This document shows positions 1 through 64,000 of a stretch of DNA of 64,000 nt, piece by piece. The DNA comes from Bacteroidetes bacterium GWF2_43_63 (GTDB lineage: Bacteria; Bacteroidota; Bacteroidia; Bacteroidales; DTU049): assembly GCA_001769275.1 (NCBI GenBank), contig MEOQ01000040.1:124001-188000 (forward strand), in the 5' to 3' direction. The position numbers were made by a program, and so were the translations under genes. Every line of letters starts with the position of its first letter. Within the stretch, counting starts at the first letter, position 1. Under the pieces are notes generated by a model, which was not told where the DNA came from, ran no database searches, and worked only from the letters and a program-made list of their open reading frames with translations.

Positions 1-259
1 GTAACATCGAACATTTTCTTTTACGGGTGCTGCGCGAATATTATTATCCCCGGGGTTTCACTCAGGGCTATTGATATTTGGCTCCTTAAAAGCCTAGAAA
101 GGAACTTTGTAGCTTTTTTTGACGCCTACACGTAAAACGCGACAAGGTCGGCTCTCAACCTCAACCTGGGCGCGCGTCTCCTGCTTGCAACGTTTTACGT
201 TGACGCGTGACTTCTTGACCTTGACCTGGATCTTGATCTCAGTCTCACCTCACCACTGT
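1..259. other. Gene-free left edge with degenerate repeat remnants
   Basis: I see no convincing gene here. Around 20-110 there is a stretch built from short palindromic pieces (CCCCGGGG, a CAGGGCTATTGATATTTGG segment) that resembles the dispersed REP-like sequences common in Bacteroidota intergenic DNA. Around 125-215 are GACAAGGTCG / CAACCTCAACC phrases that recur near 4490-4530. This looks like decayed repeat DNA downstream of the minus-strand channel gene. Confidence 0.4.
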
Positions 260-2149
260 CTAGTCTTCCGCGAGCACAATCAGCATGTCTTCTTCGCTGA
301 ATTCAATACTTTTTGATTTATCAGGATTAATGACAATTCCATAGGATTTCGAAGGATCGTTTGATGCAGCCATAATCCGGTAGCCCATTGCCACTTGTCC
401 AACTGAGGATGCAGCAGCACTAATCTGATAGAAGTTGCAGGACTGACCTGATTTCACGTAGTGAGTAATTGGCTTGAAATAAATTTCTGAACCATCAGCA
501 TCGAGCAAATCATCTATAACCGGCTTCAGATCTTTGTTTTCGCTAATCATTGATATGAGCAGACTCACGAGTTTGTCGCTTACAATGAAATCATTTTTAC
601 GGCTGATGCGCGCCAGATCGCTGTTGCGCGGGTCGAGCATCTCGCTCACAATATTGGTGTTGAAACTGTTTCTCTGAATAATATCGCGAACATGAAGCAA
701 TGTCACAAGCGTGTTGGCATCGGCCTGCTGAATACTCATGCCGGGTTCGGATAAAATCATGACGTAATCTGTTTCAGCCAAATTAAGACTGCCGAGAAAT
801 TTACGGGAGGTTATTTCTCCTGTATCTGCTGAAATATCAAGATGATCAGCATTCAATGCTGTAATCTCGCTTTTGTAATTTTCCTGAACAACTACGTGAA
901 GTTTTGAGCCGGCAGGAAAATAATTGGCGAGTTCCTGAATAATCATTTTTACGCGTGGATTGTATCCAAGAATTACTGTATGAACAGGTTTTCGAACAGA
1001 TTCACCGGTTACTGCAGTTTTTTCAAGACCCTTGGATTTTTCCGGGTTTCCGTTTGCAACAACGGTATCATCATCTTCAGAAATAGCAATGATGCTGTCG
1101 TCTGGCTGCAACACGTAATCCATAGGAGGGTTCAGTTTTGTTTCGCCGCTCTTCATCTGAACTCCTATTATGGTGCTGTTTTCAAACATGAGTTGCGCCT
1201 TGCAAAATTCTTTGCCTGTCACCTGAGAATTATGGGAAAAATAAATTTCGTCTCCCTCAAACCGCAAAAGATCTTCGATCACAACACTCAGCCCGGGCTG
1301 ATGTGCAACCTGTACAGTAAGCCGCGCCATCACTTCAGATAACTGCAGCACTGAAATTTCGTCGCGGCCAATCAGATCAAGAACTTCCAGTGTTTTTTCT
1401 TCCCGAATTTCAGCAACAATATTGAATTTTTCTTTTTTTCGATTGGGATTATTAATGATTGCCAGTGCAACTTTAATGATAAAAAGGTCATGCATTTCTT
1501 CCGTTTCCGGAGGTAGAATAATAATCGACCGGGCCTTGTTATAACCAACCATTTCAAGATCCGTGCTTTCAAGCGGGTCTCCGGATCGAACAATGATTTT
1601 TGTCTTGAATGTTTCCTGCACAAGACTTTTAATCTGATCTTCCATTTCTGATTTATCAACTTCCGATAGAACCACAATATGGGGATGACGTTGATTTTGA
1701 TTAGCAATGGCAAGTTCACTGATAATGGTGAAAATTTTTGGCGACCATCCGAGAATGAGTGTATGATTTGATTCCAACACTTTTGATCTGCCTTTGCGAA
1801 GCTCTTCAAGGGCCTGATCAAAGCCTGCCGAAATAATACCGATTAATGCTGAAACAATGAAAATTCCGCCGATTGTGACAATAAGCATAACTAAGCGAAA
1901 TCCCCAACCTGAGTCTCCGCCCATGGTTCCCGCATCGAGCGTGCGCATCAGCGATTGCCAGAAAGCTTCCAGAAAGCTCATCTGTTCTGTGTCTTCGGGC
2001 AATATTCCGAACGCTGCAATAATGCCGGCAGCAATAACTACAAGTAATAGTGTGGCTATTGCAAGCCAGACAATAACTGCCAGCGGTCCCCTGGCCATCA
2101 TCATGTCAAAACGATATTTCAGTCGTTCGCGAAAAGTTGCTTGTTTCAT
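260..2149 (-). CDS. CASTOR/POLLUX-like RCK-domain ion channel
   Basis: A 629-residue membrane protein with an N-terminal channel part (hydrophobic helix at about 21-46, a pore-like segment at about 58-75, second helix at about 85-112). Two tandem Rossmann-type RCK/TrkA-N regions follow, starting near HTLILGWSPK (about 128) and HTVILGYNPR (about 390). This order matches the CASTOR/POLLUX-related channel family, which conducts cations across the inner membrane and is gated by its cytosolic RCK ring. It is the third gene of a minus-strand operon, 9 bp after rlmD and downstream of the c-di-AMP synthase cdaA. Since c-di-AMP often binds RCK-type domains, regulation by that messenger is a plausible inference, not something the sequence shows. 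Confidence 0.8.
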   Translation of the reverse strand: MKQATFRERLKYRFDMMMARGPLAVIVWLAIATLLLVVIAAGIIAAFGILPEDTEQMSFLEAFWQSLMRTLDAGTMGGDSGWGFRLVMLIVTIGGIFIVSALIGIISAGFDQALEELRKGRSKVLESNHTLILGWSPKIFTIISELAIANQNQRHPHIVVLSEVDKSEMEDQIKSLVQETFKTKIIVRSGDPLESTDLEMVGYNKARSIIILPPETEEMHDLFIIKVALAIINNPNRKKEKFNIVAEIREEKTLEVLDLIGRDEISVLQLSEVMARLTVQVAHQPGLSVVIEDLLRFEGDEIYFSHNSQVTGKEFCKAQLMFENSTIIGVQMKSGETKLNPPMDYVLQPDDSIIAISEDDDTVVANGNPEKSKGLEKTAVTGESVRKPVHTVILGYNPRVKMIIQELANYFPAGSKLHVVVQENYKSEITALNADHLDISADTGEITSRKFLGSLNLAETDYVMILSEPGMSIQQADANTLVTLLHVRDIIQRNSFNTNIVSEMLDPRNSDLARISRKNDFIVSDKLVSLLISMISENKDLKPVIDDLLDADGSEIYFKPITHYVKSGQSCNFYQISAAASSVGQVAMGYRIMAASNDPSKSYGIVINPDKSKSIEFSEEDMLIVLAED

Positions 2150-2158
2150 TTCAGATGA

Positions 2159-3565
2159 TTATTTTCGGATAAGTAATGCGATGTTCTCTACATGGTGTGT
2201 ATGTGGAAACATGTCGAAAGGATGGATTTCAGCGAGGCGGTATTGATCTTTCATCATTGCTATGTCGCGGGCTTGTGTGGCCGGATTGCAACTTACATAT
2301 ACAACCTTTTCCGGTGCAACATTCAATATCTGGGCAACCACATCTGGATGCATACCGGAGCGTGGCGGATCGGTGATAATTACATCCGGATGTCCGTGTT
2401 CAGCCATGAATGAGGCATTCAACGTTTTTGCAATATCGCCGCAGAAAAATTCAGCATTGGAAATTTTATTGTTCACTGCATTTTTATTAGCGTCTTCAAT
2501 TGCCGTCGGCACATATTCTATGCCTACAACTTTGGATGCATGTGGTGCAACAAACAAAGCTATGGTGCCGGTTCCGGTGTATAAATCATATACGGTTTCG
2601 GTTCCTTTTAAATCAGCCAGTTTCCGAACCATGCCATACATGGCCAGGGCCTGCGGCACATTCACCTGATAAAACGAGAGTGGTCCAACGCTGAAATGCA
2701 GATGTTCCATGGTTTCCGTGAATGAATCAGGTCCGGAGAAAACATGAAACTCAAGATCATTCAGTGAATCATTGGCCTTGGTGTTGATAATATAAATCCA
2801 TGATTTGACACCAGGAAGTTTTTCTTTGAGCGCATTCATGTATTCTGAAATCAGCTTTTCATCATCAAATCCAAAGATTACAGTTATCATCCAGTGACCG
2901 GCAGAACTATTGCGAATCATCAGATTTCGCAAAAATCCAGTATGCTCTTTTCGGTTGCAGAATGTCAGGTCTTGCTGTAAAGCCACATCCTGAGCAGTGT
3001 TTCGGATTTCGTTCATGTAGTCATCCTGCAAAAAGCAACGATTAACTTTAAAGATTTTATCGAAGCGTCCGGGCAAATGAAACCCAAGTCCGCGTGGTTC
3101 TATATTTTCTGAATGGCGCTCATCGTCAGTCAGCCAGCGGGTATCGGAATACGTAAATTCAAGTTTGTTCCGGTAATGAAATTGATTTGGAGAAGCCGTA
3201 ATCGGAAAAATATTTTCAATTTCAATACCCCCAATGCGCTGCAGATTATCAGTCACCTGCTTCTGTTTCATCACAAGTTGGGCATCGTAACGCATGTGTT
3301 GCCAGCGACAACCACCACAGAGTGTGAAGTGTGGACACATAGGTTCTATGCGACTTTCGCCGGGCTTGCGCAGTTGCCTGATAAATGCGTCGGTGTAGTT
3401 TATTTTACTTCTAACCAGCATCACGTCAGCGATGTCGCCGGGGACAGTAAAAGGCACAAAAACCACTTTCCCTTCGTGACGTCCGATGCAGACTCCTTCA
3501 GAGGCTGTTTCGATTATTTCCAGATTTTCTATAACAGTCCCGTAAACTTTGGAGGAAGAAGCCAT
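2159..3565 (-). CDS. rlmD: 23S rRNA (uracil-C5)-methyltransferase, RlmD/RumA family
   Basis: This 468-residue enzyme methylates a uridine of 23S rRNA using SAM. An N-terminal TRAM-like beta-barrel (about 5-65) is followed by the iron-sulfur Cys cluster CPHFTLCGGC (near 77-86), with a further Cys near 180. The SAM motif DLYTGTGTIALFVA lies near 329, DPPRSGMHPDV near 399, and the catalytic Cys in YVSCNPATQARD is about residue 426. Length and motif order fit the RumA/TrmA family. Many Bacteroidota carry a single such enzyme, so the exact target uridine (747 or 1939, or both) cannot be read from the sequence. It sits 2 bp after cdaA in the same operon. Confidence 0.9.
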   Translation of the reverse strand: MASSSKVYGTVIENLEIIETASEGVCIGRHEGKVVFVPFTVPGDIADVMLVRSKINYTDAFIRQLRKPGESRIEPMCPHFTLCGGCRWQHMRYDAQLVMKQKQVTDNLQRIGGIEIENIFPITASPNQFHYRNKLEFTYSDTRWLTDDERHSENIEPRGLGFHLPGRFDKIFKVNRCFLQDDYMNEIRNTAQDVALQQDLTFCNRKEHTGFLRNLMIRNSSAGHWMITVIFGFDDEKLISEYMNALKEKLPGVKSWIYIINTKANDSLNDLEFHVFSGPDSFTETMEHLHFSVGPLSFYQVNVPQALAMYGMVRKLADLKGTETVYDLYTGTGTIALFVAPHASKVVGIEYVPTAIEDANKNAVNNKISNAEFFCGDIAKTLNASFMAEHGHPDVIITDPPRSGMHPDVVAQILNVAPEKVVYVSCNPATQARDIAMMKDQYRLAEIHPFDMFPHTHHVENIALLIRK

Positions 3566-3567
3566 AA

Positions 3568-4356
3568 TCAGGCGAAATTAAATTTCAATAATGTTTCAAG
3601 TTCGGTCTTGCCGATATTTCGTTGCATGATGCCATGCTCAACATAAGTCACATTGCCGGTTTGCTCAGATACTATGATTGCAATTGCATCGCTCGACTCT
3701 GTTATACCTATTGCAGAACGATGCCGCAGTCCCAAATCTTCTGGCATATCAAATTTGTTGGAAACTGGTAGTATGCAGCGAGCTGCAACTATTTGATTCC
3801 GGCGTATAATCAAGGCCCCATCGTGCAGAGGTGAATTTTTGTAAAAGACAGATTTGATAAGATCGCGCTGCACCTGGGCCTGAAAAACACTACCTGTGGC
3901 AGCGGTCTCTTTCAATTCGTTTTTCAATGTCAGCACAATGAGAGCCCCTGTTTTTGTTTTACTCATGTCAAAACAGGCTTCAACAATCTCATCGATTTCA
4001 AGAGAATTACGGCTTGTATCATTCACCTTCCAGAAAAGAAAGCGGCGGCTATGTCCGGTAAGAATATTCTGAGAGCCAAGCATGGTGAGAAATTTTCGTA
4101 TTTCCTGCTGAAAAACGATTACCAGCGCAAGGACCCCAATACTGATAAATGCGCCGAAAATTTCGCTAAGCAAATGCATTCCACTAAGATCCACCAGTTT
4201 CCATAATACATACACGAGCACAATTCCAACACCTACATAAACGGCATTGGTACCTCGTATCAGCATGTAAAATTCATAAAGTAGATACCCGACAATGAGG
4301 ATATCAAGGGCATCGATCCATCTGAAATGAAAAAGCTCGTTGATGAAAAGGAGCAT
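3568..4356 (-). CDS. cdaA: Membrane diadenylate cyclase CdaA (c-di-AMP synthase)
   Basis: A 262-residue protein that joins two ATP into cyclic di-AMP. Three hydrophobic helices (about 18-100) precede a DAC domain with the two family signatures: DGA in HDGALIIRRNQIVAARC (near 180) and RHR in GLRHRSAIGITE (near 213). Length and architecture match CdaA/DacA rather than DisA. It is the first gene of the operon cdaA-rlmD-channel. A promoter -7 box lies at 4371-4378, only about 15 bases before the start codon. The messenger typically controls K+ and osmolyte transport, which makes the channel gene downstream notable. Confidence 0.92.
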   Translation of the reverse strand: MLLFINELFHFRWIDALDILIVGYLLYEFYMLIRGTNAVYVGVGIVLVYVLWKLVDLSGMHLLSEIFGAFISIGVLALVIVFQQEIRKFLTMLGSQNILTGHSRRFLFWKVNDTSRNSLEIDEIVEACFDMSKTKTGALIVLTLKNELKETAATGSVFQAQVQRDLIKSVFYKNSPLHDGALIIRRNQIVAARCILPVSNKFDMPEDLGLRHRSAIGITESSDAIAIIVSEQTGNVTYVEHGIMQRNIGKTELETLLKFNFA

Positions 4357-4370
4357 CGGTTTGTTTTTTG

Positions 4371-4378
4371 CAAAAATA
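4371..4378 (-). promoter_or_regulatory. Promoter -7 box of the cdaA operon
   Basis: Reads TATTTTTG on the minus strand, matching the Bacteroidota TAnnTTTG box, 14 bases upstream of the cdaA start. The -33 element is not clear. Confidence 0.45.
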
Positions 4379-4623
4379 CGAATTTAAGGCATAGGGCACG
4401 CAGCATGGGAAATTCGAATTTAGAGCATTTATTTGCAAAACAAGTATATCCTGCACTGGGCGCACGAATCCCGCTTGCAACCTCGTGAAACGTGACAAGG
4501 TCGTCACTTGAACTCGACCTCAACCTCGACACTCTTGTATTGTCTGTAACTTTGTAACGATTCCCGCTTTCAGTTGGATAAATTCCACGTGTAACGTCTG
4601 TAACGACAGTAACGACTGTAAGT

Positions 4624-5337
4624 TTAATACCGCTCATAGAGCCATCTCGGAATGATCCGAAAAATAAAGGCCACCACTCTCCACCTGTTCGTCACATAAA
4701 CCACTTTTCGCTTGCGTTTGATTGCTTTGAATATCTGACGTGCTGCTTTTTCGACTGGTGCCACCCAGAAGATGCCTTCGCCTTGCGCCATCGCTGTATC
4801 AACAAATCCGGGCCTGATGTCGGTTACATATATTGGCGATTTCGACTTTCCTGCTTTTTGTCTTAACCCTTCAAGGTAATTGATTTGATAAGCTTTCGAT
4901 GCGCCATAGGCAGGCGCAAAGCGGCTTCCACGCAATCCAGCTATTGAACTGATCGCAACAAGATGTCCGGATTTTTGTTTTTCGAAATATTTGTAGACAT
5001 AATCTACAATGCAGGTCCATCCTGAAACGTTGGTTTCTGTGGCCACTTTTTCTTTTTCAAAGTCAAGATCAATATTAATAAACCCGGCTCCCGAACTCAG
5101 CACCAGCAGATCGAGTCCGCCTATTTCAGCTATCAGTTGTTTGAGCTGCTGAATCGCATTTTCGCAATCAGTAACATCCATTTGTTTTATAAGAATGGAA
5201 GGATGTTCAGTTTTTAATTCTTCAAGCAATGAAATTCTGCGTCCGGTAGCGCCAACGACATAATCATCCATTGAAAGCAGCAAAGCCAGTCCCCGTCCGA
5301 TTCCCGATGTAGCCCCAATTATTATTGCTTTGGTCAT
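4624..5337 (-). CDS. Short-chain dehydrogenase/reductase (SDR)
   Basis: A 237-residue NAD(P)-dependent oxidoreductase with a classical SDR layout: the cofactor motif GATSGIGRG at residues 7-15, a NVSGW-type stretch, the catalytic Ser in VAISSIAG, and the YGASK motif (Tyr/Lys) about 150-160, followed by a DIRPGFVDT segment. I chose the ATG at 5337 because it puts the Rossmann motif at the usual distance from the N terminus and lies just after a -7 box at 5354-5361; an in-frame ATG 27 bases upstream is less likely. The substrate cannot be read. The basic, hydrophobic C terminus (KRKRKVVYVTNRW ... FIFRIIPRWLYERY) suggests membrane association, as in lipid-acting SDRs. Confidence 0.85.
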   Translation of the reverse strand: MTKAIIIGATSGIGRGLALLLSMDDYVVGATGRRISLLEELKTEHPSILIKQMDVTDCENAIQQLKQLIAEIGGLDLLVLSSGAGFINIDLDFEKEKVATETNVSGWTCIVDYVYKYFEKQKSGHLVAISSIAGLRGSRFAPAYGASKAYQINYLEGLRQKAGKSKSPIYVTDIRPGFVDTAMAQGEGIFWVAPVEKAARQIFKAIKRKRKVVYVTNRWRVVAFIFRIIPRWLYERY

Positions 5338-5353
5338 TTGATTTCTATTGTTG

Positions 5354-5361
5354 CAAAAATA
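5354..5361 (-). promoter_or_regulatory. Promoter -7 box of the SDR gene
   Basis: TATTTTTG on the minus strand, 16 bases before the ATG at 5337. It supports that ATG over the upstream one. Confidence 0.45.
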
Positions 5362-5394
5362 CAATTATTCTTTCCCTTTTATTGAAACAAGTAT

Positions 5395-5425
5395 TAAAAA
5401 AAAGAGGAACCCGGTGGATTCCTCT
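5395..5425 (-). terminator. Rho-independent terminator of the secreted protein gene
   Basis: Minus strand: AGAGGAA, a nine-base loop, TTCCTCT, then a run of T. It lies 18 bases after the stop codon of the gene ending at 5443. Confidence 0.75.
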
Positions 5426-5442
5426 AACAGAAAATGTCGAAA

Positions 5443-6537
5443 TTAATCCTTAATGAATTTTCCAGAGAAAATCTGATTTCCGTCTTTGATTGTCACAAAA
5501 TAAATTCCTGCAGACAGGTTTCTGCTTTCAATCGTTATCTCATTGCCATTGAGGTTTTCGCTCTGAATCACGATCTGTCCAAATGAATTTACAATGGTTA
5601 ATAATGCATTGTCGAATGCTTCAATATTTGAAAATACAATTTCATTCTGGCAGGGATTGGGAGAAATACCTATCTCTGTGCTTGTTTCAGCAATTGAGAC
5701 ATTGCATGAAAAACTGCAGAATGTAACAGTGCCAGCTACGGTGCCTTCCTCCAGATCGATGTTACCGCCGCTCTGGTCGCAGAAATCGAAGGTGCCGTTC
5801 ATGATTCCGTTGTTCCAGGTGTTGTTCACTACGCACCATTTTCCTGATCCGTCAAGGGTTTCGCTATTGTGCCAGTTGTTGCCGACATTGATTTGTCCGT
5901 CGTTTGTCAGTGATACGGGCCCGGATAATGAATCGATATTTGAAAAATCGTGGTTGGCATTCACTTCTGCCGCACTGTAGTTTATAAACCGGTCTGAATT
6001 ACAAAAATCATTTGTTGTGATTGTGCCATAATTCTTCACTGAGTCCTGACTGTAGAAGTTAGTTGAATTCACGCTGCCGTAATTTGAAAAGTTGCCGTCA
6101 ATGCCATTCATGAATTGTTCGGCATTGATGATGCCGTTGACACCGTTATCCAGGTGGGCGGTATTGAATAAACTATCAATAGTAAACGTCCCGTTATTGG
6201 TGATGTATCCTCCTGTAAACAGCACGCGAGCTACCGAAAACGATCCGTTCACCGTCATGGTGGCAACACCGCTCGGGTAGTTGAGCGCGAAAACCCGCAT
6301 TGGATTTGTGCTTGATAGCGAGCCAACACCATTAATGGTAATAGAGCCCGATGAGTGCATATAATCGAGATCCAGATTTACTGCATGGTTAATTACAACT
6401 GTACCTGTTCCCATAGGCGGAGCGCCGCCCCAGGTTAATGGATTTGACCAGTCACCGGCCATTACAGTGGTTTGAGCCTGAATGTTGTTCGCGAACAGAA
6501 AGGCGGTCAATAGTGTAAAAATGTAGATAAGCTTCAT
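5443..6537 (-). CDS. Secreted T9SS cargo protein, filamentous repeat-like, unknown function
   Basis: A 364-residue exported protein. The ATG at 6537 gives a clean signal peptide (MKLIYIFTLLTAFLFANNIQAQ), so the longer frame starting at 6573 was not used. The middle is rich in Asn, Gly and Ser with repeated short phrases on 'N-G-x-F/I-x-N' spacing, which suggests a beta-helix or adhesin-like fold. The last 75 residues form a type A T9SS sorting domain: ISPNPCQNEIVF, a central FGQIV strand, and LSAGIYFVTIKDGNQIFSGKFIKD. It should be exported by Sec and then carried across the outer membrane by the type IX system. No enzymatic motif was recognised. Confidence 0.75.
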   Translation of the reverse strand: MKLIYIFTLLTAFLFANNIQAQTTVMAGDWSNPLTWGGAPPMGTGTVVINHAVNLDLDYMHSSGSITINGVGSLSSTNPMRVFALNYPSGVATMTVNGSFSVARVLFTGGYITNNGTFTIDSLFNTAHLDNGVNGIINAEQFMNGIDGNFSNYGSVNSTNFYSQDSVKNYGTITTNDFCNSDRFINYSAAEVNANHDFSNIDSLSGPVSLTNDGQINVGNNWHNSETLDGSGKWCVVNNTWNNGIMNGTFDFCDQSGGNIDLEEGTVAGTVTFCSFSCNVSIAETSTEIGISPNPCQNEIVFSNIEAFDNALLTIVNSFGQIVIQSENLNGNEITIESRNLSAGIYFVTIKDGNQIFSGKFIKD

Positions 6538-6649
6538 AGAATTGAGTCGGAGTTTTAAGTGCTGACGCCGCACCTGTGAGTTATTTTTTTTGTTGCAAGG
6601 TAGAAAATATTTTATTCATTTATATATTTTGACAAACAATTATCAGTAG

Positions 6650-6689
6650 AAAAAAATAACCGCTTCGCTGCAGTGGCAACGAAACGGTT
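6650..6689 (-). terminator. Terminator of the GEVED-domain protein gene
   Basis: On the minus strand AACCGTTTCG pairs with CGAAGCGGTT (one mismatch) and is followed by TATTTTTTTC. It begins 27 bases after the stop of the gene ending at 6716. Confidence 0.7.
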
Positions 6690-6715
6690 TGAAGAAAATA
6701 AAAATTCTTTTCAGC

Positions 6716-7564
6716 TTATTCTTTGATGAAAACAACCTGTTGCATGGATTCATCAGAAATGACCTGCAGCAGATATATTCCATTGTTCAGCGATGAAACA
6801 TCAACCGATGTCTGACTGTTCAGATTTCCGCTCAGAATCTCTGTCCCGGCTAAATTACAGATGCGGAATGTCTGATCCGAAGCGCTTATACCGTTTATCC
6901 GAATTGTTGTTGTTGCAGGACATGGGAATACTGCAAGCTGGTTTTGTGCTGCAATTTCTTCGGCACCTGTTGTACCACCGGTGATGTTGATGGTGTAGTC
7001 TTCGGTTTCGCCCCAGTCCATCACATCGGTGTCCGATGTACTTGCATTACATGGGCTGATGCTATATCCCGATGTGCCCATTGTATAATTGTCATCTTCG
7101 ACAATGCGCACGCGCATTCGGGTATTGCCTGCCAATGCAGTTAAAGGAATTGTTACACTCTCTGTGATTGAGCAGGTACCACCAACCGGAAGACAGTCTC
7201 CCGCAAGTGTTCCGCTTACTTTTTCCGAAGCATCGAAAGCATTGTCATGATTGTAATCAATCCACACACCGTAGCCGCAGCCGCCTAATGCATTGAATGA
7301 TACGGACAGTGTGTAGGCGTTTCCTTTAGTGAAATCGGGCACTGCAAGATTGTTGTAAAAAACATAATGCGGTGCTGCATATTGCGCATTGCTTGCGTTG
7401 GCCAGTGTTCCGAATGACACCGAGTTGACCGCATCTTCTACCGGAAAGCCCTGCATGTCGTCAAAATCAGCTACGCAATACGGTGCCGGGCTGGTGATTT
7501 GGGCAGAAAGATAATTGATTCCGAAAATCGCTGAAAAAGCGATGAGTAATGAAATTTTTTTCAT
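6716..7564 (-). CDS. Secreted GEVED-domain protein with T9SS sorting domain
   Basis: A 282-residue exported protein. The ATG at 7564 starts a typical signal peptide (MKKISLLIAFSAIFGINYLSAQ); the longer frame from 7666 adds 34 residues with no such signal. A GEVED domain fills the centre, with YGVWIDYNHDNAFDASEKV and the diagnostic ending DVMDWGETEDYTINI (about 195-210). The C terminus (AVFPCPATTTIRI ... LNNGIYLLQVISDESMQQVVFIKE) is a T9SS type A sorting domain. GEVED domains occur as adhesive modules on secreted proteases and surface proteins; here no catalytic domain is attached. Own terminator at 6650-6689. Confidence 0.8.
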   Translation of the reverse strand: MKKISLLIAFSAIFGINYLSAQITSPAPYCVADFDDMQGFPVEDAVNSVSFGTLANASNAQYAAPHYVFYNNLAVPDFTKGNAYTLSVSFNALGGCGYGVWIDYNHDNAFDASEKVSGTLAGDCLPVGGTCSITESVTIPLTALAGNTRMRVRIVEDDNYTMGTSGYSISPCNASTSDTDVMDWGETEDYTINITGGTTGAEEIAAQNQLAVFPCPATTTIRINGISASDQTFRICNLAGTEILSGNLNSQTSVDVSSLNNGIYLLQVISDESMQQVVFIKE

Positions 7565-7765
7565 GAATGAAAATGATATGACCAGGCCTACTCTGAACAG
7601 TTTTCGGCATCCCTGTTCCCCCGACCAGGTGTCATAACAAATAATACTTGGATTACAAAAATGCAATCACGTCTCTAAGATGTCTGAATTAATGAAAAGT
7701 TGCATGATGCGTAAAAATAATTAATTAACGTCATCGCTAAAGAAGTTTATTTCTGTTTTAAATAA

Positions 7766-8404
7766 TCATTCAATCGTAATTTTTTCTCCCAGAAATTTTG
7801 GCTTTTTCCCGAAAGCAAAATCAAGCAGCATTTTTACGCGGGCAAATTTTTCGCGCACCTTAGTCTTGAAGCTATTGTGGGCGCTCACTTCGGCAGCATT
7901 GTATCCAACCGCATCCAATCCGAGCGAGCTGGCAATGTAGAGTGCGCGCCGGTTATGGAATTCCTGCGAAATGATGGTAAAGCTTTTTTGTCCGAATATG
8001 GCATACATGCGATAAACCGAATCGTAGGTGCGGAATCCGGCATAGTCGAGATAAATGTCTCCGGTTTTCACTCCGCGTTTCACCAGCTCGTCTTTCATGT
8101 CCTGCGGCTCGTTGTAGTCGCTCCGGCTGTTGTCACCGCTGATCACAATTTTGTTGATTTTTCCGGCCTTATACAGCTCAACTGCAGCAACAATGCGGTT
8201 TTCGAAAAACTGATTGATCTGTCCCGATTTCAGATATTTCGATGTCCCCAGCAGCAAACCGGCTTTGTTGGAGGGAATGGCATTCACATCGCTGTACACC
8301 CGGTCGCGCGTGTGTCTGTTGATGCGCACATTGGCAAATATCACCATCCCAATCATGAGCAGGAGAATGATGAGGATGAGGCGGGAGAGGCGTTTTCGGA
8401 ACAT
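7766..8404 (-). CDS. SanA/YdcF-like DUF218 membrane protein
   Basis: A 212-residue protein with one N-terminal transmembrane helix (about 8-26) followed by a DUF218 domain: LLLGTSKYLKSGQINQFFENRIVAAVELY, KIVISGDN, YDSVYRM and the TIISQEFHNRRALYIA stretch. It matches the SanA branch (vancomycin high-temperature exclusion), linked in E. coli to envelope barrier function; the biochemical reaction is not settled. It lies 13 bp after the MSEP-CTERM gene and runs the same way, so it is probably the last gene of the xrtK operon, a location that hints at a role in envelope or exopolysaccharide assembly. Confidence 0.82.
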   Translation of the reverse strand: MFRKRLSRLILIILLLMIGMVIFANVRINRHTRDRVYSDVNAIPSNKAGLLLGTSKYLKSGQINQFFENRIVAAVELYKAGKINKIVISGDNSRSDYNEPQDMKDELVKRGVKTGDIYLDYAGFRTYDSVYRMYAIFGQKSFTIISQEFHNRRALYIASSLGLDAVGYNAAEVSAHNSFKTKVREKFARVKMLLDFAFGKKPKFLGEKITIE

Positions 8405-8417
8405 ATAACTTTTAAAT

Positions 8418-11231
8418 TTATTGTGCAGAACATTTGCGGTGTTTTCTTTTCCTCAGAACAGCCATTGCCGCAACAAAAAGAAAAGCCATCACCATTAATC
8501 CGGGCTCACTCATCATCTGAGAATTTTCATCGGTATCAAGCGATTTGTTGCCTGCAAGGACTTCGGCCTGTTTGTTTTTCAAGGCAACTTTCTGCGCTTC
8601 ATTTTCCACAACAATATATGATGTGAGCGGCGTAAGGACTTTTGTGCGGAAACTGTTTTGCACAATTTCAAGCCAGTATTCTTCTGATGTTTCGGGATGC
8701 AGACATTGCGACATCCACATAGCCTGCAGAATCAGCGCAGACTCCCAGCTTTTTTCATAAAATTTCCCCGAAGGAACAGAGAGAATTTTCTTCTTCAGTA
8801 CTATTGTGGATTTGTTGTCATCGGGCAGATAATATGTTTTCCCTTCCTTCGATCTGAATTTGTATACAGGATTTCCTCCGGGGAAAGCAGCGCTGTCGGT
8901 CATGGCTGTTTCGGGATTGTTCAAGAGTGAATGTGCAGTAAGAACTCCATTTTTAACCAGGTACCAGAACCGGTCGTTGTCAGGGAAATTCATGCTCAGA
9001 TCGGAAAAATCTTCATCAATGATGGCATCTTCAGGATTTTCACTTACAACAACAAAAACAGGATAACTATCGGTATTATTTGAATATGCACTGAACAAGC
9101 CTTTGCGAATGGCTCCTTCAACGTAAAAACCACCTTTAAAATTATTATTTTTGTGTTGTGTTTTCCAGTCAGCTTTAATGGTAGTTGTTGTGGTGCTGGC
9201 GTTGGTAAAGCTTACATTTGCATTATCCGCCATTTGCGGATAACGTGAACATAATTTTTCAATTTCCGAATCAAGAAAACTCACGCTTTCGCCACTACCT
9301 TCAGACACATCGATGATAAAATTAAAATATGGATTGCGGTGGATTTTTTTAAGATCCTGCTTCGCTTGAGCAGGAATCCATGCTGCGTATTCATTCTCAA
9401 AGGTTGACGGCAGCCCGTGCAGCGAATCGCCCAACAGAATATTATTGGTATCGATTTGCATAGTGAGTGGTTCACGGTGAATGAATTCAATGCCGGTTTG
9501 TCTTATTTCGTTTTTATTGACCGGAAACACACGCAAGGTAATTCTGTTTCCAGTCTGATAGTACAGTATTCCAGGGTCCTTGCGGTAATTGCGGATATTG
9601 GAATAGACCCACAAAGCAGACTTTTTTTCGCTGAGAATCCCAGGTTCTTTTTTGTCGCCGATTTTCAGATAATAGTCGCTGATCCAGCATCCGGCAGGCA
9701 ATTCAAAGGTTGTTGCAAACTCGTTGTTGACATCCTGCGTATCCGTATTTTCGATACTCAGTTCAAGCAGACTCTTCCAGCATTTTTCATTTTCGCTGTA
9801 TGTACTTTGAACATTGTATTCTGATATGACAACAGTGCTCTCGCGCGGAATTCCGTTTTGTTCCTCTTCCCTTTCTTTTCCAAGAAAAATCCGTTCGAGG
9901 GCGTTTATTTTTTTATCCGATAAGGTCAGATTGTCCAAAACAATGTAATTATACAATGATGACAAATAGGGCGTTTTTGGTTGTGAAAACATGAAACGGT
10001 TTCCGCCTTTATTCTGTGAAACATTTTCAAGTACCCGGCCGAGCGAGTTTTCATCAATCTGTACATCTTTTGAATAATCCGGACAATACACATAATTCAG
10101 TGCCTGATGAATAACGTTGCGGTCGTGATAATAAATGCCGGTGATAATGGTCGGAATTACAAGAAATGTTGCGAAGGAAATGAGTCTCAGCAAATATTTC
10201 CGGAAAGACTCTTTCAGGTATCTGAAATCGCGCGACAACTCGTCGATATGAAGGATGAACAGAAATACCGGTGTAAGCATCAGAAAGCCGGAGCCCACTG
10301 CGATAATAGCAAATATTGACAGCGGCAGGAATGGTAGAAAAACAAGAAAAAAGTACAAGGTGAATGAGAATGTCAGACTCTTTGCAATAAAAACTAACAG
10401 CCTGGTAGTCCTGCTTTTCAATTCTGGCAGGCATATGAATAATCCGTTGGCAACTGCAATTATGTAGAACCAGATACTACGGAAGTCGCCGAAAATCATA
10501 AAATCGTTATCATTGGTAAGCAGACCGTTATTCAGGGCCAGTCCGGTCAGCGGAAGCAACAAGGCAATCGGAATTTTCCAGAACAACTTATATTTTGCGC
10601 GGTTGATTGATTTTTTTGACAGCAAAAGGTATAAACCTCTGATAAGAAAAAAGAAGAAAAGTATTGTGATAACAATGGCAATGACTAGTATGCTGTGTGT
10701 TCCTAGGTCCGTATTAAAGTGTTTCCACAAGGGTAGTACAGTCTGTGTGAAAACGAAGCAGAATAACGGTATCAGTACTGCAAGGCCGAAATTCAGCCAG
10801 ATTTTATGATCTTTTTGTTCAGGCGAAAATTTCACAACAAGTATAAATACTGAAAAAGCCATTGTAGGCATCAGGAATGTTCCTGCATACAACAATACTT
10901 CTCCGCTGAGCATCCAGCGCGGAATGCTGAATGGCATCAGACTTTCGTAATGATAGCCGAGCAGATACAGAAATGTGATATGCAGTGCCAGGGCAAGAAA
11001 GCCATATATGGTTTGCACATTTATTCTTTTCAGGATGAGATAAATGCAGTATCCTAGACTCAGCAGACCCAGTGCGAGAAGCGAGAGACCGAAATGAAGC
11101 CACATTTGCAGACTGTCTTCATTCAGGAGGGAATGAATAATGCTATATTGCTGATAGGACAAAAACAATAATACTGTCAGAGGCAGCGTACTGATCAGCA
11201 GCAGCCACTTCGGATCAAGCAGGTTTTTCAT
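8418..11231 (-). CDS. MSEP-CTERM protein, exosortase K target with VIT-like domain
   Basis: A large 937-residue membrane protein. The first half (about 1-370) carries around ten hydrophobic helices; the soluble second half has a VIT-like region (about 450-600: STVVISEYNVQSTYSEN ... LRVFPVNKNEIRQTGIEF). The very C terminus reads MSEPGLMVMAFLFVAAMAVLRKRK: a short signature, one transmembrane helix and a basic tail, the tripartite layout of exosortase sorting signals. The MSEP tetrapeptide and the size match the MSEP-CTERM family known to pair with exosortase K, and the xrtK gene overlaps its start by 17 bp. I infer it is cut near MSEP by that enzyme. What the protein does is unknown. Confidence 0.85.
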   Translation of the reverse strand: MKNLLDPKWLLLISTLPLTVLLFLSYQQYSIIHSLLNEDSLQMWLHFGLSLLALGLLSLGYCIYLILKRINVQTIYGFLALALHITFLYLLGYHYESLMPFSIPRWMLSGEVLLYAGTFLMPTMAFSVFILVVKFSPEQKDHKIWLNFGLAVLIPLFCFVFTQTVLPLWKHFNTDLGTHSILVIAIVITILFFFFLIRGLYLLLSKKSINRAKYKLFWKIPIALLLPLTGLALNNGLLTNDNDFMIFGDFRSIWFYIIAVANGLFICLPELKSRTTRLLVFIAKSLTFSFTLYFFLVFLPFLPLSIFAIIAVGSGFLMLTPVFLFILHIDELSRDFRYLKESFRKYLLRLISFATFLVIPTIITGIYYHDRNVIHQALNYVYCPDYSKDVQIDENSLGRVLENVSQNKGGNRFMFSQPKTPYLSSLYNYIVLDNLTLSDKKINALERIFLGKEREEEQNGIPRESTVVISEYNVQSTYSENEKCWKSLLELSIENTDTQDVNNEFATTFELPAGCWISDYYLKIGDKKEPGILSEKKSALWVYSNIRNYRKDPGILYYQTGNRITLRVFPVNKNEIRQTGIEFIHREPLTMQIDTNNILLGDSLHGLPSTFENEYAAWIPAQAKQDLKKIHRNPYFNFIIDVSEGSGESVSFLDSEIEKLCSRYPQMADNANVSFTNASTTTTTIKADWKTQHKNNNFKGGFYVEGAIRKGLFSAYSNNTDSYPVFVVVSENPEDAIIDEDFSDLSMNFPDNDRFWYLVKNGVLTAHSLLNNPETAMTDSAAFPGGNPVYKFRSKEGKTYYLPDDNKSTIVLKKKILSVPSGKFYEKSWESALILQAMWMSQCLHPETSEEYWLEIVQNSFRTKVLTPLTSYIVVENEAQKVALKNKQAEVLAGNKSLDTDENSQMMSEPGLMVMAFLFVAAMAVLRKRKHRKCSAQ

Positions 11232-11784
11232 TGTATTTTCTTTTATTTATTGATTTTTCGGCAAGGTAAAACAACAGCACCAGGAAGCTTAGATTGATGG
11301 CTATTCCCGTGGCCTCGTGCAGAAGTTCATGTGGACGTGAGGTAAAGAATATGTTGGCAAGATTCTGCACATGTATGGAAACGACAATCCGACATGTGTT
11401 TGTGAAAATGGTGAATATATATGCAAATATGAGAGTGGCAGGAATTACCAGTGCTTTATAAATGCTTTTCTCAGGTCGTCTGATTGTCACGAACGATAAT
11501 GTAATAAACGAAAGCAGCATGAAATTGAAACCTGCACACGATTTTCCAACAATAATATTCAGCTGGTCATGCACAAAACCGGCTTCCGGCTGATAAACAG
11601 AGTATGTTCCAGTAATAATCCTGACTAGTTTGTCCGTAGGAGCCAGAATAAAAAGCAAATCATTGTTTGTTGACTGTGTGTACAAAAATTTCAGTGCAAT
11701 AAACATGATTACTGCAAAAATGTAGTATGGGAAATTTCGGTTTATTATCACTTCACGAACAAATTTTATCACCCGGAAATTCAT
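11215..11784 (-). CDS. xrtK: Exosortase K (XrtK)
   Basis: A 189-residue, about six-helix membrane protein with the exosortase/archaeosortase catalytic triad: Cys in GKSCAGFNFML (about 95), Arg in FTNTCRIVVSI (about 132) and His in HELLHEATGIAIN (about 160). Exosortases cleave and transfer proteins carrying C-terminal sorting signals at the inner membrane. Short length and partner identify the K type. It is the first gene of the operon xrtK - MSEP-CTERM - SanA-like; the overlap with the substrate gene indicates translational coupling and a dedicated one-enzyme, one-substrate pair. Confidence 0.87.
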   Translation of the reverse strand: MNFRVIKFVREVIINRNFPYYIFAVIMFIALKFLYTQSTNNDLLFILAPTDKLVRIITGTYSVYQPEAGFVHDQLNIIVGKSCAGFNFMLLSFITLSFVTIRRPEKSIYKALVIPATLIFAYIFTIFTNTCRIVVSIHVQNLANIFFTSRPHELLHEATGIAINLSFLVLLFYLAEKSINKRKYNEKPA

Positions 11785-11997
11785 GGTGTATTAACCCTGA
11801 TTGCCTAAAATTATTATGTCGGCGCGTTTATGATTTTATTTCAGCATCCATCCTTTGATGTGTGTGGGTCTGATAGCTGAATGATTTCCGTCAGTTTAAA
11901 TAATTTTGTCATTCAATTATTTCTGAGCTGAGATTGAGACCCCTGAATGAAATGAAAATATTATTCTACGCAAATATGCGGCGAATAGAGAAATTAT

Positions 11998-12231
11998 TTA
12001 CCGCAAAGCAATCTGTTCTTTTTTCGGATCGCCGTTTTGTGCGACCAGATAGCATGCATAGCGGGTTAGCATAATAACACTTACCTCTCTTTGGCCTCCC
12101 TTGCCGAGTTCGATCATTTTGTTGAAGTCAACGAAATGATCAACAATAAGCTGGGCGCTGGTTTCGCACGATTGCTTTGCTTTTTCAACTGCATTGGTGA
12201 AATTTCGCCAATCGGAATAGCCCAGTAATTC
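11998..12231 (-). pseudogene. dinD-family gene remnant
   Basis: Minus-strand translation gives 77 codons reading ELLGYSDWRNFTNAVEKAK ... DHFVDFNKMIELGKGGQRE ... MLTRYACYLVAQNGDPKKE and then a stop at 11998-12000. This is the central KilA-N/BRO-like part of DNA-damage-inducible protein D, which is normally about 270-300 residues. An in-frame stop (12232-12234) sits directly before the match and the whole C-terminal half is missing, so this is a fragment, not a functional gene. There is no start codon at its head. Confidence 0.75.
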
Positions 12232-12254
12232 CTACAGTTTGAGGGTTAGAACAA

Positions 12255-12440
12255 ACAGACTGTTTATCCTTCGACTGCGATAATCCTGCGGGCTGCCTCT
12301 GCTGGGGTCGGTTCTTCTGTCAACATTTCGACTCCGCTCAATGTGACAAGAGCAGGGCACAGCGTGACAGTGGAAGGGCTCAGGATGACAGCGTCGGCCC
12401 CCTGAGTGACTGTCGTAGAGCAGCGTGACTGAGGATGTAA
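12255..12440. repeat. Dispersed 'CTTCGACTCCGCTCA'-type repeat block
   Basis: Contains CCTTCGACTGCG, TTCGACTCCGCTCA (12327-12340) and several GTGACAG/GGATGACAGCG phrases. The same motif appears on the other strand at 23366-23381 and 58034-58049 as CTGAGCGGAGTCGAAG. This is a common non-coding repeat of Bacteroidota intergenic DNA. A 62-codon open frame across it is spurious. Confidence 0.6.
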
Positions 12441-12497
12441 GTTGTATGACAAAAAGAGTTTTTAAAGGTGCCCTAGAAATAATTCACTTATAAACCT

Positions 12498-12505
12498 TAT
12501 TTTTG
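12498..12505 (+). promoter_or_regulatory. Promoter -7 box of tyrS
   Basis: TATTTTTG followed by C, 17 bases before the tyrS ATG. Confidence 0.5.
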
Positions 12506-12522
12506 CAGCAAATTTCATCCGC

Positions 12523-13815
12523 ATGAAGAATTTTGTTGAAGAACTGAAATGGAGAGGCATGGTGCACGATATGATGCCCGGTGTTGAAGATTATCTGAAA
12601 GAAGGCATGGGAACGGCTTACGTGGGGATTGATCCCACCGCCGATTCGCTGCATATTGGTCATCTCGTATCTGTGATGATGCTCAAGCATTTTCAGTTGT
12701 GCGGGCACAAACCCATTGTACTCGTTGGCGGTGCCACCGGTATGATTGGTGACCCGTCAGGCAAGAGCGAAGAACGCAATCTGCTTGATGAAACCACGCT
12801 GCGTGCCAATCAGGAAGGTTTGAAAAGTCAGCTGATGCGTTTTCTCGATTTTGGCGAAGCAGCTCCCAATGCAGCTTTGATGGTGAACAACTACGACTGG
12901 ATGAAAGAACATACTTTTCTTTCATTTATCCGCGACATCGGAAAACACATCACCGTGAATTACATGATGTCCAAAGACAGTGTGAAGAAGCGCCTCAGTG
13001 GCGAAGCAGGCGAGGGCATGTCGTTTACGGAATTCTCGTATCAGTTGGTGCAGGGCTACGATTTTTTGTGGCTTTATCAGAATCGCAACTGCAAAATACA
13101 GATGGGAGGCAGCGACCAATGGGGTAATATCACCACCGGAACTGAGCTCATACGGCGCAAAGCCAGTGGTTCGGCGTATGCATTGACATGTCCGCTAATC
13201 ACTAAAGCCGATGGCGGAAAATTCGGTAAAACCGAAAAAGGCAATGTGTGGCTCGATCCTGAAAAGACATCTCCTTATGCTTTCTATCAGTTCTGGCTCA
13301 ATACTTCAGACATCGATGCTGAGAAATACATTAAGATTTTTACACTGCTGGGCAAAGAAGAAATTGAATCGCTGATTGGGCAGCATGCCCAGGAGCCGCA
13401 TGTGCGCTTATTGCAGAAAACACTTGCGAAGGAAATGACCATTTTTGTTCACTCCGAATCAGATTATAACACTTCGGTCGAAGCCAGTGAAATCCTCTTT
13501 GGCAAAGGCACCACAGAGACTTTAGCCAAGTTGCCTGAGTCGGTTTTTCTGTCGGTATTCGATGGTGTTCCCATGACCGAAGTTGCTGCATCGCGCTTAC
13601 AGGAAGGCATTCCTGCAATTGAGTTTCTGGCCGATGAGGTTGGCGCATTCACTTCGCGCGGCGAAGCCCGTCGTATGGTGAAAGACAATGGCGTGTCAAT
13701 CAACAAAGAAAAAATAAACGAGGAGTTTGTTGTGAACTCCGCATTATTGCTCAACGATCGCTATATTCTTATTCAAAAAGGAAAGAAGAATTTTTATCTG
13801 GTGAAGGCCGTTTGA
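12523..13815 (+). CDS. tyrS: Tyrosyl-tRNA synthetase
   Basis: A 430-residue class I synthetase that charges tRNA-Tyr with tyrosine. The N-terminal part has [16 protein letters not shown] with the HIGH signature (about 43-47), the tyrosine pocket segment [27 protein letters not shown] (about 180-205), and the KMSKS counterpart KFGKTEKG (about 232). The end (about 365-430) is an S4-like RNA-binding domain: [19 protein letters not shown]. Length is normal. It is a single gene with its own promoter box and convergent to the YcxB-like gene; the 138-bp gap between them is low-complexity 'TTCATTCTTCC'-type sequence. Confidence 0.97.
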
Positions 13816-13953
13816 ATATTGGAAAAGGAACAAGGAAGTTTGAAGTAAGTCTGAAGTGAAAATTACTTCAACATTCATTCTTCCATATTCATGATTCTAT
13901 GTTCATCTTTCCTTCGTCATTCCCACTTCCTTGTTCATCATTCCTTGTTCATA

Positions 13954-14499
13954 TCATTTCCACTCCCAGTCCTTCTTATCATACACTGATTTGCCTGATT
14001 TCAGCGCCAGTTGTTTGATAAAATCGTCCCAGATATTGCGGCCGACCTCGCGCCCAATGGGCAGTACAGCAACAGTGCCGGTGTCAAACATAATGAGGTA
14101 ATGCGTGCCCAGATCATTTATTTCTGTTATAGAAGAATACTTTACAGACCTTTCACCTTGGGGTGCTACCAGGAATAAATCGTTGGCGCGGTCTTCAATA
14201 CTGAGACTTTTATCCAGATTTTCAGAATATCGTTCTTTGATATCTTTTCTGAAATGATTTTTAAATTGATACCGGCTGAAAATCGGATAAACCAGAAACC
14301 AAATTATGGCAACACCAGCCAGAATGCCGGCTATGGCCCAGTTGGAGTCTGTGGCGAAATAAATTCCGATTCCAAGAAAAACGATGGGCCAGAGAATACG
14401 ACTAAGCATACGTCTTGCTTTTACTTGCTTTGAGCGCGATGCCGTGTATAACTGGAATTTGAGGTAATCCTCTGCGGTGAGCTGATAATTGATTTTCAT
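13954..14499 (-). CDS. YcxB-like membrane protein
   Basis: A 181-residue protein with MKINYQLTAEDYLKFQLYTASRSKQVKARR, two adjacent transmembrane helices (about 34-75) and a C-terminal YcxB-type domain (SLSIEDRANDLFLVAPQGERSVKYSSITEINDLGTHYLIMFDTGTVAVLPIG) that resembles a PH-like fold. Function is unknown. Its ATG overlaps the stop of the hydantoinase gene by four bases (ATGA), so the two are translationally coupled, although I see no reason in the families for a shared job. Confidence 0.75.
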   Translation of the reverse strand: MKINYQLTAEDYLKFQLYTASRSKQVKARRMLSRILWPIVFLGIGIYFATDSNWAIAGILAGVAIIWFLVYPIFSRYQFKNHFRKDIKERYSENLDKSLSIEDRANDLFLVAPQGERSVKYSSITEINDLGTHYLIMFDTGTVAVLPIGREVGRNIWDDFIKQLALKSGKSVYDKKDWEWK

Positions 14500-15806
14500 G
14501 CGTATTGAATTAATATTTTTTCTGCGTTTCCGATGATTTCAAAATTGTCGTAAATACTGATGTCTGCATCTGTCAGACTATCTTTGAAAGAGATGGTATC
14601 TTTGTAATCCGGGTTCCATAATATCAGATTTGATGGGATGCCGGCTTTGATATATCCGTAATCTTCAAAACCAAAAATCCGGGCGGCGTTTGTTGAAGTG
14701 AGCTGCACAAATTGCTGCATGCTAATTCTGTTTTGCAACACTCCGTGAGTGAAAAGCAGATTCATCCTGTAATGCAGTCCACCTGCGCCATTCGGAATTT
14801 TGGTGAAATCGAAACGACCTTCCATTTTTTGCCGCAACGTAAACGGACAATGATCAGTCGAAACGCAATCTATGGTGCCATCCGCAAGTCCCTTCCAGAG
14901 TTCTTCGCGATCTTCTGCTCCGCGTATCGGCGGGCTGATGATGTATGGAAAAACCATGTAATAAAACTGCTCATAGACTTCTTTATCGAGCAACAGATAT
15001 TGCGGACATGTTTCTGCAAATATCGGAAGTCCTTCTTTTTTCGCTTCGCGCAAAAGCCGTACTGATTCAGCGGTTGACATGTGTACGAAATAGGTTTTGC
15101 AGCCGGTTTCACGCACCAGATCAATCACTTTTTTAACGGCATTGTATTCTGTTTCGGGTGGCCGGGAGTACGCATGATACTTAGGTTCCAGCTTTCCGTC
15201 AATCACAAATTTATTTTGCAGTTCCTGAATAATGTCGCCTTCTTCGGCATGTATGGCCAACACGGCGCCATAGTAGCTCAGACATTTCATAACTTCTTTC
15301 AGCTGGGTGAAATCCAGACCAATGGTATTCCGATAGGCCAGATACACCTTAAACGAAGTGATGCCAAGCTCTTCGATGCACTGCCTGATTTCTTCAGCAA
15401 CAGAGTTGTTCCACCACGTTATGCCCATGTGAAATTTCAGCGGGATTACGCACGCAATGGATTCTTTTTCGCGGGCATCCAAAGCTTTAATCAAAGATTG
15501 TCCGCGCGAAGGCGTTACAAAATCGATCATGGCTCCTGTACCACCCATCATTGCAGCAAATGAACCGATACCGAAATCATCACAGGAGGGCCCTGCGGGA
15601 GTCGGAAGTTTCAAATGCACATGCGGATCAATCCCGGCTGGAATAAGGTAACGGCCTTTGCCTTCAATGATTTTGTTGTCATCAACTTCCAGTGTGCCGG
15701 GCTTCCCGATTTGCTCGATGTATTGATCTTCGTTCACATACACATCGGCATCGAAGGTTCCGTCAGGGTTTACAACTGTGCAGTTTTTTATGAGGCCGGT
15801 ATCCAT
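14496..15806 (-). CDS. Hydantoinase/dihydropyrimidinase-type amidohydrolase
   Basis: A 436-residue zinc amidohydrolase that opens cyclic ureide rings. Visible sites: the metal His pair in GIDPHVHLKLP (about 58-64), the carbamylated Lys region TSFKVYLAYRN (about 150), further His residues in LAIHAEEG and YFVHMSTAES, and the metal Asp in VSTDHCPFTLRQ (about 317). The pattern is closer to D-hydantoinase/dihydropyrimidinase than to pyrimidine-pathway dihydroorotase, but the split is not certain. With ssnA, the molybdenum hydroxylase and the PLP enzymes to its right, it fits the hyuA position of anaerobic purine-degradation clusters, where such enzymes act on ring-opened purine products. Confidence 0.8.
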   Translation of the reverse strand: MDTGLIKNCTVVNPDGTFDADVYVNEDQYIEQIGKPGTLEVDDNKIIEGKGRYLIPAGIDPHVHLKLPTPAGPSCDDFGIGSFAAMMGGTGAMIDFVTPSRGQSLIKALDAREKESIACVIPLKFHMGITWWNNSVAEEIRQCIEELGITSFKVYLAYRNTIGLDFTQLKEVMKCLSYYGAVLAIHAEEGDIIQELQNKFVIDGKLEPKYHAYSRPPETEYNAVKKVIDLVRETGCKTYFVHMSTAESVRLLREAKKEGLPIFAETCPQYLLLDKEVYEQFYYMVFPYIISPPIRGAEDREELWKGLADGTIDCVSTDHCPFTLRQKMEGRFDFTKIPNGAGGLHYRMNLLFTHGVLQNRISMQQFVQLTSTNAARIFGFEDYGYIKAGIPSNLILWNPDYKDTISFKDSLTDADISIYDNFEIIGNAEKILIQYA

Positions 15807-15874
15807 TTTTTTTGAATTGAAAGATTAAAGTTACAAATATTCTTTTTGAAAAACAGTTTTTTTGCCTATAGATT

Positions 15875-16225
15875 TTATAGTTGCATATCAGAAATCATCC
15901 GGGTTATCAGTTTTCGGAATTCAGGCAGATCTTTGTGTATCGTATCAAACACCATTATCAGATCGACACCAAAATATTCATGTGCCAGAAAGTTGCGAAA
16001 CGAGCGTGGTTTATACCATGAATATTTGTATTTGTCCGTTATTTCGGTAGGTAACGAAGAAATTGCTTCACCGATAATCAGAAACTGATAACAAACGGCA
16101 CTGCTGGTTGTCAGATCAGAAACAAATTCATCTCTTGACAGATCTTTTGAAATGAGCTCAATATTTTTGATTGCATCAATGATATGCTCAAGCCTGAACC
16201 TGTATGATTCCTTACTTTTTTTCAT
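15875..16225 (-). CDS. HepT-family toxin (HEPN domain, former DUF86)
   Basis: A 116-residue all-helical protein with the HEPN RNase-type signature in RSFRNFLAHEYFGVD (about 82-96, R-x4-6-H-x-Y form) and the typical opening RFRLEHIIDAIKNIELI. In HepT/MntA modules the HEPN protein is the toxin and is silenced by AMPylation of the Tyr in this motif by its partner nucleotidyltransferase. It overlaps the upstream antitoxin gene by 14 bp, the usual tight arrangement, and is transcribed from the operator-containing promoter at 16803-16824. Confidence 0.88.
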   Translation of the reverse strand: MKKSKESYRFRLEHIIDAIKNIELISKDLSRDEFVSDLTTSSAVCYQFLIIGEAISSLPTEITDKYKYSWYKPRSFRNFLAHEYFGVDLIMVFDTIHKDLPEFRKLITRMISDMQL

Positions 16226-16793
16226 ACAGGACTTTCAGGTTATCATGGATGGATTCCTTTATTTCAGGTGAGAGCGCGCGTTCTGTGACAACATCGGTTT
16301 TGCGTCCCAACGCAGTTTTGCTCTTATGCGCAATTTCGGCCAAATCGAACAGTGTAAAAGAAAACCGGTTGTCCGTTTTGATCAGAATGTCAATATCGCT
16401 GAAGTCTGTGGCCTCATTTCTAGAAAAACTTCCAAAAAGAAATGCTTTCAGGATTCTTTTGTCTTTGCGTAATATGGCAGAAACTTTTTGTTTTATTTCG
16501 GCGAAAGTCGGCATAACAGCGTGAGCATAAACAGATACAGGCTCATTCGCAAATGTTTTGGATTCAGTCAGTTCGCGGCTCCACTTGTTTTGCATCCACA
16601 TTTTCAATAAAGCAGCTTCATCAAGTGAATAATATCCTGCAAGTTTTACTACAAGACTTCTTGATGCTTGCCTGTTGCCGCGTTCCACCTTGCTCAGAAT
16701 TGCCGGATCGCTGTCAATGTCAGCTGCCACCCGTCGCAGCGTCAAACCGCGCGAAGTGCGTTGAATTCTGATATGGGCACCAAAAGACTCCAT
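16212..16793 (-). CDS. XRE-HTH fused to MntA-type nucleotidyltransferase antitoxin
   Basis: A 193-residue two-domain protein. Residues 6-60 are an XRE helix-turn-helix (IRIQRTSRGLTLRRVAADIDSDPAILSKVERGNRQAS). Residues about 100-190 are a minimal nucleotidyltransferase with the catalytic motif LFGSFSRNEATDFSDIDIL (GS-x-DxD). Stand-alone MntA antitoxins are about 100-140 residues; the HTH is an addition that would let the antitoxin repress its own operon. An 8-bp perfect inverted repeat overlaps the promoter just upstream, a good candidate operator. The hepT toxin follows with overlap. Confidence 0.85.
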   Translation of the reverse strand: MESFGAHIRIQRTSRGLTLRRVAADIDSDPAILSKVERGNRQASRSLVVKLAGYYSLDEAALLKMWMQNKWSRELTESKTFANEPVSVYAHAVMPTFAEIKQKVSAILRKDKRILKAFLFGSFSRNEATDFSDIDILIKTDNRFSFTLFDLAEIAHKSKTALGRKTDVVTERALSPEIKESIHDNLKVLYEKK

Positions 16794-16802
16794 AAAGCTC
16801 TG

Positions 16803-16824
16803 TTGACAAATTTTGTCAAATATA
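16803..16824 (-). promoter_or_regulatory. Promoter and operator of the HepT/MntA operon
   Basis: TTGACAAA (16803-16810), one base, TTTGTCAA (16812-16819): a perfect inverted repeat. The -7 box TATATTTG on the minus strand occupies 16817-16824, so the two overlap. This is where a bound XRE domain would block transcription. Confidence 0.6.
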
Positions 16825-16906
16825 CAAATTTCTTATGAAAGAAGCAAGAATGGGAAAATGATTTTTTTCACGTCATTTCACACCCGGAAGATTGGGTGAT
16901 AAATAC

Positions 16907-17254
16907 CTAAAGTTGGCCATACAACCAGGCATAGCCCAAAGCAACCAGGACAGAAAGGAAGTTTCCGATCAGAAAAAAATTATTGTACTTTTCTTCTGCC
17001 TCTGCATCCGAACTATCATGTTTTTTGATTCGCATAGCCAGTTTCAACGCGCTGAAAACCATTAAGCCGTGAGGAATTCCGTTGATTAATGTAATAAAGA
17101 GAAATTGTCTTTCAAAAATTCCTTTGAATATGTCAATCCCTTTAACCTTAGATTTCTCTGAAAGCCTACGCGACCATTGAGAAAAGAGTAGTGCAAGCAA
17201 AAATTCAGCTGCAAGTATAGTAAATATCAGATATATCCAGTTGGTTAATGACAT
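16907..17254 (-). CDS. Small membrane protein linked to SatD, unknown
   Basis: A 115-residue protein with three probable transmembrane helices (about 5-27, 50-72, 92-112), separated by a basic loop and an acidic, Lys-rich loop (KKHDSSDAEAEEKYNN). I do not recognise a family. Its start overlaps the end of the satD-like gene by 10 bp, so the two form a pair; SatD homologues elsewhere are often next to small membrane proteins. Confidence 0.55.
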   Translation of the reverse strand: MSLTNWIYLIFTILAAEFLLALLFSQWSRRLSEKSKVKGIDIFKGIFERQFLFITLINGIPHGLMVFSALKLAMRIKKHDSSDAEAEEKYNNFFLIGNFLSVLVALGYAWLYGQL

Positions 17255-17883
17255 TGTGCAATAAAATTAATCAATTTTTCAATAGCAAAAAATTCTTTTA
17301 TCAGAAGCGACTTTTCTCTTTTCCAGGTCATCGACGATGTATGGTTGAGTTTTTTAGCAACAATCTTATAATCTTTATGCTTAATAAATTCACTTGCCAG
17401 TAATAAATCTGTCGCTGAATCCCACTGATCAATAATTGTTTGATAAAGAACAAATGCGTCGGAAAATGCTGTATCTGTTTTTGAATTGCCAGTCGAGATC
17501 ATGAAACGAACTTGTTTTTTTTTGAGAACATCAATTTTTTTACGGGTATCAGATAGTCCGCGTCCAAGCATTCCATACGCAACTTTGTGATTTATGGGTG
17601 TTTCAATGATACCATAATTCAGCACAAAGCGGATTTGAAAATCGATGCCTTCATGAATACAGATTCTTTGTGCATCAAGAATGATATCGACACCACTTTT
17701 TGAGTCTTTGACAACTCCCTGAAACTCATCTCCAAGAGTGATGGTTAATGGCGACAAAATTTTCGCTTGGTGTAGTTTGTTGAGCTGGGTAATAATTGTT
17801 GCAAATTTCTTCTGCAATAATTTCTGATTGTAGGTTTCGCTGGAAACCACATCTCCCATCAGAATAAATTGATTTTTACTCAT
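17245..17883 (-). CDS. SatD-family protein
   Basis: A 212-residue cytosolic protein. The ATG at 17883 gives MSKNQFILMGDVVSSETYN, placing the conserved MGDVVSS phrase at the N terminus, so the longer frame from 17904 was rejected. Further family features are TLGDEFQGVV (about 75-84) and the AYGMLGRGLSDTRKKI stretch; the C-terminal 50 residues look like a helix-turn-helix (DYKIVAKKLNHTSSMTWKREKSL). SatD was named from acid-tolerance work in streptococci and its biochemistry is unclear. The GDEFQG phrase recalls nucleotide-cyclase folds, but that is only a resemblance. Confidence 0.75.
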   Translation of the reverse strand: MSKNQFILMGDVVSSETYNQKLLQKKFATIITQLNKLHQAKILSPLTITLGDEFQGVVKDSKSGVDIILDAQRICIHEGIDFQIRFVLNYGIIETPINHKVAYGMLGRGLSDTRKKIDVLKKKQVRFMISTGNSKTDTAFSDAFVLYQTIIDQWDSATDLLLASEFIKHKDYKIVAKKLNHTSSMTWKREKSLLIKEFFAIEKLINFIAQCH

Positions 17884-17901
17884 AGCAAATATGAATTTCT
17901 G

Positions 17902-17909
17902 CAAAAATA
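17902..17909 (-). promoter_or_regulatory. Promoter -7 box of the satD pair
   Basis: TATTTTTG on the minus strand, 18 bases before the ATG at 17883. It overlaps the upstream in-frame ATG (17902-17904), which argues against that start. Confidence 0.45.
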
Positions 17910-17992
17910 CAAAATATATCCGAAAAATGGAAATAATTATAATAATATCCGAAAAGCAGAAATAGAATATAATATTTCCATATTGTGGAAAT

Positions 17993-19249
17993 CTATTCCG
18001 ACATCTTATTCCACAGCAACTGTGCCGCTTTGCGCGATTCTTTCAGGATTGAGAATTCATCAACAGTCTGAATTTCACCATCGCTGTATATCAGCTTTCC
18101 GTTAGCTATGGTGTGCTTTACATGACGTCCTTCAAGTCCGAAATAGAAATGACCGAGGAAATTATTCTGTGTCACCGGAGTGGGTGAGTCGTAGTCAAAT
18201 ATCACCAGATTGTTGCTTCCATGCGGAATATTGCTTTCGTGCAGATATCGGGCGCCGTTGCGCAGGCGTGTGTAAATGTCACCCCAACCTACATTGTCAA
18301 AGTTCTGTCCTGCAAAAAGCGCTGTCTGCGCACTTTTGATCATGTCGCTGTGCATGCCGTCGGTACCCAGCATAATGCGGTCACCAAGTTCCGAAGATGT
18401 GAAAAAGCCGACGCGGTTATTCAGATTGCTGTCGTAATTCACGGCCATCCATGTGCTGCTTTCGCGCACCATTGTTCGCTCTTTATTATCCATGTGAATG
18501 CCATGCCCGAAAATATTATTTTTGAGCGATAGCGCTCCGGCCCGCTCAAGACGCTGCACAACGCTGCATCTGTATTTTTCTTTCGTAAATTTCTCATCCA
18601 TCGGATCTTCTGCCACATGAATGTGAATGCCGGTTTTATGTTTGTCAGCGATGGCAATGGATTTCAACAAAGTATCGTCTTCTACCGTAAAAGACGCATG
18701 CAGCCCCACAAGCCCGCGACGATTGTTCAGATATTCATCACTTTCATCAAGACTTTCCTGAGCTTTTTCAACGCCATAGCGATCCGTAATTTCATAACAC
18801 AACAAATGTCCGACACCCAATTCGTCAAATGCTTTTGCGATGGTTTCAAGCGAACCTTTTAAAAAATTGGGCGAAGCATGATGATCGATGGCGAAGGTAC
18901 AGCCATGTTTGGCGCAATTCATTGCAGTGGTGAGCGCGCTTAATCGGACCATGTCCTGATCGAGGCACTGATCGAGTGTCCACCAGATATATTTGAGCGT
19001 CTCTTCGAAATTCGTTGGTGATTTTTTAGGCGCATTCATTCCACGCGACAAAGCTGAATACACGTGGTGGTGCGCATTCACAAATGCCTGTGTCACCAGC
19101 ATTCCGTTGCAGTCAATGGTTTTGTCGGCTTTTGTGTCAGCGGGTACAAATTTGAAACCGGCACCCGGAGCTTCGTCCACGAGCATGTGCCCTGAAGTGA
19201 TTTCAAAAGTTTCAGGATGGATATACGTTGCGTTTTTGAGGAGTATCAT
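17993..19249 (-). CDS. ssnA: SsnA-like amidohydrolase of selenium/purine clusters
   Basis: A 418-residue metal-dependent amidohydrolase of the TRZ/ATZ type. Metal-binding signatures are VNAHHHVYSALSRGM (about 60), GIHIHVAEDP (about 216), the FGHGIHMDN segment and the Asp in LGTDGMHSDM (about 300). Length and the HHHVYSALSRG pattern fit SsnA, a putative aminohydrolase found with selenium-dependent molybdenum hydroxylases and the uric-acid/purine degradation cluster of gut bacteria. The fused molybdenum hydroxylase is the next metabolic gene upstream, separated by one ATPase gene. The substrate is not established; deamination of a purine or ring-opened product is the reasonable guess. Confidence 0.78.
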   Translation of the reverse strand: MILLKNATYIHPETFEITSGHMLVDEAPGAGFKFVPADTKADKTIDCNGMLVTQAFVNAHHHVYSALSRGMNAPKKSPTNFEETLKYIWWTLDQCLDQDMVRLSALTTAMNCAKHGCTFAIDHHASPNFLKGSLETIAKAFDELGVGHLLCYEITDRYGVEKAQESLDESDEYLNNRRGLVGLHASFTVEDDTLLKSIAIADKHKTGIHIHVAEDPMDEKFTKEKYRCSVVQRLERAGALSLKNNIFGHGIHMDNKERTMVRESSTWMAVNYDSNLNNRVGFFTSSELGDRIMLGTDGMHSDMIKSAQTALFAGQNFDNVGWGDIYTRLRNGARYLHESNIPHGSNNLVIFDYDSPTPVTQNNFLGHFYFGLEGRHVKHTIANGKLIYSDGEIQTVDEFSILKESRKAAQLLWNKMSE

Positions 19250-19265
19250 GGTTCAAGTGTTTTTA

Positions 19266-19273
19266 CAAATTTA
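19266..19273 (-). promoter_or_regulatory. Promoter -7 box of ssnA
   Basis: TAAATTTG on the minus strand, 16 bases before the ssnA start. Confidence 0.45.
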
Positions 19274-19300
19274 CTGAATATTTATTTGATAGCGCGGTTT

Positions 19301-20500
19301 TCAGTAGAGAAATCCAAACAGCCACAGTGGCAGAACGTTGGTGTGTCCGTATTCGATATCGTCCTGTACTACATATGCATTGCGAATTCCCGCTATCTGC
19401 TTTTTCTTTTTCGACCTGCCGCCAATTTCAAAAGTGTACTTTCCATCTACCAGGAAATCGCTTTCAGGCGAGCTGAAGACCTTATGTAGTGCTGAAACCT
19501 GATTCATGAAAAATGTTTCGCGGATGGTTCCTTTTTCCGGAATACGGATATCAGAAAGGGCATACAATAAATTCGGATTATGCAGATACACTTTCTCGGG
19601 TTTGCTGAGTTGTCCGAGTCCTTTGGAATTGGGATACAATGCAGTGAATATATCGGCCTTTGAAAGATATTGAATATACTTGATAATGGTTTCGCGTGAT
19701 AAGCCCATCTCGCGTCCGAGTTCAGTGATATTGGGCTTAAACGGAACCAATCCGGCCATGATGGTCAGCAGCTTTCGAAGAGCAACAACAGCAGTATAAT
19801 CCACATTAAACAGTGCCGGAAGATCGGTTTCAGTTACCTGATTGATGGTGCTCAGCAGACGTCGGTGGTAGCCCTTTGCATCGTCGTGTGCAAATGGGAA
19901 GCAGCCGGATTGATAGTATTCATGCAGATACCGGATGGGAAACTCAACGGTCTTCATGAGCTTTTCAGCTGTCTTTGTGCTTCGCTGAAGAATATCGTCG
20001 AGTGTAATGACCGGCGCCTCAATTCCATAGAACAATCCTATGTATTCGCGCAACGACAGAGTGTTCAAATGAAAATGGAGTGCGCGACGGCTCAGGTCTG
20101 CGCCACTTTTATATATATCAAGTGCCGAAGAACCGGAAAATACTACGGTCAGTTTTTTAAAGCGGTCGTATATGTTTTTGATTTCACGCGACCAGCCCGG
20201 ATATTTGTGCACTTCATCGAGAAACAAATGTGTACCCCCTTGCTTTACAAAGGCATTGGCCAATGAAACAATAGTATTATTGCTAAAGTAAAGATCATCG
20301 CAGCTGACATACAAAGCTTTGTCACTGTCGCTGAAGTTTGCTTTCAGATACTGAAGCATCAGCGTAGATTTTCCAACGCCACGCGCTCCGGTAATACCAG
20401 TCAACCGTTGATCCCATCTGACTTCAGCTAGGGCATAGCGGATAAAAACCATATCCGTATCGGCTATGTATTGGCGCGATGTTTCTCTCAGTGTTTCCAT
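19301..20500 (-). CDS. AAA ATPase with DUF4143 domain
   Basis: A 399-residue protein with an AAA_14-type ATPase: Walker A GARGVGKSTLMLQYLK (about 38-53), Walker B HLFLDEVHKYPGW (about 93-105) and a sensor-like VVFSGSSALDI. The second half is a DUF4143 region: a winged-helix stretch (ITELGREMGLSRETIIKYIQYLSKADIF, about 260-288) and a closing ESDFLVDGKYTFEIGGRSKKKKQI that resembles a PD-(D/E)xK core. These ATPases are scattered accessory genes of unknown role in Bacteroidota. It lies between the molybdenum hydroxylase and ssnA and has its own promoter, so it looks like an insertion into that cluster. Confidence 0.82.
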   Translation of the reverse strand: METLRETSRQYIADTDMVFIRYALAEVRWDQRLTGITGARGVGKSTLMLQYLKANFSDSDKALYVSCDDLYFSNNTIVSLANAFVKQGGTHLFLDEVHKYPGWSREIKNIYDRFKKLTVVFSGSSALDIYKSGADLSRRALHFHLNTLSLREYIGLFYGIEAPVITLDDILQRSTKTAEKLMKTVEFPIRYLHEYYQSGCFPFAHDDAKGYHRRLLSTINQVTETDLPALFNVDYTAVVALRKLLTIMAGLVPFKPNITELGREMGLSRETIIKYIQYLSKADIFTALYPNSKGLGQLSKPEKVYLHNPNLLYALSDIRIPEKGTIRETFFMNQVSALHKVFSSPESDFLVDGKYTFEIGGRSKKKKQIAGIRNAYVVQDDIEYGHTNVLPLWLFGFLY

Positions 20501-20519
20501 AATTGTAAAATATAATTAG

Positions 20520-20527
20520 CAAATATA
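20520..20527 (-). promoter_or_regulatory. Promoter -7 box of the DUF4143 ATPase
   Basis: TATATTTG on the minus strand, 19 bases before the start codon. Confidence 0.45.
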
Positions 20528-20545
20528 CGAAAAAATGTTGAATAG

Positions 20546-20590
20546 AAACAACAAAATAACAATAAAAAGTAAAATAAAAACAACAAAATA
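20546..20590. repeat. 13-bp direct repeat upstream of the DUF4143 ATPase
   Basis: AAACAACAAAATA occurs at 20546-20558 and again at 20578-20590, start to start 32 bp (about three helical turns), immediately upstream of the -7 box. It may be a tandem operator, although the stretch is A-rich and chance is possible. Confidence 0.35.
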
Positions 20591-20730
20591 CAAGAAAAAC
20601 GTAAATAGCAATCAACAAAAAACGTCAAACATTGATTAAAATGCAGATAGTCAGATTGATATAGGTGTTAAATTTAGAAAATGGCAAACAACAGTATTAC
20701 AGATAGATAAGTCTTATGTGACCTTTTGTG

Positions 20731-23280
20731 CTATTTTCTCATGGGCAATTGCGTCCTGCGGATGCCATCGAAATGGCACAACGCATTACCAACAGCGCCT
20801 GCTGTAGGAACAAGGCCAATCTCGCCCAGACCTTTTGCTCCATAGGGGCCGATTGGGTCAGGAACCTCAACGCCCATCACTTCTATGTCTGGCGTCTCGT
20901 GGGCGCGCAGAATGCCACATTCACGAAGTTTGGTGAATTTTGGGTATCCGTTTTCATACGGAAAGTCTTCTGAAATGGCATACCCAAGTCCCATGTGAAC
21001 CGCGCCTTCAATCTGGCCTTCGAACATAACCGGATTGATAATTTTTCCTGCGTCGTGCGCTGCAACTATCTTTTCAATTTTGCCATGGTCATCGAGCACA
21101 ACCAGTTGGGCTGCATATCCGTAACCGTAATGTGTTTTTGAATTCTCACAAACGGTCCCGGGCTTCACTGTCCAGTTACACTCCCAGCGCGCCTGATAGC
21201 GATGTCCGACAATATCTTTTATGGTCTTGCCTGCTAAATCAACGCGCATTGTTTTGGCCGCTTCGCGAATGGCATTGCCAAGTAAAACTGTTCCACGCGA
21301 TGAAGTAGTCATGCCGGTTTTGATGCCTGCTGCCGTATCAACAATTACTTCAATGATAGAAGAGTCAATTCCTGTTTCTTCGCACAGAATCTGGGCTGCA
21401 ATGGTGTGAACTCCTTGCCCCATTTCAGTCCAGCCATGATGCAACACCACTTTTTCAGGTGATTTTATTTCAATAATTACATCTGAATAATCGACCATTC
21501 CATTTCCGACGCCGCTGTTTTTGATGGCGCAGGCAAGACCCGAAAATTTTGCTTTTTCGTAATGCGGTTTTAATGCTTCAAGACAAGCACGAATTCCAAC
21601 GCCTTCCACATGATCGCCGGTGGCTGTCGTCAGGCCATCTACGAGCGCGTTATCCCAGCGGAATTGCCAGCGATCGAAGCCACCCATTTTGCAAAGTTCA
21701 TCCATGCAAGCTTCGAGTGCAAAGGCAGCCTGATTGGCCCCAAACCCGCGCATAGCACCGCAGGGGACATTATTGGTATAAACAGTTTTTGATTGAAGGT
21801 CAATCACCGGAACAAAATAGCCACCGGTGGCATGACCGGCAATGCGCTCCATGACTTTGGTACCGACCGATGCATATGCTCCGGTATCACCAACGGCACT
21901 GAATTTCATGGCGGTTAGTTCCCCTTTTTCGTCACAGGCCAGAGTAATGTCCATCCAGACCGGATGCCGCTTGGGATGCATGATCATGCTTTCTTCGCGC
22001 GTTAGCGTTACTTTGACTGGTTTTTTAATCAAGTATGCAAATAACGATGCGTGTCCCTGAACGGTCAGGTCTTCTTTTCCGCCAAAGCCGCCACCATTTG
22101 GAACCAGAATTACCCGGACTTTTTCTTCGTCAAGACCCAGCATAGAAGCTACCTGGCTGCGGTCTTCGTAAATGCCTTGTCCCGAAGAATAGAGCAGAAC
22201 GCCTTCTCCATCGGGCAATGCCACAGCGCTTTCAGTTTCAAGAAATGCGTGTTCAATGCGTTGAGTCTCGAAAAAATTATGATAGAAATACTTTGATTTT
22301 GCAATAACTTCGTCTGCATCTCCTTGCTTCAGAAGACAGTTGTCGAGCAGGTTGACATGATTTTGATGCACCTGTGGCGAAGAATCTTTCAGCGCTTCGT
22401 GCGGATCGGTCACCGGCGTCAATACTTCGTACTCAACAATGATTTTCTTTGCCGCTTTACGCGCATTTTCTGCGGTATCGGCTACGACTCCGGCCAGTAC
22501 ATCCCCGATATATTTTGTTGTTTCTCCAATGGCAATCATCATAGGCCAGTCCTTATAAATAAGACCTACGATCTGGTTCCCGGGAATGTCTTTTGCAGTG
22601 AAAATACTGACAACGCCTTCACATTTTAGTGCTTCAGCAGTATCGACTTTCAACACCTTTGCTCTCGGATGATCGCTGAAGCGTAAGGCCCCATGCAGCA
22701 TTCCGGGAAAGTTTAAGTCGTTGACAAATTTGCGCTGGCCAATGGCTGTTTCAAATGCTTCATACTTCGGCATAAAATCGCCGACGCCTTTGTTGTGATT
22801 GTCGTTTTCGCAGAATTTGTTTTCCGAAATCAGTTCAGCCGAAAGCTGAATGGCTCCTTCAATTTTTTTATAACCAGTGCAGCGGCACAAATGCCATTTA
22901 AGCGCAGTTCTGATTTCATCGATGGTTGGATCTGGATTTTCTTTCAGAAGAATTTTTGTTCTCATTACAAATCCGGGCGTGCAGAACCCGCATTGAACCG
23001 CGCCTTTTTCAACAAAAGCTTTTGCAATCAGATCACGAACCTTGGCAGGAATACCTTCAAGTGTCAGTACTGATGCGCTTTCGAGCGAACTCATTTTTGT
23101 AACGCAGCTCAGCTTTGCCTTGCCGTCGATTTCCACAAGACATGCGCCACAAGCCGATTGACCGTTGCAACCGTCTTTAACTGAGGTAATGCCTTGCTCA
23201 TTGCGAAGCCAGTTCAGGAGCGACATTTCAGCATTTCCACCGAATTCAACCGGTTTATTGTTCAGAACAAACTTGATCAT
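20731..23280 (-). CDS. Fused molybdenum hydroxylase, xanthine dehydrogenase-like (Se-dependent XDH type)
   Basis: An 849-residue enzyme joining an iron-sulfur part and a molybdopterin part. Residues 1-75 form a plant-type [2Fe-2S] domain (GCNGQSACGACLVEIDGKAKLSC); about 85-155 the second [2Fe-2S] domain (QCGFCTPGFVMRTKI ... HLCRCTGYKKIEGA). The rest is the Mo-cofactor region with GGGFGGKEDLTVQGHA (about 400), PCGAMRGFGANQAAFALE (about 505) and a C-terminal GAKGLGEIGLVPTAGAVGNAL holding the catalytic Glu. No FAD domain is present and no FAD-subunit gene adjoins, so the electron acceptor is unclear. The length and fusion match the selenium-dependent xanthine dehydrogenase family; hydroxylation of purines such as hypoxanthine/xanthine is the likely role. 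Confidence 0.85.
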   Translation of the reverse strand: MIKFVLNNKPVEFGGNAEMSLLNWLRNEQGITSVKDGCNGQSACGACLVEIDGKAKLSCVTKMSSLESASVLTLEGIPAKVRDLIAKAFVEKGAVQCGFCTPGFVMRTKILLKENPDPTIDEIRTALKWHLCRCTGYKKIEGAIQLSAELISENKFCENDNHNKGVGDFMPKYEAFETAIGQRKFVNDLNFPGMLHGALRFSDHPRAKVLKVDTAEALKCEGVVSIFTAKDIPGNQIVGLIYKDWPMMIAIGETTKYIGDVLAGVVADTAENARKAAKKIIVEYEVLTPVTDPHEALKDSSPQVHQNHVNLLDNCLLKQGDADEVIAKSKYFYHNFFETQRIEHAFLETESAVALPDGEGVLLYSSGQGIYEDRSQVASMLGLDEEKVRVILVPNGGGFGGKEDLTVQGHASLFAYLIKKPVKVTLTREESMIMHPKRHPVWMDITLACDEKGELTAMKFSAVGDTGAYASVGTKVMERIAGHATGGYFVPVIDLQSKTVYTNNVPCGAMRGFGANQAAFALEACMDELCKMGGFDRWQFRWDNALVDGLTTATGDHVEGVGIRACLEALKPHYEKAKFSGLACAIKNSGVGNGMVDYSDVIIEIKSPEKVVLHHGWTEMGQGVHTIAAQILCEETGIDSSIIEVIVDTAAGIKTGMTTSSRGTVLLGNAIREAAKTMRVDLAGKTIKDIVGHRYQARWECNWTVKPGTVCENSKTHYGYGYAAQLVVLDDHGKIEKIVAAHDAGKIINPVMFEGQIEGAVHMGLGYAISEDFPYENGYPKFTKLRECGILRAHETPDIEVMGVEVPDPIGPYGAKGLGEIGLVPTAGAVGNALCHFDGIRRTQLPMRK

Positions 23281-23365
23281 ACTCTTTATTTCAAATCAAA
23301 AATCACAAACATCTTATTTCAACACTAAGTTCAAAATGTTCATCCTAAGTACCTCCGCTGTCATG

Positions 23366-23381
23366 CTGAGCGGAGTCGAAG
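23366..23381. repeat. Dispersed CTGAGCGGAGTCGAAG repeat
   Basis: A 16-mer identical to 58034-58049 and matched in inverse orientation at 12327-12340. It lies in the 133-bp gap between the threonine synthase-like and molybdenum hydroxylase genes. Confidence 0.7.
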
Positions 23382-23413
23382 CGCGAACAGCGGTGTCTAC
23401 TCTTCCGAAAAGC

Positions 23414-24655
23414 TCAACTTTTATAATTGAAATCTTCAAGGAATTTTTCAGGATTCACAGCATCAGGAATATTGATTACAGACTGCACGGCATTTACGTC
23501 TTTCAATCCGCTGCCGGTAAGTAAGACACAAACATTTTCAGCAGCAGAAATTTTACCTTCATTGATTTGTTTAAGCAGACCTGCAAAAGCCGTTGCTGCT
23601 GCGGGTTCTGCGAAAACGCCCGTGTTGGAGCTCAATGATTTAGATGCATCCAGAATTTTCGAATCACTCACTTCGACAGTTTCACCATTGTATTCTTTGA
23701 GGAATTTTCTGGCCATTCTGAAATTGCGTGGAATGTCCACGGAAATCGAGTCTGCAATTGTGTTGGATGGTTGTGAAACAAACTTTTCAGCATGCAGATT
23801 GTTCACAATATTGTTGCTCCCTTCAGCTTGCACAGCTACGATAACTGGCATGTGATCGATGAGTCCGAGTTCCAGAAGATCTTCAAACCCTTTGTAAACG
23901 CCGGAAATGATTACACCATCGCCAACCGGAACAAAAACTTTATCCGGAACTTTATTTCCATATTGAATGAACAATTCAAATGAAACCGTCTTCTTTCCTT
24001 CGATTGTGAAAGGATTATAAGCCGTATTGCGGTTGAATATTCCCGTTTTTTCAGTGAGTGCTACGCTGAGATCGAAGGCGTCATCGTAGGTTCCCGCCAC
24101 GGGTACAATCTGTGCTCCGTACATCAGTATCTGTGTCAACTTAGCTTTGGGAGCCGCAGCAGGAACACAAATGATTGCTTTTTGTTTTTGCGAAGCACAG
24201 ATTCCGGCCAATGAAGAGCCGGCATTTCCGGTCGATGCAGCGATAATTGTGTCAATGCCATGTTCCTTTGCATACGCCGAAACCAGCACCGATGCCCGAT
24301 CCTTGAATGAGAATGTCGGATTACGAGAATCATCTTTCAGTGCAAGATTGAACGGAAGTTTCTTGCCGTTGAGTTCATTCACCGGAATCAAAGGCGTATT
24401 TCCGACTGCAAGATGTCCGAGCGATTCTGCTTTTTCAATCGGCAATAAAGGCAACCACTGCTGCGAAGTAAAAAACGAATGATCTTTTTGAAATCGATTT
24501 TTCAATTCCTCAAAATCATACAACGTTTTCAACACCCCTCTGGGTGGTTGTCCGGGTTGATTCTTTGCAGCACAGAACGGGCAGAGATACATGAAATCGG
24601 CATCATGAAACTCTGCGCCGCAATCGGTGCATTTGAAATAATATTTGCGTTGCAT
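23414..24655 (-). CDS. Threonine synthase-like PLP enzyme with zinc ribbon
   Basis: A 413-residue fold-type II PLP enzyme. The ATG at 24655 gives MQRKYYFKCTDCGAEF and was chosen because the zinc-ribbon Cys pairs (CTDC, CPFC) are normally at the extreme N terminus. PLP Lys lies in TFSFKDRASVL (about 103) and the phosphate loop in AASTGNAGSSLAG (about 128). The family converts O-phosphohomoserine to threonine. However, the gene is 4 bp after another PLP enzyme in the same operon and beside purine-catabolic genes, so a catabolic role (for example a 2,3-diaminopropionate ammonia-lyase-like reaction) is an alternative that cannot be excluded. Confidence 0.8.
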   Translation of the reverse strand: MQRKYYFKCTDCGAEFHDADFMYLCPFCAAKNQPGQPPRGVLKTLYDFEELKNRFQKDHSFFTSQQWLPLLPIEKAESLGHLAVGNTPLIPVNELNGKKLPFNLALKDDSRNPTFSFKDRASVLVSAYAKEHGIDTIIAASTGNAGSSLAGICASQKQKAIICVPAAAPKAKLTQILMYGAQIVPVAGTYDDAFDLSVALTEKTGIFNRNTAYNPFTIEGKKTVSFELFIQYGNKVPDKVFVPVGDGVIISGVYKGFEDLLELGLIDHMPVIVAVQAEGSNNIVNNLHAEKFVSQPSNTIADSISVDIPRNFRMARKFLKEYNGETVEVSDSKILDASKSLSSNTGVFAEPAAATAFAGLLKQINEGKISAAENVCVLLTGSGLKDVNAVQSVINIPDAVNPEKFLEDFNYKS

Positions 24656-24659
24656 AAGG

Positions 24660-26129
24660 CTAAGCCTTTTTAACGTCCTGATTGAATTCCTCAATCATTT
24701 CATCCCATTTTTCGGCCTGAGCAAACAGTTTTGGCCACAAATCCTGATCATACCACAACTGATTGATTTCATCGATGGGTTTTTCCTGTTGTTCAACCCA
24801 GGTGAAATATTTCAGGTTGTGAATGGCTTTGCGGTCAGTATAGGTGAGCTCTTTCATATAATCGACCGATGCGCCCATGAATGCTTTTTCGAAATCGCGT
24901 GCAGCCTGCATTTCGCTGTAAGCGCCATTTTCGGCATTCAGTTCTTCGAGACGTGAACCATACATTTCCATGCTGTCAGTTGCGATGGTGATGATTACAT
25001 CGTTCTCGTCCATTTCAAAATATTTTGCCGTCTTGATGGCCGAAATTAAATTGGCAACACCAGATATACCAAGGTAATCCAGTTTGTTGATGGTGTCTGC
25101 ATCAATACCGACCGAAGCCAGGAATTTTTTACCGGCGGGATCGTTGAACAAGCGAATACCGCGCATGCAGTCTTCGTCGTCGATGGCTGTAACAACATCG
25201 GTGTTTTTCACATTATGAACCCAAGGCACATGTTTGTCGCCGATGCCTTCGATGCGGTGTCCGCCAAAGCCGTTGTTGAGCAGGGTGGGGCATTGTAGTG
25301 CTTCGGAAGCGGCCACTTTGATATGAGGAAAAACAGTTCTCAGATAATCGCCTGCAGCAATGGTACCGGCACTCCCGGTGTTTGAGATATAGGCAGCAAG
25401 CCGTGATTTGTCATTTTTTATATAGCTGAAAATCTCTTCAATGGCAGGACCTGTCACGTTGTAATGCCAAACCGGATTTCCAAATTCGTCAAACTGATTC
25501 AGAATAACGTGATCGGGTTTATTGCGGCGAATGTCCCAGCATTTGTCGTAGATTTCTTTTACGTTGGATTCACATCCCGGTGTTGCATAAACTTCGGCGC
25601 CAATTTCATGCAGCCATTCGAAGCGCTCCTTGCTCATTTCCTGCGGCAGAATGGCCACAGCAGTGACGCCCATGAGATATGAATCGAAAGCGCCGCCACG
25701 GCAATAATTACCGGTGCTGGGCCAAACTGCTTTGTGATATTCGGGGTCGAACTGACCACTGATAATGCGGGGAGCAAGGCAGCCATAGGCAGCTCCAACT
25801 TTGTGTGCGCCTGTTGGGAAATATTTACCAACCATCAGAAAAATACGGGCTTTGACGCCAGTGATTTCTTTTGGGATTTCAATATAATTTACTTTTCCAA
25901 AACCGCCCCCGGTCTTTACTGGCTCGTTTTTCCAGGTGATACGAAAAAGGTTCAGTGGGTTCAGATCCCACAGCCCGATGGTTTTTAGCTTTTCAGTTAC
26001 ATCGGCCGGAATCAGGTCCGGATTGCGCATTTGTGCAAATGTTGGCAATGTGATGCCTTTTTCCTTGAATCTTTTAACAGCTTTTTTACGAATGTCTGGG
26101 TTGACAATGTGATCAAGAATCTCAATCAT
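24660..26129 (-). CDS. PLP-dependent enzyme, cysteine synthase/TrpB-like, of purine clusters
   Basis: A 489-residue fold-type II PLP protein. The Lys in FPTGAHKVGAAYGC (about 105) and the Gly-rich phosphate loop SNTGSAGTIAAGDYL (about 255) place it in the tryptophan synthase beta / cysteine synthase superfamily, but it is longer than cysteine synthases (about 310) and has a distinct N terminus of about 80 residues and a C-terminal helical tail. To my knowledge similar proteins sit near selenium-dependent molybdenum hydroxylases and dihydropyrimidinases in Clostridia. The reaction is unknown. It heads the operon with the threonine synthase-like gene and has a promoter box at 26151-26158. Confidence 0.7.
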   Translation of the reverse strand: MIEILDHIVNPDIRKKAVKRFKEKGITLPTFAQMRNPDLIPADVTEKLKTIGLWDLNPLNLFRITWKNEPVKTGGGFGKVNYIEIPKEITGVKARIFLMVGKYFPTGAHKVGAAYGCLAPRIISGQFDPEYHKAVWPSTGNYCRGGAFDSYLMGVTAVAILPQEMSKERFEWLHEIGAEVYATPGCESNVKEIYDKCWDIRRNKPDHVILNQFDEFGNPVWHYNVTGPAIEEIFSYIKNDKSRLAAYISNTGSAGTIAAGDYLRTVFPHIKVAASEALQCPTLLNNGFGGHRIEGIGDKHVPWVHNVKNTDVVTAIDDEDCMRGIRLFNDPAGKKFLASVGIDADTINKLDYLGISGVANLISAIKTAKYFEMDENDVIITIATDSMEMYGSRLEELNAENGAYSEMQAARDFEKAFMGASVDYMKELTYTDRKAIHNLKYFTWVEQQEKPIDEINQLWYDQDLWPKLFAQAEKWDEMIEEFNQDVKKA

Positions 26130-26150
26130 AGTACAAATAATTTAAGTCTG

Positions 26151-26158
26151 CAAAGTTA
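26151..26158 (-). promoter_or_regulatory. Promoter -7 box of the PLP-enzyme operon
   Basis: TAACTTTG followed by C on the minus strand, 21 bases before the start codon. Confidence 0.5.
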
Positions 26159-26227
26159 CATTAAATAGATACGAGAAAGCAAATTATCAGCATATTTTTA
26201 TCTGATTTAAGAAATTGCTTCGGCAAA

Positions 26228-28168
26228 TCACTCAAATAGACCGTATGTAATCCAGTATATTGCTGGATTACCAGCCCGAATTCCGGCAAATGCCTGACGC
26301 ACATAAAATTCCGATCTGTTTTTGTTGCAGATATAAATTTTGACTTTAGAATCAAATGGAATATTTTTTAGATCAGGCAAAAATATACTTACCGAAATTG
26401 GCGCCCATTGTCCGACCGGAAGTGTTTCTGTGCTTATCGGTGTTGCGTTCCATGAAATTGTGCCGGTATCCGTTTCGAGTGATGCCACCCACAATGCTTC
26501 TCCGGCTATGCTGTCGGGAAGATAAATCCATGCAGTAGCATCTATAATATTGGCCTGTGACCTGATAAATCCATAAGTATGTTTTGTCCAGGTGACGCTG
26601 TATTCATCAGTGCTGTCAATTTTAATTATACGTCTTGAATTTAGTGTGTCTTCAATTACACTTGCAGAATCAAACAGCCATCTGATGGATGAAGATTTGC
26701 TGAAATCGCATTTGCTGCCCCATAAATAATTTCTGTAATGTGGCTCTCCGCGCATCATTACAATGCATGAGCCTTGGTTGTAGTTGGATTCCTGAAGAGA
26801 AACTGGAAAATATTCATGAGCGAGTGCATAAAGCCATGGTTGCGTCTCAGATGATTTTGCAATAATCAAATAGTTGTAACTGGTGTCTGCCAGCCAATTA
26901 CGCAGTTCCATGATGTTTTGCTGCGATTCAGGAAAAGCGTATTGCAGCTTTGGATTAATTCCGTATCTGTTTTTGTAGATATCGGCAACTTCGCTTCTGA
27001 ATGAGGTTAACACAAGTGTTGAGTCAACTGGATGGGTTTGCGTGAATGCTTTTATTTCTTTGGCAGTTTCTTCGTAGGGGGATTGATAAAAATATTTATA
27101 ATGATCTCTCGTCCAAATCAGCGAATGAATAAGAATCAGTGACCAAACAATTGTAATTCCGATGGTTTGACGCGTGCTGATTTTTTCGTAGAAACTGAAA
27201 GCGAGAAATATCAACATTGGAAAAGAAAAAAGCAAAACGGAATATTGCAGCAAAGCAGCAACTTTCACTGAATAAATATATCCTGCAATTGCTGGTATCG
27301 TCCCGAAAATAAGCGCAACAAGGTGAACTTTGCGAAAACGAATTTTTTTTCTGACAACACTGATAATGACCCCATAAACAATGATTAGAGCAAAAGCTAC
27401 AGCTGTGACATACGAGAAATTGAATATATATTTTCCATAATCAACAAAGAATCCCAGTGTGGGTTTATTCAACCATTGCTCTACACCACCCATTTGGAGC
27501 TGATTAAGCGTAATTGAGATGTGAGGAATGTAAGCAAGAGCAATGATGGCGCATGCGATTATGTACCTTTTAAGCTCTTTCCCTTTAACGAGAAACAGCC
27601 CTGTCATACCTGCGAGGCAAACCATTAAGAATGTAAAATGGTGATTGTATTCACACAGAATTCCACCAACAATAAAAAGAAGAAAATTGCTGCGGTAGTT
27701 ACCGATGTGCGTAAGAACAATCCGCGACCACCCAAGCAGCATAAGCAGGGTGAAAAACAAACCACTACCGTATGGACGTGCGATCTGACTATATACAATC
27801 GTGTATTGCATGAAAGCAATAGTGGCTGCAGACAAAAGTCCCACATTGAGGGAGAACCATTCGCGGCCAATCTTCCAGGTTAAATATACTGACGCAATTC
27901 CTGCAAGAATAAACGGAAGTTTAATCCATCCCTCGTTGAATCCGACGATTTTCGTGTAGTAAAAAAGCAAGACCTGAATTCCTGCAGGGTGACCATCAAT
28001 GCTGACTCCGTACTGAATAAGATCACCGAATGAATCGAAACGCGTCCTTAGCAGAGCGCTCAGCTCGTCATAAGTATATGGAATATGAAAAAGATTGAAG
28101 AGCCTGAATGCGGCTGCAGCAATTATAATGGAAAGTACCAGAAATTTTATTCCAGGAGTCACTCTCAT
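26228..28168 (-). CDS. Glycosyltransferase family 39-like membrane protein
   Basis: A 646-residue protein with about ten transmembrane helices in the first 350 residues and a soluble C-terminal half. The first extracytoplasmic loop has YTYDELSALLRTRFDSFGDLIQYGVSIDGHPAGIQVLLFYYTKIVG, the acidic DE and the HP pattern of GT-C (PMT/ArnT-like) enzymes that take sugar from a lipid-phosphate carrier. The C-terminal domain is beta-rich and not recognised. It follows the acyltransferase gene by 7 bp, suggesting an envelope-lipid or glycan job. Confidence 0.75.
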   Translation of the reverse strand: MRVTPGIKFLVLSIIIAAAAFRLFNLFHIPYTYDELSALLRTRFDSFGDLIQYGVSIDGHPAGIQVLLFYYTKIVGFNEGWIKLPFILAGIASVYLTWKIGREWFSLNVGLLSAATIAFMQYTIVYSQIARPYGSGLFFTLLMLLGWSRIVLTHIGNYRSNFLLFIVGGILCEYNHHFTFLMVCLAGMTGLFLVKGKELKRYIIACAIIALAYIPHISITLNQLQMGGVEQWLNKPTLGFFVDYGKYIFNFSYVTAVAFALIIVYGVIISVVRKKIRFRKVHLVALIFGTIPAIAGYIYSVKVAALLQYSVLLFSFPMLIFLAFSFYEKISTRQTIGITIVWSLILIHSLIWTRDHYKYFYQSPYEETAKEIKAFTQTHPVDSTLVLTSFRSEVADIYKNRYGINPKLQYAFPESQQNIMELRNWLADTSYNYLIIAKSSETQPWLYALAHEYFPVSLQESNYNQGSCIVMMRGEPHYRNYLWGSKCDFSKSSSIRWLFDSASVIEDTLNSRRIIKIDSTDEYSVTWTKHTYGFIRSQANIIDATAWIYLPDSIAGEALWVASLETDTGTISWNATPISTETLPVGQWAPISVSIFLPDLKNIPFDSKVKIYICNKNRSEFYVRQAFAGIRAGNPAIYWITYGLFE

Positions 28169-28175
28169 ATCAGGT

Positions 28176-29300
28176 CTATTTTCTTATTGTTTCAAGATAG
28201 TTCACAGCTGGATTTGCATATTGAGTCACAATAAAAGAAAGTTCATTTTCACTAAGTCCGACAGATTTCAGCTGTTGAACAAAATAGTCTTTTATTTCGG
28301 CCGTCTTATGGTCGGCAATCTCGAATGTCCGTGTTTCCGTCAACATATTGTAAGCCACTTTATGACTATCATAAAGCATATAATGTGAAAAAATTCCTTC
28401 GTCAATAATTGAAGCAATCGTTCCGCATTGTTTTCTCGAATCTGTTTCCGTGCATTCGTTCAAGCGGTCATTTATGGATGGAGAGAAATGAATATTGACA
28501 TTGCCCTTTTTGCCACTAATGCCGGTTATCATATTTTTTAGGTCGTCCTGCGGAGTTTTGACATAAGTTTTACCAGAAGCTTTCATCCATAATTCCATGG
28601 CTTTCAGACCGTCGCAGGGATCAAATTCGTACGAAATAGAAACCGGAGAAATATTTAGTGGCAGCAGTGAATTTCTGAGATCTTTATTTTCTCCGGAGAG
28701 GCCAAGCATTCTCAAAAGACTTTCCTGCGTGCGGTCATTCCCGTCTTTTGCTCTGCCTTCGCGCTGAGCAATCCACAAAAAACAATTTCTCACCAGAATA
28801 CTGTTACGAATATATTCGGAAAGGAGCATGGAGCTTTTTAGCAGATCGCGGCCAGACAAGGAGCGCCTGACAACAAATGATTTGTTTAGTTTCACGAACA
28901 TCTCAATCCATGGTTTTACCAGCAGATTATCTCCAATGGCAATCTCAACCGTTGGAACATCATTAAAGTGCAGTCCCATATCAATCAGCGACGGATCCAT
29001 AACAATATCGCGGTGATTTGAAATAAAGAGGCATGGGTTTCCTGCAATCAGGTTTTCAGTTCCGGTGAAACTTAACCTGGTGATGGATGAATCTATTATT
29101 CCCTGCAGAATTGGTTTGATCAGCAATACCTGAAATTCATCAATTGTTTTTACCCGCTTTAAATTTTCAAGATATAACGCATAGTTTTCATGAAAAAAAT
29201 ATTTCAGGACTGAAAGAAACTCGTCTTCCTTTATGAGCAGATCAAAGGCCTGATGAAATTCTTCGTTGCGATAGGGTCTGATATCATTAAACTTTTCCAT
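28176..29300 (-). CDS. Glycerol-phosphate acyltransferase-family protein
   Basis: A 374-residue protein with the PlsC-type signature: FISNHRDIVMDPSLID (about 105-120, H-x4-D) and the second block FLWIAQREGRAKDGND (about 185-200). These catalyse acyl transfer to glycerol phosphate or another hydroxyl at the inner membrane. It is longer than PlsC and lacks clear transmembrane helices, resembling the cytosolic-facing '1-acylglycerol-3-phosphate O-acyltransferase' relatives of Bacteroidota. It heads a two-gene operon with the GT39-like gene. Confidence 0.78.
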   Translation of the reverse strand: MEKFNDIRPYRNEEFHQAFDLLIKEDEFLSVLKYFFHENYALYLENLKRVKTIDEFQVLLIKPILQGIIDSSITRLSFTGTENLIAGNPCLFISNHRDIVMDPSLIDMGLHFNDVPTVEIAIGDNLLVKPWIEMFVKLNKSFVVRRSLSGRDLLKSSMLLSEYIRNSILVRNCFLWIAQREGRAKDGNDRTQESLLRMLGLSGENKDLRNSLLPLNISPVSISYEFDPCDGLKAMELWMKASGKTYVKTPQDDLKNMITGISGKKGNVNIHFSPSINDRLNECTETDSRKQCGTIASIIDEGIFSHYMLYDSHKVAYNMLTETRTFEIADHKTAEIKDYFVQQLKSVGLSENELSFIVTQYANPAVNYLETIRK

Positions 29301-29315
29301 AACAGCAATAATCTA

Positions 29316-29323
29316 CAAAAATA
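29316..29323 (-). promoter_or_regulatory. Promoter -7 box of the acyltransferase operon
   Basis: TATTTTTG on the minus strand, 15 bases before the start. Confidence 0.45.
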
Positions 29324-29387
29324 GGCAAAAAGAATAAATACTTTAATTTGGCTTCAACCTATTCTATTTTCAGTTGTCAAAAAACAG

Positions 29388-29395
29388 TATCTTTG
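29388..29395 (+). promoter_or_regulatory. Promoter -7 box of the subtilase gene
   Basis: TATCTTTG, 17 bases before the ATG at 29413; it lies inside the longer frame from 29374 and supports the shorter start. Confidence 0.45.
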
Positions 29396-29412
29396 TTTTA
29401 AAAGTATGCTTT

Positions 29413-31944
29413 ATGCGTAATTTTATACTTGCTTTTCTACTTATAGCAGTGATTTATCCCGGTCACTTATCGGCCCAGGAGCCAGACCTGTTTTTTTTGC
29501 CATCGGATTGCAGCACCAGTGATTATATGCCCGGAAGGGTAATTGTGAAATTCCGGCCCGAGGTATCGGATCGTTCGCAGAATGAAATGTTTTTATCAGA
29601 ACTTGCTTTTTTAAAAGCCGAAAGTTATTTTCAGAAATTCCCTCACAGCAAAGTCCCATCGAAAAAAGAGAACGAATGGGGTATGCCATTGGTCGACCTG
29701 TCCGGTATTTATGAGATTTGCTTTAAACCTGAAACATCAATCGAGTATATAATCAATCGCCTGATCAGTTCCGGGATTTTTGAATACGTTTATCCACATT
29801 ATATTGATAATCTGTTATATACACCTAATGACCCGAATATAGGTAGTCAATATTATTTGACCAGTATTCGTGCATATCAGGCATGGGATATTTGCAAAAG
29901 CGACACCAACAGAGTGGTTGCTATAACCGATACAGGCATTGAATTCAATCATCCTGACCTTGTTGGTGCAGTGAAGTACAATTATGATGATCCGATTGAT
30001 GGCATTGACAATGACAATGACGGCTATTTAGATAATTTCAAAGGTTGGGATATGGGATCATGGGACAACAATCCTCAATTTGGTCCTACTGGTCACGGAA
30101 TCCATGTGTCAGGTCTCGCGGGTGCTACCGTTGATAACGGCTTTGGAATGGCTGGAGTTGGATTCAAAAGTAAGCTTTTGCCTGTAAAGGTGGACAATTC
30201 TTATGGAAATCTTATGGCCACCTATGAGGGTATAATTTACGCAGCCGATCATGGAGCTAATGTAATCAATTGTTCCTGGGGTAGCACATATTCGGGAACA
30301 CTCTATGGTCAGGATATTATCAATTATGCTTCGAATAATTGCAATGCACTGGTGGTTGCAGCTTGCGGAAATGCGAATAACATGAATTTTTATTATCCGG
30401 CTTCTTACGACAATGTTATCAGCGTTGCCGGGACTGATGTTAACGACTTTAAGTCTTCGACCAGTAGCTACGGATACAAAGTTGATGTCAGTGCTCCTGG
30501 CATTGGCATTTATTCTACATGGGGTGGTGCCTCATTCGTGACATCTGGCGGCACTTCTATGGCATCGCCTATTGTGGCCGGTGCCGCAGCACTCATTTCT
30601 TCATGGTACCCCCAGTATAATATGCTTCAGGTTGGAGAAATTATTCGAAATTCTGCTGATATCATTGATACGCTAAGCAACAATTTGCTTTATTCCGGAT
30701 TGTTGGGTATGGGCCGGCTCAATATGTTTCGTGCACTTACCGATTCGCTGACTCCTGCAGTAAGACTTGTTCAATGGGCTTTTTCTGACAGTGCTGACAT
30801 GGATTTCGATCCAGGCGACACACTTTACGTTAATGCAATGGCCTTAAATTTCCTTGATACTTCGTCCTCAATGCTTTATGCACGTCTCGAATGCCTAACG
30901 CCTGAAGTAATGCTTATTGATTCCATTTGGAATATCGGGGTTTTGAACACCCTTCAGAATGCAAGTAATTATTCGAATCCATTCAGAGTCAAGTTGTTAA
31001 ACGTTCCACCCAGCACTACCATAAAATTTCTTGTTCATTTTTATGACAGTACCTGGCATTCGGCCGATTATATAAGCACCAATGTAAACAAAGATTACAA
31101 TACACTTGACACTAATCTGCTGACACTTACAGTGACAAGCAATGGGAATTTCGCTTATAACAATCTGGTGAATATGTCGCAGGGCGAAGGATTCAGATAC
31201 AATGGAGGAAGCAACCTTGTTTCCGGTTTTGGGCTGATGTGTGGCACCGATATGTTTCATATGTCTGATAATCTATATAGCATTGTGTATCCGGTCGACA
31301 GTGACTTTGTTGCTGATAATTACGTATGGGAGCTCAATCCTGCACCATTAGGCGATCAATGCCTTTATTCACAATATACCGATCGGGGCGCAGACTCTGC
31401 TTCGCAGATGCATATAACTGTTAAACAGTGGTCATACGCCTGGAACACACCGGAAGATGAAAACTTCATTCTTGTTAAATACCAGATCATCAATGATTCC
31501 ATAACCGCGCTGGATGATTTTTACGCTGGTCTTTTTGCCGATTGGGATATTGTAAATTCCGCCGAAAACAGATGCTGGTTCGATCCTGCACTGGATCTGA
31601 TTGTTGCGACAACTACAGATTCAGTAGTATATGCAGCAACAGCTTTACTATCGCCCTATCCGGCCAAACATTATGCAGCCGATTTGGATGGATTCAACAG
31701 CAGCATTGCGCTGACCGATGGTTTTTCCGAGTCTGAAAAATACACTATGATGAAATCAAATCGTTTGTTTGCAGGCACTGATATTGACGGAAACGACATT
31801 GCAGCCGCTGTTAGCTCCGGCCCGCATTCAATTGCTCCCTTCGATACGCTGGAAATTACCTATGCCATTATTGCAGGCAGCAATATGAGCGAAATTGAAG
31901 AAGGTTATTTGCGCGCCAAAGTGAGATTCTTGACCCAATTCTGA
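29413..31944 (+). CDS. Secreted S8 subtilisin-like protease, frameshifted before its T9SS tail
   Basis: An 843-residue exported protease. The start at 29413 gives the signal peptide MRNFILAFLLIAVIYPGHLSAQ. A propeptide-like region (YMPGRVIVKFRPEV ...) precedes the S8 domain with the triad Asp in AITDTGIEFNHPDL (about 170), His in GHGIHVSGLAGA (about 227) and Ser in SGGTSMASPIVAGAAAL (about 380). A beta-rich region fills the remainder. The frame ends at YLRAKVRFLTQF, whereas a sorting domain continues in another frame just downstream (31899-32201), so a one-base loss near the AAA at 31918-31920 has probably removed it. If real, the protease would be made but not sorted by T9SS. Confidence 0.85.
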   Translation: MRNFILAFLLIAVIYPGHLSAQEPDLFFLPSDCSTSDYMPGRVIVKFRPEVSDRSQNEMFLSELAFLKAESYFQKFPHSKVPSKKENEWGMPLVDLSGIYEICFKPETSIEYIINRLISSGIFEYVYPHYIDNLLYTPNDPNIGSQYYLTSIRAYQAWDICKSDTNRVVAITDTGIEFNHPDLVGAVKYNYDDPIDGIDNDNDGYLDNFKGWDMGSWDNNPQFGPTGHGIHVSGLAGATVDNGFGMAGVGFKSKLLPVKVDNSYGNLMATYEGIIYAADHGANVINCSWGSTYSGTLYGQDIINYASNNCNALVVAACGNANNMNFYYPASYDNVISVAGTDVNDFKSSTSSYGYKVDVSAPGIGIYSTWGGASFVTSGGTSMASPIVAGAAALISSWYPQYNMLQVGEIIRNSADIIDTLSNNLLYSGLLGMGRLNMFRALTDSLTPAVRLVQWAFSDSADMDFDPGDTLYVNAMALNFLDTSSSMLYARLECLTPEVMLIDSIWNIGVLNTLQNASNYSNPFRVKLLNVPPSTTIKFLVHFYDSTWHSADYISTNVNKDYNTLDTNLLTLTVTSNGNFAYNNLVNMSQGEGFRYNGGSNLVSGFGLMCGTDMFHMSDNLYSIVYPVDSDFVADNYVWELNPAPLGDQCLYSQYTDRGADSASQMHITVKQWSYAWNTPEDENFILVKYQIINDSITALDDFYAGLFADWDIVNSAENRCWFDPALDLIVATTTDSVVYAATALLSPYPAKHYAADLDGFNSSIALTDGFSESEKYTMMKSNRLFAGTDIDGNDIAAAVSSGPHSIAPFDTLEITYAIIAGSNMSEIEEGYLRAKVRFLTQF

Positions 31945-32201
31945 ACCTGAATACAGACAATAATGACAAGGTGTTTTTGTATCCCAATCCAGTTGCGGAC
32001 AGACTTAATTACTTTGTTGGTGATGAGAACTCCCAATATTCTGTTTCTATAAGTGACATGACAGGGAAGTTGTGTTTTTCCGGCAATGGATTTGAAAACG
32101 AAGGAAGTCTGGATGTTTCGTTTTTGCCTGCCGGATATTATTCGATACGGTTTGTGAGCGGAAATTCCTGCCAGGTTATGAATTTTACAATTGTGCGATG
32201 A
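31899..32201 (+). pseudogene. Out-of-frame T9SS sorting domain of the subtilase
   Basis: Frame shifted by one relative to the protease: SEILDPILNLNTDNND then VFLYPNPVADRLNYF, SISDMTGKLCFSG and LPAGYYSIRFVSGN, a complete type A sorting domain ending at a TGA that overlaps the next gene's ATG. Upstream this frame is closed by TGA at 31896-31898, so the shift must lie between 31899 and 31944. Adding one A to the AAA at 31918-31920 restores continuity. Confidence 0.8.
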
Positions 32202-33028
32202 CCACCAGCCCTGAAGAAAAACGTAAAAACTGGAATATCCTGATTCCATATTATTTTGATGTACTGAGCGACTTTGCTCTGCAAGAGGGCATTGCCCTCA
32301 GCAAAGCATTTAAGACAGGCCTGGTATTGTTTCATTGCAACCCGGACGAATCTATTAAGTTGCGGCTGGCCGAGATTGCAAACAACATAATATCCAATCA
32401 TGAAATTCACACCGAGTGTTTTATTCCAACCGGGAAAGCCGATGAATTGATGTTTGCGCTTGCGCACAAGACAGAATCAATATTAATTATCATTGGTCAT
32501 AACAGCAACAACTCGTCGCTGGGCTTTTCGCTGGGAAAAACTTTACGTGTTATGCGTAAATCACGTACTCCATTTTTAATGGTTCCAGAGGGAATTCACA
32601 ATAAATCGCTCAAAGATATAGTCTATTGCATGGGTTATCAGAAGACTGAGAAAGAAAAAATCCTGTGGGCATCGTATTTCGGTAGGATTTGCAAAAGCAA
32701 GATTCATGTAGTAATGCCAAAAGCGTCGGATCAGTTTTTTAAAACTGGCATCAGATCTAATTTGCAGGCAATGGACAAGCTCTATAATGCAGCAGAGGTG
32801 GATTTTAAAATGGTTTCGGTCGACGCTAATGTGCATCAGGCTGCAAATGCTGCTTTAGCTTTTAGTAACAGTATTCATGCCGGCGCATTCATTATTCTGA
32901 CAACACTCCGACCCGACATTTTCGATTTTTTTGGAGGTTCGGACGATTTGATAGCGATCCGTAATAAATTTTCGGTTCCGGTGCTTTGTATAAATCCCCG
33001 CGACGATCTCTATGTTCTTTGTAATTAG
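32198..33028 (+). CDS. Universal stress protein (UspA) family, tandem domain
   Basis: A 276-residue cytosolic protein with two Usp-like alpha/beta halves. The first opens NWNILIPYYFDVLSDFALQEGIALSKAF and ends with LIIIGHNSNNSSLGFSLGKTLRVMRKSRTPFLMVPE, resembling the Usp nucleotide-binding GxxG-type closing. The second half is more diverged (SIHAGAFIILTTLRPDIFDFFGGSDDLIAIRNKFSVPVLCINPRD). Its ATG overlaps the stop of the T9SS tail (ATGA), so the protease and this gene are probably co-transcribed. Ligand and role are unknown. Confidence 0.7.
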   Translation: MTTSPEEKRKNWNILIPYYFDVLSDFALQEGIALSKAFKTGLVLFHCNPDESIKLRLAEIANNIISNHEIHTECFIPTGKADELMFALAHKTESILIIIGHNSNNSSLGFSLGKTLRVMRKSRTPFLMVPEGIHNKSLKDIVYCMGYQKTEKEKILWASYFGRICKSKIHVVMPKASDQFFKTGIRSNLQAMDKLYNAAEVDFKMVSVDANVHQAANAALAFSNSIHAGAFIILTTLRPDIFDFFGGSDDLIAIRNKFSVPVLCINPRDDLYVLCN

Positions 33029-33126
33029 CGGGCACCGTTAACTTAACTGCATATCACTTCTACTGATTGAAAGCCGTAACTGCATAATTTTTTTAAATAG
33101 TATTCCTTATTGCATTGAAAAAGTTT

Positions 33127-33134
33127 TAATTTTG
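33127..33134 (+). promoter_or_regulatory. Promoter -7 box of the 33161 gene
   Basis: TAATTTTG followed by C, 26 bases before the ATG; transcription would cover the DUF3822-rsmD genes as well. Confidence 0.5.
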
Positions 33135-33160
33135 CACCGAAACATTAAAAAGAAAGTTTT

Positions 33161-33754
33161 ATGAAACTGAAACTGATCATTCAGATCTTATTGGGCTTAG
33201 GCATTCTTGCTTTGATTTATTTTATTTATTCCGGAATTATGTCTCCGGTGAAATTTAATAATGAAATGAATACCCGTAAGGACATCGTTATTCAGAAAAT
33301 GAAAGATATAAGAACCATGCAGACAATGTATATGTCTATGAATGGTAAATATTGTTCAACTTTTGACAGCCTAATCACCTTTGTAAAAGAAGGAGAAATC
33401 CCACTCGTTAAACTTACCGCTCGCCCCGGTGATTCTACATTTACAGATCCTATCCGCGATACTGTTGGGTATGTGAGTATTAACGATTCCCTCTTTGGAA
33501 AAAGACCGGATTTCAAACTTGAAAATCTTTCGCATATCCCGTTTTCCAATTTCGAGAACGCCCCTTACGACAATTTTGAGATGAAGGTGGCAATAGTCAA
33601 CAAGGGCAATGTGATGGTTAACGTAATTGAAGTATTCGCCCCGAATAAATATTATTTGAAGGGACTCGATCTTGAGAAAAACAATGTTGATCCTGAGGAT
33701 GGGTTGCGTTTTGGATCTTTGACGGAACCTTCTACTGACGGAAACTGGGAATAA
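33161..33754 (+). CDS. Membrane-anchored protein of unknown function
   Basis: A 197-residue protein with one N-terminal transmembrane helix (about 4-26) and a soluble extracytoplasmic part. The segment KDIVIQKMKDIRTMQTMYMSMNGKYCSTFDSLITFV resembles the N-terminal helix of pilin/pseudopilin proteins in layout (helix, then 'ammYy..nGkYp.s.d.L'), but there is no prepilin peptidase site at the N terminus. I do not recognise the family. It is the first gene of an operon whose next genes are DUF3822 and rsmD, each overlapping by one base. Confidence 0.6.
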   Translation: MKLKLIIQILLGLGILALIYFIYSGIMSPVKFNNEMNTRKDIVIQKMKDIRTMQTMYMSMNGKYCSTFDSLITFVKEGEIPLVKLTARPGDSTFTDPIRDTVGYVSINDSLFGKRPDFKLENLSHIPFSNFENAPYDNFEMKVAIVNKGNVMVNVIEVFAPNKYYLKGLDLEKNNVDPEDGLRFGSLTEPSTDGNWE

Positions 33755-34554
33755 TGAATATACATTCGGAATACTGTTTTTTGCCTGAAGGCGCCGTATT
33801 ACCCGATGAATCAATAAAAGTCCTCGGAATTCATTCCGAAGGCTTTTATTTTTTAATTCATCATGGATCGGAGATTCTCTATGCACTGCTTGGAAGCTTT
33901 CGTAATGGCATTACTGCCAGTGCGTTAATGGCTATAACTGACCGAAAACCAACATTCAAAATGTCTGAGTTGGATCAGTTACTTCTGGTGCCAGAGTCTT
34001 TTGTCGCTGTACCCAATGAATTTCTAGCCATTCAAAACGACCGGCAATTGTATGAAATGGTCAATGTTATTCCTGATTCCTATGAGCTTATAAAGTCAAA
34101 CCTTTCAAATACCGGAGCAACATTATTATCCGCTTTCAATTCTGAATCATTTCAGGTGCTGCAGCAATTGCAGCCAAAACAACCGTTGGCCGACCTGACC
34201 GCAGCGTGGTTCAATAAAATTGATGTTTCCGCATCGGAAAATTCTGCACATATGCTCATTTTCCCTTCTTCTTTTGTAATTGCAGTTTTTGTTAATGGCA
34301 AATTGCAGCTGATTAATTCGTTCAACTACAGCGATAAGAGCAATTTCCTGTATTATTCGCTTGGGGCTATTAAAGCTTGTAAAATAAATCCGGCAGATAT
34401 CGAATTGTGGCTTTGCGGAGAAATAAGCCCCTCATCACCGTTAGCAGAAGCATTGACAGCGTATTTTCCGGCTATTCGTTACGACGCTGTAGAGAATAAT
34501 GGCGATGCCGATTCCCGCAGACTTTCATCTATGTTGTTCCCACTTTTTCAATAA
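33754..34554 (+). CDS. DUF3822-family protein
   Basis: A 266-residue cytosolic protein with an actin-like ATPase flavour: the opening strand pair, and a second half LLIFPSSFVIAVFVNGKLQLINSFNYSDKSNFLYYSLGAIKACKINPADIELWLCGEIS. This is the DUF3822 family, Bacteroidota-specific and usually encoded directly before rsmD, as here (start overlaps upstream stop, stop overlaps the rsmD ATG). The function is unknown; the constant pairing suggests a link with ribosome assembly or simple co-expression. Confidence 0.75.
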   Translation: MNIHSEYCFLPEGAVLPDESIKVLGIHSEGFYFLIHHGSEILYALLGSFRNGITASALMAITDRKPTFKMSELDQLLLVPESFVAVPNEFLAIQNDRQLYEMVNVIPDSYELIKSNLSNTGATLLSAFNSESFQVLQQLQPKQPLADLTAAWFNKIDVSASENSAHMLIFPSSFVIAVFVNGKLQLINSFNYSDKSNFLYYSLGAIKACKINPADIELWLCGEISPSSPLAEALTAYFPAIRYDAVENNGDADSRRLSSMLFPLFQ

Positions 34555-35084
34555 TGCGTATAATCAGCGGCTCACTTAAAGGCAGAACATTCTCACCTCC
34601 TGAAAGATCGAGTGTGAGACCTACAACCGATATGGCCAAGGAAGGGCTTTTCAATATCCTTCAACACCGAGTGGCCCTTGAAGGCATTACTGTTATCGAT
34701 TTGTTTTCAGGAACGGGTTCATTATCGTATGAATTCGTTTCTCGCGGAGCAGAAATGGTTTTTTCTGTTGAAAAAGATGCGGTGATGGTTGATTTCGTTC
34801 AATCAATTGCAAAAAAACTCAACCTCAAAAACATCAAAGCCATCCGCAGCGACGCCTATAAATTTCTGGCTCTCACTGCTATTAAGGCTGATATCATTTT
34901 TGCTGATCCGCCATACGGAACACCTGGTATTCAGGATATTCCGGAACTGGTTTTTAGCAAAAACATTCTAAACGAAGACGGGATGCTGGTTGTGGAACAC
35001 GATAGTCATTTGAATTTCGGTGCCCATCCACATTTTGTTGAGGTAAGAAACTACGGTAAGGTTTACTTCTCGATGTTTCAATAA
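34554..35084 (+). CDS. rsmD: 16S rRNA (guanine966-N2)-methyltransferase
   Basis: A 176-residue SAM-dependent methyltransferase. It opens with MRIISGSLKGRTFSPPERSSVRPTTDMAKEGLFNIL, the conserved RsmD N terminus, has the SAM loop VIDLFSGTGSLSYEFVSRGA (about 43-62) and the N6/N2-type catalytic motif IFADPPYGTP (about 118-127). Length is normal. The stop codon region overlaps by 7 bp the end of the convergent DSRYDA-repeat gene. Confidence 0.93.
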   Translation: MRIISGSLKGRTFSPPERSSVRPTTDMAKEGLFNILQHRVALEGITVIDLFSGTGSLSYEFVSRGAEMVFSVEKDAVMVDFVQSIAKKLNLKNIKAIRSDAYKFLALTAIKADIIFADPPYGTPGIQDIPELVFSKNILNEDGMLVVEHDSHLNFGAHPHFVEVRNYGKVYFSMFQ

Positions 35085-35413
35085 AGTAAATGCTGTTTGG
35101 CTGTGTTTCGCCATTGCGCGTCGTAGCGGCTTTCCACAAAGTAAATCAGCAAATCTGCATCGTAGCGGCTATCAACAAAGAAAATCTTTTTATCCGCATC
35201 ATACCGACTGTCAACAAAATACCAGAGTCCCTTGTTATCTGTAGCATCATAGCGGCTATCACATTTATAAACAAGCAGATCGGCATCGTAACGCGAATCA
35301 GTCACATACACTTTTATGTCCGCATCGTAGCGCGAATCAACGAAAAAAATCTTCTGAGCTGAGGCACTGACAAGAATGCAGGCAAACATCAGCAGGGACA
35401 AAATGCTTTTCAT
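35078..35413 (-). CDS. Exported DSRYDA-repeat protein (DUF6150, septoil-knot type)
   Basis: A 111-residue protein with a signal peptide (MKSILSLLMFACILVSASAQ) and then six near-identical units of about 13-15 residues, each with VDSRYDAD or a close form (T/C/E for V; one DSRYDATDNKG). This matches the DUF6150 family; related small repeat proteins are reported to fold into a seven-crossing (7-1) knot. The role is unknown. The repeat DNA is also strongly repetitive (about 'GCATCGTAGCGGCT' each unit). It converges on rsmD with overlapping ends. Confidence 0.75.
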   Translation of the reverse strand: MKSILSLLMFACILVSASAQKIFFVDSRYDADIKVYVTDSRYDADLLVYKCDSRYDATDNKGLWYFVDSRYDADKKIFFVDSRYDADLLIYFVESRYDAQWRNTAKQHLLY

Positions 35414-35461
35414 GATGGTGGTTTTTTTGAGCTTCCGGAATTAACAAAAATCCTGCCCCTA

Positions 35462-36610
35462 TTAGTGAAGTCGAATAATTTTTTTTAACGCTTCGAGTGA
35501 ATACTTTACTTCTTCTTCTGTGGTAAAACATCCGAAGCTAAATCTCAATGTGCCCTGCGGAAAGGTGCCGATGGTTTGATGGGCCAGGGGAGAGCAGTGC
35601 AGCCCCGGGCGAACCATAATTCCATAGTTTTTATCAAGGGTAGCTGCAAGGTCTGCTGGAGTTATATTTTTGACATTCACCGAAACGAGCGGGAGCCTGT
35701 CCTCGTTGGCGGAAGGTCCGTAGATGGAAATTTTTTCAAAATTGCTGCATTCGCTTATAAAATAGCGGGTTAATTCCGAAAGCGATTTGCGAATATTGTT
35801 TATTCCTTTCTCCAGCACGTGCTGGATTCCCGCTTTCAGGCCAATAATGCCTACTGCATTCAGGGTGCCTGCTTCAAGTCGATCGGGGTAAAACAAAGGA
35901 TGCCCGGCTAACTCTGAGTTACTCCCTGTTCCTCCATGTATATGTGTCCGGACCGAAATTTCATCCCGAATACACAGACCACCGATACCGGTAGGACCAT
36001 AAAGTTTTTTGTGCCCAGTGAAAGCAAGCAGATCGATATGGTCTTCAACCATGTCAATTGGGACAAAGCCAGCCGACTGCGCTGCATCGACAAGAAACAG
36101 AATGTTTTTTTCGTGACAGATTTTTCCGACTTGAGCAATATTCTGTATAGTTCCGGAAACATTGGATCCGTGAATACAAATGACCATTCGTGTATTGCTG
36201 CGAATCAGCGACGTAAGGTGTTCAATATCAAGAAAACCACGTTCATTGCAACTGGCAATATCGAACGAAATGATTCCCTCGTCTTGAAGAAAGGTCACCG
36301 TGCGCAAAACAGCATTATGTTCCATATGACTGATGATCACATGATCGCCGGGGTTTAGAATCCCTTTGATGGCGAAATTCAAAGTATGCGTTGCGTTTGC
36401 AGAAAACATAACCCGTTCGGCAGCGGGGCAATTGAACAAACTGGCAATCAGTTCGCGAGTTTCAAATACTTCCTGAGCAGCTTTGGCTGCAAACTGATGC
36501 CCAGAACGGCCTGGACTGCCACCATATTCGGTAAGATATGCGGTCATCGCAGAAATTACTGTTGCCGGTTTTGGCCATGAAGTGGCAGAATTGTCGAGGT
36601 AAATTTTCAT
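35462..36610 (-). CDS. Cysteine desulfurase family (class V aminotransferase)
   Basis: A 382-residue PLP enzyme that would remove sulfur (or selenium) from cysteine. The ATG at 36610 starts MKIYLDNSATSWPKP, the usual opening. PLP Lys lies in FTGHKKLYGPTGIGGLC (about 200), the His/Asp cofactor positions in SHMEHNAVLR and LVDAAQSAG, and the active-site Cys in VRPGLHCSPLAHQTIG (about 345). It resembles the branch that includes EF2568 of Enterococcus, a gene found near selenium-dependent molybdenum hydroxylases; a role in supplying Se or S to the molybdenum hydroxylase at 20731-23280 is conceivable but the genes are 12 kb apart. Confidence 0.85.
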   Translation of the reverse strand: MKIYLDNSATSWPKPATVISAMTAYLTEYGGSPGRSGHQFAAKAAQEVFETRELIASLFNCPAAERVMFSANATHTLNFAIKGILNPGDHVIISHMEHNAVLRTVTFLQDEGIISFDIASCNERGFLDIEHLTSLIRSNTRMVICIHGSNVSGTIQNIAQVGKICHEKNILFLVDAAQSAGFVPIDMVEDHIDLLAFTGHKKLYGPTGIGGLCIRDEISVRTHIHGGTGSNSELAGHPLFYPDRLEAGTLNAVGIIGLKAGIQHVLEKGINNIRKSLSELTRYFISECSNFEKISIYGPSANEDRLPLVSVNVKNITPADLAATLDKNYGIMVRPGLHCSPLAHQTIGTFPQGTLRFSFGCFTTEEEVKYSLEALKKIIRLH

Positions 36611-36631
36611 TTGAAATATTTGAAGGTTGTA

Positions 36632-36639
36632 CAAATTTA
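36632..36639 (-). promoter_or_regulatory. Promoter -7 box of the cysteine desulfurase
   Basis: TAAATTTG on the minus strand, 21 bases before the ATG at 36610; it overlaps the longer alternative start, which is therefore unlikely. Confidence 0.45.
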
Positions 36640-36811
36640 ATAATTCTAAGTTGATGTATTAAAATGTTCCAAAAAGCCATGAAAACATGAAATATTAGGT
36701 TTTTAATTGATAAAAATCAGTAATATTTGATAGTTAATTTAGAATGTCTATAAATTACCTGAATTCCTGAAGAAAACGGGATTTACATTATATCATGTAC
36801 CCATTGTTTGC

Positions 36812-36819
36812 TAATTTTG
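36812..36819 (+). promoter_or_regulatory. Promoter -7 box of the hox operon
   Basis: TAATTTTG followed by G, 39 bases before the hoxF ATG. It lies within the longer frame from 36808, so that start is improbable. Confidence 0.4.
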
Positions 36820-36858
36820 GCAGTCCTTACACTAGAAAAAAGTCCTAATTCAAAACAT

Positions 36859-38652
36859 ATGAAAGAAAAAATCACCAGTATTATTGAGTCGTTTGGTAAC
36901 GATGCCGCACGGTTGATGGATATCCTTTCTGAAGTGCAGTCCGAGTTTGGCTGTGTTTCATGCGAGGCGGTGTCTGTTATTGCCGAAAAGCTTCAGATTT
37001 CTGAAGTTGATGTGGTACAGACCCGTTCATTCTATCACTTCTTTACTAAGGAGCCGGTAGGCAAATACGCCATCTACCTCAACAACGCCGTTGTTGCGTG
37101 CATGATGGGTATGGGAGAAATTGTAGACGAGTTTGAAAAACAGCTCGGAATTAAAATGGGTCAGCGCACAGCCGACAACATGGCCAGTATTCACTTTACT
37201 GCCTGTATCGGAATGAGTGATCAGGAACCTGCAGCCATCATCAACGACGTTGTGTTCACTTCGCTTACACGCGACAAAGTGAAAGCAATTGTTGCCGACA
37301 TGAAGGCCGGAAAAAGTGTTAAAGAAATGGTTACAGCATTTGGTGACGGCAACAATGCCCATCCGCTGGTTCACACCATGGTCAATAACAATATCAAAAA
37401 AGTTGGACCTGTTGTTCTCGAAGCTTATGAGTCAGGAGCTGGTCTGAATAAAGCTCTCAGCACAACTTCGCAAGCTGTTATCGGAGAAGTTCAGTCATCA
37501 GGTCTCCGCGGACGCGGTGGTGCTGGTTTCCCGACCGGAATGAAATGGATGTTCTGCGCAAAAGAAAGCGGTGACAAATATGTGCTTTGCAATGCTGATG
37601 AGGGGGAACCCGGTACATTCAAAGACCGCGTACTGCTCACCGAGCGCGCTGCCATGGTTTTCGAAGGCATGGCCATCGGTGGATTCGCCATTGGTGCTAA
37701 AGAAGGTATTCTTTATGTTCGTCGTGAGTATAAATATCTGAATGCAATTCTGGAAGACACGCTTAAAACAATGCGTGAAAAAAATCTTCTTGGTAAAAAT
37801 ATCCTTGGAAAAGGTTTTGATTTTGATATCAGGGTTCAGTTTGGAGCCGGCGCTTATGTGTGCGGTGAAGAATCAGCGCTGATTGAATCGGCTGAAGGAA
37901 AACGCGGCGAACCCCGCAACCGTCCTCCTTTCCCGGCTCAAAAAGGCTATAAAAACAGACCGTCAATCGTAAATAACGTTGAAACTTTCTGTGCTGTTTC
38001 AAGAATTCTTGATAAAGGTGGCGCATGGCACAAAGGCCTTGGCACCGATGAATCAGCTGGTGTGAAAGTTCTCAGCATTTCCGGTGACTGCAAGAACCCG
38101 GGCGTGTACGAAATCGAGTGGGGCATGACCATTCAGGAAATGCTTACAATGGTTGGTGCTACTGATGTTCAGGCAGTTCAGGTGGCTGGTCCTTCAGGCG
38201 TATGCCTCAATCCGGAACAGTTCGGACGCAAAATTGCGCTCGAAGATCTGGCAACCGGAGGTTCTATGATTGTGATCGGCAAAAACCGCGACCTGTTGAA
38301 AGACGTCGTACTGAATTTCATGGAATTCTTTGCTGACGAATCGTGTGGTTCCTGTGTTACCTGTCGTTCGTTCAATATGATTCTTCGCAACTCAATCAAG
38401 AAAGTGGTTGAAGGCAATGCAATCAAAAACGATGTTGAAGACATGGCAGCATGGAGCGAAATCATTCGCAAGACCACCCGTTGCGGTTTGGGTCAGACAT
38501 CAGCAAATCCGATTGTAACCACCATCAAAAACTTCAGACATCTGTATGATGCAAAAGTGAAAGATGTTGAGTTTGCAAGTATGTTCGACATGAGCAAATC
38601 AGTTGCTGAATCATGTGCAGTGGTTGGCCGCAAACCTGTTGTTCACGAATAA
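36859..38652 (+). CDS. hoxF: NAD-linked [NiFe] hydrogenase diaphorase subunit HoxF
   Basis: A 597-residue NuoE-NuoF fusion, the usual HoxF length (about 600). It carries FMN, passes electrons between NAD(H) and the iron-sulfur chain. Residues 1-150 are the NuoE-like thioredoxin fold, but only two of its four cluster Cys remain (VVAC and TACIGM; the others read LNN and MSDQ), so no [2Fe-2S] is expected there. The NuoF part has GLRGRGGAGFPTGMKW (about 213), NADEGEPGTFKDR, the FMN loop GAGAYVCGEESALIES (about 327), and a C-terminal 4Fe-4S site ESCGSCVTCRSF ... TTRCGLGQTSANP (about 490-540). First gene of hoxFUYH. Confidence 0.9.
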   Translation: MKEKITSIIESFGNDAARLMDILSEVQSEFGCVSCEAVSVIAEKLQISEVDVVQTRSFYHFFTKEPVGKYAIYLNNAVVACMMGMGEIVDEFEKQLGIKMGQRTADNMASIHFTACIGMSDQEPAAIINDVVFTSLTRDKVKAIVADMKAGKSVKEMVTAFGDGNNAHPLVHTMVNNNIKKVGPVVLEAYESGAGLNKALSTTSQAVIGEVQSSGLRGRGGAGFPTGMKWMFCAKESGDKYVLCNADEGEPGTFKDRVLLTERAAMVFEGMAIGGFAIGAKEGILYVRREYKYLNAILEDTLKTMREKNLLGKNILGKGFDFDIRVQFGAGAYVCGEESALIESAEGKRGEPRNRPPFPAQKGYKNRPSIVNNVETFCAVSRILDKGGAWHKGLGTDESAGVKVLSISGDCKNPGVYEIEWGMTIQEMLTMVGATDVQAVQVAGPSGVCLNPEQFGRKIALEDLATGGSMIVIGKNRDLLKDVVLNFMEFFADESCGSCVTCRSFNMILRNSIKKVVEGNAIKNDVEDMAAWSEIIRKTTRCGLGQTSANPIVTTIKNFRHLYDAKVKDVEFASMFDMSKSVAESCAVVGRKPVVHE

Positions 38653-38685
38653 TTCAATCAGTAAAAACAAAAAAGAAATAATAAT

Positions 38686-39390
38686 ATGAGTGAAACAGTA
38701 AAATTCACGATTGACGGCAAGGAATGCACCAGCCAGAAAGGCCAGTATCTTGTAGATGCAGCTGCTGACAACGGTGTTTACGTTCCTGTGCTTTGTCACA
38801 TGAGAGACGTTGTAGCTGCCGGTTCCTGCCGTATATGCACCGTAAAGGTGAATGGTCGTAACATGGCTGCCTGCACCACCCCAGTTGAAGAAGGTATGGC
38901 TGTTGAAAACAATTCGGCCGAACTCACCGATATTCGCAAAGCAATTGTTGAAATGCTTTTTGTTGAAGGAAACCATTTCTGTCCTGCATGCGAAAAGAGC
39001 GGTAACTGCGATCTTCAGGCATTGGGATACAAGTATCAGATGATGGTACCTCGTTTTCCTTACGCATTTGAGCGCAGAGACATTGAAGCCAGAGCCCCCA
39101 AAATTTATTTGGAGCGCAATCGCTGCATATTCTGCAAAAGATGTGTTCGCGTAATAAAAGATAATGATGGCAAGAGCATCTTTGCATTCAAAGGCAGAGG
39201 CCAGCACCTTGAAATCTCAATCGACCTTAAATTAGCCGCTAATATGACCGACGAAATGGCACAGAAAGCCATGGATATCTGCCCAGTTGGCTGTATTCTG
39301 AAAAAAGAAGTTGGATTCATCGATCCGATTGGCAAACGCAAGTATGACATGAATGTCATTGGATCTGATATTGAAAAAATCACCAAATAA
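38686..39390 (+). CDS. hoxU: [NiFe] hydrogenase diaphorase subunit HoxU
   Basis: A 234-residue NuoG N-terminal homologue that relays electrons between HoxF and HoxY. It has the [2Fe-2S] site CHMRDVVAAGSCRICTV ... CTTP (about 34-65), the His-Cys3 [4Fe-4S] motif HFCPACEKSGNC (about 97-110), and a further 4Fe-4S ferredoxin-like site CIFCKRCVRV with a closing CPVGC (about 146-202). Length matches HoxU. It is 33 bp after hoxF and 12 bp before hoxY. Confidence 0.92.
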   Translation: MSETVKFTIDGKECTSQKGQYLVDAAADNGVYVPVLCHMRDVVAAGSCRICTVKVNGRNMAACTTPVEEGMAVENNSAELTDIRKAIVEMLFVEGNHFCPACEKSGNCDLQALGYKYQMMVPRFPYAFERRDIEARAPKIYLERNRCIFCKRCVRVIKDNDGKSIFAFKGRGQHLEISIDLKLAANMTDEMAQKAMDICPVGCILKKEVGFIDPIGKRKYDMNVIGSDIEKITK

Positions 39391-39402
39391 GGAGGACTTA
39401 AA

Positions 39403-39951
39403 ATGAGTAAACCAATTGTAGCAACAACTTCCTTAGCCGGATGCTTCGGATGTCATATGTCATTACTCGATATAGATGACAGAATTCTGAAACTCATTGA
39501 ACTCGTTGAATTCAACAAGTCCCCCATTGATGATATCAAGACTTTCACCAAACAGTGTGATATCGGTATCATTGAAGGTGGCTGCTGCAACAGCGAAAAC
39601 GTTCATGTTCTGAAAGAATTCCGCAAAAATTGCAAAATTCTGATTTCACTGGGCGAATGTGCTATCATGGGCGGACTGCCTGCCATGCGCAACGGAATCC
39701 CTGTTAAAGAATGTCTGGATGAAGCGTATCTGGGTGGACCAACAGTAGGTCTGAACACCGAGAAGATCATGCCCAATGATGAAGAGCTTCCAATGATTCT
39801 TGACAAAGTATATCCTTGCCACGAAATCGTGAAGATCGATTATTATCTGCCGGGATGCGCACCACGCGCCGACCTTATCTGGGAAGCCGTAGCAGCACTT
39901 GTGACCGGAAACCCGATGAATCTCCCGTACGAAGTGGTGAAATTTGATTAA
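39403..39951 (+). CDS. hoxY: [NiFe] hydrogenase small subunit HoxY
   Basis: A 182-residue small subunit holding the proximal [4Fe-4S] cluster next to the NiFe site. Cluster ligands are visible in SLAGCFGCHMSLLD (about 13-18), EGGCCNSENV, LGECAIMGGLPAMRN (about 86) and YLPGCAPRADLIWE (about 150). It lacks a Tat signal and the distal-cluster extension of membrane hydrogenases, as expected for a soluble group 3 enzyme. A GGAGG-type purine stretch (AAGGAGGACTT) precedes the ATG, unusual in this window. Confidence 0.93.
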   Translation: MSKPIVATTSLAGCFGCHMSLLDIDDRILKLIELVEFNKSPIDDIKTFTKQCDIGIIEGGCCNSENVHVLKEFRKNCKILISLGECAIMGGLPAMRNGIPVKECLDEAYLGGPTVGLNTEKIMPNDEELPMILDKVYPCHEIVKIDYYLPGCAPRADLIWEAVAALVTGNPMNLPYEVVKFD

Positions 39952-39969
39952 TCAAAAAAGAAAAAGACA

Positions 39970-41424
39970 ATGGCACAAAAAGTAACAATAGAACCTGTAA
40001 CCCGCGTTGAAGGCCACGGAAAAGTGACCATTCAACTCGATGATAATATGAACGTAACCCAGTCGCGTCTTCATATTGTTGAATTCCGCGGATTTGAACG
40101 TTTCGTTCAGGGCCGCCCTTACTGGGAAGCTCCTGTTCTTGTTCAGCGCCTGTGCGGTATTTGCCCTGTAAGTCACCACCTCGCTGCTGCAAAAGCATTG
40201 GACGTGATTGTTGGCGCAGGAACCGGACTCGGACTGACTGCAACCGGAGAAAAAATGCGTCGTCTGATGCATTACGGACAGATGTTTCAGTCACATGCAC
40301 TGCATTTTTTCCACCTCTCATCACCTGATTTTCTGCTCGGATACGATGCAGATCCTGCAATCCGCAACGTAATCGGTGTAGCTCTCAATTTCCCGGATCT
40401 CGCTGTTCAGGGTGTGATGATGCGTAAATACGGTCAGGAAATAATCGAGCGCACAGCTGGAAAGAAAGTTCACGGTACCGGCGCTATCCCTGGTGGTATC
40501 AACAAATGTCTGAGTGCTGATGAAAAAGCATTTCTGATGAATGGATCAGACATTATGAACATCGAAAAGATGATTGCATGGGCCGATGGTGCACTGCAGT
40601 TCTTCAAGGATTATTACATGAAAAATAAAGCCATGATTGATGGCTTTGCGTATTTCCCCTCAAATCACTTGAGTCTTGTCCGCAAAGACGGAGCCCTCGA
40701 TCTCTATCACGGTGTTCTCCGTGCTGTTGATGCTGAAGGTAACAGAATTCTGGACGATGTTGACTATCAGGAATACAACAAATACATTGAGGAAGAAGTT
40801 CGCTCATGGAGCTATATGAAGTTCCCATACCTGAAACATTTGGGTAAGGAAAAAGGCTGGTATCGCGTAGGACCACTTGCTCGTCTGAACACCTGCGATT
40901 TCATTCCGACACCGATGGCACAGAAGGAATTCGAATTCTACAAATCACAGACAAACGGAAAACCCGACAATTATTGCATGCACATGCATTGGGCTCGTTT
41001 GATAGAATTGTTGCATTCTGCTGAAGTGATCAAGGATCTGCTCAATGATCCAGACATCTTGAAGAATGATAATCTGGTGACCAAAGGAACCAAGCTGAGC
41101 GAAGGCGTTGGTGTGATCGAAGCTCCACGCGGAACTTTATTCCATCATTACAGAATCAACGAGAACGACCAGATTACCATGGCCAACCTCATCGTATCTA
41201 CAACCAACAACAATGAGCCGATGAATCAGTCGGTGAATTTTGTTGCCAGAAGAATGATGACCGGCCAGAAGGAAATCACCGAGCCGATGAAGAACCAGGT
41301 TGAAATGGCTATCCGCGCTTATGACCCGTGTCTGAGCTGCGCTACCCATGCGCTTGGCCAGATGCCGCTCGATATCAAACTTGTTGACTCAAAAGGAGAT
41401 GTTTTGGATCATTACAAATCGTAA
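39970..41424 (+). CDS. hoxH: [NiFe] hydrogenase large subunit HoxH
   Basis: The 484-residue catalytic subunit of a group 3d-type bidirectional hydrogenase. The nickel ligands are two CxxC motifs: [11 protein letters not shown] (about 61-71) and [11 protein letters not shown] (Cys 454 and 457). After His 460 there are 24 residues ([12 protein letters not shown] ... HYKS), the C-terminal extension that the maturation protease removes once nickel is inserted. With HoxF, HoxU and HoxY it forms the soluble NAD-reducing enzyme that interconverts H2 and NADH. The operon ends at a strong terminator (41441-41474). Confidence 0.95.
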
Positions 41425-41440
41425 TTCTCACCTATTCTAT

Positions 41441-41474
41441 AAAAAAGTCCGCCGGTTTCCGACGGACTTTTTTT
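41441..41474 (+). terminator. Terminator of hoxFUYH
   Basis: AAGTCCGCCGG, TTT loop, CCGACGGACTT (11-bp stem with one mismatch), then a T run. It separates the structural genes from hoxW. Confidence 0.88.
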
Positions 41475-41531
41475 GTGAGTTTTTCAACAGATTATTACCG
41501 ATCCAGAATAGATGAAAATAAATATTGTTCT

Positions 41532-41539
41532 TACCTTTG
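41532..41539 (+). promoter_or_regulatory. Promoter -7 box of hoxW
   Basis: TACCTTTG followed by C, 16 bases before the hoxW ATG, after the terminator. Confidence 0.5.
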
Positions 41540-41555
41540 CAGCAAACAGCACACA

Positions 41556-42014
41556 ATGAAAAAAACACTCATATACGGATACGGCAATGCAGGCCGCATG
41601 GACGATGGCATCGGCGAACGCTTTGTGGAAATGATGGACAAGTGGATTGAAGAAGAAAAAATCGAAAATATTTTTACCGATTGCAATTATCAGCTCAACA
41701 TCGAAGATGCAGCAACGGTTTCGGAATACGATGCCGTAGTTTTTGTTGATGCCAGCATTGTGGAGGACGTTGAAAATTTCCGTCTTGAAAAAGTCGAACC
41801 CAACGATGCGACTATCGAATTTACTATGCATGCGGTGTCCACTTCATATGTGATTGATCTGTGCAAAAAGATTTACAGCAAAACTCCCGAAGCATATGTG
41901 TTGCATGTGCGCGCATACGAATTTGATTTTAGCGAAGAAATGACTCCTAAAGCGGTGGAGAATATGCTTGACGCGTTTGCTTTTCTGAAAGAATTTTTAA
42001 AGAAACAGTCGTAG
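41556..42014 (+). CDS. hoxW: HoxH maturation endopeptidase
   Basis: A 152-residue HybD/HycI-type protease with the opening LIYGYGNAGRMDDGIGERFVE (the GxGN and Asp nickel-sensing residue), a second Asp in VFVDAS, and His in TMHAVSTSYV (about 92). It clips the C-terminal extension of HoxH after nickel insertion. I set the start at 41556 because the longer frame has no family sequence and would cross the promoter box. It follows its target operon but has its own promoter. Confidence 0.87.
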   Translation: MKKTLIYGYGNAGRMDDGIGERFVEMMDKWIEEEKIENIFTDCNYQLNIEDAATVSEYDAVVFVDASIVEDVENFRLEKVEPNDATIEFTMHAVSTSYVIDLCKKIYSKTPEAYVLHVRAYEFDFSEEMTPKAVENMLDAFAFLKEFLKKQS

Positions 42015-42156
42015 CATTTTCACTATTTTTATTTGATCTTCAAAATCCAGAATGAGAATTGAAAATTTTATTCAAACAGGTTTGAAGTTTTTAATTAATT
42101 CGTAAAAAGTAGATTCAGAGCTGATTTGAATATGATTTCGTTTTAAACTGAAATGA

Positions 42157-42230
42157 TTATAACTCGCCATAAGTGGGTAAAAAATAGTACTTCTGGCGAG
42201 TTATAAATGTATAATTGGCCATAAGTTGTA
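42157..42230. repeat. Left repeat cluster of the ATPase unit
   Basis: TTATAACTCGCCA at 42157-42169 pairs perfectly with TGGCGAGTTATAA at 42194-42206 (24-base loop). A third, imperfect direct copy (TATAATTGGCCATAAGTTGT) lies at 42210-42229, ending 8 bases before the -7 box. That position is where an operator would sit. Confidence 0.75.
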
Positions 42231-42237
42231 AATTTTG

Positions 42238-42245
42238 TATATTTG
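42238..42245 (+). promoter_or_regulatory. Promoter -7 box of the repeat-bounded ATPase
   Basis: TATATTTG, 22 bases before the ATG at 42268 and directly after the repeat cluster. Confidence 0.5.
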
Positions 42246-42267
42246 TGGCAGCTTATAATAATCAGTT

Positions 42268-43686
42268 ATGAGAGCAATTGTCGGCAGAGATTTTGAAAAA
42301 GAAGAACTTGAAAGCTTCTATAAATCCGAAGTATCGGAATTTGTGGCCGTGTATGGCCGTAGAAGAGTGGGAAAGACTTTTCTTATCCGCGAGCTGTTCA
42401 GAGACAGAATGGAATTTTATCTGACAGGGCTTGCCAATGGTGGTTTCAGCGAGCAGATGGTCAACTTCAATCTGGCTTTGCGTGAGGCAGGTTTGAAAGA
42501 TTTACCCTTGGCGAAAAACTGGATTTATGCATTTCAGCAATTGCGCACGCTGATTGAAAAATCAAGAAAGAAAAAGAAAGTGATTTTTCTGGATGAAATG
42601 CCCTGGCTCGATACGCCGAAATCGAAGTTCCTGAGCGCGCTGGAGCATTTCTGGAATTCATGGGCCTCGGGCAGAAATGATATTCTATTGATTGTTTGTG
42701 GTTCTTCCACTTCGTGGATTACAGATAAATTACTGAACAATAAAGGAGGTTTACACAATCGCATCACGCATCAATTGCGGCTGGAGCCGTTTACATTAAA
42801 GGAGTGCGCCGCATACGTCAAATCACTGAAATTCACCTGGAGCCAGCATCAGGTGGCTGAGTGCTATATGGCGCTTGGTGGTATTCCGTATTACTGGAGT
42901 TTGCTGAAAAAAGGGAGGAGTGTTGACCAGAACCTAGACCACTTGTTTTTTGGCGCCAATGCCCGTTTAAAAGACGAGTACAAAAACCTGTATGCTGCTT
43001 TGTTTAAAAACTCCGATCGGTACATGCAGGTTGTGGAGGCATTAAGCAAAAAGAGCTGTGGTTTGACCCGGCAGGAAATTGTTGAAAGCATTGAAGAAAG
43101 CAGTGGAGGAGGGTTAACCAAGATTCTGGATGATCTTGAAAACTGCGGCTTTATCCGTTCATTTCTGGCTTTTAACAAGAAAAGTCGTGACCGTATTTTT
43201 CAGCTTTCCGACTTTTACACCTTGTTTTATTTCAGGTTTGTGCGACGCTCAGGCAAGGATAAAAATTACTGGAAGAGCATGCTGGACACCACGCAGCATC
43301 GTGCCTGGGCGGGTTATGCCTTTGAACAACTTTGCACCATGCATGTTGATCAGATGAAAAACGCTCTCGGAATTGCCGGTGTATATTGCAATGTGTATTC
43401 CTGGCGCAGCCCTGCTGGCACTGATAAAGGTACTCAGATAGACCTTATTATTGAGCGGAACGATAATGTAATTAATTTGTGTGAGATGAAATTCTCCGTA
43501 AATCCTTTTGTTATTAATAAAAAATATGCGGATGAACTGAGAAATAAATTTGGTACATTCAGGAGTGTAACAAATACAAAAAAATCCGTATTCCTTACTT
43601 TTGTTTCATCGTCTGGATTGGCTCAGAATGCTCATTCCGGAATAATTCAATGCGAGATTGAATTAAAAGATCTGTTTGCTATGTAA
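42268..43686 (+). CDS. AAA ATPase with DUF234/PD-(D/E)xK-like C terminus
   Basis: A 472-residue protein. ATPase signatures: Walker A VYGRRRVGKTFLIREL (about 28-43), Walker B KKVIFLDEMPWLD (about 107-119) and a sensor-like IVCGSSTSW. A winged-helix region (KSCGLTRQEIVESIEESSGGGLTKILDDLENCGFI, about 265-300) leads to a C-terminal DUF234-type domain with a nuclease-like core QIDLIIERNDNVINLCEMKFS (D ... ExK, about 390-410). These ATPases are very widespread accessory genes in anaerobic bacteria and archaea; their role is unknown. Here the gene fills the whole interval between long inverted repeats, which suggests it travels or regulates itself as a unit. Confidence 0.85.
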   Translation: MRAIVGRDFEKEELESFYKSEVSEFVAVYGRRRVGKTFLIRELFRDRMEFYLTGLANGGFSEQMVNFNLALREAGLKDLPLAKNWIYAFQQLRTLIEKSRKKKKVIFLDEMPWLDTPKSKFLSALEHFWNSWASGRNDILLIVCGSSTSWITDKLLNNKGGLHNRITHQLRLEPFTLKECAAYVKSLKFTWSQHQVAECYMALGGIPYYWSLLKKGRSVDQNLDHLFFGANARLKDEYKNLYAALFKNSDRYMQVVEALSKKSCGLTRQEIVESIEESSGGGLTKILDDLENCGFIRSFLAFNKKSRDRIFQLSDFYTLFYFRFVRRSGKDKNYWKSMLDTTQHRAWAGYAFEQLCTMHVDQMKNALGIAGVYCNVYSWRSPAGTDKGTQIDLIIERNDNVINLCEMKFSVNPFVINKKYADELRNKFGTFRSVTNTKKSVFLTFVSSSGLAQNAHSGIIQCEIELKDLFAM

Positions 43687-43689
43687 AAG

Positions 43690-43739
43690 TTATAACTCGC
43701 CACAACTATGTATTTTAACCCACTTATGGCGAGTTATAA
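43690..43739. repeat. Right repeat cluster of the ATPase unit
   Basis: TTATAACTCGCCA at 43690-43702 and TGGCGAGTTATAA at 43727-43739 form a hairpin starting 4 bases after the ATPase stop. The hairpin could act as a transcription terminator for both the ATPase and the nik operon, which ends at 43756. Confidence 0.75.
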
Positions 43740-43755
43740 ATTCTGAAAATATTTT

Positions 43756-44574
43756 TCAGTGCTTGCCGTGTTTATGAAAGACATAATGCGAATGATAGTG
43801 TTTATGCACTTCTTCGCCATGTTTGTGTATGTGTTCGTGAATAAGATTTGCACTAATCAGAAATTCCTCATCGTTCAGAATTTGCGAAGCTGTTCCGGTT
43901 TTTTTAATTGTGTGATCTTCTGAAAGCACAGCCACACGTGGCTGCAGATGATCGACCAGATCGAGGTGATGGGTTGAAAACACAATGGTTTTTCCGGCAC
44001 GATTTAGTTCGAAAAGCAATTCAATGAAATATGTTTGTGATTTCGGATCGAGTCCGGCAAGTGGTTCGTCCACCAGAATAAGCTCCGGGTTTACGGTCAG
44101 AACAGAGGCAATGGCCACTTTCTTTTTTTCGCCTCCCGAAAGTGAGAGAACCGATCGGTCTTTCAGATTTTCGATTTCCAGCGTTTTTAGTAATTCCAGG
44201 GCACGAGTTTCAGCTTCATCCTGCGAAATATTTAGCTGGAGCGGGGCAAAGAGCAGTTCTTCGAAAACAGTGCTGCAAAACAGTTGCACATCCGGGTTTT
44301 GAAACACAAACGCTGTCTTCTGTCTAAACTGTGCATTGAAATATTGGTCCTTCAGCGATTTTTCGGTCACTTGTTTTTCATGAAACAAAACCTCCCCCTG
44401 ATCTGGAAAAACCAACCCGTTCATGATACTCAGCAGTGTGGACTTTCCGCTGCCATTTTGCCCCATTATGCAAAGCATTTCGCCTTTTATTACATCAAGG
44501 CTGATCTGCTGCAGTGCCGGTATTTTCCCAAAATAGGAATAGGAAATATTTTTTAGTTCAAGTATTTTTTCCAT
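43756..44574 (-). CDS. nikO: Nickel/cobalt ECF transporter ATPase NikO/CbiO
   Basis: A 272-residue ABC ATPase that powers the nickel importer. Walker A MGQNGSGKSTLLSIM (about 37), Q-loop FVFQNPDVQLF, signature LSLSGGEKKKVAIAS (about 138) and Walker B LILVDEPLAGLD (about 160). The ATG at 44574 gives MEKILELKNISYSYFG; the frame upstream of it has no family sequence. The last 30 residues hold about ten His (HEHIHKHGEEVHKHYHSHYVFHKHGKH), a probable nickel-binding tail. It is the last gene of nikR-OMP-nikM-nikN-nikQ-nikO, 4 bp after nikQ. Confidence 0.88.
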   Translation of the reverse strand: MEKILELKNISYSYFGKIPALQQISLDVIKGEMLCIMGQNGSGKSTLLSIMNGLVFPDQGEVLFHEKQVTEKSLKDQYFNAQFRQKTAFVFQNPDVQLFCSTVFEELLFAPLQLNISQDEAETRALELLKTLEIENLKDRSVLSLSGGEKKKVAIASVLTVNPELILVDEPLAGLDPKSQTYFIELLFELNRAGKTIVFSTHHLDLVDHLQPRVAVLSEDHTIKKTGTASQILNDEEFLISANLIHEHIHKHGEEVHKHYHSHYVFHKHGKH

Positions 44575-44578
44575 AAGA

Positions 44579-45505
44579 TCAGACAAAGATAATGACAAGT
44601 CCGGAGCCAACACAAACCAGCAGAACAACTCCATCGGCTATTCGGAACTTTTTCTGGCGAAGCAGCTTGACTTCCCAGGTGTATCCACGCGAAATCATTG
44701 CTGCATATGTTTGTTCATATTGTCGCTGTGAACGTCTAAAAATAAAAAAAACACGACCAGAAATGATGCTGCGGATGCTGGCCGATTTCACATTTCCTGC
44801 CAGCCGTGATCTGAGCGCGAGATAGGTTTCTTCAATGGTTTTTGAGAGAATGAAAATGAATTTATACGCCAGCGTCATTATCATCAGAAAGGTGTCAGGA
44901 ATAAAAAACACTTTCATCCCTTTGGTGATTTGCGAAAACGAAGAGCTGTACACATACAGCATTGCCAGTGAAATAGAATTGAAAACGCGTAGAAAAAGAC
45001 GACTTACAACATACACTCCTTCTTCGGTGATTCCTATGCTTGCTGGGATTTTGTAAATCCACCAATGAAATTCTCTTTGAAAATGAAGCAAAGGAAGAAC
45101 AATTTTCCCGGGTGTGATCACATTCAGTAGAGCTGGAAGAAAGATCAGCAGCCCGAAGACACAGGCCAGTACGAGGATTTTTCTATATACGAAACGGTAT
45201 GATATTCCGGAAATTAAATAGAACGAAGCAATCAGTCCGGTGGCTATAAGCTGTGACTCAATGCTGTGTGCAAGACTTATCGCTACAATGAAAAATATAA
45301 AAGAAAAGAATTTCACCAGTGGATTGATGCGATACAGCAATTTGTCCCGGGCTCCCGTTTCCGAATGAATATACATTGTTTTTACTGTGCCTGCAACAGC
45401 TTTCAACGTTTTATCGAGAAAAGGCATACGTTGTTTGCGACCGGTTCCGGACACGCTTTCGCTTGTGTTCTCTTCTGTCAGAAATGCGGGAACGTGTATA
45501 CTCAT
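44579..45505 (-). CDS. nikQ: Nickel/cobalt ECF transporter T component NikQ/CbiQ
   Basis: A 308-residue membrane protein with about six helices between 85 and 300 and the coupling motif region ALRSRLAGNVKSASIRS ... RSQRQYEQTYAAMISRGYTWE, where the A-x-x-x-R-G signatures contact the ATPase. The N-terminal 60 residues before the first helix are unusually long for CbiQ. Its ATG overlaps the stop of nikN (ATGA), indicating coupled translation. It joins NikM/NikN to NikO in the inner membrane. Confidence 0.85.
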   Translation of the reverse strand: MSIHVPAFLTEENTSESVSGTGRKQRMPFLDKTLKAVAGTVKTMYIHSETGARDKLLYRINPLVKFFSFIFFIVAISLAHSIESQLIATGLIASFYLISGISYRFVYRKILVLACVFGLLIFLPALLNVITPGKIVLPLLHFQREFHWWIYKIPASIGITEEGVYVVSRLFLRVFNSISLAMLYVYSSSFSQITKGMKVFFIPDTFLMIMTLAYKFIFILSKTIEETYLALRSRLAGNVKSASIRSIISGRVFFIFRRSQRQYEQTYAAMISRGYTWEVKLLRQKKFRIADGVVLLVCVGSGLVIIFV

Positions 45506-45831
45506 TTTCGTATGATAAGTTTCGAAAGCAACCACGTTACACCAAGTGTCAATGCGGCTCCTATCAATCCTGAAAGGATGTAGTAACCCGATTGATGTCC
45601 CACCGACGGATCTTCGGCATTCATTGAATAATCGGCCATGGGTGCCTGATAGGTATCGGAATATTTTTGCAAGCCCTCGGGTACATATCCAACGAGTCCT
45701 TCAACCGTTCCGGCCGACCATTCGCCCCATGCATCACCTGCATCAAATGCCATGGGCAGAAAAATCCCGATTGGTGTCAAAACAATAAGAATTAATAAAA
45801 AAAACAAAATGCGTTTTTGTAATTTATTCAT
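45502..45831 (-). CDS. nikN: PDGLE-type NikN/CbiN-like component
   Basis: A 109-residue protein with one N-terminal and one C-terminal transmembrane helix (about 8-28 and 84-104) and the signature VGYVPEGLQKYS, the PDGLE domain, between them. In nickel ECF importers this replaces CbiN and assists the metal-binding NikM. The ATG at 45831 overlaps the nikM end by 8 bp and was preferred because the extra upstream residues are non-hydrophobic and unlike the family. Confidence 0.85.
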   Translation of the reverse strand: MNKLQKRILFFLLILIVLTPIGIFLPMAFDAGDAWGEWSAGTVEGLVGYVPEGLQKYSDTYQAPMADYSMNAEDPSVGHQSGYYILSGLIGAALTLGVTWLLSKLIIRK

Positions 45832-46516
45832 GTCGTCCTCCTTTCTGCATGGCATAAATGTTTTCACGGTCGTGATTGAAAAAATACCGTACAATAAATG
45901 CTGTTACCAGTCCTTCTGCAACGCCGAATAATACAAGGTGTTCGATGGCCATGGCCGGAATTGCCACAGATAAATCATAAGGACAATAGAGTGCCTTTCC
46001 GTCAGCAGTCGTTGCAATTAGAGGCTGGATGCCGAATTCAACCGCAGTTAGCACTGCTGTCAGAACCAGACTGATATATCCGGCCATAAAAGCGGCGAAA
46101 AATACGCGTCCTGATTTTTCAGATTTCATGCGGACAAGTTTGAAAATCCAATAGGCTACAAAGGGCATAAAAACAGCCATATTGAAACAATTGGCTCCAA
46201 TAGCGGTAATACCGCCATCGCCGAAAATGAGTGCCTGAATGACAAGAGCAACCGAAACAGCCATCACTGTGGCCCAGGGGCCGAGCAAAATGGCAATCAT
46301 TGCCGCTCCTACGGCATGGCCTGTCGTTCCTCCGGGTATTGGCAGATTGAACATCATGATGATAAATGAAAATGCAGCCGCCATTCCTAGATAAGGAATG
46401 TTTTTCGCTGAAACTTCTTTTTTCACTTTGAATACTGCTACTGCAGCTGCAGCTACAAACGCGCCCATGAGCGGAATGTAGGTTTCGGGTCCGAGATATC
46501 CGTCGGGAATATGCAT
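45824..46516 (-). CDS. nikM: Nickel/cobalt ECF transporter S component NikM/CbiM
   Basis: A 230-residue membrane protein with six or seven helices that binds the metal. The start at 46516 is well supported: in this family the mature N terminus MHIPDGYLGP itself chelates the metal through its amino group and His2. Further family sequence is GGTTGHAVGAAMIAILLGPWA (about 80-100) and FGDGGITAIGANCFNMA (about 112-130). The longer frame adds 40 residues that would destroy the metal site. It follows the outer-membrane protein gene by 4 bp. Confidence 0.92.
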   Translation of the reverse strand: MHIPDGYLGPETYIPLMGAFVAAAAVAVFKVKKEVSAKNIPYLGMAAAFSFIIMMFNLPIPGGTTGHAVGAAMIAILLGPWATVMAVSVALVIQALIFGDGGITAIGANCFNMAVFMPFVAYWIFKLVRMKSEKSGRVFFAAFMAGYISLVLTAVLTAVEFGIQPLIATTADGKALYCPYDLSVAIPAMAIEHLVLFGVAEGLVTAFIVRYFFNHDRENIYAMQKGGRHE

Positions 46517-46520
46517 GTTT

Positions 46521-47285
46521 TTAAAATCTAAGGGTGAGTCCAACAATAAATGAGTGATCGCATTCAACTTCTGTAAGGCCGCACTTGTAGCCAAATGCCA
46601 GCTCGTTATCGTCGCTGAGAAAGTAATATAACCCAACTAGTCCAAATGCACTTGGGGTGTCAGACTGAACGTCCGGATTTTTTTCGGCACCGCCGTTAAA
46701 AGCAAAATGCAGTATTTCAGTTGCTGCAAAATCAAATCCAGCCGATGCATGCCATATATCCTTGGCATCGCCGTGCAGATTTTCGTTTCTGATATATCCC
46801 GCATTGGTGTTGATTGCAAGCTTTCCAAAGGTCATGGTTGAAATCAGAAATCCGGAGTAACCTAATTTGCCGTTTCCAAGGCCCAGTGCGCTGTTGCCGG
46901 TTGGCAGCGAAAACCCGGGCTTAATGGCAAGCGCCCATTTGTCGTGTTCCAAAAAACGCCATTTGACTTCTACGCCAACATCCGAAAATCCGGAAATTCT
47001 TGAAATGGAAGAGTCCTCGAATTCATTGATGAAAACAAACGGATAACCAATCACGACATCAATCCGCTCCACAACACCGAATGTGTACACCGGTGCCAGC
47101 TCTACCGTGTTATTGGTACAGCGGTGCGTATTGTCGAAATCATTACCGTATGAAAATTCCAGCTGATGATTGCATGAGCCTTGTGTGCCAGCATCGTCGG
47201 TTATAAAAGGCATTTGTGCAATACTGATGTTTGTCGTCAGTATTATTAATGACACCAAAGTTAAAAAACGTGTTACCATAGGCAT
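46521..47285 (-). CDS. Outer-membrane beta-barrel protein of the nickel operon
   Basis: A 254-residue exported protein (signal peptide MPMVTRFLTLVSLIILTTNISIAQ; ATGs at 47285 and 47279 are both possible) made of alternating amphipathic strands and ending in the outer-membrane signature FIVGLTLRF. It resembles the 'phenol/meta-pathway' transporter-like barrel family (phrases such as ELAPVYTFGVVERIDVVIGYPFVF, FSDVGVEVKWRF). Lying between nikR and nikM in a tight operon, it is a good candidate for a nickel-complex entry channel in the outer membrane, an inference from context. Confidence 0.7.
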   Translation of the reverse strand: MPMVTRFLTLVSLIILTTNISIAQMPFITDDAGTQGSCNHQLEFSYGNDFDNTHRCTNNTVELAPVYTFGVVERIDVVIGYPFVFINEFEDSSISRISGFSDVGVEVKWRFLEHDKWALAIKPGFSLPTGNSALGLGNGKLGYSGFLISTMTFGKLAINTNAGYIRNENLHGDAKDIWHASAGFDFAATEILHFAFNGGAEKNPDVQSDTPSAFGLVGLYYFLSDDNELAFGYKCGLTEVECDHSFIVGLTLRF

Positions 47286-47292
47286 AAAAAAA

Positions 47293-47694
47293 TTACTCAG
47301 TTGTTGTAATTACAAGTTTTCCGTGTTTCACGCCTTTGATGGCGATGAGTTGGTCGGCGAGGGCCTTCAGCTTTCCTGATTTGCCCATCACAGCAATAGT
47401 TTCAAGGCAATTGTGATGATCGATATGCACGTGCATCACAGATAAAATAATGTCGTGAAAATCGTGCTGAATGGAAGTTGATTTGTTTTGCAGTTCGCGT
47501 TTGTGATGGTCGTACACCAGAATGATGCTGCCGGCCACGGTTTTGTTACCATCCACTTTCTCTTCGATCAGATAATTGGAAATCAGATAGCGAATGGCTT
47601 GCGAACGATTCGGAAATTTGCGCTGGTCAACAAAATGATCCAGCTCCGTAAGGATCTGTTCATCGAGTGATACGCCGAATCGTTTTACTTTCAT
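47293..47694 (-). CDS. nikR: Nickel-responsive regulator NikR
   Basis: A 133-residue ribbon-helix-helix repressor. Residues 1-45 (MKVKRFGVSLDEQILTELDHFVDQRKFPNRSQAIRYLI) bind DNA; the C-terminal ACT-like domain has the nickel ligands His in IILSVMHVHIDHHNCLE (His near 88 and 90, Cys near 95) and an earlier His. It senses excess nickel and shuts off uptake. It heads the operon 7 bp before the outer-membrane barrel gene, so autoregulation is expected, although I did not find a clear dyad operator. Confidence 0.92.
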   Translation of the reverse strand: MKVKRFGVSLDEQILTELDHFVDQRKFPNRSQAIRYLISNYLIEEKVDGNKTVAGSIILVYDHHKRELQNKSTSIQHDFHDIILSVMHVHIDHHNCLETIAVMGKSGKLKALADQLIAIKGVKHGKLVITTTE

Positions 47695-47721
47695 GTGTTA
47701 CCTTTTTTTGAAAAGATGGCA

Positions 47722-47729
47722 CAAAAATA
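47722..47729 (-). promoter_or_regulatory. Promoter -7 box of the nikR operon
   Basis: TATTTTTG on the minus strand, 27 bases before the nikR start. No confident NikR dyad was recognised around it. Confidence 0.45.
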
Positions 47730-48121
47730 TAAAATATTTTGAATTTGGGACAAGAAATGAAAATATTACAGTCACTTTGAAACAATTGACATGCTAATTT
47801 CAAGAAATTTAGTCTGATAATCCGGCTTTGGCGATGATAAAACGATGCTTTGTGCTCTATGCCCTTAGCGTCTTGCTTCTTCAACGCACTCAGGTCACTT
47901 CACGTAAAACAGCTTGTCACGTTTCACGTGATGACTCAGTCGCGACGCAGAGAGGTTGAAGAAGGAGCTGCATCACGCAGAGTTGTTTCACGCAGAGGGC
48001 GCAGAGAAGAAAATAAAATCAGTACGGGTGTGGAGTGTGAGGCTAAAACTTCAAAATTCCTCAATCAAAATTCACTTCAAAAATCAAAAATCTCAAATCT
48101 GATTTCTTATATCCCAAAGCA
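47730..48121. other. Intergenic decayed sequence
   Basis: Gene-free stretch between nikR and the hypB end. It contains CACGTAAAAC/GTTTCACGTG inverted fragments (about 47898-47930) and 'CACGCAGAG' phrases (47946-48005) of the kind often found around scattered four-helix-bundle or GxxExxY genes in Bacteroidota. No readable ORF. Confidence 0.5.
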
Positions 48122-49027
48122 TCATGCCTTCTTGAGCCATTCAAACCAGCCATCCATGCCTTCGCCGGATTTTGCTGAGACTTCGAAAAATTGCAGGTGG
48201 TGATTGATCTTCAGTGCATTTTCCTTCACTTTTTCCACGCTGAAATCAACGTAGGGCCGCAGATCGGTTTTATTGATGATACAGATATTGGAAGTGCTGA
48301 ACATGTTGGGATATTTCAGCGGTTTGTCGTCGCCTTCAGTTACGGAAATGATGACCACGCGCGCTTTTTCGCCCAGATCGAACAATGACGGACAAACCAG
48401 GTTGCCAACATTTTCGATGATCAGCATGGCATTGTCGGCCACGTTGAGTTGTTTCACGGCTTTGTTGATCATGTCGGCATCGAGGTGGCATCCGTTGCCG
48501 GTATTGATCTGAATCACCGGAGCTCCGGTAGCATTGATGCGGTCGGCATCATTCATGGTCTGCTGATCGCCTTCGATGACATAAAATGTCAGGTCGTTTT
48601 TTAGCGCCGAAATGGTTTTTTCAAGCAGTGTTGTTTTGCCGGAACCGGGCGAGCTTACGAGATTTAGCGCCGTAATATTTTTTGCTTCAAAATAGCCGCG
48701 GTTGCGCTCGGCGAGCGACTGGTTCTTGTCGAGAATATTGTGAGCCAGCACGAATTCTTTTCCGTGTGGATGAGCATGATCGTGTTCGTGATCGCCGTGT
48801 TCATGGCTGTGGTCGTGACTGTGCGAATGACCTTCGTGTGTGTGTTCGTGCAGGTACGAGTGTTTATGCTCGTGTGCGTGGTGGTCATGCTCGTGTGCAT
48901 GGTCATGTTCATGATCGTACTCATGCTCGTGCGTGTGCACATGCGGGTGTTCGTGCGAATGCGTTTCGCCGGGTTTTTGGAAGGTCACTTTCTGGTTCGG
49001 GTCGCTGCAGCCACATGTATCACACAT
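48122..49027 (-). CDS. hypB: Hydrogenase nickel-incorporation GTPase HypB
   Basis: A 301-residue nickel chaperone GTPase. The start at 49027 gives MCDTCGCSDPN, the N-terminal CxxCGC nickel site. Residues about 18-90 hold around 30 His in 'HEHDH'-type repeats, a nickel-storage stretch. The G domain has P-loop VSSPGSGKTTLLEK (about 118), the metal-binding NTGNGCHLDADM (about 188), NVGNLVCPSLFDLGE and the NKTDLRPY base motif (about 255). It inserts nickel into HoxH with HypA. The DNA of the His tract is strongly repetitive and produces long spurious frames on the other strand. Confidence 0.95.
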   Translation of the reverse strand: MCDTCGCSDPNQKVTFQKPGETHSHEHPHVHTHEHEYDHEHDHAHEHDHHAHEHKHSYLHEHTHEGHSHSHDHSHEHGDHEHDHAHPHGKEFVLAHNILDKNQSLAERNRGYFEAKNITALNLVSSPGSGKTTLLEKTISALKNDLTFYVIEGDQQTMNDADRINATGAPVIQINTGNGCHLDADMINKAVKQLNVADNAMLIIENVGNLVCPSLFDLGEKARVVIISVTEGDDKPLKYPNMFSTSNICIINKTDLRPYVDFSVEKVKENALKINHHLQFFEVSAKSGEGMDGWFEWLKKA

Positions 49028-49050
49028 ATCGTTTCGTTTTAATTCGGGTA

Positions 49051-49058
49051 CAAAAATA
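49051..49058 (-). promoter_or_regulatory. Promoter -7 box of hypB
   Basis: TATTTTTG on the minus strand, 23 bases before the ATG at 49027. Confidence 0.45.
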
Positions 49059-49077
49059 CAAAAAACTGAGGGAAGAC

Positions 49078-49128
49078 AAAAGATAAAAGGACAAAGACAA
49101 AAGTTGGATACAAAGACAAAAGATAAAA
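49078..49128. repeat. Purine-rich low-complexity tract, left side
   Basis: Repeats of AAAGACAAAAGATAAAAGG type. A tract of the opposite orientation (CTTTTGCCTTTTATCTTTTG) lies at 49635-49672, so the two flank the four-helix-bundle gene as imperfect inverted repeats. Confidence 0.6.
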
Positions 49129-49159
49129 ACACTTAAGAGACAAGTCTCTTAAGTGTTTT
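49126..49159 (-). terminator. Long hairpin terminator after the four-helix-bundle gene
   Basis: A perfect 16-bp stem (49126-49141 with 49144-49159; core CACTTAAGAGAC / GTCTCTTAAGTG), followed on the minus strand by TTTTTATCTTTT. The helix is unusually long with a tiny loop. Confidence 0.7.
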
Positions 49160-49227
49160 AAGGTTATAAGTATAAAAACTCACATTTAAAGAGATAAGTG
49201 CACTTATATAATCTGAGAACAAAGTAG

Positions 49228-49575
49228 TTATTTGCGGGTTTTTTGAACGATGCTACCCAGAATAAGTTTTAATTCGAGTGATTCCTGTATAAGTTGTTTT
49301 ATTTCGTTAGTTTTCAAATCAGTTTCAGAAACAGCAATAATCAATCTGAGCCAATAGTTTGATTCACGCATCTCGCGCAGAGAAATTCTTGTTTTGTTAT
49401 TAAAATCAGCTTTTGAAGAGCCTGCCTGAGCTTCTTCATAATTTGCTCCACTTGAAGTTGCGCTTTTAACAAGTTGACCACACATTACTTTGTATTCAAT
49501 TGTCTGTGGTAAAGTTCTGACAAGTTTTATCGTTCGAACTGCAAATTCGAAAAGTCTTTTTTCTAAATCATTCAT
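49228..49575 (-). CDS. Four-helix-bundle protein (S23/IVS family)
   Basis: A 115-residue helical protein: MNDLEKRLFEFAVRTIKLVRTLPQTIEYKVMCGQLVKSATSSGANYEEAQAGSSKADFNNKTRISLREMRESNYWLRLI. This is the 23S rRNA intervening-sequence (S23) family, a scattered gene of unknown role in Bacteroidota. It splits hypB from hypA and is bracketed by inverted low-complexity tracts and its own hairpin, which suggests insertion. Confidence 0.88.
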   Translation of the reverse strand: MNDLEKRLFEFAVRTIKLVRTLPQTIEYKVMCGQLVKSATSSGANYEEAQAGSSKADFNNKTRISLREMRESNYWLRLIIAVSETDLKTNEIKQLIQESLELKLILGSIVQKTRK

Positions 49576-49634
49576 GTTATTTAGGTTTAACTGTGTACTG
49601 ATTCAGCTTTTTATCTTTGAACCTTCGCCCTTTT

Positions 49635-49672
49635 TTATCTTTTGCCTTTTATCTTTTGTCTTTTATCTTTTC
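49635..49672. repeat. Pyrimidine-rich low-complexity tract, right side
   Basis: CTTTTGCCTTTTATCTTTTG and further CTTTTATCTTTT copies; inverted counterpart of the tract at 49078-49128. Confidence 0.6.
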
Positions 49673-50012
49673 ACCCAATAACAACGGATCGAATCAACAA
49701 CTCTTTTCCTCCAATTATTTCGGAATCTATGGCCTGGCAATTGGGGCAGGGCGTGTACCAGTCTGAATTGTCGAATTGGGTGTGGCACTGTTTACATTCG
49801 GAGCGGCCGGCAATTTCGATGATTACAACTTCAGCTTTTTCAAGCACAGAGCCCTTGACGGCTTCTTCCATCGCAAATTCAAGACTATCGGTGATGACTC
49901 CGGACAATTGACCTACTTCGAGTTCAATGCGGGAAATGCTTTCTGCCTGATGTTCGCGGGCGAAATCGGTGGCATAATCAACAATACTGGCGGCAATGGA
50001 TAGTTCATGCAT
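49671..50012 (-). CDS. hypA: Hydrogenase nickel-incorporation protein HypA
   Basis: A 113-residue nickel metallochaperone. It begins MHELSIAASIVDYA, where Met1-His2-Glu3 form the nickel site, and has the structural zinc site with two CxxC pairs: SECKQCHTQF (about 74-77) and TPCPNCQAID (about 88-92). It hands nickel to HypB for HoxH. A promoter box lies 8 bases upstream. Confidence 0.94.
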   Translation of the reverse strand: MHELSIAASIVDYATDFAREHQAESISRIELEVGQLSGVITDSLEFAMEEAVKGSVLEKAEVVIIEIAGRSECKQCHTQFDNSDWYTPCPNCQAIDSEIIGGKELLIRSVVIG

Positions 50013-50020
50013 AATGGGTG

Positions 50021-50028
50021 CAAAATTA
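50021..50028 (-). promoter_or_regulatory. Promoter -7 box of hypA
   Basis: TAATTTTG followed by C on the minus strand, 8 bases before the start, so the transcript would be nearly leaderless. Confidence 0.45.
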
Positions 50029-50379
50029 GAGCATTATATTGAATCACAAAAACATCAGGAACCTTAGTTCACAAAGTTCCTCAAAGTTTTCACAAAGTTC
50101 CACAAAGTAATTGGTAAACAAAAGCCGTTTCACAAAACACAACGTAGTTGTGTCCATCAATTACAGCATATTGAATTCTGAAAGCGAGATTTCAGATTCA
50201 CATTGCTGTAATTGATAACGGCTTTTGCCTTAGAAAATCCACTTCGTGATACTTAGTGTGTACGTCGGGTAACTTTGTGCTACTGAAGATTAAATGCAAA
50301 AACTTTGTGCAATTGAAGATTGCACAGAATGCAGAAATATGAAATATTTACGGGCATTTTATCATTTTCCGGATATCAC
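50029..50379. other. Intergenic region between hypA and the histidine kinase
   Basis: Gene-free. 50050-50110 carries ACAAAGTTCC repeats of low complexity; 50119-50227 is a highly structured palindromic element (see separate entry); 50228-50379 has two GCAAAAACTTTGTGC/AACTTTGTGC-like phrases and then the kinase promoter. Confidence 0.6.
50119..50227. repeat. 109-bp structured palindromic element
   Basis: CAAAAGCCGTT (50119-50129) pairs with AACGGCTTTTG (50217-50227); ATCAATTACAGCA (50156-50168) pairs with TGCTGTAATTGAT (50204-50216). Between them are a perfect hairpin CACAAC-GTA-GTTGTG (50138-50152) and TCTGAAA/TTTCAGA (50177-50183/50190-50196). The whole folds as a three-way junction. It may be a MITE-like element or a structured RNA. 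Confidence 0.7.
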
Positions 50380-50387
50380 TATCTTTG
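50380..50387 (+). promoter_or_regulatory. Promoter -7 box of the histidine kinase
   Basis: TATCTTTG followed by C, 15 bases before the ATG at 50403. Confidence 0.5.
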
Positions 50388-50402
50388 CGTCAGAAGAATG
50401 CC

Positions 50403-51701
50403 ATGATTTATCAACTTTTCATCATTGCCACTGCACTTGTTTTTATTCTGAATATCATATTCATTTTAAACATGTTGTCGGTTACACGCAGCCGCAGATC
50501 GTGGGTGCTTATTGGCATTGCTATGTTGTTTCTGATTGCCCTGCAGATGATTGAACTGTATGGTCAGTACTTTCAAACAGAAAATTCATTTATTCAGACA
50601 ATTTATTACATTTTGGATTTCCTGGTGGCGATACTTATTGCCGTTGGCGTGCTTCAAATCGGTAAATTACTGAAGAGTTTAAAAAATGCCGAGGTTGAGC
50701 GCAGGGTATCGGATCGCCGCTTTCAGATTTTGTTTGACAATTCAGGCGATGAAATATTTCTGGCCGATTTCGAAGGGAAATTTCTGGAAGTGAACGAAGA
50801 AGCGCTGAAAAAGCTGGGCTATACGCGCGAGGAGTTGATGGAGAAAAACTTCAAGGACATTAAAACCGAGAAGTATGTGTCAAATGTGGATAAGAATATC
50901 GCCATTATTCTCAAAAACGGCCATCATGTCTATGAAACCGAGCATCAATCAAAAGACGGCTCGGTGATTTTTCTCGAAATGAGCGATCGAGTGATCGATT
51001 ATATGGGGCGCAAAGCCATTCTGAGCATGGCCCGCGACATTACCGAGCGCAAAGAAATTGAACGCAAAATCGCCGCCGCCATTATCGAAACCGAAGAACG
51101 AGAGCGCAAGCGCTTTGCTGCAGACCTGCATGATGGGCTGGCTCCGCTGCTTTCGACCATTAAACTATATACCGATTTATTGAAAAAAGGAAATTTCAAT
51201 AAAATCAGCCCGGCCGAAACACTGCAATCGGTGGATGAGCTTATTGATAAAGCCATTGTGTCGGCTCGCGAGATATCGAACAACATCATGCCGAGCATTC
51301 TTCAGGACTTTGGATTGCCAGCTGCCGCCAGGGATTTCTGTAATTATATCAACAACACCAATTCCGTAAAAATTCAGCTCGACACCTCGCAGTATAAACT
51401 CTCCGGAACGCGTATTGAAGAAACTGTTTTGTTTCAGGCCATCAAAGAGCTGGTGAATAATTCGCTCAAACATTCACAGGCGTCAAATATTGAAATATTT
51501 CTCGAAAGTCACGACAATCAGGTGAATCTGTTTTTCAAAGACGATGGTGTTGGATTTGATGTTGACGAAAAGCTGAAACAGCCAACAGGACTTGGCTTGA
51601 ACAACATCATCAATAAGGTGAAAACAATAAACGGCCTGTGTCTGATAAAGAGCGCTCCCGACGAGGGAATGAATGTTCTGATTACGGTAAATGTAAAATA
51701 G
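50403..51701 (+). CDS. PAS-domain sensor histidine kinase (NarX-like, HisKA_3)
   Basis: A 432-residue membrane kinase. Three transmembrane helices (about 2-22, 35-55, 68-90) precede a PAS domain (RRFQILFDNSGDEIFLADFEGKFLEVNEEALKKLGYTREEL, about 108-220). The dimerisation/phosphoacceptor helix is ETEERERKRFAADLHDGLAPLLSTIKLYTD with His in DLHDG (about 240), and the HATPase domain has ELVNNSLKHSQA (N box, about 357) and DDGVGFD / GLGLNNI. It is of the LuxR-partner type, and the next gene is such a regulator. Signal unknown. Confidence 0.88.
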   Translation: MIYQLFIIATALVFILNIIFILNMLSVTRSRRSWVLIGIAMLFLIALQMIELYGQYFQTENSFIQTIYYILDFLVAILIAVGVLQIGKLLKSLKNAEVERRVSDRRFQILFDNSGDEIFLADFEGKFLEVNEEALKKLGYTREELMEKNFKDIKTEKYVSNVDKNIAIILKNGHHVYETEHQSKDGSVIFLEMSDRVIDYMGRKAILSMARDITERKEIERKIAAAIIETEERERKRFAADLHDGLAPLLSTIKLYTDLLKKGNFNKISPAETLQSVDELIDKAIVSAREISNNIMPSILQDFGLPAAARDFCNYINNTNSVKIQLDTSQYKLSGTRIEETVLFQAIKELVNNSLKHSQASNIEIFLESHDNQVNLFFKDDGVGFDVDEKLKQPTGLGLNNIINKVKTINGLCLIKSAPDEGMNVLITVNVK

Positions 51702-51706
51702 CCACC

Positions 51707-52345
51707 ATGGATATTATCCGCTTAATTATCGCCGACGACCATGAAATTTTCCGTAAGGGATTGCGGATAATTCTCAACGAGCTTGACGAAGTAAAAGTTA
51801 TTGCTGAAGCGCAAAATGGCAACGAAGTTTTCGAAATACTGAAACATCAGAAAGCCGATCTGATTCTGATGGACATTCGTATGCCTGTGATGGATGGAAT
51901 TGAAGCTACGCGAAAAATGACGGAGAAATATCCGGAAATAAAAGTGATTGCGTTGACTATGTTCGAAGAAATCAGCTATTTCAATCAGATGATCGAGGCC
52001 GGCGCGCAGGGATTTCTGCTCAAGAAAACCAACAAGGATGAGCTGCAGCGCGCCATCAATCAGGTTATAGAAGGCGAAAATTATTTTTCGGAAGAATTCA
52101 TCAGCAATGTGAACCGCACACAGCGCCCCGCTTCAAGAATAGCCGGCATAGAACTTACCGATCGCGAACAGGAAGTGCTGGAGCTCATTTGCAAAGGCAT
52201 GTCGAATGCCGAAATCTCCAAATTTCTGGGCGTGAGTGCCCGCACGGTAGATGGACATCGTGCGCACCTGCTCGAAAAAACCGGTGCCAAAAATTCGCCG
52301 CATCTGGTGATGTTTGCCATTAAGAATGGGTTGATTAAGGCGTAG
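51707..52345 (+). CDS. NarL/LuxR-family response regulator
   Basis: A 212-residue regulator with a receiver domain (acidic pocket DDHE near 10, phospho-Asp in ILMDIRMPVMDG near 57, Lys in FLLKKTN near 107) and a LuxR-type helix-turn-helix (LTDREQEVLELICKGMSNAEISKFLGVSARTVDGHRAHLLEKTGAKN, about 145-195). Start 51707 was taken because the longer frame lies within the kinase gene. It is the partner of the kinase, 5 bp away. Its receiver resembles that of the REC-only protein at 58375. Confidence 0.92.
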   Translation: MDIIRLIIADDHEIFRKGLRIILNELDEVKVIAEAQNGNEVFEILKHQKADLILMDIRMPVMDGIEATRKMTEKYPEIKVIALTMFEEISYFNQMIEAGAQGFLLKKTNKDELQRAINQVIEGENYFSEEFISNVNRTQRPASRIAGIELTDREQEVLELICKGMSNAEISKFLGVSARTVDGHRAHLLEKTGAKNSPHLVMFAIKNGLIKA

Positions 52346-52379
52346 GAAGCAGAATTTTTAAAGTAACAGCATACTTTCA

Positions 52380-53405
52380 ATGACCTCTAATAGCAGTCAA
52401 ACCAGCGCCCAGGACTATTATCCGTTTGGTTCACTGGAACCGGGTAGAACTTATTCTTCGGAGAACTACCGTTTCGGATTCAATGGTCAGGAGATGGATA
52501 ACGAGATTTCGGGCTTAACCGGAACGCATACAACGGCTGAATTCTGGGAGTATGATAGCAGGTTGGGAAGACGGTGGAATCGTGACCCGATAACCTATAC
52601 AAATCACTCAAGTTATTTGTGTTTTAATGGGAATCCGATTAAGTTTGCTGATCCTTTAGGCCTGGAAGGTGACCCGCCATCTGGTGGCTCATCAGCTGGC
52701 AGTGCTGCAGCTGCGAAGTTGAAAACTTTAAAAACGTTACCAACTGTCGACATTTATGGTGACAGGATTTATTTGCCCCAAAAACAAAAATGGTACGAAA
52801 AAGCATGGAGTGCGGTTACTCAAATTGCAGAAATTTCAAGGGTTTTTGGCGAAGGATTTTTAAATGCTTTATCCTCGGATAACACTTTAGGCTTCAACCG
52901 GCAAAATCCATATGAAAGAAACGATTTAACATATACCAAACAAGACATCTATGCAACTGGCCAAAAAGTTGGGGATGCGGTGGCGCTTTTGGGTGGACTT
53001 GTCGAAATGGTGGGGGGCTGTACCGGTGAACTTGTAGGAATTGTGACGACTCCTATTGGTGTAGGTGTACCTGTACAGGCTGTCTCAATAACCGTAATTA
53101 CTCACTCAGCTTCAGTTATTGTAGTCTCTGCCAAAAACCTTTTCAGCAAAGTTGAACGAACCAGTGATAATGCGCATGGGAATCCGGATGCAGAATCTCA
53201 ATCATTGAATAACAATGCTGGTAAAAAATTTAAAGGGGGGACCAAAAAAGAGAGAGACGGAAATTATTTGTATACAAAAGAGAGAGATTTTGTCAAATGG
53301 TTCCATCGATACTATGAAGATCCTTCTGCCCCAAATGTTTCAAACAAGGAAATAGATGAGGCTTATAAAGAATGGATTAGAAGAGGAAAACCTAATGTTA
53401 AATAA
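52380..53405 (+). CDS. Headless Rhs toxin tip 1
   Basis: A 341-residue protein that begins inside a Rhs core: DYYPFGSLEPGRTYSSENYRFGFNGQEMDNEI ... WEYDSRLGRRWNRDPITYTNHSSYLCFNGNPIKFADPLGLEG (about 12-97). After this comes the variable tip: a linker, a hydrophobic pre-toxin stretch (about 195-255) and a C-terminal domain of about 80 residues (GGTKKERDGNYLYTKERDFVKWFHRYYEDPS ... WIRRGKPNVK) that I cannot assign. There is no signal peptide, YD-repeat barrel or delivery domain, so it is an orphan tip that probably serves as a recombination donor or relic. It is followed 15 bp later by probable immunity genes. Confidence 0.75.
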   Translation: MTSNSSQTSAQDYYPFGSLEPGRTYSSENYRFGFNGQEMDNEISGLTGTHTTAEFWEYDSRLGRRWNRDPITYTNHSSYLCFNGNPIKFADPLGLEGDPPSGGSSAGSAAAAKLKTLKTLPTVDIYGDRIYLPQKQKWYEKAWSAVTQIAEISRVFGEGFLNALSSDNTLGFNRQNPYERNDLTYTKQDIYATGQKVGDAVALLGGLVEMVGGCTGELVGIVTTPIGVGVPVQAVSITVITHSASVIVVSAKNLFSKVERTSDNAHGNPDAESQSLNNNAGKKFKGGTKKERDGNYLYTKERDFVKWFHRYYEDPSAPNVSNKEIDEAYKEWIRRGKPNVK

Positions 53406-53420
53406 CAAAATTTGTTAATA

Positions 53421-53906
53421 ATGAACATTGTTGAGCAAAATAAAATTGACACCTTGCTAAAAGAAAAAGCTGCAATTGTCGAAAAGCTTATTTCTGTATT
53501 AAACAAAACTTCTGATACAGAAATAAGAAACAGAACAGCATTACTATTAGTCGATAACTTCAAGGATGAAAGAATTGTTCCGGCACTAAAAAATCTCATC
53601 CAGATGCCTGAGCTGAAAAACACTAATGCAAAATTAGTTTTTGCACTGGGCGAGTATTATGACTGTAAAGATCAGCTTGATTTTTTGACAGATTTGATTC
53701 TTGAGTTTGATTTTCATGTTGCTTGGGTTGCAACCAGCATCATTATAGACATGCAACCACCTTTTGAAAAAGTTGTTGTAGAAAATAATTTGAAAAAAGT
53801 TTTAGCTAAAAAAAATATATCTGATGAGAAAATGGAATTTGTCAACACCCTGATTGATTACTTTGAAAACATTATTGAAAGACAATCCGAGTCAAGAATT
53901 GATTAG
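53421..53906 (+). CDS. Probable immunity protein, HEAT-like helical repeats
   Basis: A 161-residue acidic, helical protein; pairs of helices (IRNRTALLLVDNFKDERIVPALKNLIQ, NAKLVFALGEYYDCKDQLDFLTDLIL) look like HEAT repeats. Start 53421 (ATG) was used instead of a TTG in frame at 53412. Its position directly after a Rhs tip and lack of a signal peptide fit a cytosolic immunity protein, an inference from context. Confidence 0.6.
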   Translation: MNIVEQNKIDTLLKEKAAIVEKLISVLNKTSDTEIRNRTALLLVDNFKDERIVPALKNLIQMPELKNTNAKLVFALGEYYDCKDQLDFLTDLILEFDFHVAWVATSIIIDMQPPFEKVVVENNLKKVLAKKNISDEKMEFVNTLIDYFENIIERQSESRID

Positions 53907-53924
53907 CTCTTCAAAACATGCATT

Positions 53925-54347
53925 ATGGCAAATGTAACTATTCGGTTTTCTGTTTATTCAAAAACTGAGAAAACAGACAAACTTTTATCAAAAATGGCGA
54001 AAACTCCCGACGAAATTACAATATTGGGTTATCCAATTTTGTTAACTAATGGGTTACATTCCGGTAAAAAATTTCAGGAGACCGCATATACTTATGTTTA
54101 TGAGTTAAAGAATATTTTTGATATTGAGCAATGTAATAAAAACTGGATGGATGAATGGAAAAAGGAGATAGAACAAATCAAAAAGTTGCATATCGATTTC
54201 GGGTTTATTCTTGATCTGAACTATGAAGTAACAGTATTTGACAATGACTATCCGGCTCTTTATTTTCAGCCAGATTTCCTTTATGTGTTAGGAATGATGG
54301 GAGTACAATTCAGCATGTATTTTTATAATGATGAGAAACAACAATAA
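53925..54347 (+). CDS. Probable second immunity protein, DUF4279-like
   Basis: A 140-residue cytosolic protein with a C-terminal FDNDYPALYFQPDFLYVLGMMGVQFSMYFY that resembles the closing motif of DUF4279 proteins, often found near polymorphic toxins. It lies 18 bp after the HEAT-like gene and before the terminator at 54451. Assignment is tentative. Confidence 0.5.
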   Translation: MANVTIRFSVYSKTEKTDKLLSKMAKTPDEITILGYPILLTNGLHSGKKFQETAYTYVYELKNIFDIEQCNKNWMDEWKKEIEQIKKLHIDFGFILDLNYEVTVFDNDYPALYFQPDFLYVLGMMGVQFSMYFYNDEKQQ

Positions 54348-54450
54348 GTAAGATTTAGAGTGATATTCAAAACTTAAAGGAATTACAAAACTTTAATAAA
54401 TGAGCACTGCAGCATCCACGATAATTCCTTTAGAAACATCATGAAATTGC

Positions 54451-54479
54451 AAAAGCCGCTCAACTGAGTGGCTTTTTTG
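54451..54479 (+). terminator. Terminator after tip 1 module
   Basis: AAAGCCGCTCA, two bases, TGAGTGGCTTT then T. The same hairpin with one change recurs at 56254-56283. Confidence 0.8.
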
Positions 54480-54690
54480 CATCGGTTCGGTGCTTCGCCC
54501 GCCGTGCACGCAATTACAAGTAATTATGCAAACTCGCGCTCAACAATAATTTCAACAAATCTGGGTCATAAATGGGACGCCACGATCCGCACCCACACTA
54601 CCCAAACCCCCTGGCGACCCATTTTTAACATTATGCACACATTCGAATAATTTTCTATCTTTACTCAACGTTAATTTTTCATGGGCGAAA
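54451..54690 (+). repeat. Inter-module repeat, copy A (terminator, palindrome, leader)
   Basis: This gene-free stretch repeats at 56252-56465 (copy B) and partly at 57788-57880 (copy C). Order: terminator hairpin, diverged spacer, a palindrome AAATGGGACGCCA (54570-54582) facing TGGCGACCCATTT (54612-54624, one mismatch), CATTTTTAACAT..GCACA, a promoter-like TATCTTTA, then TTTTTCATGG that starts the next frame. A 60-codon frame inside it is spurious. Confidence 0.75.
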
Positions 54691-55649
54691 TATCTTTCCA
54701 TACAACATATTCAGACAATCAGTATTTGTTTTCGCGAGCGAAGAATGGCTCCCAGAGCGGTCTGCAGAGGCGCGGGCGTCACCGTTTCGGATTCAATGGC
54801 AAAGAGAATGACAATGAGGTGAAAGGGACTGGAAACCAGCAGGATTATGGGATGAGAATTTATGACCCGAGGCTTGGGAGGTTTTTGAGTGCTGACCCGT
54901 TGATTGTACAACAACAGAAATATCCTGAATTATCGCCATATCAGTTTGCTTCAAATATGCCGATAATAGCTATAGACTTGGATGGGTTAGAGGCGAAAAT
55001 AACAATCTCTGGCAAGGGACAAACTGATCATTCTACTGAATATACAAAGTCTCATATAAATGCTTTTCAAGCTAGAGCAATGAGGTATGAAAAATATGGA
55101 TTCACCTATTCTCAAGTAAGTAGTGGGAAAGAGTTAGTTCAAACCCTTATTGATGCTACAGCTTTAGAGGGATCAATTAAAAGTGTTATAATTTTTGCGC
55201 ATGGAGGGCCAAATCAGATTTATTTAAATTGGAATTCCGGCTTATATAAGACTGCTTCTGATATTGATGCGCCTGAACCTGATGCTAGAACGCTAACGCA
55301 AGCCTTAACACAAGGAAACATTGTTTTTGAAAAAAATGCTCGAATTATTTTTGGCTCATGTAATGCGGGAAGAGAAGATGGATTGGCTGAAAATATAACA
55401 ATGGCTACGGGTGTAACAACAATAGGTGCTTCAGGGGCTGTTGCTCCAGAAATCGTAAATGGAAAAGAAACGGGACGGCTTGTGACGTTCAAACATGATG
55501 AAAATGACCCAGCGGCAAGATTTTACAAAATTGAAAAAAAAGAAGTAGAGAAGTCTTTTAATTTTTTTGGCAAAGAGATAAAGTACAAAACTCAAAAAAT
55601 TGTAAGAACCGATTTGGGGACAACAATAGATCCAAAAGATTATCGATGA
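54681..55649 (+). CDS. Headless Rhs toxin tip 2 with caspase-like domain
   Basis: A 322-residue protein. Residues 1-21 (MGEISFHTTYSDNQYLFSRAK) are a leader found again in copy C; residues about 33-90 are the end of a Rhs core (HRFGFNGKENDNEVKGTGNQQDYGMRIYDPRLGRFLSADPL, then DLDGLE). The tip has a His in VIIFAHGGPNQIYLN (about 173) and a Cys in RIIFGSCNAGRED (about 224), the His-Cys dyad spacing of clan CD (caspase/CHAT-like) peptidases. So a protease toxin is likely. There is no secretion signal. The next gene overlaps by 4 bp and would be its immunity partner. Confidence 0.7.
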   Translation: MGEISFHTTYSDNQYLFSRAKNGSQSGLQRRGRHRFGFNGKENDNEVKGTGNQQDYGMRIYDPRLGRFLSADPLIVQQQKYPELSPYQFASNMPIIAIDLDGLEAKITISGKGQTDHSTEYTKSHINAFQARAMRYEKYGFTYSQVSSGKELVQTLIDATALEGSIKSVIIFAHGGPNQIYLNWNSGLYKTASDIDAPEPDARTLTQALTQGNIVFEKNARIIFGSCNAGREDGLAENITMATGVTTIGASGAVAPEIVNGKETGRLVTFKHDENDPAARFYKIEKKEVEKSFNFFGKEIKYKTQKIVRTDLGTTIDPKDYR

Positions 55650-56194
55650 TGAAATATTTTGCAATTGCAATAGCTCTTTTTGTTTTTTTTGGATGTAATA
55701 ACACATCCAAAAACCAGAATTCTCAAAACGAGAGATTTAATACTAATGGATGCATTAGCGATTATTCTTATAACTTATTAGATTCTGTAGCTTTAGAAAT
55801 AGCTGTTAATAATCCGTCTTTTTTTTATCGACTATCTCCACCGGATGCAAACATGGAAATTGTAAACAAAGTAAAAGATATTGGAGAATTGATTAGCCAT
55901 CAGCTTGTCTATAACGAAAAACATGAACTTTTTTCTGTCGTGTTTATTCTTAATTGCTATTTAATTGATTTACAGTGCTGTCATCAGAGCTATGATTTAC
56001 TTACAGAACCGATTCCTTATAGAAATTTCATTTATTATGTAATGTTAGTGAACAATATAATTAAAAATGAAGCATTTTTTAGTGATAGTATTTTTGAGAC
56101 AGAATCATATCAAAAGTTCAAGAATGAAAGGATCGTTGAATTACTTGTTTCGAAAATAGAAAATGAAGTGTTAATAATAAGTAAGAGTATTTAA
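55646..56194 (+). CDS. Putative lipoprotein, probable immunity partner of tip 2
   Basis: A 182-residue protein with a lipoprotein signal: hydrophobic stretch then FFGCNNTSK (lipobox Cys about 17). The rest is helical with many Asn and Ile and no family I recognise. It overlaps the toxin stop (ATGATG). A periplasm-facing lipoprotein would protect against a toxin acting outside the cytoplasm, if the pairing is right. Confidence 0.55.
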   Translation: MMKYFAIAIALFVFFGCNNTSKNQNSQNERFNTNGCISDYSYNLLDSVALEIAVNNPSFFYRLSPPDANMEIVNKVKDIGELISHQLVYNEKHELFSVVFILNCYLIDLQCCHQSYDLLTEPIPYRNFIYYVMLVNNIIKNEAFFSDSIFETESYQKFKNERIVELLVSKIENEVLIISKSI

Positions 56195-56251
56195 TAATAC
56201 TATCATATTTCTTACACCTTCCAAAACAAATACTTGATAAACACCCCAATA

Positions 56252-56465
56252 TTAAAAAAGCCGCTCAACCGAGTGGCTTTTTTGCTTGGGTGGTTTTCGG
56301 TGCTATGAGCGCAGCGCCCTGCACCAATTTCAACAATTTTGGTACACCAAATGGGACGCCACATCCCGCTCCCACACAACTCAAACCCTCTGGCGTCCCA
56401 TTTTTAACATTTTGCACATTTTCGGAAAATATTCTATCTTTACTTGACGTTGGATTTTCATGGCC
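56252..56465 (+). repeat. Inter-module repeat, copy B
   Basis: Same order as copy A. It carries the terminator hairpin GCCGCTCAACCGAGTGGC (56259-56276), the perfect palindrome arms AAATGGGACGCCA (56349-56361) and TGGCGTCCCATTT (56391-56403), then TTCTATCTTTACTTGACG and TTTTCATGG. Confidence 0.75.
56254..56283 (+). terminator. Terminator after tip 2 module
   Basis: AAAAAGCCGCTC, AACC, GAGTGGCTTTTTT: good stem plus T run, 60 bases after the lipoprotein stop. Confidence 0.8.
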
Positions 56466-56517
56466 GACATGTTCCAAAATGGAACAGCTTCGGATTTTAT
56501 TAAAAAATTTGTGACGT

Positions 56518-56790
56518 ATGGATTCTAAAATTGAAATATTTAAAACAACTAATGGAGCTGAAGTTGCAGTGCAGTTGGAAAAAGATACGGTGTGGCTTAA
56601 TCGTCAACAGTTGACAGTCTTGTTTAATCGCGATGTAAAGACCATTGGGAAGCACATAAATAATATTTTTAACGAAGAAGAGTTGGATCCGATTTCAACT
56701 GTCGCAAAATTTGCGACAGTTCAAAAAGAAGGTTGTTTTATTACTGAAGAGCAATTGAAAAAGTGCGGTGTTTACGTCTCTAAAAATTGA
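56518..56790 (+). CDS. Truncated RhuM-family protein
   Basis: A 90-residue protein with the RhuM N-terminal domain: IEIFKTTNGAEVAVQLEKDTVWLNRQQLTVLFNRDVKTIGKHINNIFNEEELD. It then reads PISTVAKFATVQKEGCFITEEQLKKCGVYVSKN and stops, whereas RhuM proteins continue with 'YNLDVIISVGYRVKS'. So it is a 3'-truncated copy in tandem with an intact homologue that starts 3 bp downstream. A perfect 12-bp inverted repeat lies in the coding sequence (56697-56721). Confidence 0.7.
   Translation: MDSKIEIFKTTNGAEVAVQLEKDTVWLNRQQLTVLFNRDVKTIGKHINNIFNEEELDPISTVAKFATVQKEGCFITEEQLKKCGVYVSKN
56697..56721. promoter_or_regulatory. Perfect inverted repeat inside the first rhuM gene
   Basis: AACTGTCGCAAA, one base, TTTGCGACAGTT. 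It encodes TVAKFATV (codons 61-68). The equivalent codons of the second rhuM carry a different perfect inverted repeat. Confidence 0.8.
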
Positions 56791-56792
56791 GC

Positions 56793-57746
56793 ATGAGTAA
56801 CGAAATAGAAATATTCAAAAGCAGTGACAATAAAATCGAATTGAAAGTTAAGTTTGATTCCGACACAGTTTGGCTTTCTCAGGAACAGCTTATAGTGTTG
56901 TTTGAAAGAGATCAATCCGTGATTTCCCGCCACATCAATAATATTTTCAAAGAAAAAGAACTCGACAAAGAAAGCAATATGCAAAGAATGCATATTGCTT
57001 TTTCAGATAAGCCGGTTTCTTTTTATAATCTTGATGTTGTCATTTCGGTTGGTTACCGTGTGAAATCGCTTAGAGGCACGCAGTTCCGCCAGTGGGCTAC
57101 TGCCCGGTTAAAGGATTATCTGGTGCAGGGCTATGCCATAAACGAAAAACGACTGCAACAGAAGCAACAGGAAGTGGAATATCTGAAAACCGGTTTGCGC
57201 ATTGTGAGCCGCGCCATTGAACATGCCGCCGATGAGCAGGAACAGGAGGTTTTCCGCCAATTTGCCAGAGGGCTGGCCCTGCTCGACGACTATGATCACG
57301 AAGCGCTGGATAAAAAAGGTCATACCCTGAAAGAAACTGTTTATCCCGGATTTGAGGATTATATGAAACTCATCCGGCTCATGTACTCCGATTTTGAATC
57401 TTCAGTATTTGCAAAGCCCAAAGATGAAAGTTTTCATAGTTCAATCAATCAGATAAAGCAAAGTTTCAGCGGAACGGATTTATACCCAAGCATCGAGGAA
57501 AAAGCAGCAAACCTGCTATACCTGATTACAAAAAACCACTCATTTGTTGACGGCAACAAACGCATTGCCGCCGCATGTTTTCTGCATTTTCTGAAACGAA
57601 ATCAGGCATTGTTCAATAGTAAAGGTGAACCAATAATTTCCAACGAAACGCTGGCAACACTCACTCTTTATATTGCCAACAGCCGGTCTGAAGAAGACGA
57701 CGTAGTAAAACGGTTAATCATTAGTGTCCTGAACAGAAATCAATAA
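56793..57746 (+). CDS. RhuM-Fic fusion (virulence RhuM with Fic/DOC domain)
   Basis: A 317-residue protein. Residues 1-115 form the RhuM domain (DTVWLSQEQLIVLFERDQSVISRHINNIFKEKELDKESNMQRMHIAFSDKPVSFYNLDVVISVGYRVKSLRGTQFRQWATARLKDYLVQGYAIN), then a coiled coil (about 118-160) and a C-terminal Fic/DOC domain with the signature KNHSFVDGNKRIAAACF (about 249-265, HxFxxGNxR). Fic domains usually attach AMP or phosphate to target proteins. ATG 56793 was used rather than the TTG at 56787. Role unknown; RhuM-Fic proteins behave like accessory or defence genes. Confidence 0.88.
   Translation: MSNEIEIFKSSDNKIELKVKFDSDTVWLSQEQLIVLFERDQSVISRHINNIFKEKELDKESNMQRMHIAFSDKPVSFYNLDVVISVGYRVKSLRGTQFRQWATARLKDYLVQGYAINEKRLQQKQQEVEYLKTGLRIVSRAIEHAADEQEQEVFRQFARGLALLDDYDHEALDKKGHTLKETVYPGFEDYMKLIRLMYSDFESSVFAKPKDESFHSSINQIKQSFSGTDLYPSIEEKAANLLYLITKNHSFVDGNKRIAAACFLHFLKRNQALFNSKGEPIISNETLATLTLYIANSRSEEDDVVKRLIISVLNRNQ
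56971..57001. promoter_or_regulatory. Perfect inverted repeat inside the rhuM-fic gene
   Basis: AAAGCAATATGCA, AAGAA, TGCATATTGCTTT: 13-bp perfect arms covering the codons for ESNMQRMHIAF (60-70). Its centre is at nucleotide offset 193 from the ATG, against 191 in the first rhuM. Confidence 0.85.
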
Positions 57747-57787
57747 GCAAAACAAATTTTGTTGCCATTTGTGACTTGAATTCAGCA

Positions 57788-58120
57788 ATTTTATACTTTA
57801 GCAGGACGTTAATTTTCCATGCCCGAAACATCTTTCCATACAACATATTCAGACAGGAAGTATTTGTTCGCGCGCGCGGAGATGCACGATCCGGATATCT
57901 TGTTTGAGGAGCGAAGCGACGAGTTATATCCGGTTGAAGCTGACCGTTTATTTTCCCGGAAACCATATCTGGCGACTAGCTTTTCTGGAGTTTATGCCGC
58001 TGAAAAGCGGTAGTACTTTTCTTGGAGTTTATCCTGAGCGGAGTCGAAGGACAATAAAAAAGAAAAGTACGTTCATGGGCGCCAAATCTCCGCAAATCAG
58101 TCGTTTTCTCACCCCGTAAA
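57788..58120 (+). repeat. Inter-module repeat, copy C: orphan Rhs-tip leader
   Basis: ATACTTTAGCAGGACGTTAATTTTCC then ATG (57819) and a frame MPETSFHTTYSDRKYLFARAE, matching the leader of tip 2 (MGEISFHTTYSDNQYLFSRAK) at both DNA and protein level. No Rhs core follows; the frame stops after 64 codons. This looks like a leader that lost its toxin tip. Confidence 0.65.
58034..58049. repeat. Dispersed CTGAGCGGAGTCGAAG repeat, second copy
   Basis: Identical to 23366-23381. Confidence 0.7.
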
Positions 58121-58346
58121 AATACCTGTACCGAAAAAATAATTCAGTTTATTTCTCCGAAATATGGCCGTTTGTGGCTCTTTTTTCAATCATTATTGAA
58201 TCAGCCTGATTTCTTATTGAGTTGATAAATTATTTAATTTGTCGAAGAAGTTTATCATTTAAGATGCATCGATTGCTTCGGGTCAGGTGTTTTTACCTGA
58301 TTGTACCGATGCGGGTTTTACTCTTTTTCAACCCATGCACTCGCCT

Positions 58347-58354
58347 TACTTTTG
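58347..58354 (+). promoter_or_regulatory. Promoter -7 box of the REC/hyd operon
   Basis: TACTTTTG, 20 bases before the ATG at 58375. It could drive both REC genes and hydCBA, as gaps downstream are short (6-31 bp). Confidence 0.5.
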
Positions 58355-58374
58355 TTTCGTCAATACAAACAAAA

Positions 58375-58767
58375 ATGACACGAGTAATAATAGTCGATAA
58401 CGAAGCAACATTCCGCAAAGGGTTGAAAACAATCCTTCAGAATATCGGAGATGTGGATGTTGTGGCCGAAGCTTCAAACGGAGAAGAGTTCCTGAAGCTC
58501 ATCGACGAAATTACCGCCGATCTTGTTTTCATGGATGTAAAAATGCCGGTGCTCGATGGAGTGGAGGCTACACGCAAAGCCATATTGTCGCACCCCGGGC
58601 TGCACATTATCGGATTTTCATCGTACGAAAACGAAGATTACATTAATAGAATGGTTGAAGCCGGTGCATGTGGATATCTGACCAAGTCGGGCGACAACTA
58701 CGATTTGCTTTCACAAATAATAAATAACCCCGATGCCGGAATTTTTCCCGGCGCCAAAAAGTTTTAA
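58375..58767 (+). CDS. REC-only response regulator 1
   Basis: A 130-residue stand-alone receiver domain: acidic pocket in IVDNEATF (one Asp replaced by Asn), phospho-Asp in VFMDVKMPVLDG (about 55), Lys in YLTKSGD (about 105). It is close in sequence to the receiver of the LuxR regulator at 51707 but has no DNA-binding domain. The start 58375 matches the family N terminus; the longer frame from 58222 is upstream DNA. It opens the [FeFe] hydrogenase operon; a phosphorelay or enzyme-control role is likely. Confidence 0.85.
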   Translation: MTRVIIVDNEATFRKGLKTILQNIGDVDVVAEASNGEEFLKLIDEITADLVFMDVKMPVLDGVEATRKAILSHPGLHIIGFSSYENEDYINRMVEAGACGYLTKSGDNYDLLSQIINNPDAGIFPGAKKF

Positions 58768-58788
58768 CTAACCTCAAAAAAAACAGTT

Positions 58789-59283
58789 ATGGAAACCAAG
58801 AAAATTTTAATCGTAGACGACGACATCGATGTAATCACCATCATCGAAACCATTCTTAAAAAAGAAGGTTACACCGTCATTTCAGCCAATGACAAAAAAG
58901 AAGGCATGAAAAAAATCAGGGAAGAAAAACCCGATCTCGCCATTCTCGATGTCATGATGACCACCCATTACGAAGGCTTTGAGCTGGCCAAGGAAATAAA
59001 CGATGACGCTGAACTGAGCAAAATGCCGGTTCTTATGCAGACTTCGATTGACATCCTGACCACCACGAAACCCGACGTACAGGCCATGGCCCGCGAATTC
59101 CGCAAAAACCCCGGTTTCAAGGATCTGCATGTGATTCTTGTAAAAGACATCAATTCAGGAAAAGCTGGTGTTGATTATTTGTCCGAAGACGGAAGATCAA
59201 TCTGGTTCCCGGTTGACGGCTTTGTAAGAAAACCAGTTGATGCGAAAAAAGTTCTCCCTGAAATCAAACGAATTCTCGGCTAA
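58789..59283 (+). CDS. REC-only response regulator 2
   Basis: A 164-residue receiver domain with DDD pocket (LIVDDDIDV), phospho-Asp in LAILDVMMTTHYEGF (about 55) and Lys in FVRKPVD (about 150). An insertion of about 40 residues after the fourth strand (TKPDVQAMAREFRKNPGFKDLHVILVKDINSGKAGVDYL) sets it apart from ordinary receivers. No output domain. It lies 30 bp before hydC. Confidence 0.82.
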   Translation: METKKILIVDDDIDVITIIETILKKEGYTVISANDKKEGMKKIREEKPDLAILDVMMTTHYEGFELAKEINDDAELSKMPVLMQTSIDILTTTKPDVQAMAREFRKNPGFKDLHVILVKDINSGKAGVDYLSEDGRSIWFPVDGFVRKPVDAKKVLPEIKRILG

Positions 59284-59313
59284 TCACGAAACTCAAATAA
59301 TGTAGCAACACAC

Positions 59314-59781
59314 ATGGATATGGAAACGACAATTGATAAAATTCTGGCAAACTACGCAAACAGCGGACGCGACTCTCTCATCCCGCTGTTACAGGAAATT
59401 CAGGAAAAAGAAGGATATCTATCCGAAGCAGCAATAGTTAAGACGGGAAATACACTAAAAATCCCAACGAGTAAAATCTATGGTGTTGCTACATTTTATA
59501 ATCAGTTCAGGTTTGAACCGGTTGGAAAATATCACGTAATGGTGTGCCGCGGCACTGCCTGTCACGTGTTGGGATCAGCCACCGTTTTGAATGAGCTGGA
59601 ATCAAATCTGAAAATCAAAGCAGGACAAACATCGCGCGACGGACTCTTCAGTATTGAAGTTGTTGCGTGCATTGGCGCATGCGGCCTGGCTCCCGTAATT
59701 AACATCAACGGCGAATTCTTTGCCAAGGTGACAACGGAAAAGATTAAGGAAATCATTGAAACTTACCGCGCAAAAGAATAA
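59314..59781 (+). CDS. hydC: [FeFe] hydrogenase subunit HydC (NuoE-like)
   Basis: A 155-residue thioredoxin-fold [2Fe-2S] subunit. All four ligands are present: CRGTACH (about 84 and 89) and CIGACGLAP (about 125 and 129). The N-terminal half is helical as in NuoE. It is the electron-transfer gamma subunit of trimeric HydABC. The gene is followed by hydB after 5 bp. Confidence 0.92.
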   Translation: MDMETTIDKILANYANSGRDSLIPLLQEIQEKEGYLSEAAIVKTGNTLKIPTSKIYGVATFYNQFRFEPVGKYHVMVCRGTACHVLGSATVLNELESNLKIKAGQTSRDGLFSIEVVACIGACGLAPVININGEFFAKVTTEKIKEIIETYRAKE

Positions 59782-59786
59782 CAGAC

Positions 59787-61706
59787 ATGAATAATTCAAT
59801 CAAGAAATATCTGGAGAACCTTGCCGAGAGCAATGCAAAGGGAATTTCGATGGCACTGCCTGAAAAATCCGTTGACAGTAAAAAGACCATTGTATTCATT
59901 GGCGCTGGCACTTGTGGACTTGGGGCTGGTGCAGCAAAAACAAAAGTTGCTGTTGAAGAATATTTGAAAAGCAACAAAATTGACGGCGAAATTATAGAAG
60001 TTGGTTGTATCGGCTTCTGTGCTGTAGAGCCGATTCTAGACATTAAACTTCCTGGCAAAAACAGAGTCTCTTTTTCGAAAGTCACTGCTGACAAAGTCAA
60101 TAATATTTTCGACCAGTTGTTGGCCGGAAAAGTTGACCAGGAGAGTGTTTTGGGTCAATTCTCAACTGAAGACCTGACTGCCTGGAGTAATGTAAAAGAC
60201 ATTAATGAGCATCCGTTTTTTGTAAAACAGAAACGTTTGGTGCTTCGCAATTGCGGTGTGATCAATCCTGTCAGCATGGATGAATACATCCAAAACGGTG
60301 GTTATGCCGGCCTTATCAAGGCATTGAAAACCATGAAAGGCGAAGACGTAATCGAAACCATTGAAAAAAGTGGTCTTCGTGGACGCGGCGGCGGAGGATT
60401 CCCCACCGGTACCAAATGGAGACTGGCTTTCAATACTCCTTCGGATCAGAAATACATGATTTGCAACGCCGATGAAGGTGACCCGGGCGCATTTATGGAC
60501 CGCGCTGTTATCGAAGGTGATCCTCATCGACTGCTCGAAGGTTTGGCTATTGGTTCCTATGCTGTAGGTGCTTCTGTTGCGTACATTTATATCCGCGCTG
60601 AGTATCCGCTGGCAATCGAACGTTTGAAAATAGCCATCAAACAAGCTGAAGAATATGGTCTGCTCGGACACAACATTATGGGTTCGGGTTTCGACCTCAA
60701 AATAAAAATTAAAATGGGTGCCGGTGCTTTTGTTTGCGGCGAAGAAACCGCTCTGATGCACAGCATCGAAGGTTTCCGCGGCATGCCCAGTCCGCGTCCG
60801 CCGTTCCCCGCTGAAAGCGGTTTGTTCGGAAAACCAAGTTGTATCAACAACGTTGAAACATATGCCAACGTTTCCGAAATTCTTTTGAAAGGTGCCGACT
60901 GGTTTAGTTCAACCGGTACTGAGAAGAGTAAAGGAACAAAAGTATTTGCCCTTTCCGGAAATGTAAAAAATACGGGACTTGTCGAAATACCGATGGGAAC
61001 CACTGTTCGTGAAATCATCTTCGATATTGCCGGTGGAATAGCTTTCGATAAAAAATTCAAATCCGTACAGATTGGTGGACCTTCAGGTGGTTGTATAACC
61101 GAAGAAAATCTCGACATTCAGATTGATTACCAGAATTTGATTGCTGCCGGTGCTATGATGGGATCAGGTGGTCTGGTTGTCATGGACGAAGATACCTGTA
61201 TGGTTGATATCGCGAAATTCTTTATGGATTTCATTCAGCGCGAAAGCTGCGGAAAATGTATTCCATGTCGTGAAGGGACCAAGCGCATGCTCGAAATTCT
61301 GCAAAGCATTACCTCGAAACCGACACCCGGTGATAACAACCAGGCGCTTGAAAGATTCCAGGGCGTTTTACAACTTGAAAAACTGGCCAAAGTCATTAAA
61401 GAAACTTCACTTTGCGGACTTGGACAAACAGCTCCAAATCCGGTGTTGAGCACATTGCGTTTTTTCCGTGATGAGTATGAAGCACATATTTTCGAACGTG
61501 TTTGTCCAGCTGGTGTTTGCAAAGATCTGCGCAAATTCAGAATTATCGTTGACAAATGTACCGGATGTACGGTATGTACGAAGAAATGCCCTACCGGTGC
61601 CATTATCGGAACGAAAAAGAATCCGCATTTCATTCAGGAAGACAAATGTATCGGATGCGGTGCATGTCACGAAACCTGCAAATTCGAAGCAATTGAAATG
61701 TATTAA
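59787..61706 (+). CDS. hydB: [FeFe] hydrogenase flavin subunit HydB (NuoF-like)
   Basis: A 639-residue subunit. N-terminal thioredoxin-like [2Fe-2S] domain (TCGLGAG and CIGFCAVEP, about 49 and 75-79), NuoF core with SGLRGRGGGGFPTGTKW (about 192), NADEGDPGAFMDR, the FMN loop GAGAFVCGEETALMHSIEG (about 311), 4Fe-4S site ESCGKCIPCREGTKR ... SLCGLGQTAPNP (about 484-540), and a C-terminal 2x[4Fe-4S] ferredoxin (CTGCTVCTKKCPTG, CIGCGACHETCKF). It holds FMN and the NAD site, and in bifurcating enzymes splits electrons between ferredoxin and NAD. Confidence 0.93.
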   Translation: MNNSIKKYLENLAESNAKGISMALPEKSVDSKKTIVFIGAGTCGLGAGAAKTKVAVEEYLKSNKIDGEIIEVGCIGFCAVEPILDIKLPGKNRVSFSKVTADKVNNIFDQLLAGKVDQESVLGQFSTEDLTAWSNVKDINEHPFFVKQKRLVLRNCGVINPVSMDEYIQNGGYAGLIKALKTMKGEDVIETIEKSGLRGRGGGGFPTGTKWRLAFNTPSDQKYMICNADEGDPGAFMDRAVIEGDPHRLLEGLAIGSYAVGASVAYIYIRAEYPLAIERLKIAIKQAEEYGLLGHNIMGSGFDLKIKIKMGAGAFVCGEETALMHSIEGFRGMPSPRPPFPAESGLFGKPSCINNVETYANVSEILLKGADWFSSTGTEKSKGTKVFALSGNVKNTGLVEIPMGTTVREIIFDIAGGIAFDKKFKSVQIGGPSGGCITEENLDIQIDYQNLIAAGAMMGSGGLVVMDEDTCMVDIAKFFMDFIQRESCGKCIPCREGTKRMLEILQSITSKPTPGDNNQALERFQGVLQLEKLAKVIKETSLCGLGQTAPNPVLSTLRFFRDEYEAHIFERVCPAGVCKDLRKFRIIVDKCTGCTVCTKKCPTGAIIGTKKNPHFIQEDKCIGCGACHETCKFEAIEMY

Positions 61707-61718
61707 AATCACTGAACT

Positions 61719-63443
61719 ATGAGCCTGACAATAGAAATAAACGGAAATAAATACGAGGCCGCTCAGGGCGAAACCATTCTGACAGTCCTCAACCGCAATG
61801 GCATCAAGGTGCCAACGCTGTGTCACATGAAAGATTTTGTTCCAACTGGTGCCTGCCGCATGTGTGTGGTAGAGCTCGAAGGAAACGGAAAATTAGTAAG
61901 TTCATGTTCATTCCCGATTTCTGACGGAATGAAAATCAGAACACATTCGCCAAAAGTTGTTGAAGCACGTAAAACCATTGTTGAATTGCTGCTTTCCAAC
62001 CACCCGGATGACTGTCTGTATTGCATCCGCAACAGCAATTGCGAACTGCAGAGTCTTTCAAAAGAATATCATGTGGTCGATCGTCGCATTCGCGGCGTAA
62101 AGAACAACCATAAAATGGATCATTCCAGTTTGAGCATTACACGCGATCCGGACAAATGTATTTTGTGCGGCCGTTGTGTTCGTGTTTGCGAAGAAACCAT
62201 GGGTGTTTCCTGTATTGAATACATCAACCGCGGCAGCAAAACAGTGATTGGTGCAACAATGAACAAAGGTCTCAACACATCGAGCTGTGTCAATTGCGGC
62301 CGTTGTGTGATGGTTTGCCCGACCGGTGCTTTATCGGAACGCAACCAAACAGCAGAGGTTCAGAATATGCTCTATCAAACTGAGAAAACTGTTGTAGTAC
62401 AATATGCTCCATCTATTTCTGTGTCATTAGCAGAAGAATTCGGAATGAAACCCGGACAGGATATCAATGGTATTCTCAATGCTGCTTTACGAAAAATGGG
62501 TTTCAAATATGTGTTTGATACAACCTATGGCGCAGACCTCACCATCATGGAAGAGTCAGCTGAGCTGATTGACCGGATTGTCAAAGGCAAAACATTGCCA
62601 ATGTTCACCAGTTGCTGCCCGGCCTGGGTCAAATATGCCGAAGAATTTGCACCCGATTTTATTAAAAATCTTTCCAGTTGCAAATCACCACAGCAAATGA
62701 CAGGTGCTATTATCAAGAACTATTTTGCACAGCAGGTAAATCTGAAACCTCAGGATATTATTTCAGTATCCATCATGCCTTGTACTGCAAAAAAATTCGA
62801 AGCACAGCGCGATACCATGGGACGTGAAGGTTACAACGATGTTGATGTTGTACTCACCACCCGTGAACTTATTGAACTGATAAAACTGTACGGCATTGAT
62901 ATGCATCAGATTGAACCCCAACTGACCGATTCTCCAATGGGCGTGCGCAGTACAGCCGGTAAAATTTTCGGTGCTTCGGGGGGTGTGATGGAAGCTGCTT
63001 TGCGTACTGCATACAAGACACTGACAGGCAATGAACTCACCAATTTCAAGATAACAGCCGTTCGTGGTTTGAAAGGACGTAAAGAAGCAAAGATCAAAAT
63101 AAATGACCTAGAATTGGGGGTCGCTGTTGTTAGCGGTCTTGCCAATGCAGGCGAACTGGTAGAAGAAATCAGAAATGGCCGCACTGACATTCATTTCATT
63201 GAAGTGATGACATGCCCCGGTGGATGTATTGCCGGTGGTGGTCAGCGCATCGGTATTGATGAATCAGTCATCGAAGCCCGCATGAAATCATTATACGAAA
63301 TCGATGATAAAGAGTCTTTGAAAGTGTCGCATAAAAATCCTGAGATCATTGAATTGTACGATAAATTTTTGGGAGAGCCTCTGGGTCACAAGAGCCATGA
63401 ACTTCTCCATACTCATTATATCAAACGCGAGGTACTATTGTAA
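61719..63443 (+). CDS. hydA: [FeFe] hydrogenase catalytic subunit HydA (group A3 type)
   Basis: A 574-residue hydrogenase. N-terminal [2Fe-2S] (Cys 35, 46, 49 and about 63), His-Cys3 cluster (HPDDCLYCIRNSNC), two [4Fe-4S] ferredoxin sites (CILCGRCVRVC and CVNCGRCVMVC), then the H-cluster with all three signatures: FTSCCPAWVKY (about 297), SIMPCTAKKFEAQ (about 353) and MTCPGGCIAGGGQ (about 498). With HydB and HydC it forms the trimeric, probably electron-bifurcating enzyme. Catalytic Cys for proton transfer is present, unlike the next gene. Confidence 0.96.
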   Translation: MSLTIEINGNKYEAAQGETILTVLNRNGIKVPTLCHMKDFVPTGACRMCVVELEGNGKLVSSCSFPISDGMKIRTHSPKVVEARKTIVELLLSNHPDDCLYCIRNSNCELQSLSKEYHVVDRRIRGVKNNHKMDHSSLSITRDPDKCILCGRCVRVCEETMGVSCIEYINRGSKTVIGATMNKGLNTSSCVNCGRCVMVCPTGALSERNQTAEVQNMLYQTEKTVVVQYAPSISVSLAEEFGMKPGQDINGILNAALRKMGFKYVFDTTYGADLTIMEESAELIDRIVKGKTLPMFTSCCPAWVKYAEEFAPDFIKNLSSCKSPQQMTGAIIKNYFAQQVNLKPQDIISVSIMPCTAKKFEAQRDTMGREGYNDVDVVLTTRELIELIKLYGIDMHQIEPQLTDSPMGVRSTAGKIFGASGGVMEAALRTAYKTLTGNELTNFKITAVRGLKGRKEAKIKINDLELGVAVVSGLANAGELVEEIRNGRTDIHFIEVMTCPGGCIAGGGQRIGIDESVIEARMKSLYEIDDKESLKVSHKNPEIIELYDKFLGEPLGHKSHELLHTHYIKREVLL

Positions 63444-63480
63444 TCGGTGGACAGTGCAGCAAATTTAAAAGTAAAGAAAA

Positions 63481-64000
63481 TGGGCAATCTGATAAATAAC
63501 GAACTTGTATACACGGTCAAAGACCGGTGCAGGGTCTGTTATACCTGCGTCAGAGAGTGCCCTGTGAAAGCGATTAAAATTATAAACGGACAGGCCGAAG
63601 TAATTTCGTCGCGTTGCATTGGATGTGGAAACTGCACAAAAGTTTGTAGTCAGGGAGCAAAAGCTTTTATCGATACAACAAAAGGTGTATATGAATTGCT
63701 GAAAAGCGATCAGAAAACAATAGCACTTGTAGCGCCGAGCTTTGCTGCTGAATTTTCAGAATTACCGGATTATAAAATACTCATAGGTATGCTACGTAAG
63801 TCTGGCTTCCACCATGTAGTGGAAGTCGGCTTCGGAGCAGATCTGGTTGCTGTGGAATATAAAAATGTGATGGATGATCCCGACGGTGAAAAAACCATTT
63901 CTTCCGATTGTCCGGCCATTGCTTACTACGTGCGCCATTACCACCCGGAGTTGACCGATGCCTTAGCCAAAATTGTTTCACCAATGGTAGCAATGGTTAG
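63481..64000 (+). CDS. Sensory-type [FeFe] hydrogenase-like protein (cut by window end)
   Basis: Starts at 63481 (MGNLINNELVYTVKD) and runs off the window; 173 codons are visible. N-terminal two [4Fe-4S] sites (CRVCYTCVRECP, about 17-28; CIGCGNCTKVCS, about 50-61), then the first H-cluster segment as ISSDCPAIAYYVRHYHPEL (about 146). Compared with HydA (TSCCPAW), the cluster ligand Cys stays but the preceding proton-transfer Cys is Asp. Group C-type sensory hydrogenases also lose that Cys, and their C termini carry PAS or output domains, which would lie beyond the window. It is 37 bp after hydA in the same direction. Confidence 0.8.

What the first reader, a model, noticed from the sequence alone, without database searches (positions are those of the whole stretch)
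42157..43739. AAA ATPase gene enclosed by 22-bp perfect inverted repeats with nested 13-bp copies
Positions 42157-42178 and 43718-43739 are exact reverse complements, and the 13-mer TTATAACTCGCCA is also present inverted inside each end, giving four perfect copies plus a fifth imperfect one next to the promoter. The unit holds only the ATPase with a PD-(D/E)xK-like end. It could be a mobile cassette (ATPase plus nuclease-like domain acting on its own ends) or an autoregulated gene whose repeats are operators and terminators.
Basis: seen in the sequence. Interest (0 to 1): 0.72.

Follow-up and report, generated by a model that had tools for sequence, protein, structure and literature searches.

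The report
Mobile one-gene cassette with private palindromes
A single gene for an ATPase joined to a DNA-cutting domain sits between DNA palindromes found nowhere else in its genome; many relatives carry different palindromes in the same positions and appear to have moved as a compact gene-plus-palindrome package, so a common 'phage-defence candidate' looks like a self-recognising mobile cassette.

Summary
The 22-bp repeat is exact; each end is itself a ~50-bp palindrome (42157-42206, 43690-43739), and a degenerate third palindrome covers the promoter. The gene (42268-43686) is a full-length PDC-S27 phage-defence candidate: Orc/STAND-like ATPase, winged helix, PD-(D/E)XK nuclease. Its 13-mer occurs nowhere else in the genome.

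Relatives carry palindromes of the same design with other stems: 98 of 152 loci upstream, 0 of 456 shuffles. In about 29 of 143 the array recurs behind the stop codon. Stem similarity tracks the winged helix best, weakly (0 of 500 permutations).

Of 47 pairs with >=80% protein identity, 41 lie at unrelated places and share DNA only from near the upstream array to the stop codon. One insertion has an orthologous empty site and a 110-bp target duplication; eight more loci show 23-206 bp duplications.

My reading: an autoregulated, self-recognising, horizontally mobile one-gene cassette. Mobility of the family is shown; palindrome binding is likely; self-mobilisation is inferred. The window copy itself was not shown to have moved.

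The parts
42157..42206 (.). Upstream palindrome: half-sites TTATAACTCGCCATAAGT (42157-42174) and ACTTCTGGCGAGTTATAA (42189-42206), 14-nt loop
42210..42258. Degenerate second palindrome over the promoter: TATAATTGGCCATAAGT (42210-42226) and TTTGTGGCAGCTTATAA (42242-42258); seen by eye, below the score threshold
42238..42245 (+). TATATTTG, fits the TAnnTTTG -7 box of Bacteroidota promoters (consensus recalled), between the half-sites of the second palindrome
   Evidence: boxes in relatives
42268..43686 (+). Gene: 472-aa ATPase - winged helix - PD-(D/E)XK protein, PADLOC PDC-S27 (664 bits), Pfam ATPase_2 (59.2 bits)
42355..42378 (+). Walker A region, residues 30-37 GRRRVGKT; G30, R31, R32, R33, G35, K36, T37 invariant in 42 sequences
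43012..43164 (+). Winged-helix region, residues 249-299 (H249-259, H268-275, H281-292, strand 296-299); peak of co-variation with the palindromes at residues 271-295
43258..43683 (+). C-terminal nuclease domain, residues 331-472; E353, D392, E406, K408 invariant in 32 sequences
43690..43739 (.). Downstream palindrome, starts 4 nt after the stop codon; half-sites TTATAACTCGCCACAACT (43690-43707) and ACTTATGGCGAGTTATAA (43722-43739)
41559..42014 (+). Not part of the cassette
43756..44574 (-). Not part of the cassette

Best explanation
A PDC-S27 cassette: one gene, its promoter and a private array of palindromic half-sites, able to move between genomes as a package. The protein has three parts: an Orc/STAND-like AAA+ ATPase, a winged helix, and a PD-(D/E)XK nuclease. 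Proposed working: the winged helix reads the half-sites of its own cassette; at the promoter this shuts the gene off (autorepression) and prevents cross-talk between cassettes in one cell; where the second array is present the protein also marks the far end. ATP-driven assembly on the arrays positions the nuclease, whose cuts let the cassette be copied or joined into broken DNA, with 20-200 bp of target duplicated. Shown: palindrome design, privacy of the stem in two genomes, cassette borders, unrelated insertion places, one filled/empty site pair, target duplications. Likely: binding by the winged helix. Inferred: autorepression; and that the cassette's own nuclease, not host recombination, drives the insertion. 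The window copy is a resident member with an open frame and all catalytic residues; recent movement of it is not shown.
For: Palindromes: best upstream score >=12 in 98 of 152 loci, 0 of 456 dinucleotide shuffles, 0 of 152 gene interiors. Same array on both sides: score >=40 in 33 of 143 loci against 2 of 711 cross-locus pairs; four of the 33 (L035, L063, L080, L130) are duplicated host DNA, leaving about 29. Private stems. Reader: partial correlation of array similarity with protein windows peaks at residues 271-295 (0.164); 0 of 500 permutations reach it. Borders: of 47 pairs >=80% identical in protein with >=1 kb flanks, 41 lie at unrelated places; the shared DNA ends at -60..+10 of the stop codon in 37 (one shorter, three longer, maximum +39) and begins at -150..-80 in 21 (10 further out, 10 nearer); 10 clusters, 31 loci. 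Empty site: the joined flanks of L129 run through in G314 (1-395 at 93%, then 445-700 at 91%); G316 also runs through the join but only by 21 bases (1-371, 92%); G029 and G324 are filled, with 110 bp of host duplicated. Other duplications: L118 206 bp 100%, L063 23 bp 100% directly after the stop codon, L113, L035, L080, L087, L128, L130. On plasmids and in phage records. Fold and catalytic residues.
Against: No binding, cutting or movement was measured. No sign of amplification inside one genome: 48 within-genome pairs, best 0.806 then 0.605; nearest relative in the same genome for 2 of 52 (G068 and G231, whose doubled copies look like circular contigs, were not in this count). No host duplication was found around the window copy. 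The co-variation is weak, the permutation null ignores relatedness, pairs with the most similar arrays are only 62% identical in the winged helix against 61% elsewhere (45% against 48% in dissimilar pairs), and single columns do not concentrate there (top two are residues 24 and 91). 54 of 152 loci have no upstream palindrome of score >=12, and about 114 of 143 no matching downstream array. 44 of 106 -7-like boxes are bridged by a palindrome of score >=7 (4 of 106 in controls); the window's own is not among them. Only one empty site is solid; two further attempts found none.
Confidence: 0.52

Rival explanations
1. Passively shuffled defence gene. The protein is a phage-defence nuclease; the palindromes are only its operators; host recombination and repair plus selection move the gene, and the downstream arrays are by-products of duplication. 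(The odds here overlap with those of the best explanation and do not sum to 1.)
For: PDC-S27 match and its standing as an abundant, untested defence candidate (PMC12988326, passages; PMC13356809, passages); palindromes at promoters; no within-genome amplification; irregular junctions, e.g. displaced host DNA at the L129 site.
Against: Borders near the array and at the stop codon in 10 separate clusters with the flanks gone, and downstream arrays that start 0-10 nt behind the stop codon in 20 of 29, are more regular than passive capture predicts.
Confidence: 0.36
2. Free-standing homing element: the nuclease cuts a target in cassette-free DNA and repair copies the cassette in, with donor flank carried along.
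For: Gene 3' ends duplicated with diverged copies (L087, L035, L113); filled and empty alleles at one site; no amplification within a genome.
Against: Close relatives sit at places without shared flanks; the conserved sequence next to the gene is its own array. A short shared target motif was not looked for.
Confidence: 0.15
3. Classical transposon with terminal inverted repeats.
For: Inverted matching ends in the window, L027 (55 bp, 100%), L136 and others.
Against: 20 of about 29 two-sided cases are direct, not inverted; about 114 of 143 loci show no downstream copy; target duplications vary from 23 to 206 bp; no transposase domain in Pfam.
Confidence: 0.03
4. RNA hairpins: transcription terminators or attenuators.
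For: Long stems; the downstream one starts 4 nt behind the stop codon.
Against: In 44 of 106 loci the upstream stem encloses the -7-like box, so part of it lies before the transcript; the same stem at both ends of a gene, differing between genes, is not needed for termination.
Confidence: 0.04

Closest known systems
PDC-S27 (PADLOC phage-defence candidate)
   Same: Full-length match, 664 bits; all 42 aligned relatives match it. ATPase fused to PD-(D/E)XK, as stated in PMC12988326 (passages).
   Different: Private palindromic arrays, cassette borders and target duplications are not mentioned in the passages I read; defence activity was not tested here.
PDC-S01 / DUF4143 ATPases
   Same: Also ATPase plus PD-(D/E)XK (PMC12988326, passages; that DUF4143 corresponds to PDC-S01 is recalled); 11 of 29 loci have matching flanks (>=40) against 4 of 812 cross pairs, some palindromic (L188, L190).
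   Different: Another family by sequence; arrays less regular; not studied further here.
SSO1545 (2fna) and PABY2304 (2qen), archaeal ATPases
   Same: Best structural matches: Z 20.1 (3.0 A, 295 aligned) and 20.7 (3.2 A, 302 aligned) over residues 1-324.
   Different: The match does not cover the nuclease domain.
REP elements with RAYT transposases (recalled; start of the abstract of PMC3116915, on REPINs, seen)
   Same: A single gene with palindromes that it is thought to recognise.
   Different: No Y1 transposase in Pfam; no dispersed palindromes in the two genomes searched.
Free-standing homing endonuclease genes (PMC2988022 seen in a listing only) and the fungal mitochondrial atp6 insertion element (both recalled)
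   Same: Nuclease gene inserted with a foreign or duplicated gene 3' end (L087, L113, L035).
   Different: No shared flanks between close relatives; an ATPase and private arrays are added.

Membership tests
PDC-S27 | Full-length profile match | tested here: met
   PDLC04984, residues 1-470, 664 bits; 42 of 42 relatives in A1
PDC-S27 | Protects against phage | not testable with these tools
   No experiment; validation pending for most PDCs according to PMC12988326 (passages)
ATPase_2 / STAND-Orc-like AAA+ ATPase | Walker A and B, fold | tested here: met
   GRRRVGKT 30-37 and D109 E110 invariant bar V34; 2qen Z 20.7, 3.2 A, 302 aligned
PD-(D/E)XK nuclease | Core fold and E..D..ExK residues | tested here: met
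   E353, D392, E406, K408 invariant in 32; AF1548 E 1.9e-4 and Z 8.5 (2.7 A, 107 aligned), EndoMS Z 8.7 (4.1 A, 111 aligned), McrC, FokI; modest scores
PD-(D/E)XK nuclease | Cuts DNA | not testable with these tools
   none
Terminal-inverted-repeat transposon | Inverted repeats at both ends of all members | tested here: not met
   Two-sided arrays in about 29 of 143 loci, 20 of them direct
Terminal-inverted-repeat transposon | Fixed-length target duplication | tested here: not met
   23, 110, 206 bp and others
REP/RAYT | Y1 transposase | tested here: not met
   Pfam finds only ATPase families at E <= 0.01
REP/RAYT | Dispersed palindromes in the genome | tested here: not met
   Own genome: 4 exact places, all here. 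L027's genome, up to 3 mismatches: its own four plus one half-site with 2 mismatches, control also 1
Homing element | Filled and empty alleles at one place | tested here: met
   L129 site: G029, G324 filled; G314 empty, G316 empty over 21 bases past the join
Homing element | Recurrent specific target | tested here: inconclusive
   41 of 47 close pairs share no flank; short target motifs were not searched for
Autoregulated gene | Operator-like palindrome over the promoter | tested here: inconclusive
   Relatives: 44 of 106 boxes bridged versus 4 of 106 controls; the window's palindrome is degenerate and below threshold
Autoregulated gene | Protein represses its own promoter | not testable with these tools
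   none

The most novel reading that the evidence does not exclude
PDC-S27 (and perhaps PDC-S01) genes are a new class of autonomous mobile element: one protein, an Orc-like ATPase with a winged helix and a PD-(D/E)XK nuclease, recognises a fast-evolving private palindrome array at its own promoter, keeps itself single-copy by autorepression, and copies the cassette into nicked or broken DNA, leaving long target duplications of variable length, without any known transposase or integrase.
Probability: 0.3. Interest if true: 0.92.

Novelty: new variant of a known kind. Interest (0 to 1): 0.76.

Why it matters
PDC-S27 and PDC-S01 are counted by the thousand as single-gene 'defence' systems (3503 and 9986 in archaea, 4562 and 29,494 in bacteria; PMC12988326, passages), and validation is pending for most such candidates. 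If they are self-recognising mobile cassettes, defence inventories partly count mobile elements, and 'embedding' inside defence islands may be an effect of insertion. The private palindromes give each protein a predicted DNA target that can be tested at once, and if stem and winged helix really change together they offer a natural set of matched DNA-binding specificities.

Tried and rejected
Classical inverted-repeat transposon: rejected (membership table). Solo repeats: the window 13-mer has none (exact search); the L027 stem has its own four sites within 3 mismatches plus one half-site with 2 mismatches, and the backward control also finds one; the 20-mer TTATAACTCGCCATAAGTGG is absent from viral contigs.

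Empty site for the window itself: not shown. Congener G008 has hoxW without the ATPase, but a tRNA and a recombinase-like gene follow (both read by eye), and the relative of the right neighbour lies elsewhere.

Empty sites sought and not found: L118 (206-bp perfect duplication), 49 genomes: apart from its own genome, matches cover the right-hand gene or short pieces, never left flank and right flank together, so an assembly cause is not excluded. L113, 297 genomes, 31 with a match: none joins left flank, duplicated stretch and right flank; matches that cross the join stop within the duplicated stretch, which the left copy in L113 also explains. L063: its two flanking genes are about 90 bp apart without the ATPase in G383, by weak matches (79%, 68%). 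For L129 most of the 87 matching genomes (of 101) match only the acetyltransferase gene and end before the join.

Direct repeats not counted as target duplications: L040 (553 bp, 92%, more than 500 bp from the gene), L044, L071, L089; L130's duplicated stretch is repeat-rich, and L128's (38 bp) is short. Controls for flank repeats: direct, 336 cross pairs, maximum score 44; translated, score >=55 in 26 of 138 own pairs and 0 of 276 cross pairs, arrays included. Per-residue co-variation was not specific. Sequence search of the PDB gave nothing; NCBIfam nothing above cut-off. One haloarchaeal relative shows no upstream palindrome (L207, score 5); the Wolbachia phage relative scores 7, its repeats were seen by eye; Segatella and Emticicia plasmid relatives score 17 and 14.

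Count caveats: of 158 loci, L138 and L140 (overlaps) were dropped, and 152 of 156 had enough upstream DNA; these include loci fetched twice (8 identical genes). After removal 149 remain, in which L134 and L137.0 are still one locus; L134 was left out. Short flanks reduce this to 143, 138, 147; near-duplicates above 85% were removed to leave 119. The within-genome count uses only copies that I had fetched, mostly those with E <= 1e-140. One of 30 DUF4143 loci (L196) dropped out because its frame was not found. Paper searches show only capped top lists (12-20 of up to 14,244 hits).

Full report
WHAT IS THERE. The 22-mer at 42157-42178 is the exact reverse complement of 43718-43739, the only such perfect pair within 2 kb in the window. 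The match goes on at 86% to 50-nt arms, 42157-42206 and 43690-43739, and each arm is a palindrome in itself. TTATAACTCGCCA occurs four times in the 3.98-Mb genome, all here. A weaker third palindrome, 42210-42258, encloses TATATTTG, which fits the Bacteroidota -7 box (consensus recalled); the start codon is at 42268. So the gene has four half-sites before it and two behind it. In a congener (G010, 72% identical protein, L086) a similar layout is found by eye, again behind the same left neighbour; there the two outer palindromes lie in direct orientation, in the window inverted. Another congener, G008, has that neighbour but no ATPase behind it.

THE PROTEIN. Pfam gives ATPase_2 (59.2 bits); PADLOC gives PDC-S27, a phage-defence candidate, over the full length with 664 bits, as for all 42 aligned relatives. 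The predicted structure is confident (mean pLDDT 91.7, pTM 0.89, 42 sequences). Residues 1-324 match the archaeal ATPases 2qen (Z 20.7, 3.2 A, 302 aligned) and 2fna (Z 20.1, 3.0 A, 295 aligned), with NLR and Orc/Cdc6 proteins behind. A winged helix follows (249-299; my reading of the elements). The C-terminal domain folded alone (pLDDT 91.4) matches PD-(D/E)XK nucleases, modestly: AF1548 E 1.9e-4, the only match below 0.001, then MspJI and McrC; EndoMS Z 8.7 (4.1 A, 111 aligned), AF1548 Z 8.5, FokI Z 7.2. E353, D392, E406 and K408 are invariant in 32 sequences, so the copy looks catalytically intact. It is the only homologue at E <= 0.001 in its genome.

THE PALINDROMES ARE A FAMILY TRAIT. A scan of genome contigs kept the best 80 of 561 relatives, and a search of 297 genomes of the family of L027's genome (record title Muribaculaceae) found matches at E <= 1e-140 in 58. 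With further stretches 156 loci were compared. In the 200 nt upstream the best palindrome scores >=12 in 98 of 152 loci, in 0 of 456 shuffles and in 0 of 152 gene interiors; downstream in 39 of 152. The stems differ from gene to gene. The L027 stem is found in its genome at its own four sites, plus one half-site with 2 mismatches (control also 1). In 33 of 143 loci the upstream region matches the region behind the stop codon with score >=40, against 2 of 711 mismatched pairs; at >=45 it is 30 against 0. Four of the 33 are duplicated host DNA (L035, L063, L080, L130), so about 29 are arrays; 20 of these are direct and 9 inverted, and 20 of 29 begin 0-10 nt behind the stop codon (counted). A -7-like box is found in 106 of 147 loci and is bridged by a palindrome of score >=7 in 44, against 4 of 106 with shuffled flanks; the window and L086 miss this threshold. 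A Wolbachia phage WO relative has repeated inverted half-sites (ACCGCGG...CCGCGGT) upstream, seen by eye; one haloarchaeal relative shows none.

WHO READS THEM. Over 119 loci, array similarity correlates with protein similarity (Spearman 0.245). After whole-protein identity is regressed out, the clear peak is residues 261-300, maximum 0.164 at 271-295; the next highest region is 96-120 at 0.085. None of 500 permutations reaches the maximum. That is the winged helix of the model. The effect is small, the permutation ignores relatedness, and single residues do not single out the helix, so I call binding likely, not shown.

THE CASSETTE MOVES. Pairs of relatives with >=80% protein identity and >=1 kb flanks: 47. 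Three are alike to the end of a 1-kb flank, three have partial flank homology, and 41 lie at unrelated places. In those 41 the shared DNA ends at -60..+10 of the stop codon in 37 (maximum +39) and begins at -150..-80, near the outer edge of the upstream array, in 21, further out in 10 and nearer in 10; they form 10 clusters with 31 loci (examples). As a within-genus contrast, hydrogenase DNA next to the window unit is shared over 2.6-5.2 kb, limited by the stretches held. Empty site: L129 (G029) sits at the end of an acetyltransferase-like gene. Its joined flanks run through in G314 (query 1-395, 93%, then 445-700, 91%); G316 also passes the join, by 21 bases; G029 and G324 are filled. The alignment shows host DNA giving way to the array inside the last codons. 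110 bp of host sequence are repeated behind the ATPase, and a short piece of downstream host DNA has been displaced there: the insertion was not a clean cut-and-paste. Other direct host duplications: L118 206 bp (100%), L130 172 bp (94%, repeat-rich), L113 138 bp (74%), L035 127 bp (80%), L080 43 bp (86%), L128 38 bp (92%), L087 36 bp (89%, end of a transketolase-like gene), L063 23 bp (100%, directly behind the stop codon). No empty site was found for L118 or L113. No such duplication was found around the window copy. Plasmids: 21 records, 19 with >=80% coverage, all <60% identity; phages: 7 records, 5 with >=80% coverage; G068 carries one on a circular-looking 14.8-kb unit with relaxase, ParA and resolvase genes.

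WHAT SPEAKS AGAINST A TRANSPOSON. In 20 genomes with several fetched copies, 48 pairs were compared: the best is 0.806, the next 0.605, and the nearest relative is in the same genome for only 2 of 52. Movement is between genomes, not amplification within one. This fits autorepression and self-exclusion, but also simple horizontal transfer of a defence gene.

MECHANISM. Shown: design, privacy in two genomes, borders, movement, target duplication. Likely: the winged helix binds the half-sites. Inferred from position: autorepression. Inferred, least certain: the ATPase assembles on the arrays and the nuclease starts the copying or joining of the cassette, with long, variable duplications because the cuts are far apart or repair is replicative.

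KNOWN OR NEW. PDC-S27 is known as a defence candidate: PMC12988326 (passages) reports 3503 in archaea and 4562 in bacteria, describes PDCs as single-gene systems found by 'guilt-by-embedding', and says validation is pending for most; PMC13356809 (passages) counts 2865 in rumen genomes. PMC1913061 (passages) describes the similar build of another family, DUF1703. My ten paper searches listed no paper whose title or abstract start speaks of private palindromes or cassette borders for these genes; the lists are capped and the library holds open-licence papers only and no preprints, so this is not proof of absence. A second family, DUF4143, shows matching flanks in 11 of 29 loci against 4 of 812, so the trait may be wider.

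Noticed in passing
L177-L206 (DUF4143 genes; own genome has 10, e.g. G000:C40:252088-252567): DUF4143 (PDC-S01-type) genes also have matching flanks: 11 of 29 loci score >=40 against 4 of 812 cross pairs; L188 and L190 have the same palindrome on both sides.
   Followed up: partly
L137 (G068:C3) and L139 (G231:C3): S27 genes on contigs that repeat with a period of about 14.8 and 15.4 kb at 99.8-99.9% identity, so probably circular; L137 has relaxase, ParA, resolvase, radical SAM and outer-membrane genes; L139 genes were not looked at.
   Followed up: partly
L208 (Wolbachia phage WO, MN180249.1): An S27 relative (38% identity) sits next to head genes of a Wolbachia phage, with repeated inverted half-sites upstream seen by eye.
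   Followed up: no
L125, up -367..-25 and down 64-151: Three tandem ~127-bp copies of the array upstream and one 98.9% copy downstream that includes a promoter-like stretch in front of another gene: the arrays may hand a promoter to the next gene.
   Followed up: no
L051, upstream and downstream 1.5 kb: Five inverted matches of 42-121 bp (70-91%) between the two flanks, as if the gene lay in the middle of an old inverted duplication.
   Followed up: no
window 49073-49663: Another perfect inverted repeat of at least 16 bp, not examined.
   Followed up: no
L043 upstream, about -178 to -84: A very long A+T-rich palindrome with 38-nt arms in front of an S27 gene.
   Followed up: no
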